A stretch of DNA of 34,458 bases, taken from Candidatus Contendobacter odensis Run_B_J11 (lineage in GTDB: Bacteria > Pseudomonadota > Gammaproteobacteria > Competibacterales > Competibacteraceae). A model generated the notes under the pieces. It was not told the DNA's origin. It saw only the letters and a list, made by a program, of their open reading frames with translations, and did not search any database. Within the stretch, counting starts at the first letter, position 1; each line of letters begins with the position of its first letter. The stretch is taken from contig NZ_CBTK010000281.1 in assembly GCF_000531125.1 (NCBI RefSeq), positions 1 to 34,458 of the forward strand, written 5' to 3'. A program made the translations under genes and the position numbers. Shown here piece after piece: positions 1-34,458 of the stretch.

Positions 1-60
1 CTCAATGAGCTTACAGTGGGTTTCAAATTTATAAGCAATCACGGGAAAATTTACAGGAGG
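1..60. repeat. Partial copy of 143-bp inverted-repeat element
   Basis: Bases 39-60 match the right terminal repeat of the complete element at 13395-13537 with one mismatch (core AAAATTTACAGGAGG at 46-60). The window begins inside this copy, so its left end is not visible. It overlaps the 3' end of the minus-strand methyltransferase gene and supplies that gene's last codons and stop. Confidence 0.65.
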
Positions 61-593
61 CATTTTTTTGACCAGCGCTGAACGTAGCCGCCATCCCATG
101 AGGCCGAAAGCGGCAGCTTCCAGCGCTCGCGTACTGTGATCAGCAGGCTCTTTATATGGCTGCTGTAAGGCATTGACAGGATGAAGACCCCATTAGGCTG
201 AAGATTGCTGGCAGCGAGTTTGACCAGCGTGGAGGGATTGGAACCCGAGCCGCTGGACTCGATACTGATCGCCATATCGAAACCGGCTGCTTTCATCAGG
301 CTGGGATCAGCGCCTGTGACCGGTGGGTAGGAGTGATCCGCCGGCGCTAATCCAGCCGAGTGAGCTGCGCCGCTGTCACTGGCTTCGATACTGGCTACGG
401 TATAACCTGCATAACCCGCATGGTATAAATCGCGGCACAATGACCATGCACCGTGGCCGATACCGAGAATCCGCATTGCTCCATAGCGAGCGCGGATATC
501 CAGTACCACTGATCGAATGCGCGGATTTGCACCGGTATCTTTCAGACCAGGCTGATATAAAGAATCCGGTTCGACTCGTTGATTGGCGGTCAT
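51..593 (-). pseudogene. Class I SAM methyltransferase, 3' end cut by repeat
   Basis: The translation has a motif-I-like segment (ILGIGHGAWSLC, about residues 42-53), a motif-II acidic residue after a beta strand (VASIEAS), a post-motif segment (LQPNGVFILSMPY) and a late WDGGYVQRWS segment. The last resembles the WDGGH-x-x-FWS box of a common bacterial methyltransferase family. Homologues continue well past this box, but here the frame runs into the repeat at 39-60 and stops after about 180 residues. The usual acidic/histidine motif in the middle is replaced by a Ser/Gly-rich stretch, and a 9-base near-repeat gives AGYAGY. The gene overlaps the upstream 590-817 ORF by ATGA, so translation may be coupled. 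Its substrate is unknown. It is probably inactive, though it could be a short divergent methyltransferase. Confidence 0.6.
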
Positions 594-817
594 GTCATCT
601 CTCTCCTGAGTTTGATCGGTAAGCTATTTGCTAAACCGTATCTCTGCAGGTCATCCCAAATGTCCGGGATGACCGTCATGGTCTTTTCCCCGTTATGAAT
701 GGCGCTCCCATCCAGAAAGATAAACAGCGAGCTATCCAGATATAAAGGAACATGCACTACCTCCTGATGCCCTTCTAAAATTCCAAAGTGAAATCCCAAC
801 TCCGCCATGGTTTGCAT
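590..817 (-). CDS. Hypothetical protein, 75 aa
   Basis: I do not recognise this small protein. It is rich in hydrophobic and acidic residues, with no signal peptide, membrane segment or known motif. Support for it being real is its position: its stop overlaps the methyltransferase start by ATGA, it has the same orientation as the Crp-type regulator upstream, and a perfect TGTGA-N6-TCACA operator lies about 140 bases before its start. No strong Shine-Dalgarno is obvious. It could also be a chance ORF. Confidence 0.4.
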   Translation of the reverse strand: MQTMAELGFHFGILEGHQEVVHVPLYLDSSLFIFLDGSAIHNGEKTMTVIPDIWDDLQRYGLANSLPIKLRREMT

Positions 818-953
818 TAGTTGCCCCGGCTATCAGTAAGAAAAATCGCGAACTCGCTATGAGCGTCACCAAAAATAATGTCCATGTCAGCAGATTCATG
901 CACTGCGGGCGTTATCCAGTGAGGCTATTTCCGCATTTCCTTCGGTCTTTGTT

Positions 954-969
954 TGTGAACTACTTCACA
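954..969. promoter_or_regulatory. CRP-type operator, TGTGA-N6-TCACA
   Basis: The 16 bases are TGTGAACTACTTCACA, a perfect match to the CRP consensus half-sites with a 6-base spacer. The site lies between the stop of the Crp/Fnr-family regulator (1046) and the start of the downstream minus-strand ORF (817). It is therefore placed to regulate the downstream pair, not the regulator's own promoter. Confidence 0.6.
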
Positions 970-1045
970 CTTTACGCAGATTTTTTTGCGGGGGATTTGA
1001 GAGCTGGGGAATGGGGGGTGTCTAGGGTTGCGGGGCGAACAGGGA

Positions 1046-1741
1046 TCAGACGGGGTGCGCGATCCGGTTCAACGTGTCGGGTTGCAGGAGGGTGATGTAG
1101 CCCTGCTCAACCGTCAGCAGTCCCTGCGCTCGCCAGAGCCGCAGTTGCTTGTTGACGCTCTCGCGGCTGGTGGCAATGCGGTTGCCAAGATCCTGTTGCG
1201 AGAGCTTGTGGGCGATACGGATTCCCGTTGGGGTGGTCGTGCCATGGTTCGCGGCCAGTGTGACCAGCAGCCGGGCCAACCGGGCCGGCGTATTTTGGAA
1301 GGCCAGTCGCTCGACAAGATCACTGGTGGTGCGCAACCGTCCGCAGAGTACCGCCAGCAAAGCCGTCGCGACCTGCGGCCGGCGCTCCAGGAACGGGATA
1401 AAATCCTGGCGCAGCAACGTGAACAGCGCACACTTGCCGATGGCGGTAGCGTCCGCGCTGCGAGGTTGACCATCCAGCAGCGCAATCTCACCGAAGCATT
1501 CCCCCGGCGCGACGATGCTAAAAATCAGCTCCTTACCCTCGTCGGACACGATGCTGATTTTGATCTCACCCCGCAGCACCAGCATCATGCTGTTGCCGGC
1601 ATCGCCGCGTTGAAAAATCATCTGTCCATCGTCAAACCGGCGCACTGAACCTAACGCAAGGAGTTGTTCGCGTTCAACCGTATCAAGGTGGCTGAACAAG
1701 ATATGCTCGACCAGTGCGGCGCGTTTATCGTTGAGTAACAT
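1046..1741 (-). CDS. Crp/Fnr-family transcriptional regulator
   Basis: This 231-residue protein has the full two-domain Crp layout. The N-terminal cyclic-nucleotide-binding domain carries a phosphate-binding cassette (FGEIALLDGQPRSADATA, about residues 83-100), with the Glu and Arg-Ser that contact cyclic nucleotides in the family. The C-terminal winged helix has the recognition helix TSRESVNKQL. Its Arg-Glu pair matches the residues with which CRP reads TGTGA, and Lys replaces the second Arg. No N-terminal cysteine cluster of the FNR type is present. A perfect TGTGA-type operator lies 77 bases downstream of its stop. The start ATG is separated from the upstream region by a MITE-like repeat at 1761-1873. 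Family is certain; effector and regulon are inference. Confidence 0.92.
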   Translation of the reverse strand: MLLNDKRAALVEHILFSHLDTVEREQLLALGSVRRFDDGQMIFQRGDAGNSMMLVLRGEIKISIVSDEGKELIFSIVAPGECFGEIALLDGQPRSADATAIGKCALFTLLRQDFIPFLERRPQVATALLAVLCGRLRTTSDLVERLAFQNTPARLARLLVTLAANHGTTTPTGIRIAHKLSQQDLGNRIATSRESVNKQLRLWRAQGLLTVEQGYITLLQPDTLNRIAHPV

Positions 1742-1760
1742 CGGTTGATCCTTGGTGTTT

Positions 1761-1873
1761 AGGACTTTCGCTTTTCGTCATTCCCGCGTCAGCGGGAATC
1801 CAGTAAGCTGCTGAAAAGACTGGATACCCGTTTTCACGGGTATAACGACACCCAGTTTATGAGCGAAAGTCCT
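1761..1873. repeat. MITE-like repeat, copy 1, flanked by direct repeats
   Basis: The ends are inverted repeats (AGGACTTTCGCT at 1761-1772, AGCGAAAGTCCT at 1862-1873). The inside holds the palindrome TTCCCGCGTCAGCGGGAA and a second stem around ACCCGTTTTCACGGGT. The direct repeat TGGTGTTTAGG flanks it at 1753-1763 and 1873-1883, overlapping the tips, as expected after insertion with target duplication. Related copies are at 13653-13746 and 32262-32389. Confidence 0.75.
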
Positions 1874-2299
1874 GGTGTTTAGGGCTGTTTTAGGGCAGTC
1901 GCCTCATGCATTTGACCCGATGAGGTAGCGCGCCTCGCAAATGCAAACGCAGGTATAGCGCACCCGGATTGTTTGCATCGTGCTGAAAGTCAGAGCAATG
2001 GATTCGCACCCCTTCCGCTCCACCCATCCAATCAGCGGCCCAGCGCCGCTGTTCTGGTTTATAATCCCGACTTTATAGCAATGCTCAGGCGCTCGCCTTG
2101 ACCCTGCCACAACCAATTTGTAGCATGGCCGGTATTTCCTTCCAACCTGCCAGTGATACTGATGCTGAATAGAACCGCGCCTCGATTACCGATGCTTTAC
2201 AAGCGGTTAACGCCTTGGTTTGCTAACAGCTACCCTGCTGCAAGATGTCGTCGTATTATTTGATTTGATGTGTAAAACCTACTGACTGAGGGTATCCCA
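1874..2299. other. Intergenic region before the RND operon
   Basis: No convincing gene is visible. A minus-strand ORF at 1904-2116 (70 aa) has no recognisable motif or ribosome-binding site. The region should hold the RND operon promoter, but I see no clear -35/-10 pair. A GAGGG Shine-Dalgarno-like sequence at 2288-2292 precedes the first operon gene. Confidence 0.5.
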
Positions 2300-3427
2300 T
2301 TGAAAATGGTAGACGGGTCGACGCTGGCTAAAGCCGTTCGCGGAACTCTTGATGCGCGAACGGCTTGGCTGTCTGCGCTCATGATCCTGGCGCTGCTCAC
2401 CGCCTGCAAGCCGGTTGAAGAGCCCGAACCCGAGCCGATTCGCCCGGTTCGAGTGACGACCGTCGAGAGCCGGGAAGGCGGTGAAACCGCGAGTCTCACC
2501 GGGCAAGTCGAGGCGCGGGAGGAGGTGAACCTGTCCTTTCGGGTCGGTGGACGCATGATCGAGCGCTCCGTCAATGTCGGCGATCGGGTCAGGGCCGGCC
2601 AGGTGGTCGCCCGACTGGAATCGGAAACCCCGCGCAACGCGCTGCGGTCGGCCCGCGCGGAACTCACCGCCGTGCGAGCGCGGCTGGTCGAAGCTCAGAA
2701 TAACTTCGAGCGTCAGCGCCCCCTGATGGACCGAGGTTTCATCACCCGCACCATGTTCGATCAGGCGGAACAGGCCTATCGGACCGCTCGAGCCCAGGTG
2801 GATTCGGTGCAGGCGCAGGTGAACATCGCCGAGACCCAACTGGGCTACGCCGACCTCATCTCCGATTCGAGCGGCACTGTCACCGCCCGCCGCGCCGAAC
2901 CGGGGGAAGTGGTCGCCGCTGGTCAGCCCATTGTCCAACTCGCCCGGGAAGGCGGCAGGGACGCCGTATTCGATGTTCCGGCGCGGATCATTGAGACCGC
3001 ACCGGCCAATGCCGAGGTCGTCGTTGTCCTGAGCAGCGATCCGAAGGTGCGCACCACCGGGCGGGTGCGGGAAGTGGCCCCGCAGGCCGATCCGGTGACG
3101 CGAACCTTCAAGGTCCGGATTGGCCTCAACGATCCACCGGCGGCGATGCGGCTCGGTTCGACGGTAACCGGCAGCGTCCAGCTCGGCGCCGGATCCGGTA
3201 TCGAGATCCCGGCCTCGGCGCTGACGACGGCCAATCAGCGCCCGGCGGTCTGGGTGCTCGACCCCGCCAGCAATACCGTGTCGCTGCGCAATATCGAGAT
3301 ACTGCGTTATGGCCTGGCCCAGGTGGCGGTCGCGGAGGGGCTGCAACCGGGCGACATCGTGGTGACCGCCGGGGTTCAGACCCTGCGTCCGGGCCAGCAG
3401 GTTCGACTGCTTGGGACGCAACCATGA
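2300..3427 (+). CDS. RND efflux membrane fusion protein (lipoprotein)
   Basis: This is the periplasmic adaptor (HlyD/AcrA family) that links an inner-membrane RND pump to an outer-membrane channel. The N-terminus has a hydrophobic segment ending in lipobox LLTAC with Cys36, so it is probably a lipoprotein. A biotinyl-lipoyl-like half (VNLSFRVGGRMIERSVNVGDRVRAGQVVARL), an alpha-helical hairpin rich in Ala, Arg and Gln, the second lipoyl half (GTVTARRAEPGEVVAAGQPI) and beta-barrel and membrane-proximal domains follow in order. The TTG at 2300 is preferred because GAGGG lies 7 bases upstream; ATG at 2306 is an alternative. The gene overlaps the pump gene by ATGA. Substrate cannot be told from sequence. 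Confidence 0.92.
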   Translation: MKMVDGSTLAKAVRGTLDARTAWLSALMILALLTACKPVEEPEPEPIRPVRVTTVESREGGETASLTGQVEAREEVNLSFRVGGRMIERSVNVGDRVRAGQVVARLESETPRNALRSARAELTAVRARLVEAQNNFERQRPLMDRGFITRTMFDQAEQAYRTARAQVDSVQAQVNIAETQLGYADLISDSSGTVTARRAEPGEVVAAGQPIVQLAREGGRDAVFDVPARIIETAPANAEVVVVLSSDPKVRTTGRVREVAPQADPVTRTFKVRIGLNDPPAAMRLGSTVTGSVQLGAGSGIEIPASALTTANQRPAVWVLDPASNTVSLRNIEILRYGLAQVAVAEGLQPGDIVVTAGVQTLRPGQQVRLLGTQP

Positions 3428-6400
3428 ACGGCTTCAATCTCTCCGAGTGGGCCATCCGCAACCGCTCGATCACCCTTTTCATCATGATCGTCGCCCTCGT
3501 CGCGGGGATCGCTTCCTTCTACAAGCTGGGCCGCGGCGAGGATCCGCCCTTCACCTTCCGCACCATGGTCGTCAGAGCGATCTGGCCGGGCGCCACTCTG
3601 GACGAGACGATCCGGCAGATGACCGAGCGCCTCGAACGCACCCTGCAGGAAGTCCCGAATCTGGACGATCTGCGCAGCTTCACCCGCGCCGGCGACACCA
3701 CCATCTTCGTGAACCTCAAGGGCAGCGCGTCGGGCAACGAGGTTCCGGACGCCTGGTATCAGGTCCGCAAGCGGGTGGCCGACATGCGCCACACCCTGCC
3801 GCAGGGGATCGTCGGACCCTTCTTCAACGATGAGTTCGGCGACACCTTCGGGATCATTTATGCCTTCACCGCCGACGGTTTCACCCACCGGGAGTTGCGC
3901 GACCAAGTAGAGGACATCCGCTCGCAACTCCTGCAGGTCCAGGATGTTTCCAGGATCGATATTCTCGGCGCCCAGGATGAGGTGATTTACATCGACTTCT
4001 CGGTCGAGCGGCTCGCCGGTTTGGGGTTCGACCCGAGCGCTCTGATCGCGGCCTTGCAGGCGCAGAACATCGTCATACCCGCCGGCGTGCTGCGTACTGG
4101 CGAGGAGACGATCGCGCTGCGGGTCTCGGGCGCCTTCGCTTCCGAGCAGGACATCGCCGCTGTCACCTTCGCGATCGGCGACCGCATGCTGCGGCTGAGC
4201 GATATCGCCGAGATTCGTCGCGGCTTCACCGATCCGCCCCAACCGATGTTCCGGATCAATGGCCAGCCGGCGATCGGCCTGGCGATCGCCATGCGCGAGG
4301 GTGGCGATACCCTGGCGCTCGGCCGGAACATCGGGCAGGCCACCAAAAAAATTGCGGCGGACCTGCCGGTCGGCATCGAGGCCAGGTTGGTGGCGGATCA
4401 ACCCCTGACGGTCGATCTGGCGATCAACGAATTCACCACCTCCCTGTGGCAGGCGATCGCCATCGTGCTCGTGGTGAGTTTCATCGCCCTGGGGGTACGG
4501 GCCGGAACGGTCGTGGCCATCACCATTCCGCTCACGCTGGCCGTGGTTTTCCCCATCATGGACCTGGCCAAGATTGACCTCCAGCGCATCTCGCTCGGCG
4601 CCCTGATCATCGCGCTGGCCCTCATGGTCGATGACGCCATGACCACCATCGACGCCATGAGCCGACGCCTGGCGCTGGGCGACGACAAGGTGAGCGCCGG
4701 CATCTACGCCTATCGCCATCTCGCCTTCGCCATGTTGACCGGGACCCTGGTCACCATCGCCGGCTTCGTGCCCGTCGGCTTCGCGCAGAGTTCGGCCGGC
4801 GAGTACACCTTCTCGATCTTCGCCGTCGTTGGCATCGCGCTCCTGGCTTCCTGGTTCGTCGCGATGGTATTCGCCCCCTTGATCGGCATGGTGCTGCTAC
4901 GGCCACCAAAGGCCGATCAGGCCGACAAGCCGAGCCGCGTGACCCAGATTTATCGAAGCTTCCTGACGCTGGCCATGCGGGCCCGCTGGGTCACCATCGC
5001 GGTGACGGTCGGGGCCTTCATCGCGTCCCTGGTGGCGCTGGGTCAGGTGCCGCGCCAGTTCTTTCCTGCCTCGGATCGGCCCGAACTCCTGGTCGATCTC
5101 CGGCTGCCGCAGAATGCCTCGATCCATGCGACCGAACAGCTCGTCAATCGCTTCGAGCAGTTTCTGCGCGATGATCCCGACTTGGCTTCCGGGATCGAGC
5201 GCTGGAGCACTTACATCGGCCAGGGCGCCATCCGCTTCTATCTGCCCCTCGATGTTCAGTTGGACAATCCCTTCTTCGCTCAGGCGGTGATCGTGTCGAA
5301 GGACATCGTGGCTCGCGAACGCCTGCGGCCGCGACTGGAACGCCTGCTGGCGGAGGAGTTTCCCCAAGTGGTCGGGAACGTCGCACCGCTCGAACTCGGC
5401 CCCCCGGTCGGCTGGCCGGTGCAGTACCGCGTCCTTGGTCCGGATCCGACCCGGTTGCGCGAAATCGCCTTGCAGCTTGGCGAGATCATCGCGAGCCATC
5501 CGAGGACGCTCCGCGTCAATTTTGACTGGATGGAACCGGAACGGGAGTTGCGCATCCGCATCGACCAGGAGAAGGCGCGTCTGCTCGGCCTGAGTTCCCA
5601 GGCGGTGGCCACGGCGCTCGGCGCCAATATCTCGGGGAGAAATATCACCCAGGTTCGCGACGATATCTATCTCATCAATGTGGTCGCTCGGGAAGCGGGG
5701 GGACAAACGCTCTCGATTGAGACCCTGCGCACCTTGCCGGTGTCGATGCCGGACGGGCGGACCATCCCGCTCGCCCAGTTTGCAACCTTCGAATACGGTC
5801 AAGCCTACCCGCTGGTGTGGCGACGCGACCGGCTGCCAACCCTGACGGTCAAGGCGGGGCTGGCGCCGGGGATGTTGCCTGAGTCGGTGGTCTCGGACCT
5901 GACCGAAGCCATCGCCGAGTTGAAGGCGAAGCTGCCGTCCGGCTACCGAATCGAGGTCGGAGGCTCGGTCGAGGAAAGCGCCCAGTCGCAGGCCTCGGTG
6001 TTCGCCGTGGTCCCGCTGATGATCCTGATCATGCTGACCCTGCTGATCTTCCAGCTCAAGAGTTTTCAACTCCTGGCTATTGTTCTGAGCCTGGTGCCGC
6101 TGGGCCTGATCGGCGTGGTGGCCGCCCTGCTGGCATCCGGCAAACCGCTCGGCTTTGTTGCCATCCTCGGCATTCTGGCGCTGGTCGGTATGATTGCGAA
6201 GAACGCGGTGATCCTGATCGACCAGATCGAGGCCGAACGGGCCGCCGGCAAAGCGGTCTGGGACGCGGTGGTGGAGGCCAGCATTTCGCGCTTTCGGCCG
6301 ATCATGCTGACCGCCCTGTCGACCGTGCTTGGGATGATCCCGATTGCCCCGACCGTGTTCTGGGGTTCCATGGCCTACGCGATTATGGGCGGTCTGCTGG

Positions 6401-6498
6401 TGGCATCGCTGCTGACGCTGATCTTCCTGCCGACGCTCTACGTCACCTGGTTCAAGGGAGTTCCACCCGCCGTGGCCATCGCCGAGGAGCACGGATGA
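3424..6498 (+). CDS. RND family efflux pump, inner-membrane transporter
   Basis: At 1024 residues it has full family length, with two repeats of six transmembrane segments and large periplasmic loops. It carries the proton-relay residues of the family: adjacent Asp403-Asp404 in TM4 (MVDDAMTTID) and Lys926 in TM10 (GMIAKNAVILIDQ). The TM4 motif departs from the common DDAIVVVEN sequence, placing it in a less-studied branch of the hydrophobe/amphiphile exporters. It probably forms a homotrimer and exports small molecules using the proton gradient. It overlaps the adaptor gene (ATGA at 3424) and the next gene (ATGA at 6495), so all three are translationally coupled. No outer-membrane factor gene is nearby, so it presumably shares one encoded elsewhere. 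Confidence 0.95.
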   Translation: MNGFNLSEWAIRNRSITLFIMIVALVAGIASFYKLGRGEDPPFTFRTMVVRAIWPGATLDETIRQMTERLERTLQEVPNLDDLRSFTRAGDTTIFVNLKGSASGNEVPDAWYQVRKRVADMRHTLPQGIVGPFFNDEFGDTFGIIYAFTADGFTHRELRDQVEDIRSQLLQVQDVSRIDILGAQDEVIYIDFSVERLAGLGFDPSALIAALQAQNIVIPAGVLRTGEETIALRVSGAFASEQDIAAVTFAIGDRMLRLSDIAEIRRGFTDPPQPMFRINGQPAIGLAIAMREGGDTLALGRNIGQATKKIAADLPVGIEARLVADQPLTVDLAINEFTTSLWQAIAIVLVVSFIALGVRAGTVVAITIPLTLAVVFPIMDLAKIDLQRISLGALIIALALMVDDAMTTIDAMSRRLALGDDKVSAGIYAYRHLAFAMLTGTLVTIAGFVPVGFAQSSAGEYTFSIFAVVGIALLASWFVAMVFAPLIGMVLLRPPKADQADKPSRVTQIYRSFLTLAMRARWVTIAVTVGAFIASLVALGQVPRQFFPASDRPELLVDLRLPQNASIHATEQLVNRFEQFLRDDPDLASGIERWSTYIGQGAIRFYLPLDVQLDNPFFAQAVIVSKDIVARERLRPRLERLLAEEFPQVVGNVAPLELGPPVGWPVQYRVLGPDPTRLREIALQLGEIIASHPRTLRVNFDWMEPERELRIRIDQEKARLLGLSSQAVATALGANISGRNITQVRDDIYLINVVAREAGGQTLSIETLRTLPVSMPDGRTIPLAQFATFEYGQAYPLVWRRDRLPTLTVKAGLAPGMLPESVVSDLTEAIAELKAKLPSGYRIEVGGSVEESAQSQASVFAVVPLMILIMLTLLIFQLKSFQLLAIVLSLVPLGLIGVVAALLASGKPLGFVAILGILALVGMIAKNAVILIDQIEAERAAGKAVWDAVVEASISRFRPIMLTALSTVLGMIPIAPTVFWGSMAYAIMGGLLVASLLTLIFLPTLYVTWFKGVPPAVAIAEEHG

Positions 6499-7301
6499 TG
6501 CGTTTCCAGCAGTTGATCGATTCATTGCCGATAGTCGGCTTCTTTGTGGCGTTCGTGATCTTCGCGCTGATCACGGCCGAACTCGGTTACCGCCTCGGAC
6601 GCTGGTGGCAGGAGCGAACGTCGGATGAGAAGGAGGGTCCCACGGCCATGATCGTGGGTTCACTCCTGGCCCTGATGGCGTTCCTCCTCGCGATTACGAT
6701 GGGGATGGCCTCAGATCGCTTCAGCGCGCGCCGTGCGGTCGTGCTCGCCGAGGCGAACTCGGTGGGCACCACCTATCTCCGGGCCGGCTACCTGCCGGAG
6801 CCGGCTTCGAGCGAAACCAAGGCTCTGCTCCGCGAATACGTACCCCTGCGCATCTTGACCGACGATCTCTCAGACATCCGGGCGAGAATAGCCCGCTCGG
6901 TCGAGATCCAGGATAAGCTCTGGTCGATCGCCGAAAAATTGGCCCGCGCTACACCCGACTCGCAGGTCCTGGCCCTCTACATCGCTTCACTGAACGAGAT
7001 GATCGACCTGCACCAGACACGGGTCATTGCGGGCCTGTACGCGCGCGTTCCCGAGACGATCCTCATCCTGCTTCTCCTCTGCTCGATGCTGACGCTGGGG
7101 ATGGTGGGTTACAACGCGGGTCTCACCCTGCGGCGCAGCCCCCTCACCGCCGTCGGGCTGGTGATCGTCCTTGGCGCGGTCATTACCCTCGTGGTCGATC
7201 TCGATCGACCGCGTGAGGGATTCCTCAAGGTCAGCCAGCAGCCGCTCCTCTACCTCCAGGAGCAGATCGGCGCACTGCCATCAGCGAATCCACCGAAGTA
7301 G
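6495..7301 (+). CDS. DUF4239 (bestrophin-like) membrane protein
   Basis: This 268-residue protein has two hydrophobic helices near the N-terminus (about residues 10-28 and 49-70), a charged, helical middle part and two more helices near the C-terminus (about 184-206 and 217-235). This pattern, the FLLAITMGMASDRFSARR segment after the second helix and the LDLDRPREGFLKVSQQPL-like end fit the DUF4239 family, sometimes called bestrophin-like. The function is unknown; an anion channel role has been suggested for the fold but is unproven. It overlaps the RND pump gene by ATGA, so it is produced with the pump and may work with it. Confidence 0.75.
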   Translation: MMRFQQLIDSLPIVGFFVAFVIFALITAELGYRLGRWWQERTSDEKEGPTAMIVGSLLALMAFLLAITMGMASDRFSARRAVVLAEANSVGTTYLRAGYLPEPASSETKALLREYVPLRILTDDLSDIRARIARSVEIQDKLWSIAEKLARATPDSQVLALYIASLNEMIDLHQTRVIAGLYARVPETILILLLLCSMLTLGMVGYNAGLTLRRSPLTAVGLVIVLGAVITLVVDLDRPREGFLKVSQQPLLYLQEQIGALPSANPPK

Positions 7302-7324
7302 CGTGTAAGGCGAGTTAACAAAGC

Positions 7325-7366
7325 GTAACCCGCCGAATCCGTGGGATTTCCCACAAGGCGGGTTAC
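7325..7366. repeat. Nested hairpin repeat (GTAACCCGCC...GGCGGGTTAC)
   Basis: The outer stem pairs 7325-7334 with 7357-7366 and an inner stem pairs GTGGG (7341-7345) with CCCAC (7350-7354). No T-run follows, so it resembles the dispersed GGCGGGTTACG-type intergenic repeats of Proteobacteria more than an intrinsic terminator. It could still slow transcription after the RND operon. Confidence 0.6.
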
Positions 7367-7430
7367 GGGCTGACGCCCTCACGATCATGTCGTTGGAACT
7401 CCACCCCGGACGCTGAAAGTCGGTACTTTC

Positions 7431-8351
7431 ATGTCAACACTGATGACGATTCATTCCGAAACAGAACAAAAAATCCTCAAGCGGTCGATCTGGATCACCG
7501 TGGTTTTCGCCAGTTCCGGAATTCTGCTCGGCCTGCTGTCGGGATCGCAGTCGATTGTGTTTGACGGCTTATTCTCGGTCATCGATACCCTGGTGCTGAT
7601 GCTGGCGCTGACCGCAGCGCGACTGGTGCAGCGCGAAGGCGACCGCCGCTTTCAGTACGGCTACTGGCATATCGAACCGATGGTGCTGGCGTTCAATGGC
7701 AGTGTGCTGATGTTCCTGTGCCTGTATGCGTTCATCAACGCGGTCGGCAGTTTTCTGGCGGGTGGACGCGAACTGGAACTGGACTGGGCCCTCGGCTACG
7801 CCGCCGCCGCATGCATCCTCACCTTCGGCATGTATTTCTACGAACGCCGGGAGAATCGGCGGGTCCGGTCAGAACTCCTGCACCTCGACACCCAAAGTTG
7901 GCTAATGTCCGCCCTGATCGCTACTGCTTTGCTGGTGGCTTTTGCGCTGGCGTGGGCGATCAAGGGCACCCGCTTTGCTCCTCTCGCACCTTATGTGGAC
8001 CCGACCGTATTGGCGCTGTTGACCCTGTACTTAATCACGGTGCCGATCAAGACCGTGCGCCGGGCTTTGAATGAAATCCTGCTGATTACGCCGCCCAGGC
8101 TGGACCAAGTAGTGCGCACGGTGATGGATGCAGTGGTCAAACGCCACGGGTTCAGCAGGTACACCAGCTATGTCGCCAAGGTTGGACGCGCCTATTTCAT
8201 CGAGATCTATGTCGTCACGCCGCCGGACTTCCAGATCGGCAGCATTACTACGCTGGACGCCATCCGGCAGGAAATCAGCACGGCTATTGACAACCAGGGA
8301 TCGTATCAATGGCTGATCGTGGCCTTCACCGCCGATGAACGATGGATTTAA
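7431..8351 (+). CDS. Cation diffusion facilitator-like transporter, divergent
   Basis: At 306 residues it has the CDF layout: about six transmembrane helices, then a soluble C-terminal ferredoxin-like domain (about residues 215-306). TM2 carries FDGLFSVIDT, where CDF proteins usually have D-x-x-H-x-x-x-D. Here the His is Phe, but both outer Asp residues remain. YGYWHIEPM after it matches the cytoplasmic loop between TM2 and TM3. TM5 has LDTQSWLMSA, without the usual second acidic residue. The metal site is therefore non-standard, and the transported ion (zinc, iron, cobalt or other) cannot be predicted. It stands alone, between the RND operon and the CREST gene. Confidence 0.75.
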   Translation: MSTLMTIHSETEQKILKRSIWITVVFASSGILLGLLSGSQSIVFDGLFSVIDTLVLMLALTAARLVQREGDRRFQYGYWHIEPMVLAFNGSVLMFLCLYAFINAVGSFLAGGRELELDWALGYAAAACILTFGMYFYERRENRRVRSELLHLDTQSWLMSALIATALLVAFALAWAIKGTRFAPLAPYVDPTVLALLTLYLITVPIKTVRRALNEILLITPPRLDQVVRTVMDAVVKRHGFSRYTSYVAKVGRAYFIEIYVVTPPDFQIGSITTLDAIRQEISTAIDNQGSYQWLIVAFTADERWI

Positions 8352-8451
8352 GGACGACGCGCGGCTTCCGGTAAAATCGCGCTGACAGCCAGGCGGATCG
8401 GTCGCGACGCCGGACGGTAGACGGGTAATGAGCGGGTAAGGGAGAAAATTG

Positions 8452-9288
8452 ATGGTAATGCAAACCCGGTTGATTGTGGTGTTCACGATATTGTGCATCG
8501 TGGCGGCGTTGCTGCTGCCCGCCGTGCCGCAATCCCCCGAATACCATCATTTCGCCGATCATCGCGATCTATTGGGAATCGCCAACTTTCTCGACGTGGT
8601 ATCCAATCTGGGGTTCTTGATCGTCGGCATTGCAGGTCTGGTCATCGTCTTTGGTGGGCGTGCGCAATTCGAGTTCAGGAGCGAGCGATGGCCCTACGCC
8701 GTCTTTTTCCTCGGCGCGCTGCTGACCGCTTTGGGATCAGGCTATTACCACCTGGCGCCAGACAACGAGAGTTTGTTCTGGGACCGGCTGCCGATGACGA
8801 TCGCGTTTATGGGGCTGGTTGCCAGTCAGATCGTTGATCGAATCAACATCCGGGCGGGGCTGGCGTTGCTGGTTCCGATGCTGCTAATCGGGGCGGCTTC
8901 GGTTATCTATTGGCGGGCCACCGAGCGGGCGGGTGCGGGTAATGTCATCCCCTATGGGATTCTGCAAGGCTATTCAGTGGTCATCGTGCTGTTGCTGGCG
9001 ATGCTGAGTCCGTCGCGCTATACCCGAGGTAACGATCTCTATTGGGTGTTCGGGTGGTATGTCCTGAGCAAGATCCTGGAAACGTTCGATGCTCAGGTGC
9101 TGGATTATTTAGGCGGCGTGGTCAGCGGCCACACGCTGAAGCATATTGCGGCGGCTCTCGCCGGCCTCACTGTTTGTTCTATGTTGGTGCGCCGAACCCT
9201 GAAAGAACCCACCGCTGCGCCGGAACGCCTCAATACATTCAGTGCGGCTACGAAACCGGTTGCCGAGAGTGTTCCTCCCCCGAGGTGA
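8452..9288 (+). CDS. CREST superfamily / ceramidase-like membrane hydrolase
   Basis: This protein of about 278 residues has roughly seven transmembrane helices. The residues that define the CREST superfamily (alkaline ceramidase, PAQR receptors, Per1) are present: Ser in VVSNLGFL, His and Asp in GSGYYHLAPDN...WDRLPM, and a pair of His in SGHTLKHI. In that superfamily they bind zinc and catalyse amide hydrolysis of lipids. ATG at 8452 is chosen over TTG at 8449 because GGGAG at 8440-8444 gives a 7-base spacer. The bacterial substrate is unknown; ceramidase activity would be inference. No sphingolipid gene is nearby. Confidence 0.75.
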   Translation: MVMQTRLIVVFTILCIVAALLLPAVPQSPEYHHFADHRDLLGIANFLDVVSNLGFLIVGIAGLVIVFGGRAQFEFRSERWPYAVFFLGALLTALGSGYYHLAPDNESLFWDRLPMTIAFMGLVASQIVDRINIRAGLALLVPMLLIGAASVIYWRATERAGAGNVIPYGILQGYSVVIVLLLAMLSPSRYTRGNDLYWVFGWYVLSKILETFDAQVLDYLGGVVSGHTLKHIAAALAGLTVCSMLVRRTLKEPTAAPERLNTFSAATKPVAESVPPPR

Positions 9289-9414
9289 GCGGACCGCCGG
9301 CCTGGAACAACTCGCTTGCGACGCTCCCGGACTGGAACGCCATGGCGCAGCCTGAGTCAGAGAAACCGTTCGATCGGCATGTCGGCTGGCAATGTGATTC
9401 AAGGAGGTCATCCA

Positions 9415-10665
9415 ATGACAGACGTTACCTATGGCGTTCATTCCGAAGTCGGCGTCCTGCGCAAAGTGATGGTCTGCGCACCCGGTCTGGCGCATACCCG
9501 CCTGACGCCGACCAACTGCGACGATTTACTCTTCGACGATGTGTTATGGGTGCAAAACGCCAGGCGCGACCATTTCGACTTCATGACCAAGATGCGCGAT
9601 CGCGGTATCGAGGTCGTTGAAATGCACAACCTGCTGGCTGAAACCGTCGCCATCCCCGAGGCCAGGAATTGGCTGCTCGATCACAAGGTGACTCCCAACA
9701 ATGTCGGTCTGGGGCTGATCGCCGAGACCCGCGCCTTTCTCGAAAGCCTGGAGCCGCGCAAACTGGCCGAGTTCCTGATCGGTGGGATTTCGGTGGTCGA
9801 CGTGCCGGACGAGTTTTCCACCTCGGGTTATCTGGATCTGGTCCGCGAGTCGCATGGCGTCACCGAATATCTGCTGCCGCCGCTGCCCAACACCCTGTAT
9901 ACCCGTGACACTACCTGCTGGATCTACGGCGGGGTGACGCTGAATCCGCTGTACTGGCCGGCCCGCAAGGAAGAAACCTTCCTGACCACAGCCATCTACA
10001 AGTTCCATCCGAGCTTCGCCAATGCCAAGTTCGAAATCTGGTGGGGCGACCCAGACGCCAACTTTGGCCTGGCGACGGTGGAAGGCGGCGATGTCATGCC
10101 GATTGGCAACGGCGCCGTGCTGATCGGCATGAGCGAGCGGACCTCGCGCCAGGGTATCGGCCAGATGGCTGCGGCCCTGTTCGAGAAGAGTGCCGCCGAG
10201 CGGGTGATCGTGGCGGCCATGCCCAAACTCCGGGCTGCCATGCACCTCGACACGGTGTTCACCTTCGCCGACCGCGATGTGGTCACGCTGTATCCCGAGA
10301 TCATGAACCGGGTCCATGCGATTTCCCTGCGGCCCAGCGACAAGCCGGTCGGTATCGAGGCTACCCTGGAGAAGAAGCCGTTCGTCGATGTGGTCGCCGA
10401 AGCGTTGAACCTGAAGAAACTGCGCGTCGTCGAAACCGGCGGCGACCACTATGCCTCCGAGCGCCAACAATGGGACAGCGGCAACAATTTGGTGGCGGCC
10501 TCTCCCGGGGTGGTCTTCGCCTATGACCGCAATACCTGGACCAATACGCAGTTGCGCAAGGAAGGCATCGAGGTCATCACCATCGTTGGCGCTGAGCTGG
10601 GCCGGGGCCGGGGCGGCGGGCATTGCATGACCTGCCCGATTATTCGCGATCCGATTGATTTCTAA
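9415..10665 (+). CDS. arcA: Arginine deiminase
   Basis: It hydrolyses L-arginine to citrulline and ammonia, the first step of the arginine deiminase pathway, in the cytoplasm. At 416 residues it matches the family length. The catalytic Cys404 lies in GGGHCMTCP near the C-terminus, the catalytic His is in MHLDTVFT, and the substrate-binding NTLYTRD and [14 protein letters not shown] segments are intact. AAGGAGG at 9401-9406 sits 8 bases before ATG 9415, which fixes the start; the open frame extends 99 bases upstream without support. The usual partners arcB, arcC and arcD are absent from the window. The acetate kinase gene 15 kb away is not part of this pathway. Confidence 0.96.
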
Positions 10666-10933
10666 GGCTTCGCAGTCAACAGCGTCGGCGATGAGCCGGC
10701 GCCTTGGTTGCCGCCACTCTGTTATAGAATCGCCCCCGGCGCGCCGACCGGTGCTTCATCGATCCGACTGATTACCCCAAACGGTGGCACCCGCCCCGCG
10801 CCTCGACTACAGTCCTGTCTGGCGGAGTCTCCGAACATCGTCTCCAACCCAGGGTTAGCTTCCACTACCCAGTGGTAGGAAATTTCAGAGATTCCGCCGA
10901 CCTTCCATCCATACTACTCAAGGACCGACCCTC

Positions 10934-12328
10934 ATGACGGATACCGACCCGACCACGACCTCGCCGGCAACGGTCCCGCTGCATGACCTCCGGGAGACCA
11001 TCGAGGAGCGACGTGCGACCGGCCAGGCCGCCCGAAAGCAGGCTCCTCGGAGCGCACAGGCGCATTGGGACGAGACCGCGCGCGGGCACGACGCCCTCGA
11101 CACGATCGTGGCTCAGAACGCCATCCGGGTCCCCGATCTGGTCCCTATCCGCCACGGCCGCATGGTGGCCTCGCCGTGGACCTACTATCGCGGCGCGGCT
11201 GCGGTGATGGCCGCCGATCTTGCGTCCCGGCCTCACAGCGGGCTGCGGGTCCAGCTCTGCGGCGACGCTCACGTTCTCAACTTTGGCCTGTGGGCCACGC
11301 CAGAGCGGAACCTCCTGTTCGACCTGCGCGACTTCGACGAGACGCTGCCCGGACCCTTCGAGTGGGATGTGCAGCGACTCGCCGCCAGCCTGGTGGTGGC
11401 GGCGCGGGAGGATGGCGTCAAAGCGGCCACGGCCGATGAGGCAGTGGTCACGGCGGTGGAAGCCTATCGGAACCAAATGGCCCGCTACGCGACGATGACG
11501 GAGCTCGACCTCTGGTACGACGGGACTTACGTCGACAGTCTGATCGAGTACTTCGCGCCGGCCGACCGTGGGCAGCTGTTGGTCCACATCGAGAAGGGGT
11601 CCAAGCGCCGCACCCACCGCGGCGCGTTCGCCAAGCTCGCCACGATGGTCGACGGCCAGCCTCGAATCGACGAAGCCCCACCCATCCGCGTCACCATCGA
11701 CGACGACGAGCAGGACGCGCTGACTGACCAGTTCCTGGCCGGCTACCGGATGACCCTGCAGGAGGATCGGCGCCACCTGTTCGATCGCTTCACGCCCGTT
11801 GACCTGGTCCGCCAGGTCGTGGGGGTGGGCAGCGTGGGCATGCGGGTCTACCTGGCCCTCCTTGAGGGTCGCAGCGGCGACGATCCCCTGTTCCTGCAGA
11901 TCAAGCAGGCCGGTCCGTCGGTGTACGAATCCCACCTCGGTCCCAGCCAACACGATAACCACGGCGCCCGGGTGATCGCCGGAAAGCGGGCGCTGCAGAG
12001 CGCAACCGACATCTTCGTCGGCTGGGGCTCGTTCCAGGGCAGGGACTACTACGTGCGGCAGTTCCGCGACATGAAGATCATCCTCGACATCGAGTTACTC
12101 GCCCCCATCCTGGTTGAGTTCGCCGCCGCCTGCGGTGAGACGCTGGCCCGGGCCCACGCCCGCACCGGAGACGCCGTGGCGATCAGCGCGTACCTGGGCA
12201 AGGGTTCACAGTTCGCCACCGCCCTCCGCGATTTCGCCCGCCTGTACGCCGACCAGAACGAGCGCGATCACACGCAACTTCAGCGCGCTATCGCCGCTGG
12301 TACGGTCGAGAGCGCACCCGGCTGGTAG
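10934..12328 (+). CDS. DUF2252 family protein
   Basis: At 464 residues it matches the DUF2252 family through CGDAHVLNFG (Asp111 and His113), FDLRDFDETLPGPFEWDVQRLA and the KQAGPSVYESHLG and QGRDYYVRQFRDMK segments. The family is common in Actinobacteria and scattered in Proteobacteria. The G-D-x-H-x-x-N and D-F-D-E pattern recalls the catalytic and metal-binding loops of aminoglycoside-phosphotransferase-like kinases, but no activity is established. The gene stands alone and is followed by decayed DNA. Its Asp/Arg/Ala-rich composition and its neighbours suggest acquisition by transfer, which is inference. Confidence 0.85.
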   Translation: MTDTDPTTTSPATVPLHDLRETIEERRATGQAARKQAPRSAQAHWDETARGHDALDTIVAQNAIRVPDLVPIRHGRMVASPWTYYRGAAAVMAADLASRPHSGLRVQLCGDAHVLNFGLWATPERNLLFDLRDFDETLPGPFEWDVQRLAASLVVAAREDGVKAATADEAVVTAVEAYRNQMARYATMTELDLWYDGTYVDSLIEYFAPADRGQLLVHIEKGSKRRTHRGAFAKLATMVDGQPRIDEAPPIRVTIDDDEQDALTDQFLAGYRMTLQEDRRHLFDRFTPVDLVRQVVGVGSVGMRVYLALLEGRSGDDPLFLQIKQAGPSVYESHLGPSQHDNHGARVIAGKRALQSATDIFVGWGSFQGRDYYVRQFRDMKIILDIELLAPILVEFAAACGETLARAHARTGDAVAISAYLGKGSQFATALRDFARLYADQNERDHTQLQRAIAAGTVESAPGW

Positions 12329-12356
12329 CAGTCGTCGCCGCCACGAGCAGCGGTTT

Positions 12357-12536
12357 TTAATAGGCAGCGCGCGGGATTGTCAGCGCTACCGACCACGGCG
12401 ACACGGTCGATTTGACGACGAAGCGCCCGGCGGCATCAACCGCCGTTTCCGGGTTGAAGCCGGCTAACGCCCGCCGGGCGATGACTTCACCGTTACCGTC
12501 GAGCAGGGCGAGTGACCAGCCGGCAGGCAACACCAC
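12357..12536 (-). pseudogene. Possible gene fragment, 59 codons
   Basis: The minus strand reads LPAGWSLALLDGNGEVIARR followed by about 35 more residues up to TAA at 12357, with a stop directly before the first GTG. The composition looks coding (regular beta-like alternation), but there is no start signal and I recognise no family. It may be the C-terminal remnant of a lost gene. The rest of 12329-12681 holds a perfect palindrome (GCCAATTC-TG-GAATTGGC, 12545-12562) and AT-rich DNA. Confidence 0.3.
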
Positions 12537-12666
12537 TTAGTCAAGCCAATTCTGGAATTGGCGGAGTTCGAACTGACATTGTTCAGCTATTAAGAAAAAA
12601 TTGGTTCTTCGAGGGTTGTTGTGGAGTCGAACGTAGGATGTATTATTTAAATACATTAAATTCTCT

Positions 12667-12681
12667 CCTCCTGTAAATTTT
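12667..12681. repeat. Half-copy of 143-bp element terminal repeat
   Basis: CCTCCTGTAAATTTT is identical to the first 15 bases of the complete element at 13395. It is cut off exactly where the IS1-like element begins, suggesting that the IS lies in or next to a former copy. Confidence 0.6.
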
Positions 12682-13159
12682 GGTAGTGTCCCTAAACTTC
12701 CGTGATAGGTACACCCATTTTTGAGACGGGTTAGCCTCCTTGATGAAGATCATATTTTCATCGAGGATGCCCACTTGGACTGGGAGACGCTGTATTGCCC
12801 GAATCTTGGCTGTGAATATTATGGAAAACCTTTCAAAATCGCGCGGTGGGTTCGTAATGGCAGTAGCCGAGGCGAACCGCAAACCCGCTGTCAGGCCTGT
12901 GGAAGTAGCGTGACCTTGAACTACGGTACGGCCTACCACGGCTTGGGGTCGGATGCGGTGAAATTCGAGATTGCCCTGCGCACGCTGGCCGAGGGGAATT
13001 CGCTGCGGGCGACGGCGCGGATTGTCGAGGCGGATAAAGACCCGATCGGCGCTTGGCTGGATCGAGCGGCGCGCCAATGCCGGGCGGTGATACTGTCCTT
13101 GTGGCGGGATCTGCCGGCGAGGGAGTGCCCACTGGATGAATTGTGGAGCTTTATCCATA

Positions 13160-13179
13160 CCAAACAGGACCAAACAGGA
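13160..13179. repeat. 10-bp tandem duplication causing frameshift
   Basis: CCAAACAGGA occurs twice in direct succession. The extra 10 bases change the transposase reading frame; deleting one unit joins the two frames without loss. Confidence 0.85.
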
Positions 13180-13394
13180 AAACTTGCCCGGCGCCAAAGA
13201 CTACGTCGAGACGGATGGAGACGCCTGGGTGTGGTTGGCGTTTGCCCCAGTCTGGCGCTTGGTATTGGGGTTTGTCATCGGCAAACCCGATCAAACCAGC
13301 GCGGACCGACTGCTCAAGCAGGTCGCGTGGGTGACCGATGACACCGTACCCTTTTTCACCAGCGATCCATGGCCTGCCTACACCCAAGCGTTGT

Positions 13395-13537
13395 CCTCCT
13401 GTAAATTTTCCTGTGATGGTGAGGGCTGGTAGCGTCAGGTTAGGGCATTAACTGAATTCAACCCATTGATCTCAATGGGTGATGTTCATTTTACCTGCCT
13501 GCCCCACAGTTCAGATCACAGGAAAATTTACAGGAGG
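13395..13537. repeat. 143-bp inverted-repeat element, complete
   Basis: The termini are perfect 22-bp inverted repeats (13395-13416 and 13516-13537, outer part CCTCCTGTAAATTTTCC). The interior has a second hairpin with 9-bp arms (ACCCATTGA, 13461-13469, and TCAATGGGT, 13472-13480). No ORF of note is inside, so it is a non-autonomous, MITE-like element. Both tips read ACAGGAGG outward, a strong Shine-Dalgarno match. Other ends are at 39-60 and 12667-12681. Confidence 0.8.
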
Positions 13538-13652
13538 CGAACTGTTGTCTTACCGGGTCTCGCCTCTTGAATGGCAAAAGCGACCTGTTCCAGAAAAGTT
13601 GTTCCCCAGTTGGCCTGAGATTCATCACGGAAGTTAAGGGACACTACCAACA

Positions 13653-13746
13653 ATTCCCGCGTCAGCGGGAATCCATCAACCCGCTGAAAAGACTGGATAC
13701 CCGTTTTCACGGGTATGACGACACCTGCTTCATTAGTGAAAGTCCT
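13653..13746. repeat. MITE-like repeat, copy 2, left end lost
   Basis: It shares with copy 1 (1761-1873) the palindrome TTCCCGCGTCAGCGGGAA, the CTGAAAAGACTGGATACCCG block and the right end GTGAAAGTCCT. The first 20 or so bases are replaced by the right end of the IS1-like element, so one event removed them. Confidence 0.75.
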
Positions 13747-13815
13747 GACGTTGTTTTCCGCCCATTTGCAAAAGTGATGAGAGCTTCCTTGGTGAAACCC
13801 AACAGCCAAATGTGT

Positions 13816-13844
13816 TTGACCGTAGCCGAGTACACGGCTAGAAT
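13816..13844 (+). promoter_or_regulatory. Sigma-70 promoter for rplU-rpmA
   Basis: TTGACC (13816-13821) and TAGAAT (13839-13844) are separated by exactly 17 bases. Transcription should start near 13851, giving a leader of about 40 bases with a small hairpin (ACGGA-ATAAG-TCCGT) before the GGAG Shine-Dalgarno of rplU. Confidence 0.75.
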
Positions 13845-13891
13845 CCAGCCCCTTTAGTCGGGACGGAATAAGTCCGTTTGGAGACGCTGCA

Positions 13892-14203
13892 ATGTATGCT
13901 GTCATCAAAACCGGGGGCAAACAGTACCGGGTGACCGAGGGCGAAACCCTCAAGGTCGAAAAGCTCGAAGTCGAGGAAGGCGCCTCGGTGGAATTCGATA
14001 CCGTGCTGATGATCGCCGATGGCGACCAGGTTAAAATCGGCGCGCCTTACATTGAAGGCGCCCGGGTGACCGCTACGGTCAAATCCCAGGGACGCGGCCC
14101 GAAGGTGCTGATCGTCAAGTTCCGCCGCCGCAAGCATTACCGCAAGACCCAGGGCCATCGCCAATCCTACACTGAGCTGCGAATCAGCGGCATCAGCGGC
14201 TAA
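13892..14203 (+). CDS. rplU: 50S ribosomal protein L21
   Basis: This 103-residue protein is a full-length L21, which binds 23S rRNA and L20 in the large subunit. The start [14 protein letters not shown], the [15 protein letters not shown] segment and the basic [16 protein letters not shown] stretch are the family signatures. GGAG lies 8 bases before the ATG. It is followed after 33 bases by rpmA, the standard pair in bacteria. Confidence 0.98.
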
Positions 14204-14236
14204 TCCAAGATAACAAGGGTTGAAACAAATACCGAT

Positions 14237-14497
14237 ATGGCACACAAAAAAGCGGGCGGCAGCAGCCGCAACGGGCGCGATTCAGAATCCAAGCGATTGG
14301 GCGTCAAGCTCTATGGTGGGCAACTGGCGCGGGCGGGCAGCATCATCATCCGGCAGCGCGGTACCCGGTTCTATCCGGGCCAGAACGTCGGTTGTGGCAC
14401 GGATTACACTCTGTTCGCCAAAGCCGATGGTCATGTGGTGTTCGAGACCAAAGGTCCGCACAACCGCAAATATGTGAGCATCCAGCCGGTGCAGTGA
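14237..14497 (+). CDS. rpmA: 50S ribosomal protein L27
   Basis: At 86 residues it is a normal L27, whose N-terminal arm reaches the peptidyl-transferase centre. [39 protein letters not shown] and the [18 protein letters not shown] end are diagnostic. The N-terminus has no cleavable Firmicutes-type extension. It is co-transcribed with rplU, and a strong terminator follows 24 bases after the stop. Confidence 0.98.
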
Positions 14498-16775
<2,278 letters not shown>

Positions 16776-16843
16776 ATCGCCTTCCAGTTTTGAAAGCTGA
16801 TCAGGCATGATTATTTCCAGTGCGGGTGGTTTAGCCTGCTTAG

Positions 16844-17023
16844 GCAATTTACCTCTGGCACGGGACCGCCCTTCAAGAAAATCACTATGGTTATCGCTGC
16901 GCAAAGGCGCATCTTGCCACTGAGGAAGCCGCTCCCGAACCAGCCACTCTTGCCCTGTTGGGCATCAGCAGCCCCCCAAGTAGTGGATCTCCATTCAAGC
17001 CTCGACCCAAACCCAAACGATAG
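16844..17023 (+). pseudogene. Possible PEP-CTERM sorting-signal remnant
   Basis: An open stretch without start codon reads TEEAAPEPATLALLGISS at about 16919-16972 and ends in a basic, Pro-rich tail (PFKPRPKPKR) at TAG 17021. PEP-CTERM proteins end in V-P-E-P-A-T-L-A-L-L-G-x, a membrane helix and a basic tail. The motif is near-perfect, but the helix after it is replaced by Ser/Pro residues, as after a frameshift. A chance match is possible because the stretch is short. Confidence 0.35.
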
Positions 17024-17028
17024 CTGAA

Positions 17029-17892
17029 TTACAACAGCCACCACCAAGCGCTGCTAACCACCAGCAGTCCCAACATGGATAGCAATGACACTCTGAGGCC
17101 CAGGCGCCGCCACCAGGGTGCAGTAGGCCGGAATGCCGCAGATCGAACCCACAGCGCGGTGACATTATCCTGATGCGCAAGTTGGCGATCTGCGACTGCC
17201 GCCAGCAACTGTTGGATCGGCTGGCCTTCGTCGCTGGCGCGATTCAGAATAGCGGCGATGTCGGCATCTTCCAGCGTCAGCATCCCATCGCTGGCCAGCA
17301 GGATTTGATCACCGTCCCGAAGCGGATAGGCTTGGCGCGGTAAGTCCACCAACTCCAGATCGGTGCCAGTAACCGCGCTCATCAACGCATTGCGGTCAGG
17401 ATGGCAGGCGGCTTCGGCGGCGCTAATCTCTCCTTGGCTGACCTGCTGAATCAGGATGCTACGGTAAGCGTGATCCTGATTCAGCCGGTGCAGTCGTCCC
17501 CGCCGCCACAGCCACAGTGGCGAGTCGCCCACGCTCAGCCAGTACAGTCCCTCCTCGGTGAGTACCACCGCCAGCAGCGTACAACCCATCCCGCTCAGAC
17601 TGTGCGGATCGCTGGCCACGTCCAGTGCCATCCGTTCGTTGACACACACCAGAGTCTGTTCGAGCCGTTCTGGAATCGTAGCCACCGGAACCGTGTCGTA
17701 GGCGTCGACGAAGCTGCGAACCGCTAAGGCACTGGCCCGCGCCCCGGCCTGTTCGCCCCCCATCCCGTCGGCTAAAACCAGCAGCAGATCGCCTGCTTCC
17801 AGTTCTGGCGGCAGTTCAAAGACCCCGTAATCGTCTTCCTGTCGGGCGCGACTGCCTTGCGTCATGCCCTCATCGTAAATCCACGCCGCCAT
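17029..17892 (-). CDS. PP2C-family Ser/Thr phosphatase, tail-anchored
   Basis: This 287-residue protein is a PPM/PP2C phosphatase. The metal-binding motifs are present in order: RQEDD (Asp20/21), ADGMGG (Asp42), ASDGM and QDNVT. GMGCTLLAVVL and LYWLSVGDSPLWL complete the core. After the catalytic domain come a basic stretch and one hydrophobic helix (about residues 265-287) at the very C-terminus, which should anchor it to the inner membrane with the enzyme in the cytoplasm. It is the last gene of the kinase-FHA-FHA-PP2C run, 18 bases after the previous gene, and probably reverses phosphorylation by that kinase. Confidence 0.93.
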   Translation of the reverse strand: MAAWIYDEGMTQGSRARQEDDYGVFELPPELEAGDLLLVLADGMGGEQAGARASALAVRSFVDAYDTVPVATIPERLEQTLVCVNERMALDVASDPHSLSGMGCTLLAVVLTEEGLYWLSVGDSPLWLWRRGRLHRLNQDHAYRSILIQQVSQGEISAAEAACHPDRNALMSAVTGTDLELVDLPRQAYPLRDGDQILLASDGMLTLEDADIAAILNRASDEGQPIQQLLAAVADRQLAHQDNVTALWVRSAAFRPTAPWWRRLGLRVSLLSMLGLLVVSSAWWWLL

Positions 17893-17910
17893 ATCGCGCC
17901 CTCCGTGCCG

Positions 17911-18609
17911 TCAACTATCGTCGCGCCAGTCGAAATCCGCACCGCACAGCGGTACAAATCGCAACCGGGTTTGCCCCAACTGTAAGGTTTCGCCCCCCAT
18001 CAACTCGGTGGATTCCCGCAGCGGACGACCGTTCAACCAGGTTTCAGCCGCGACGGATTGCACATAGAAACGGCGGGAGCGTGCGGTATAAATAATGGCG
18101 GCATAGATAAGAATGGCCTGATTGCCAAGAGCAATCCGATCATCGCCGAAATCCAATCGAATCCGCACCCCTGAACCGCGCCCAATATCATTAACGCCGT
18201 AGCCCAGCGGCAACACCGCGCCACGCCCCGGACCAGCAATAATTGCCAGCCAGCCGACTACTGGACTAGGCAGAGGATCACGCGCCATCGGTGGTGTTTC
18301 CGGCGCAACCGGACTCGCAACCGGACTTGCAACCGGATTGATGGCTGGCGCTGGCTCTAATCGAGGTTTGAGGGTCGGTTCCGACCGGGATCGGACTCCT
18401 GAATCAGGACGGGTAATGCGACGAGTGGTTTCGACCGGCGATGACGCGGGTTTGGCGGCGGCTCCGCGACTCTCCGCTGCTGGATCCGGTGCATCGGCGG
18501 TTGGTGCACGGTCTGGGGTAGACGATTCAGCCCCCGGTCGGACCACACGCCGAGTCGGACCCTCTTCGGGCGGTGGTGGGCCTTTTTTGAAACCACGATA
18601 GAGCGGCAT
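17911..18609 (-). CDS. FHA-like domain protein with Pro-rich linker
   Basis: The 232 residues comprise a basic N-terminus (MPLYRGFKKG), a disordered Pro/Ala/Arg/Thr-rich linker (about 10-125) and a C-terminal FHA-like domain. The domain keeps GYGVNDIGRG and ETLQLGQTRLRFVP but lacks the S-x-x-H phosphothreonine-binding motif (DDRIALGNQAIL stands in its place), as well as the usual TNGT. It may therefore be a protein-interaction module that does not read phosphothreonine. Tandem PVASPVASPVA repeats occur in the linker. ATG 18609 has AAGGA 9 bases upstream; a TTG at 18654 overlapping the previous stop is a less likely start. Thr/Ser residues near the RRV and RRI sequences could be kinase targets. 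Confidence 0.8.
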   Translation of the reverse strand: MPLYRGFKKGPPPPEEGPTRRVVRPGAESSTPDRAPTADAPDPAAESRGAAAKPASSPVETTRRITRPDSGVRSRSEPTLKPRLEPAPAINPVASPVASPVAPETPPMARDPLPSPVVGWLAIIAGPGRGAVLPLGYGVNDIGRGSGVRIRLDFGDDRIALGNQAILIYAAIIYTARSRRFYVQSVAAETWLNGRPLRESTELMGGETLQLGQTRLRFVPLCGADFDWRDDS

Positions 18610-18650
18610 GGCGCATTTTCCTTTCTTTAATCCCGATGTGTAAAAGGCAC

Positions 18651-19007
18651 TCAACGATCCTCAAGCCGGAAATGCAACCGCACTTCCCCCAGTTCCACCA
18701 CGTCACCATTATTCATAATCTGTCCATGAATGCGTTGTCCGTTCACCCAAGTCCCGTTAGTAGAATCGAGATCACAGAGCTGAAACGTGCCATCGGGCAA
18801 ATGATAAATCTCGGCATGACGTCCAGAAACCGAGTCATTATCAAAGCAAATGTCGTTATCGGGTGCCCGACCTAATCGGCATAACGGTGAACGCAACCGC
18901 AGATCGCCTCTGCCGGGCATATCGGTACGGATGAACCGCGCCGATACAATCGTTGTTTCCGGCTGATTGGATCGCCGGCGTGTAAAGGGCCAGAACGTGA
19001 GTTTCAT
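18651..19007 (-). CDS. FHA domain protein, phosphothreonine reader
   Basis: This 118-residue protein is almost entirely one FHA domain after a short basic N-terminus. All binding residues are present: GRAPDND with Arg47, SVSGRHAEI with Ser61 and His64, and DLDSTNGTWVNG with Asn84. It should bind phosphothreonine peptides, probably on the kinase encoded upstream, whose gene overlaps this one by ATGA. Confidence 0.93.
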   Translation of the reverse strand: MKLTFWPFTRRRSNQPETTIVSARFIRTDMPGRGDLRLRSPLCRLGRAPDNDICFDNDSVSGRHAEIYHLPDGTFQLCDLDSTNGTWVNGQRIHGQIMNNGDVVELGEVRLHFRLEDR

Positions 19008-20935
19008 TTTTGATTGAATCCCGTCGAGTTAGGCGAATCCCAGGGACTTTTACGCGGCGGCTGTGCCGGCGTCACCCGATCCGGCACAGTGGGCGCCACG
19101 ATAATCGGTTGGGGTTGAGTTCGGTCACGCCGTGATTGTTGCCGGCGGGTTCTTGACTGGCTTTCTACCTTATTACGATTCGGTACGGTCGGCTTTTTGC
19201 CCTCGCCCTGCTTGGCGGTAGCCGGCTCAGTCGTTGTGCTGGATCGAGGTTTGGTTTCGGTAGGAGCTATCGCCGGCACTAAAGGAGTCTCGACTGGGCT
19301 AACCCCTGCTGGTTTCAACCCAGCGTCCAGAGTCGAATCCGGCTGGACCGGTTGCGCTGTCCGCTCATCAATCACCGCTGGTGCCGCCGGTTCCGATTCC
19401 GTTTGTATCACCGACGCCGCCGGTGTTTGCGGTTCTGGATCGAGGGCTGGAACGAGGGCTGGTGCGATGGTGTCCAGCGGCGCAGCGGGTTCCACGACGA
19501 CCGGCATTGCCATCGGCAGCGGTGCTTCAGCAGTCGGCGGAGGGGAAGCGGTGGTATCGATGAGCGGAACCGGGGGCAGGGTCGCTGCTGTTGTTGGCTG
19601 AAGCGTCGGCGTTGCACCGGCTACCGGAGCTGGCACTGTTTCAGCCGGTTGCCCGGTTTGCTCCAGGCTGTAGTGAGAGGGGTTCACCTCTGGAACCGGC
19701 GCGGATGACCACCGCCAGAGGGCTATCGCCGCCAACGCTACCACCAGTCCCACGCCACCGGATAGAACGCCCCACCGTGGCCACCGGAATGCACCAGCAC
19801 GCGGCTTCAATGGCGGCGGTGGCTCGCTGGGCCGCTGGATAGGGGATCGGCGACTGGCCGTTGGCGGATGTGTCCTTTTCAACTCGTTGCGATCAGTGCC
19901 TTCCAAGGCAGCACGCAACGGAGCCCGATCCAGGGTCGGCAGCTTAGCCGACTTGGACAGCGGCGCCATGATCACCGTCTCGTCGCTTTCCTCATCCTGC
20001 GCCCCACTTAACCCAGCCTGTATCTCGGACACATCACGAAACCGTTGTTCTGGACGCACTGCCAACGCCCGATCAATCACCCGGAGCAGATTGGTGCTGT
20101 AACGGCCAGCGCCGACCGCCACTGCCGGTTTCAGGGTGTCGTCCAATAGCCGTTCGGCGGCTTCCACCGGGGTCTGTCCTGCGATACAGCGATACAACAC
20201 CGCACCGAGGGCATAAATATCGGTCCATGGGCCATAACGATCATTGCGGGTCGAGTATTGTTCCGGCGGCGAATAACCGGGCGTCACCAGGCTGCTCACG
20301 CTTTGGCTGTGACGGCTGATCGCTGCCCGTGCCGCACCGAAATCAATCAACATCACCCGATGATCATGCGCCCGCACATACAGATTGGAGGGCTTGATAT
20401 CGCGATGCAGGTAGCCCTGCTCATGCACCGCCTGCAAGGCCGGCAGCAGGTCTTCCAGTAAACCGCGCATTTGATCCTCGGCGAGTGTTTCACCTTCCCG
20501 CAGGATTGCGCTCAGCGGTTCGCCCTCCTCGTAATCCATAATGATGTAGGCGGTGCCATGTCCCCGGAAATAGCGTTTGATCCGAACGACATAGGGGTGC
20601 TGAATCCGGGCCAGAACCCGAGCCTCATCAAGAAAGCGCTCCAGCCCCCATTCATAATCCGATGCCTGGCCTTCGGTGGCGCTGGTTTGCCCTTGGGTGT
20701 TGGCACGAACCGTCACCCCGTCAGTATCACGGAACGACCACTCGATAGGAAAATACTCCTTGATGGCCACCCAGTTTTCCAGATGGGTATCCAGCGCCTT
20801 ATAGGTGACCCCAAAGCCGCCCGCCCCCAGGATGGCATCAATGCGGTACTCGTCCAGCAGATGACCGGACGGCAGCGCATTAGCTCGACGGGTTCCACCC
20901 TTGGCGGGCGTAGTTGAATCGGGGGCAGTAGTCAT
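19004..20935 (-). CDS. Transmembrane Ser/Thr protein kinase (Hanks type)
   Basis: The 643 residues hold a complete kinase domain (about 30-300). It has the Gly-loop LGAGGFGVTYKA, Lys59 in WVAIKEYFP, catalytic HRDIKPSN with Asp179, metal-binding DFG at 198-200 and an activation segment ending PGYSPPEQY. A Pro/Thr linker, one transmembrane helix (about 390-408) and a long Pro/Ala/Thr-rich segment with a basic end follow; this segment should be periplasmic. There are no PASTA repeats. The RD and DFG motifs predict an active enzyme. It begins 33 bases after asnS and leads the kinase-FHA-FHA-PP2C run. ATG 20935 is chosen over the in-frame GTG before it. Confidence 0.94.
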   Translation of the reverse strand: MTTAPDSTTPAKGGTRRANALPSGHLLDEYRIDAILGAGGFGVTYKALDTHLENWVAIKEYFPIEWSFRDTDGVTVRANTQGQTSATEGQASDYEWGLERFLDEARVLARIQHPYVVRIKRYFRGHGTAYIIMDYEEGEPLSAILREGETLAEDQMRGLLEDLLPALQAVHEQGYLHRDIKPSNLYVRAHDHRVMLIDFGAARAAISRHSQSVSSLVTPGYSPPEQYSTRNDRYGPWTDIYALGAVLYRCIAGQTPVEAAERLLDDTLKPAVAVGAGRYSTNLLRVIDRALAVRPEQRFRDVSEIQAGLSGAQDEESDETVIMAPLSKSAKLPTLDRAPLRAALEGTDRNELKRTHPPTASRRSPIQRPSEPPPPLKPRAGAFRWPRWGVLSGGVGLVVALAAIALWRWSSAPVPEVNPSHYSLEQTGQPAETVPAPVAGATPTLQPTTAATLPPVPLIDTTASPPPTAEAPLPMAMPVVVEPAAPLDTIAPALVPALDPEPQTPAASVIQTESEPAAPAVIDERTAQPVQPDSTLDAGLKPAGVSPVETPLVPAIAPTETKPRSSTTTEPATAKQGEGKKPTVPNRNKVESQSRTRRQQSRRDRTQPQPIIVAPTVPDRVTPAQPPRKSPWDSPNSTGFNQK

Positions 20936-20968
20936 CACAGCAAACCGAAAAGAGGGTGGAACAACGGG

Positions 20969-22369
20969 CTAGAAATCCGCGCAGCGGGGGGTACGCGGGA
21001 ACGGGATCACATCCCGGACGTTACTCATGCCCGTCACATAACTGACCGTGCGCTCGAACCCCAGCCCAAACCCGGCATGAGGCACACTGCCATAGCGACG
21101 TAGATCACGATACCAATTATACGTGGTCTTGCTCATCCCTAGCTCGTCCATCCGTTCATCCAGCCGATCCAGCCGGTCCTCACGCTGGCTGCCGCCGATG
21201 ATTTCACCGATACCGGGCGCCAGTATGTCCATCGCCGCCACCGTGCGACCGTCGTCATTCAGGCGCATGTAGAAGCTCTTGATCGTTTTAGGATAGTTCA
21301 TCAGCACCAGCGGTCGGCCCACATGCTCCTCGGCCAGATAGCGTTCATGCTCGGACTGCAAATCCATCCCCCACTGGATCGGAAACTCGAAAGTCCGTCC
21401 GGCCTGCTCCAGAATGCGGATCGCTTCACTGTAATCCATCCGCTCGAACGGCAAGCGCACCACCTGTTCCAGGCGCTGGATGCAGGTTTTATCAATGCGC
21501 TGGGCAAAGAAAGCCATGTCGTCAGCGCGCTCATCCAGCACCGCTTTGAAGATGGACTTCAACAACGCCTCGGCCAAATCCGCATTGGCCGACAGGTCGG
21601 CGAAGGCCGTTTCCGGCTCCACCATCCAGAATTCGGCCAGATGGCGACTGGTGTTGGAGTTTTCGGCACGGAAAGTCGGGCCGAAGGTGTAAACCTTGGA
21701 CAGCGCCAGGCAATAGGACTCGACGTTGAGTTGACCGGAAACGGTCAGAAACGTCTCGCGGCCAAAAAAATCCTGACTGAAATCAATTCTGCCCTCAGCG
21801 GTACGCGGCGGGTTAACCAGATCCAGGGTGCTAACCCGGAACAGCGCACCAGCGCCTTCACAGTCGCTGGCGGTAATAATCGGGGTATGAATCCAGAAAT
21901 AGCCCTGCTCATGGAAGAAACGCTGGATGGCTTGGGCCAAACAATGACGTACCCGAGCAATGGCGCCAATACTGTTAGTACGCGGACGGAGATGCGCTAT
22001 TGACCGTAGATATTCGAAGCTGTGCGGCTTGGGGGAAACCGGATAGGTCTCTGGATCGTCTACCCAGCCGACGACTTCAATCGCCTCTGCCCGCAGCTCT
22101 ACGCTCTGACCCTTGCCGGCGGACGCAACCAGCTCACCGGTGACGCGCACTGCACAGCCGGCCGTCAGATGCAGCACCTCGCTGAGGTAATTCGGCAATC
22201 CGGCGGCAACGACAACCTGCAACGGATCGAAGCAGGAACCGTCATGGACAGCGACGAAGGACAAGCCGGCTTTGGAATCGCGGCGGGTGCGCACCCAGCC
22301 CTGCACGGTGACTTGGCGACCCAGCGGGATTTGGCCGCCCAGCACAGCGGTAATAGCGTATACGGACAT
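20969..22369 (-). CDS. asnS: Asparaginyl-tRNA synthetase
   Basis: It charges tRNA-Asn with asparagine. The 466 residues show an N-terminal OB-fold anticodon-binding domain ([19 protein letters not shown]) and a class II catalytic domain. Motif 2 is [21 protein letters not shown] and motif 3 is [16 protein letters not shown], ending in [12 protein letters not shown], the AsnS-type C-terminus that separates it from AspS. GGGAG precedes the ATG. It lies between the phasin-like gene (53 bases upstream) and the kinase gene (33 bases downstream), all on the same strand. Confidence 0.97.
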
Positions 22370-22422
22370 TAAACGGTCTACTCCCGGTCACGGCTGAGTG
22401 CGGTGGCCCAGTGGCAAGGTCA

Positions 22423-23232
22423 TTAAAGCGGATCCTGGTATTTCTGGAGGTGTTGCGCTTTGGCCTGACCGATCCAGTTTTCACGATGAATGCGCCCCGT
22501 AAATTTGATGGCGGCTTCAATCCGCTCTACATCGGCTTCACCCAGCACCGCCAAATCCCGGAAGCTGCGAACACCGCAGGCGTTTAACTTCTTTTCCAGA
22601 GCAGGGCCGATGCCATTGATGAGCTTGAGGTCGTCGGGCTGCCTTGCCACCGGTGCAACGACGGGTAACGGTTCAGGCAGCGCTGCTGGCGCAGCGGTTA
22701 TTGCGGTCGGATCGGGCGCAGCCTCCGCTAGCGCAATCACCGGTTCGGGAATAATGACCGGTTCGGAAACAGCCGAAGGCGATGCTACCGTAGCCAAGGG
22801 TTCTAACACCGCTGCGGGTTGGGTGACAGTGGAAACCGATTCGGCAACCGTAGCCGGTGGTGCGTCAAACTGATCCGGTGGTGTGAGTCCACCCCGGCGC
22901 AGCACTGCGAAGTAGTCATCCCACCATTGGTTCTGGGTCTGAATCCAGCGATGCAGTACTTCCTCCATTTGTTTCACCCAGGAGGCCATCATTTCCGGGG
23001 TTCCTTTTTCGCGGGCAACGCGCTGTACCCACTCCTCGACCCAGGCGGCTTCCTTCTCCAAGGTTCGTTTCACCGCCGCCTCCCAGCTTGCCAAATTCTT
23101 CAGATAGGTTTCCCGCCAAGCCTCGACACCCGCCGGCGGCTGAAACGGCACGGCTGAACACAGGCTTTCCCAAAGGCGCTTCTGGGCGTCGGTCCAGGTC
23201 TTGAGAATTTCTTCATGAATCCACGGTTTCAT
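22423..23232 (-). CDS. Phasin-like protein with C-terminal helix-hairpin-helix
   Basis: The 269 residues have three parts. The N-terminal part (about 1-115) is helical, with many Trp and coiled-coil-like heptads (KTWTDAQKRLWESL, WIQTQNQWWDDYFAVL), as in phasins or PhaE-like proteins that coat PHA granules. The middle (about 120-205) is a Pro/Ala/Val linker. The end (about 206-269) is a helix-hairpin-helix domain (LKLINGIGPALEKKLNACGVRSFRDLAVL) of the kind fused to several ribosomal and respiratory proteins. ATG 23232 has GGAGGG 8 bases upstream; the frame extends 78 bases further without a signal. The granule role is inference. A DNA-binding or scaffold role through the HhH domain is possible. 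Confidence 0.7.
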   Translation of the reverse strand: MKPWIHEEILKTWTDAQKRLWESLCSAVPFQPPAGVEAWRETYLKNLASWEAAVKRTLEKEAAWVEEWVQRVAREKGTPEMMASWVKQMEEVLHRWIQTQNQWWDDYFAVLRRGGLTPPDQFDAPPATVAESVSTVTQPAAVLEPLATVASPSAVSEPVIIPEPVIALAEAAPDPTAITAAPAALPEPLPVVAPVARQPDDLKLINGIGPALEKKLNACGVRSFRDLAVLGEADVERIEAAIKFTGRIHRENWIGQAKAQHLQKYQDPL

Positions 23233-23692
23233 TGTTGTTACCCTCCACAGTGTTTCGCAAAATTTTTGTTCATGATTTTTTAGTGTCACCTTTCGTATCG
23301 CGCATGACAAGAGTTGGAATTCGCCTCCTCATGCCGCCAGCCATGTCCAACAGTGGCAGCTTGAAATTTCCTCAGTTCGCGTTTTACGGTGAGTAAGAAG
23401 AGACGCACACGGAACGCAGTCTTGAACGCGCATTAGGTTTTGCGTAGAAACGATCTGACCGTTCTCAATCCCGCCAACGGGTGACAAGGACTATCGGCCA
23501 TGTCACTGCCATCAACGTGACCTACGTCTGGGAGGAATACAGCAATCCCTAAACTGGTTGTGGAGGTAGCACGGGCCTCTTGCCCGTGATGAGTCGAAGG
23601 GCTGGAAGCCGGTGCTACATTGAGTTCCATTCATCTAGCTGACGGAAACAAGTCCACCCAAGAGAGGTAGGCGAAAAATGGGTTCACACCGG
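23233..23692. other. Intergenic region with palindromic repeat
   Basis: No gene is visible between the phasin-like gene and the lipoprotein gene. The part near 23233-23300 should hold the phasin-like gene's promoter. The only clear structure is the palindromic repeat at 23566-23618. Confidence 0.5.
23566..23618. repeat. Palindromic repeat, intergenic copy
   Basis: The ends GTAGCAC and GTGCTAC pair, and ACGGGC/GCCCGT and GGCTGGAAGCC make inner stems. On the minus strand it aligns over its whole length with the copy inside the DUF5682 gene at 30739-30788 (shared blocks GGCTTCCAGCCC and ACGGGCA). Confidence 0.75.
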
Positions 23693-23983
23693 TTATTTTG
23701 GTTTGAAGGCATTCAGATTCCCTTCCTTAAAAGACAGGATTGCATCTGGATAGAACCAATCCTCCAGCTTTTTCCCATCGGTGTCGGTACGCCCCTTTTT
23801 ATAGAGGGGTTTCCCGTACTTCGACAGAATGGAATCGGAAGAATGACCCAGATTCAACTCCGCCGTCATATTTGGCCCCACCGGATCATGCTTGCTCGCT
23901 GCATCATCAGTATCCCCCTTCACAGCGCAACCTGATGAAATAATGGCGGCAAATCCGATAGCCAAAAACCCAAATGTTTTCAT
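23693..23983 (-). CDS. Small lipoprotein, BamE/SmpA-like pattern
   Basis: This 96-residue protein begins with a signal peptide ending in lipobox ISSGC (Cys19), so it is lipidated and probably faces the periplasm. The mature part has LNLGHSSDSILSKYGKPLYKK, then DWFYPDAILSFKEGNLNAF. That matches the outline of small BamE/SmpA-OmlA-like lipoproteins (G-x-S-x-x-x-V-x-x-x-x-G-x-P, then a strand-turn-strand). Similarity is by pattern only, and it is not BamE itself. ATG 23983 has GGAG 9 bases upstream; the longer open frame has no support. No operon partner is evident. Confidence 0.7.
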   Translation of the reverse strand: MKTFGFLAIGFAAIISSGCAVKGDTDDAASKHDPVGPNMTAELNLGHSSDSILSKYGKPLYKKGRTDTDGKKLEDWFYPDAILSFKEGNLNAFKPK

Positions 23984-24561
23984 TGACGCTGACTCCATTG
24001 GTGAGAACCTCTGCGGTAGGGATGCCAAAGGCGGTTTACTGGAACAACGGGTTACGCGGGGAGGGTGAAGTGGTTGATAAAAAACAGTGCATCGCGTTTC
24101 CAACCGGTAGATGGATAGAAGGCTTGCACACCATCATCCTCGAACGCGCCAGCGGTGCGTCCCCACATGGTTTTGAGGCAGCTTGCTCGATCAGCACCCG
24201 TCAAGCATAGAACGCTGCGCTCACATTTCCACCTGATCCACGTCCCCATCACCCAACCCTTACCCCATCCCCGCCCCTGCAAACCCCGTTAGATCTACTC
24301 TCCCTCGCTTTCAGGCGTTGAACATAGACGACTTTGTTGAGATCGTGCAAGGCGGTATGATTTCAAGTACCCCCTTGACAGTCCCCATTCCCTCAACTTC
24401 AATCAGTAGAATTTCTTCAACAGACACGGTTGGAACCTTAGCGCACCACACTCAGGATGGGCGTCATTGTCAAACTACCGCCATGATCGAATCCGCAATC
24501 GGTGATGACATCGCCCACAATCCAAGCCCACCGCAGCGGCAGAGACCCTCACCCTCTCATT
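23984..24561. other. Intergenic region before nfi
   Basis: No supported gene is visible. Short ORFs on both strands (24052-24282 minus, 24318-24581 plus) have no recognised motif. TTGACA at 24375-24380 followed after 17 bases by TTCAAT (24398-24403, 4 of 6 consensus) could be a weak promoter for nfi. Confidence 0.4.
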
Positions 24562-25212
24562 ATGCATTCCTGGAATCTTAGCCCTGCTGAAGCCATTGCT
24601 TTGCAAAAAGAATTGCGCACTCACCTGATCTTGAGCGATCAGTTGGGAATAGTGCGACGGGTCGCTGGCGTGGATGTCGGTTTCGAGACGGGTGGAATGA
24701 TCACTCGCGCAGCGGTGGCGGTGCTGTGCTATCCCGAACTGGACGTGCTGGAGACTGCCATTGCCCGCCGGCCCACCGAATTTCCCTATATTCCCGGTCT
24801 GCTCTCGTTCCGCGAGTTGCCCGCAGTGCTGGATGCTTTGGAGCAATTGCACGAACTACCGGATTTACTGCTGTGCGACGGGCAGGGCATCGCCCATCCG
24901 CGTCGCTTTGGCATCGCCAGCCATCTCGGCCTGCTAGTGGATATTCCCAGTATTGGCGTGGCGAAAACCCGGCTGTGCGGTACGCATGACACGCTGCCCG
25001 ACCCGCGTGGAGCGTGGACGCCACTGCGGGCAAATCATGAAATCATCGGCGCGGTGTTACGGACCCGGCCCGGTGTCAAGCCGCTTTACCTCTCGCCTGG
25101 TCACCGGATCAGTTTGGAAACGGCGATCACTTATGTGATGGCCTGTTGTACTCGTTACCGCCTGCCGGAAACCACCCGTCACGCGCACCGGCTGGCGTCG
25201 GAACCTCAGTAA
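24562..25212 (+). CDS. nfi: Endonuclease V
   Basis: It nicks DNA next to deaminated bases, mainly inosine. The 216 residues align with E. coli Nfi throughout: [14 protein letters not shown] with the catalytic Asp, [15 protein letters not shown] with the wedge PYIP and Glu, [22 protein letters not shown] with the second Asp, [23 protein letters not shown] and [15 protein letters not shown] 24562 is chosen because the N-terminus then lines up with the family; the frame extends 60 bases further but no ribosome-binding site is clear for either start. Confidence 0.94.
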
Positions 25213-25249
25213 TCTACCTTTCCGCTCTATCTACCGTTGATCGGCTGGC

Positions 25250-25255
25250 TATAAT
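25250..25255 (+). promoter_or_regulatory. Likely -10 box for ackA
   Basis: A perfect TATAAT lies about 100 bases before ackA, but at the proper distance I see only a weak -35 (CTATCT, 25227-25232). The transcript would start near 25262 and include the short ORF at 25286-25348. Confidence 0.45.
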
Positions 25256-25285
25256 AGAAAACCACACTCACAACGAGAGAAAAAC

Positions 25286-25348
25286 ATGAGCGCCATAATG
25301 GATAACCACCGTTTCTTACCGGCTCTGAACATAGCGACAGGAGGATGA
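25286..25348 (+). CDS. Possible 20-aa leader peptide before ackA
   Basis: ATG at 25286 follows GAGAG and opens a 20-codon frame ending in TGA at 25346-25348. That TGA overlaps the ATG at 25345, and the ackA Shine-Dalgarno ACAGGAGG (25337-25344) lies inside its last codons, so it could couple translation to ackA. The 11-base sequence ATGAGCGCCAT occurs both here (25286-25296) and at the ackA start (25345-25355), so this may instead be a relic of a local duplication. Confidence 0.3.
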   Translation: MSAIMDNHRFLPALNIATGG

Positions 25349-25353
25349 GCGCC

Positions 25354-26532
25354 ATGGAGCAGGGGATTTTGGTGATCAATGCAGGTTCTTCCAGCATCAA
25401 GTTCGCCGTTTTCGGTAATGGTGACTCCTTGGAACCGGAATTGCGGGTTAAGGGACAGATGGAAGGTCTGGCCAGCGATCCGAGTTTTCAGGTCAAGAAC
25501 GCCGAAGGCCGCAAGATTGACCAGCGCGACGAGTGGCCACACGGCTCCGCGCTCAGCCATGCCAGCGCACTGCGCTATATCCTCGACTGGCTCAGGGAAA
25601 AAATGGGCCAGACGCAAGTGGTCGCCGCCGGTCATCGGGTCGTCCATGGTGGATTGGTTTATGACCGAGCGGTTCGGCTTGATGCGCGGGTCATCGCCGA
25701 TTTGGAGCAACTGGCCCCGCTGGCCCCGCTGCATCAGCCTCACAATATGGCTGCCATTCGTGCGTTGGCCGAAATCGCACCAGATTTGCCACAGGTGGCC
25801 TGCTTTGATACCGCCTTCCATCGCACTCAGCCCCGGGTCGCACAGCTTTTTGCCCTGCCGCGTGCGCTGCTCGATTCCGGAGTGCGCCGCTATGGGTTTC
25901 ACGGCCTGTCCTATGAATATATTGCCCACAAGCTGCCCGATTACGCGCCAGAGGTGAAACGGGTGGTGGTAGCGCATCTGGGTTCTGGCGCCAGCATGTG
26001 CGCGATTCGGGACGGCAAGAGTATCGAGAGTACGATGGGGTTTACTACCGTGGACGGCCTGCCGATGGGGACCCGTACTGGTGGCATGGATCCCGGCGTG
26101 GTGTTGTATCTGATGCAGGATCGCGGCTACGACGTTAAGGCGATTGAAAAATTGCTGTACAAGGAATCCGGGCTACTCGGTCTATCGGGGGTGTCCAATG
26201 ACATGCGCGATCTGTTGACGAGTACAGATCCCCATGCGGCGGAAGCGGTTGACGTGTTTGTTTACCAAGTCCTCAAATATCTGGGTGCACTCACCGCCGC
26301 GCTGGATGGACTGGACGCCTTGGTGTTCACCGCTGGTATCGGTGAAAACTCGCCGGAGATTCGGGAGCGGGTGTGCAGTCGGCTGGAATGGCTGGGCATC
26401 CGGCTGGACCAGACGGCTAATCAACAGGGTGGTCCCCGCATCTCGGCGGTGGATAGCGCCATTCCGGTTTGGGTAATCCCTACTAATGAAGAGAGCATGA
26501 TCGCTCGCCACACCCGCCAGGTTCTGCGGTAG
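25354..26532 (+). CDS. ackA: Acetate kinase
   Basis: It interconverts acetate plus ATP and acetyl phosphate plus ADP in the cytoplasm. The 392 residues carry the family motifs: NAGSSSIKFAVF, AAGHRVVHGG, ACFDTAFHRTQP with the catalytic Asp, RRYGFHGLSYEYIA, VVAHLGSGASMCAI, STMGFTTVDGLPMGTRTGGMDPG and VFTAGIGENSPEIRE. ACAGGAGG lies 9 bases before ATG 25354, so this start is preferred over ATG 25345, which directly follows the Shine-Dalgarno. The usual partner pta is not in the window; a xylulose-5-phosphate phosphoketolase partner is also absent. Confidence 0.95.
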   Translation: MEQGILVINAGSSSIKFAVFGNGDSLEPELRVKGQMEGLASDPSFQVKNAEGRKIDQRDEWPHGSALSHASALRYILDWLREKMGQTQVVAAGHRVVHGGLVYDRAVRLDARVIADLEQLAPLAPLHQPHNMAAIRALAEIAPDLPQVACFDTAFHRTQPRVAQLFALPRALLDSGVRRYGFHGLSYEYIAHKLPDYAPEVKRVVVAHLGSGASMCAIRDGKSIESTMGFTTVDGLPMGTRTGGMDPGVVLYLMQDRGYDVKAIEKLLYKESGLLGLSGVSNDMRDLLTSTDPHAAEAVDVFVYQVLKYLGALTAALDGLDALVFTAGIGENSPEIRERVCSRLEWLGIRLDQTANQQGGPRISAVDSAIPVWVIPTNEESMIARHTRQVLR

Positions 26533-26605
26533 CGTTAAGTCATTGCTGTGCTGAATCGCGCCCGTCCTCCCTGACGGACCCGATTTCAGCATGAGAGACA
26601 AATGG

Positions 26606-26788
26606 GATGAGCCGACCGGCGATCTGGACAGTCGCGCTTCGGCCAACGTCCGGCAAATCCTGCATGACCTGACCCGCGAATTGGGCAAAACCGTGGTTGC
26701 TGTTACTCACGATCTCACCTTTGCCAGCGCCGCTGACCGCCGAATTGGCATCGTGGATGGTTTGATCGATCCCGATTGGCGAGCGTAA
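26606..26788 (+). pseudogene. ABC-transporter ATPase C-terminal remnant
   Basis: The stretch begins at DEPTGDLDS (end of Walker B and D-loop) and continues to VVAVTHDLTFASAADRRIGIVDGLI (H-loop His), as in LolD/MacB-type ATPases, then stops. Everything before Walker B, including Walker A and the signature motif, is missing, so it cannot bind ATP. It is a relic of a deleted gene. Confidence 0.75.
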
Positions 26789-26789
26789 C

Positions 26790-26816
26790 GATGCGCTTCT
26801 CTTCGTTCAGCGCATC
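26790..26816. repeat. Short hairpin repeat
   Basis: GATGCGC (26790-26796) and GCGCATC (26810-26816) are inverted and followed by CTAC. It resembles common short dispersed proteobacterial repeats of the GTAGGATGCGC type. It starts just after the stop of the ABC remnant. The rest of 26817-26944 holds no gene. Confidence 0.4.
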
Positions 26817-26944
26817 CTACGCAGGTCATTCTTCATCCTTCATCGCCCCACCCGATAGTTGGCCGGAGCTTCGCGAAGGATTTGAGGGCTGGGTCGAAGG
26901 GCTGGGTTAGCGCCCGCTTTGCCCGAACCTTATAGGTGTCACAC

Positions 26945-27613
26945 ATGCCCCACGCATCCAGACTCCAGTTCCGCGAGGCCACTGCGCCGATCTCTGATGT
27001 GGTGACCAAGTTTGGCGGTCAGCCGGCTTGGCTTGAAGATCGCGTGGTTCCTCTGAGCCGTCGCACCGGGAAACCGATGACCTTCATCGCACAAGTGCTG
27101 ATTCCTGCGCATTGGCTGGCGGACGATACCCCCCGCATGGCCTATATCTTCATGACGGGAGCCGGGTTCGACCATAACGCAATGGAAACCTGGGATCCGA
27201 ATGAAGGCGAGACTGCTGTCGTTATCCAAACGAAACGCGCCAATTCACCAGCCTGTGAACCGTACCCGGAAATGTTGTGCTGCTGGGAAGAACGCGATAA
27301 CCCGAGGCGAGAAGTTCCATGCGAGTACGCTGTTGACGAAACGCCTGTTGAAGAAACAGCCTATGTCCCGCAAGAGGAACTCGACCGTCGGGCAGATTCA
27401 GAACGCGAACCCATCGTAGAGAGCTGGCGCGGAAACAAGATCGGAGGAAGCCCGTACTGGATTCAATACGAAGAATTCCCGTTCGACGACTGGCGTCTGT
27501 TACTCCAGTTAGAAGATGGCGCATACCCCTTCAACCTCAACCTGGGAACCGGCATCGGCTACGTCTTTCTCAATGCAGCGTGTACCGAGGGAAAACTGCT
27601 TTGGCAATGCTGA
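26945..27613 (+). CDS. DUF1963 / YwqG-like protein
   Basis: This 222-residue protein shows two similar blocks, KFGGQPAWLEDRVVPL near the start and KIGGSPYWIQ in the second half. It also has the late LLLQLEDGAYPFNLNLGTGIGYVFLN and GKLLWQC segments. The G-G-x-P-x-W boxes and the G-x-x-Y-V-F-L end are typical of the DUF1963/YwqG family, whose function is not established. It is cytoplasmic, with no signal or membrane helix. ATG 26945 is preferred to GTG 26936. It is convergent with the VWA gene, with a small hairpin (GTAGGCA/TGCCTAA) between the two stops. Confidence 0.75.
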   Translation: MPHASRLQFREATAPISDVVTKFGGQPAWLEDRVVPLSRRTGKPMTFIAQVLIPAHWLADDTPRMAYIFMTGAGFDHNAMETWDPNEGETAVVIQTKRANSPACEPYPEMLCCWEERDNPRREVPCEYAVDETPVEETAYVPQEELDRRADSEREPIVESWRGNKIGGSPYWIQYEEFPFDDWRLLLQLEDGAYPFNLNLGTGIGYVFLNAACTEGKLLWQC

Positions 27614-27651
27614 CCGGAACACACCCAATAGTCGTAGGGTAGGCACTCTGC

Positions 27652-28842
27652 CTAACTCCCTGCCATCGCCATGCCCCGCGCCGTCACAATCCCCTGCCGC
27701 GCCGCCCACAAATTCACGTCTTCGCGGCGAATGGCGGCGGCCATCATGCCGGGGAACTGATCGGGGGTGCAGGCGAAGGACGGCACGCCCAATACCGCCA
27801 GTTTGGCCGCCAGTTGATGATCATAAGACGGTGCGCCTTCATCGCTGAGCGCCAGCAGGGTGATGAACTGCACCCCGGATTGCACCAGTTCATTAGCGCG
27901 TTGCAACAGGTTTTTCTCCACGCCGCCTTCGTACAGATCGGAAATCAGGATCACAATAGTGTTGCGCGGCGCTCGCACCAACGCCTGGCAATAGCCGGCG
28001 GCGCGGTTAATGTCGGTGCCGCCGCCCAGTTGGACGCCAAACAGCACATCCACCGGATCGCTGAGCTGTTCGGTCAAATCCACCACCGCGGTATCGAACA
28101 CCACCAGATGCGTTTTCACCGCCGGCAACGACGCCATCACCGCGCCGAAGATGCTGGAATACACCACTGAAGCCGCCATTGATCCGCTCTGGTCAATGCA
28201 CAGAATCACCTCGCGCTGGGTGCGCCGCGCTTTGCGGCCATAACCGACCAGGCTTTCCGGGATGATGCTTTGGTAGTCCTCCTGCCAGTGGCGCAGATTG
28301 GCGCGGATGGTGCGGTTCCAGTCAATTTCGGCATGACGCGGGCGACGGTTGCGTTCAGCCCGGTTCAATGCGCCAGTGACCGCGCTGCGCATCGGCTCTT
28401 CCAGCTTTTTCATCAGCGCATCAACCACTTTGCGCACCACCAGCCGGGCGGTGTCCTTGGTCTTGGCCGGAATGATCCCGCGCAACGCCATCAGCGTGGC
28501 GACCAGATGCACGTCGGGTTGCACCGCTTCCAGCAGTTCCGGCTGGAACAACATGCTTTTCAAATCGAGCCGTTCCAGGGCGTCCTTCTGCATCACCTGC
28601 ACCACCGAACTGGGGAAATACTGGCGGATGTCGCCCAGCCAGCGCGCCACTCGCGGCGACGAAGAACCGCTGCCGCCGCGCAGGCCATTCGGCCCGTCCG
28701 GCTCGTACAAGGCCGCTAACGCCGCGTCAATTCGCAGATCGCCAGCGCCCAGCCCGCCGCAACCGGCACATGCCTCTTGGGCCGCCTCGCCCAATACCAG
28801 CCGCCAGCGGCGCAAGCGTTCCTGATCAGAAGATGTGGTCAT
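27652..28842 (-). CDS. VWA domain (CoxE-like) protein
   Basis: The 396 residues carry a C-terminal von Willebrand A domain (about 208-380) with a complete metal-ion-dependent adhesion site: DQSGS (Asp217, Ser219, Ser221), Thr276 in GGGTDI and Asp302 in ISDLYEGG. The N-terminal half is helical, with a CAGCGG pair of Cys near residue 25-28. Such VWA proteins act with MoxR-type ATPases as metal-dependent adaptors that mature or remodel partner proteins. The ATG at 28842 overlaps the DUF5682 stop by ATGA. It is the last gene of the three-gene run. Confidence 0.92.
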   Translation of the reverse strand: MTTSSDQERLRRWRLVLGEAAQEACAGCGGLGAGDLRIDAALAALYEPDGPNGLRGGSGSSSPRVARWLGDIRQYFPSSVVQVMQKDALERLDLKSMLFQPELLEAVQPDVHLVATLMALRGIIPAKTKDTARLVVRKVVDALMKKLEEPMRSAVTGALNRAERNRRPRHAEIDWNRTIRANLRHWQEDYQSIIPESLVGYGRKARRTQREVILCIDQSGSMAASVVYSSIFGAVMASLPAVKTHLVVFDTAVVDLTEQLSDPVDVLFGVQLGGGTDINRAAGYCQALVRAPRNTIVILISDLYEGGVEKNLLQRANELVQSGVQFITLLALSDEGAPSYDHQLAAKLAVLGVPSFACTPDQFPGMMAAAIRREDVNLWAARQGIVTARGMAMAGS

Positions 28843-31130
28843 CGGCTGAGTCCCAATAGCAGGCGTAATAACGGAATCGGTTGTTCGGCACGGGCCGCAT
28901 CCCAATCGGCGTCAATCTGACGCGACACGGTTTGCATCGGGCGCTGGGCGCGTTCGCCCATTTGCCGCCGTTCGTGAGCATTGAAAGTGGCGAAAGTGCG
29001 GCGCAACAGCGGCACCACCCGCAGGAAATGTTCTTCGACCAGGCCGGCCAGCCACTCATCCACCATCGTCCACAGCGGATCGTCATGCAGCAGCACCATC
29101 CCGCTGCGATTGAGAAAGCCTTCCAGCCACGCTGCCGCCGGGCCGGGATCGTTGCCGACCGATAGCGCCTGACTCATGCGAATTGCAGTCTGATCCGCGT
29201 TCTCGACCTGATCATCAAACAACAGCCGCGCCGCCAGCCCGCAAATCAGGCCGTGACTGCTGCCCAGATGCGCCACCCGTTGCAGCGCCTCATGCCACTC
29301 GCCGCTCAATTCCTCGTGAGCCAGCAGCCGCACTGCTTTATGGGTCGCGGCGATGTGTTCACGCATGGCTTGCGCGGCGTCATCGTCGAGCGAACTGCAC
29401 GCGCCGGACAAGCCAATCGCCGCCCGTGGAATCAGCCCTTCCAGCACCGCGTTGACCATCGCCACATCGGTATTGCGCACGTTGCCGTAGCGGACAATGT
29501 GCGTCAGCGGTGGAATCGCCGCCAGCAGTTGCGCCACGTCGCTGGCGACTGCCGCCAGATTTTCCAGCGCCTGAGTTACTGGGCCAATCGCGGCTTGCAA
29601 ATCCGCCAGCAAGGTCTGATTGACCAGTTCCGACAGTTCGGGCAGGGATTGCGCGGCTTGCGCCCGATCCACCGCCTTGGCGGTCGCCGCCCCCTCCACC
29701 GTGTTGCCCCAGCGGCTGGCGGTGATGACGGCGAGGACCAGTTCCGGCTGCCATTGCAAAGTCCACAGCTCGTGAAACGTGCCTTTGGCGCTCTTGCCGG
29801 TTTTGTTCAGATCGCCCCAACCGATGTCCAGCAGGCTCAGACGATGCAGCAAATGGCTACGCGCCAAGTCGTTGGCCTGGCGCAGATCAAGATCGAGGGC
29901 TTTCCGGGTCGCTTCGGGTTTCAACTTGAGCGATTTCTGCTGTTGCTCAAGGTCGCGTTGCAACGGCACGGCGGGCGCTTGTTCGGGAATGCCGCCCAGC
30001 CGGTCGCCGACGACCAATTGCCGATGAATCAACTGCATCGGCGCGTCATCGCCCATGCATACCACGGTGCGCAACGCTTCGCACAATTCATCCAGCCCCG
30101 GTTGATGATGACCGCGCAACGCCGCTAGGGCATCGGCCAGCCGCACCGCTTCAATGATGTGCGCTGAGGAGCAATCCAAATCTTCAGCGCGGAACAGTCG
30201 CGCCGCCCGCGCCAGCCAGCCTACCGCTCGTTGTCGCGTTCCGCCGCTGCGCCACAGATGTTCGTACCACGCCGGAGCCGCAATACCCGCGCCGTAACCG
30301 CTGGCGTTGCTCAGATTGTGGTACGACCACGGTGCCCAAGTCGCGGCGACTTTGGTTTTGGGCAACGCCTTGAGCAGGTCGTTATCGGCCTTGGCGGACG
30401 GCAGCTTTTCCAGCGCCGGGACATGCCACGCACCGCACACCACCGCGATCCGCTCGAAACCGTCTTTCTGCGCCTGCCGCATGGTTTTACGCATGTGCGC
30501 TTCGCGCAAAATTTCGCGCTGCTGTTCGTAGTCGCTGCGGCGGCGGGCGGGAGCTTCGCTGCGAACGGTGGTCATCGCTTCGGCAATCGCCGCAAACAGT
30601 TCCAGACTGTCGTTGCGCTCTTCCACCAGATGATTCCACCACGATTCGCCGTCATCGTAGCCTGCCGCCTGTCCCAGCCAGTGCAGCGGATCGGCATAAA
30701 GATCAGCCCCCTCAGTGCAGACATTGGCATCGGCGGATGTAGAACGGGCTTCCAGCCCGTTAGGAAACGGGCAGGATGCCCGTTCTACGTCGTGCGCCTT
30801 GTCCAGCGCGAACTGGCAGCTCATCGGCAAATCCATGAACCGGGTCGGCGTATTCCGCGCCAAGGCATAGCCCAACGCCTGCCATTCCGGCGAAAACTCG
30901 GCAAAGGGATAAAACGCGGCTTGTTGCGAATCGTCCGGGTTGTAGATCAGCAGCGCGACCGGCAGCGTCAGCCCGGCGTCAAGAACGAAGGGCAACATCA
31001 CCTCGCCCTCCGGCGGCCCCTCAACCAGCAGACAATCCGGCTGGAGCGCATCAAGCGCCTGCACCAGACTCCGGGCGCAACCCGGCCCGTGGTGGCGGAT
31101 GCCAAACAGATGGAAACAGGAATCAGCCAT
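28839..31130 (-). CDS. DUF5682 family protein, with in-frame repeat insertion
   Basis: This 763-residue protein belongs to the DUF5682 family found beside MoxR ATPases and VWA proteins. The N-terminal part (about 1-250) has HLFGIRHHGPG (His13, His14), PDCLLVEGPPEG (Glu37) and ERIAVVCGAWHVPAL (His236). These three sites match the layout of the TraB/TIKI/ChaN superfamily, so a metal-dependent hydrolase or haem/metal-binding role is possible but unproven. The rest is helical with repeat-like character. Residues about 115-131 come from a palindromic repeat (30739-30788) that keeps the frame open; they fall in a loop before ADPLHWLGQAAGYDD. ATG 31130 is chosen to match the family start and lies 17 bases after the ATPase stop. 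Confidence 0.85.
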   Translation of the reverse strand: MADSCFHLFGIRHHGPGCARSLVQALDALQPDCLLVEGPPEGEVMLPFVLDAGLTLPVALLIYNPDDSQQAAFYPFAEFSPEWQALGYALARNTPTRFMDLPMSCQFALDKAHDVERASCPFPNGLEARSTSADANVCTEGADLYADPLHWLGQAAGYDDGESWWNHLVEERNDSLELFAAIAEAMTTVRSEAPARRRSDYEQQREILREAHMRKTMRQAQKDGFERIAVVCGAWHVPALEKLPSAKADNDLLKALPKTKVAATWAPWSYHNLSNASGYGAGIAAPAWYEHLWRSGGTRQRAVGWLARAARLFRAEDLDCSSAHIIEAVRLADALAALRGHHQPGLDELCEALRTVVCMGDDAPMQLIHRQLVVGDRLGGIPEQAPAVPLQRDLEQQQKSLKLKPEATRKALDLDLRQANDLARSHLLHRLSLLDIGWGDLNKTGKSAKGTFHELWTLQWQPELVLAVITASRWGNTVEGAATAKAVDRAQAAQSLPELSELVNQTLLADLQAAIGPVTQALENLAAVASDVAQLLAAIPPLTHIVRYGNVRNTDVAMVNAVLEGLIPRAAIGLSGACSSLDDDAAQAMREHIAATHKAVRLLAHEELSGEWHEALQRVAHLGSSHGLICGLAARLLFDDQVENADQTAIRMSQALSVGNDPGPAAAWLEGFLNRSGMVLLHDDPLWTMVDEWLAGLVEEHFLRVVPLLRRTFATFNAHERRQMGERAQRPMQTVSRQIDADWDAARAEQPIPLLRLLLGLSR
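30739..30788. repeat. Palindromic repeat inside the DUF5682 gene
   Basis: GTAGAACGGGC (30739-30749) and GCCCGTTCTAC (30778-30788) are perfect inverted ends, with an inner CGGGCTTCCAGCCCG palindrome. It is homologous to the intergenic copy at 23566-23618. It lies inside a coding region and adds about 17 codons without a stop. Confidence 0.85.
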
Positions 31131-31147
31131 GAATGCGGCGACCCGGC

Positions 31148-32230
31148 TTACTCGTCCAGCTCGCGGCAGGCGCGGTACAAATCCTTCCACTCGCTGCGCT
31201 CTTTCATCACCGTTTCCTGATATTCGCGCCAGATCACTTCGTCCTGCACCGGGTCTTTGACAATCGCGCCGACCAGACTGGAAGCGATGTCGCCCGCCCG
31301 CAGCACCCCATCGCCAAAGTGCGCGGCCAGCGCCACGCCACTGTTGATCACCGAGATCGCTTCGGCGGTGGACAGGGTGCCGCTGGACGGCTTGAGCTTG
31401 GTTTTACCGTCCTCGGTCTGACCGTTGCGCAACTCGCGGAAAATCTGCACCACCCGCCGCACTTCCTTCAATGCCGGCGGCTCGGACGGCAATTCCAGCG
31501 CACGGCCCATTTCAGCAACGCGCTTGGAAACAATGGAGACTTCCTCGGCCTCGCTCGACGGCACCGGCAGAATCACCGTGTTAAAGCGGCGTTTCAGGGC
31601 GCTGGACAGTTCGTTAATGCCCTTGTCGCGGTTGTTAGCGGTGGCGATCACGTTGAAGCCGCGCACTGCCTGCGCTTCCAAACCCAACTCCGGGATCGGC
31701 AGCGATTTTTCGGACAGAATAGTGATCAGCGTGTCCTGCACATCGGCGGGAATCCGGGTCAGTTCCTCAACCCGCGCCGTCTTGCCCTGCTCCATCGCCC
31801 GCATCAGCGGACTGGACACCAGCGCATTGCGCGACGGCCCTTTGGACAGTAATTCGGCGTAATTCCAGCCATAGCGCAACTGCTCTTCGCTGGTGCCCGC
31901 CGTACCCTGAATCAGCATGGTGGAATCACCGCTGATCGCCGCTGCCAGATGCTCGGACACCCACGATTTGGCGGTGCCGGGCACGCCGAACAGCAGCAAG
32001 GCACGGTCAGTGGTCAGCGTTGCAATCGCGATTTCAATAATCCGCCGGCTGCCGATGTATTTGGGACTGACCTCGAAGCCGTTCTCCAGCTTGCCGCCCA
32101 GCAAATAGGTCGCGACCGCCCACGGCGACATCGCCCAATTGGTGGGCCGCTGGCGGGTATCGGTTTTCTGGAGCGCATCCAGTTCTTCGGTGAATTGCTG
32201 CTCGGCGTGTTGGCGCAGAATAGGGATCAT
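31148..32230 (-). CDS. MoxR-type AAA+ ATPase
   Basis: The 360 residues hold an AAA+ module of the MoxR group. Walker A is GVPGTAKSW (about 82-90), Walker B/sensor region ARVEELTRIPADVQDTLITILSEK, sensor 1 FNVIATANNRDKG and arginine finger LKRRFNTV. The usual MoxR GxxGxGKT is here GVPGTAKS, a variant found in ATPases next to DUF5682 genes. It is cytoplasmic and probably hexameric. It leads the operon with DUF5682 (17 bases downstream) and VWA, and should supply ATP-driven remodelling to the VWA/DUF5682 pair. Confidence 0.92.
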   Translation of the reverse strand: MIPILRQHAEQQFTEELDALQKTDTRQRPTNWAMSPWAVATYLLGGKLENGFEVSPKYIGSRRIIEIAIATLTTDRALLLFGVPGTAKSWVSEHLAAAISGDSTMLIQGTAGTSEEQLRYGWNYAELLSKGPSRNALVSSPLMRAMEQGKTARVEELTRIPADVQDTLITILSEKSLPIPELGLEAQAVRGFNVIATANNRDKGINELSSALKRRFNTVILPVPSSEAEEVSIVSKRVAEMGRALELPSEPPALKEVRRVVQIFRELRNGQTEDGKTKLKPSSGTLSTAEAISVINSGVALAAHFGDGVLRAGDIASSLVGAIVKDPVQDEVIWREYQETVMKERSEWKDLYRACRELDE

Positions 32231-32261
32231 GAGGAGTTTCCACTAGGCGAGAGGTTGAATC

Positions 32262-32389
32262 AGGACTTTCGTTTTACGTCATTCCTGCGGCGAAGATCAG
32301 ATTTTAATTAAGCTACTACATTGAAGAACGGGGTTCGACCGTTCGACAGGCTCACCCCAAACGGTTCTTGAACCCGAAGTGAAAGTCCT
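32262..32389. repeat. MITE-like repeat, copy 3, variant interior
   Basis: The left end AGGACTTTCGTTTT...CGTCATTCC and right end AAGTGAAAGTCCT match the ends of copies 1 and 2. The interior differs and contains an ACCGTT/AACGGT inverted pair around GACAGGCTCACC. It lies just upstream of the MoxR operon. Confidence 0.65.
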
Positions 32390-32395
32390 GCGATG

Positions 32396-32440
32396 TTTCA
32401 AAATGAAATGCGCTGAAAAAAAGCCGTTTCAAAATTGAAA
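32396..32440. promoter_or_regulatory. Twin palindromes, likely enhancer-binding sites
   Basis: TTTCAAAATGAAA (32396-32408) and TTTCAAAATTGAAA (32427-32440) are near-identical palindromes with centres about 31.5 bases apart, three helical turns. They lie about 130-170 bases upstream of the sigma-54 promoter, as expected for sites of a sigma-54 activator. Confidence 0.55.
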
Positions 32441-32567
32441 TCCTGCCGCGCTGCATTCCTTTCGCCATCCCTTTCCGTTTCTATTTCCGTCACCTTATTT
32501 TTCTATTTATTCAACATGTTATTAACAAAGTTATCTTCAATGGGGAGATACTGCTGGCTTGAAAAAC

Positions 32568-32583
32568 TGGCGTGCTTTTTGCA
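32568..32583 (+). promoter_or_regulatory. Sigma-54 promoter (-24/-12)
   Basis: TGGCGTGCTTTTTGCA matches the -24/-12 consensus TGGCAC-N5-TTGCA with GG and GC at the exact distance; the only deviation in the -24 box is G for A. The start site should be near 32594, about 128 bases before the HD-GYP regulator gene, the first gene downstream. The stretch 32441-32567 is AT-rich without a gene. Confidence 0.65.
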
Positions 32584-32721
32584 TCGTTGCTGACACCAGC
32601 GGGAAATCTCTCCAGTTCATAAATAGTGATGGCTAAAAAGCGGGAAACGACGATACTCATCCGTTCGCCCTGAGCCGGTCGGTACCGAAAACATTGCGTC
32701 GATCATCGAGGAATCCGTCTC

Positions 32722-33834
32722 ATGGATATCACCACCACCGCCCTCAACACTCTCTCGGCCACCCTCCTGGTGGTGGACGACGTACCCGGCAATTTGACCG
32801 TGCTGGGTGAGCTGCTGCACGACGCCGGCTATCAGGTGAAGGCCGCCAATTCCGGCCGCGCGGCCTTGCGCTACGCCGCCCAACCGCCCCACCCCGATCT
32901 TATCCTGCTCGACGTGATGATGCCGGAGATGGACGGCTACCAGGTGCTTGCCCGCCTGCGCGCCGACCTCGCCACCGACTCTATCCCGGTCATCTTCCTC
33001 ACCGCCCTGAACGACACCCAAGACGAAGAACGGGGCCTGGAGCTGGGCGCGGCTGACTACATCACCAAGCCGTTCCATCCCGCTCTGGTTCTGGCCCGGG
33101 TGCGCACCCAGCTCGAAGCCAAGCGGGCGCAGGACTGGCTCACCGGTCAAAACGCTTATTTGGAAGCCGAAGTAGCCCGGCGCATGGCGGAGAACGATCT
33201 GATCCAGCGGGTCAGCATCCGGGCGCTGGCGCACCTCGCGGAAACCCGCGACCCGGAAACCGGCAACCACATCCTGCGCACCCAGAACTACGTCCACACT
33301 CTGGCGACAAGGCTTAAAGACCACCCCCGCTTCGCCGCCTTCCTGACCGAGCGCAACATCGAACTGCTGACCCGCTCCGCGCCCCTGCACGACATTGGCA
33401 AAGTGGGCATCCCGGACCACATCCTGCTCAAGCCCGGCAAGCTCACCCCCGAAGAGTGGGAGGTCATGAAAACCCACGCCAAAATCGGCGCCGACGCGAT
33501 CAAGCAAGCCGAAGTCGACGTCGCGGAGCCGGTCCCCTTCCTGATCCTCGCCCAGGAGATCGCCCACTGGCATCAGGAAAAATGGGATGGCAGCGGCTAT
33601 CCCGACGGCCTGGCCGGGGATGCCATTCCGATTTCCGCCCGGCTCATGGCGTTGGCCGACGTTTTCGACGCCCTCATCTCGGTCCGGGTCTACAAACCGG
33701 CGCTGCCCTTCGATCAGGTGCGTGACATCATTGCCGCCGGTCGCGGCAGCCATTTCGATCCCGATGTCACGGACACGTTTCTTGCCGGCTTCGACGAATT
33801 CGTCGCCATCGCCCAGTGCTATCACGATGGTTAG
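32722..33834 (+). CDS. HD-GYP response regulator (c-di-GMP phosphodiesterase)
   Basis: The 370 residues begin with a receiver domain (about 13-130) with acidic pair VVDD, phospho-acceptor Asp64 in LILLDVMMPEMDG, Thr in FLTA and Lys in ITKPF. An HD-GYP domain (about 165-365) follows, with HDIGKVGIPD (His223, Asp224) and HQEKWDGSGYPDGLAG, so the metal ligands and GYP signature are intact. It should degrade cyclic di-GMP when phosphorylated. No histidine kinase is next to it on the window. A sigma-54 promoter is the likely driver, and the next gene starts 52 bases after its stop. Confidence 0.95.
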   Translation: MDITTTALNTLSATLLVVDDVPGNLTVLGELLHDAGYQVKAANSGRAALRYAAQPPHPDLILLDVMMPEMDGYQVLARLRADLATDSIPVIFLTALNDTQDEERGLELGAADYITKPFHPALVLARVRTQLEAKRAQDWLTGQNAYLEAEVARRMAENDLIQRVSIRALAHLAETRDPETGNHILRTQNYVHTLATRLKDHPRFAAFLTERNIELLTRSAPLHDIGKVGIPDHILLKPGKLTPEEWEVMKTHAKIGADAIKQAEVDVAEPVPFLILAQEIAHWHQEKWDGSGYPDGLAGDAIPISARLMALADVFDALISVRVYKPALPFDQVRDIIAAGRGSHFDPDVTDTFLAGFDEFVAIAQCYHDG

Positions 33835-33886
33835 CGGCTGGCGACCCGCGCTTCAACGAAAGAGTAGCCCCTGAGGAGAACCCATC

Positions 33887-34408
33887 ATGACTCATCCGCG
33901 ATCCTTCCTCATCGCGGTTGCGGCAACCGCCTTGGTCGTTCTGGCCGTGCTCGCCGTCTTTTGGCTGCGGAAGCCGCCACCCCCGCCGCCCGAGCTGCTC
34001 GTCGTGGCGGTTGCCAACACTCAGTTCGGTGTGCCGATCCTGGTTGCCGTGAAGCAGGGTTTTTTCGCGGCCGAGGGACTGCAAGTCACCCTCCAGCGCC
34101 ACCCCTTCGGCAAGCCGGCCCTGGAGGCACTGCTCCGGGGCGAGGCGGAGGTGGCGACGGTCGCCGAGACCCCCATCATATTTGCCAGTTTCGGGAAGAC
34201 GCCGTTCAGCGTCATCGCTCACTACATGACCAGCGGCGAACACAGCCTCGTGGCCCGCGCCGACCGGGGCATCCGCCAGGTGACGGATTTGCGGGGGCGG
34301 CGGGTCGGCGTCAGCGTCGGCACCTCCGCCCACTATTTTCTGCACGTCATGCTCAGCGACCAGGGCCTGACGGAGGCCGACGTCGAACGGGTGTCTGTGC
34401 CGGCGCCG
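33887..34408 (+). CDS. Periplasmic-binding (NMT1/SsuA-like) protein, cut by contig end
   Basis: The start has a signal anchor (FLIAVAATALVVLAVLAVFWL, about 7-27), then a Pro-rich spacer. A substrate-binding fold of the NMT1/THI5/SsuA kind follows: GVPILVAVKQGFFAAEGLQV, GKPALEALLRGEAEVATVAETPIIF and DLRGRRVGVSVGTSAHYFLHVML. It may be an ABC-transporter binding protein or the sensor of a histidine kinase that starts with such a domain; the second would suit the response regulator before it. GAGGAG lies shortly before the ATG. Real sequence ends around 34408, after VERVSVPAPE. What follows is artefact, and the end IEIGRAHV is translated adapter. Confidence 0.8.
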
Positions 34409-34458
34409 GAGCATGACGTGCAGAAAATAGAGATCGGAAGAGCACACGTCTGAACTCC
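34409..34458. other. Fold-back artefact and Illumina adapter
   Basis: Bases 34409-34430 are the exact reverse complement of 34333-34354. From 34431 on, the sequence is AGATCGGAAGAGCACACGTC and continues as the TruSeq adapter to the window end. This is a chimeric read end retained in the assembly, not genomic DNA. Confidence 0.97.

Follow-up and report, generated by a model that had tools for sequence, protein, structure and literature searches.

How does a mobile palindromic repeat enter the coding sequence of a conserved protein without closing its frame, and why does it stay there? The question is raised by a hairpin at positions 30739-30788 of a contig of 34,458 nucleotides from Candidatus Contendobacter odensis Run_B_J11 (the whole of this stretch is called the window below). 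A first-pass annotation, made from the sequence alone, had described the hairpin as an inverted repeat that leaves the frame of a DUF5682 gene open and adds about 17 residues to its product. The reading we favour, with a probability of roughly four in five, is that a GTAG REPIN, belonging to a family with at least 54 places in the genome, took over part of an unstructured linker of the DUF5682 protein, and that it was kept by the tolerance of the linker together with a stop-free frame in the repeat. The case is built by sequence comparison, among genomes that include no same-species empty site, and with a family model, R1, to which the window copies themselves contributed.

A hairpin in the frame of a conserved gene

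The features of the locus are the following.

27652-28905, minus strand: VWA_CoxE gene, adjoining the DUF5682 gene (PF05762, 8.9e-53)
28839-31190, minus strand: DUF5682 protein gene, longest frame 783 codons
30739-30788, no strand assigned: REPIN (GTAG REP doublet) in the DUF5682 frame, minus-strand codons 135-151, VERASCPFPNGLEARST
31148-32230, minus strand: MoxR-type AAA_5 ATPase gene, adjoining the DUF5682 gene (PF07728, 2.2e-35)

The inverted repeat lies where the first-pass annotation had placed it, with arms of 26 nt (30736-30761 and 30766-30791) that are 88% complementary, and it is the longest among the ten close inverted repeats listed in the window. The plus strand of 30739-30788 reads GTAGAACGGGCTTCCAGCCCGTTAGGAAACGGGCAGGATGCCCGTTCTAC, so that GTAG...CTAC forms the two ends of the element. 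Folded as single-stranded DNA it reaches -26.8 kcal/mol, against a mean of -7.5 for shuffled sequences; a single hairpin forms on both strands (z -9.4 for plus, -10.3 for minus), and none of 200 shuffles equals either.

The DUF5682 frame is open through the element, as had been claimed, and the product matches PF18934 (DUF5682) over profile positions 2-727 of 727 with 898.7 bits (cut-off 26). The ATG at 31130 (residue 21) is a likelier start than the GTG at 31190 that opens the longest frame; the element is read as residues 135-151 from the GTG and as residues 115-131 from the ATG. The repeat contains a stop-free reading frame (GTA-GAA-CGG...), and if the DUF5682 gene is expressed, the element would appear in the protein as the peptide given above. 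The MoxR-type AAA_5, DUF5682 and VWA_CoxE genes lie on one strand between 27652 and 32230. PADLOC gave no match for any of the three products and NCBIfam none for the DUF5682 protein, and since nothing in the PDB matched the DUF5682 model in a Foldseek search (E up to 0.001), we assign no fold to it. No paper on DUF5682 was found in the literature searched, from which its absence from print does not follow.

The element belongs to a REPIN family

23566-23618, no strand assigned: second, degenerate copy of the repeat family, between genes

The intergenic copy had been proposed as a relative of the hairpin, and the relationship is borne out: the covariance model R1, built from 11 copies with both window copies included, scores 72.5 bits at 30739-30788 and 63.4 bits at 23566-23618. 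The latter still folds (z -4.4), and no frame of 100 or more codons runs over it. Positions G3, T4, A5 and G6 are invariant across the 11 aligned copies.

In the genome of the window (G000) R1 found at least 100 matches at E up to 1, the two strands of a palindrome being counted separately, which merge into at least 54 places (at least 43 at E up to 0.01). These counts are lower bounds, because only 150 of the 4316 candidates from the first look were scored. The exact 21-nt core gave 16 strand-hits in the same genome, with 0 for the control, and the congeners G006 and G003 gave at least 70 and at least 98 R1 matches, respectively, at E up to 0.01 (150 candidates scored). Two subtypes, CTTCCAGCCC (23 of 54 places) and CATCCTGCCC (5 of 54), meet in the window copy, which is the sole place among the 54 to hold both exact subtype strings.

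From the GTAG head and the inverted doublet we conclude that the family is one of REPINs, or GTAG REP dimers. It has terminal GTAG, two inverted REPs in one hairpin, many dispersed copies and a RAYT flanked by the same repeats. The extragenic position that the main text of PMC3733652 gives as typical of GTAG REPs, though not as a requirement, is not seen here, the element being in frame in DUF5682.

A RAYT (a Y1 HUH transposase) would move such a hairpin in trans through single-stranded DNA. That one bracketed by elements of the window's family is present in G000 supports a RAYT as the source: among the eight Y1_Tnp matches in this genome, the one on contig C68 alone has an R1 element within 10 kb among the R1 elements listed. 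For the other seven, some of which are at contig ends, the listing shows no R1 element as close as this on the contig.

A variable linker that holds different repeats

30711-30812, minus strand: variable DUF5682 linker holding the REPIN (residues 127-160), from homologue comparison

The linker of the window protein has 34 residues (102 nt) and is flanked by two conserved anchors. For the comparison 98 homologue loci were given; L113 and L114 gave no anchors, the fragments L112, L115 and L116 were left out, and 96 rows remained, with 91 non-duplicate contigs, window included. Across these 91 rows the linker ranges from 24 to 198 nt (8-66 residues), with no conserved sequence or length. In an AlphaFold2 model (27 sequences, mean pLDDT 85.3) the element extends from the end of helix 123-139 into residues 143-164, where pLDDT is below 50. 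The location proposed earlier, a loop between conserved blocks, thus agrees with both the alignment and the model.

A strong palindrome (fold z below -3, with shuffles that preserve single-base composition only) was found in three of the 91 linkers, the next value being -2.5. Besides the window these are L068, from Competibacteraceae UBA2788 (same contig in G006), and L023 (same contig in G028). The palindrome of L068 is of another subtype and sits further along the linker; it has NN at its centre, and the frame changes across it as assembled. The assemblies of G006 and G003 have their DUF5682 genes split into several pieces. L023 holds an unrelated repeat, with 13 strand-hits in G028 at up to 3 mismatches and 0 for the control. 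Each of the three palindromes therefore comes from a different repeat or subtype, and the peptides are unrelated where the repeats differ. When R1 was run on 97 homologue loci, the in-gene elements were those of L068 and its duplicate L110 only, with a weak match in L027 (E 0.53); outside the gene it matched once in L098 and a second time in L068. Still other repeat families, or short tandem repeats, seem to have given rise to the linkers of L032, L024 and L025 (SPPLPEGEGWGEG, TDQTDQ, ESVEESVE).

An ancient peptide shared by the homologues would be recognized by the same residues occurring without the palindrome. Among the 91 linkers a similar peptide was found only in L068, which has a palindrome too, and since it is missing from all the others this candidate is ruled out; as far as the homologue sequences tell, the DUF5682 protein did not have the element from early on. 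The central statement of the first-pass annotation, that a mobile-type repeat has become part of a conserved protein's reading frame, stands: a GTAG REPIN lies in frame in an intact, conserved gene and is absent from the other homologues, L068 carrying its different subtype.

The same comparison bears on the possibility that the repeat is kept as RNA or DNA, either as an mRNA hairpin tuning translation or decay of the MoxR-DUF5682-VWA transcript or as a protein-binding DNA site, with the residues being incidental. A strong hairpin within a run of same-strand genes would fit such a role, and the main text of PMC3733652 makes the case that REPs in many instances work at the RNA level. Against it, the middle of a gene is an unusual place for such a hairpin, and of the 90 other linkers L068 has one of the same family, L023 an unrelated one, and 88 have no strong hairpin; the hairpin is therefore not a conserved control site, and we consider a role of this kind improbable.

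Replacement or loss of linker sequence rather than clean insertion

L055 (same contig in G003) aligns collinearly to the window with 82-91% identity, and both flanks of the element are 90-91% identical, while the element itself is absent. The L055 linker contains no palindrome, is Ala/Glu-rich and has 48 residues (144 nt vs. 102 nt in the window). The string IEAAKQAAEAAASE is common to the L055 and L068 linkers and missing from the window, hence the element either replaced ancestral linker sequence or arrived with or after its loss. The claim of about 17 added residues was right in that codons 135-151 are encoded by the element, and it failed as a description of the event: an element of 50 nt does not divide into whole codons, and the longer linker of a congener without the element rules out a clean insertion of 17 residues. 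The L055 record, JAAUTD010000032.1, is titled Synechococcaceae cyanobacterium, and its genome is placed in the window's genus; because the contig is collinear with the Competibacteraceae-like window and the genome falls in the same genus, the record is probably a mislabelled bin.

The coding sequence flanking the element is under strong purifying selection. Comparison with the congeners L055 and L068 gives a dN/dS of 0.048-0.096, and comparison with L089 and L017, where dS is saturated, one of 0.13-0.23; these values are averages over whole branches and include the time before the element's arrival. Selection on the host gene could be taken to mean that the inserted peptide was itself selected for a new property of DUF5682, for instance a binding site or a linker of altered length, the more so as the linkers of two other members hold other repeats. 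This is very unlikely in our view: the linker is conserved neither in sequence nor in length, is predicted to be unstructured, and different repeats give unrelated peptides in it. An assembly artefact, i.e. a repeat misjoined into the gene, might be suspected in a genome of 319 contigs, given that repeats are where assemblies fail and that the congener's copy has NN at its centre, but it is hardly credible with flanks collinear with L055, the frame kept across the element, and the same 50 nt at no other of the 54 places.

We therefore return to the REPIN that took over part of a linker. In the lineage of the window species it would have taken the place of part of the DUF5682 linker and persisted there, since nearly any sequence that keeps the frame can be accommodated in this linker and the repeat can be read through without a stop. 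Tolerance accounts for the window case without any benefit, and retention would reflect tolerance rather than benefit. More generally, insertions into structured parts would be lost, and those into open-frame linkers would survive.

Other copies in reading frames

The search for further in-frame copies in the genome, suggested along with the original observation, found Pfam-supported frames at 4 of the 54 places: the window and three on contig C68, at 9856, 10513 and 12411. The last of these (G000:C68:12411-12470) is a third REPIN on that contig, in frame in a neighbouring PLD/SNF2-helicase gene (L178:6352-9837). Pfam gave no match for five further G000 frames of at least 130 codons over REPINs (L121, L124, L153, L154, L163), nor for L190 of G006, an open frame over a REPIN; the Pfam scan did not extend to L156 (G000), to L247, L249 and L252 (G006), or to three frames in G003 that have 130-144 codons.

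Among the places listed for G006, of which 32 of 33 were examined, the in-frame cases are a terminase-like frame of 499 codons and, as a candidate only in view of the frame change at NN, the DUF5682 copy of L068. In the former (G006:C168, L238:1413-2909) two REPINs are in frame, one of them near the N-terminus and the other at residues 285-304, exactly between Terminase_6N (67-277) and Terminase_6C (308-460). The REPINs of L252 and L247 are seemingly upstream of the true start. In G003, where 32 of at least 45 places listed were examined, the frames that run over elements have 144 codons at most. All five other Pfam-supported in-gene copies are read in the same phase; two of them come from a single unit, and phase 1 differs little from phase 2 in openness, so that a reading-phase preference is only a hint.

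RAYT genes in frame in DNA methylases

G000:C68:7862-11884 (L178:2366-6385), minus strand: REP-RAYT-REP unit within the single 1341-codon frame of a type IIG restriction-methylase

The R1 elements at C68 9856 and 10513 bracket a Y1_Tnp domain that contains NHVHVIF, which we take to be the HUH motif. The host frame is a type IIG restriction enzyme-methylase (PADLOC 4.5e-242; Pfam Eco57I and TaqI_C). Orthologues in G021 (two copies) and G024, with frames of 1079-1116 codons and without the RAYT unit, align to C68 residues ~1-440 and 668-1339 with 24-48 nt unaligned between, therefore a REP-RAYT-REP unit of ~227 codons stands in frame where the orthologues have a short linker. The flanks of the C68 methylase have dN/dS of 0.07-0.19, with dS saturated. 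In both G021 copies a different palindrome occupies this site; it too is multi-copy, with 27 strand-hits when up to 2 mismatches are allowed and 0 for the control. Elsewhere in the C68 methylase, the loop with the peptide APSPLVGEGWGGGSEP also looks repeat-derived, from a further family or a short tandem repeat.

Two similar arrangements were found. At least 99 Y1_Tnp matches, many of them partial, were listed in 39 family genomes, and two lie in frames of more than 320 codons: that of C68, and G008:C245 (L203:1-3003), a PglX (PADLOC 2.3e-275) in which a RAYT stands between two REP doublets and all 1001 codons of the locus are open. A search with the PglX RAYT in 398 phylum genomes placed C68 first and G406:C36 (L286:1-3477) second among the matches listed, most RAYTs listed having short frames. 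The latter, an HmaB methylase according to PADLOC (1506.7 bits), contains a RAYT that has palindromic repeats on its flanks, and its frame is open over the 1159 codons of the locus. The comparison with empty orthologues covers the C68 methylase only, and multi-copy status of the flanking repeats is shown for the R1 elements of the C68 unit only. Y1_Tnp exceeds the Pfam cut-off in all three embedded domains; with the RAYT model NF047646 (cut-off 80), C68 reaches 79.5 bits and PglX 74.3. The Pfam matches of the three fused frames, taken at E up to 0.001, included no intein family.

Among the matches listed in 369 class genomes there was no other RAYT in a frame of more than 497 codons, in the class to which G406 belongs it was the sole match among 48 genomes searched at E up to 1e-20, and in the plasmid records with RAYT matches (9 and 8) the annotated features were transposase, hypothetical protein or none, and no methylase. 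A weak RAYT match (29% identity) in a frame of 737 codons, G617:C1:549590-549856, may be another embedded RAYT. The three embedded RAYTs did not come out as a single clade in a tree of RAYT cores with 15 of 20 rows (G114, G527b, G512, G000_C260 and G021_C8, in which the motif found no core, were left out): it has 2 changes, 0% of the bootstrap trees have 1, 63 of 500 shuffles are as low, and 2 of 12 inner branches are starred. The three may have a single origin.

Discussion

The residence of GTAG REPs in reading frames, though uncommon, is already in print. The main text of PMC3733652 (Di Nocera et al. 2013) describes GTAG palindromes and dimers wholly inside reading frames, the dimers adding about 20-30 residues, proposes linkers or loops as tolerated sites, and reports different REPs at about the same site in two Xanthomonas recB genes. 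The window element resembles these as a GTAG-headed palindromic dimer within a reading frame, and taken alone it is a modest addition to the published list. What goes beyond that text is the replacement of linker sequence, the three different palindromes in the linker of one family, and the in-frame transposase unit; the words methyl, restriction and terminase are absent from the main text, the list of intragenic REPs being in the supplement.

It is also useful to compare the element with other known repeats. REPINs as characterized in PMC3116915 are likewise two inverted REPs in one hairpin with many genome copies, but the analysis described there concerns extragenic space, whereas the window copy is inside a gene. 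The Rickettsia palindromic elements (PMC10969869, PMC3733652) share with it the in-frame position in functional genes; going by the description in PMC10969869, they are about 150 bp long and of other families. The C68 RAYT has the Y1_Tnp domain, the HUH motif and the REPs on both sides that mark RAYT/TnpA-REP transposases and REPtrons in the accounts of PMC6006769 and PMC3733652; unlike those, it has no frame of its own and is part of a methylase frame of 1341 codons. The survey in PMC6006769 states that it discarded unexpectedly long proteins of the transposase family as gene fusions or annotation errors. We found no report of embedded RAYTs in the literature listings searched, which does not establish their absence from print. 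RAYT genes in frame inside DNA-modifying defence enzymes look new, and what is new in the wider pattern is one linker holding different repeats together with in-frame REPtrons.

It is possible, although we put the odds somewhat against it, that linkers are a niche for REPs and their transposase alike. The REP-RAYT-REP units in frame in type IIG, PglX and HmaB methylases would then have host ribosomes making the transposase with the enzyme intact, the embedded RAYTs being translated with their hosts, and the C68 RAYT would be the source of the window REPIN. Two points are open in this respect, how REPINs persist and how RAYTs get expressed; for the latter, dependence on upstream readthrough is suggested in the main text of PMC3733652. 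If a RAYT sits in frame in an expressed defence enzyme, the problem of its expression would be solved and the host gene spared. For protein evolution, the DUF5682 linker shows that mobile repeats of different families supplied loop sequence more than once.
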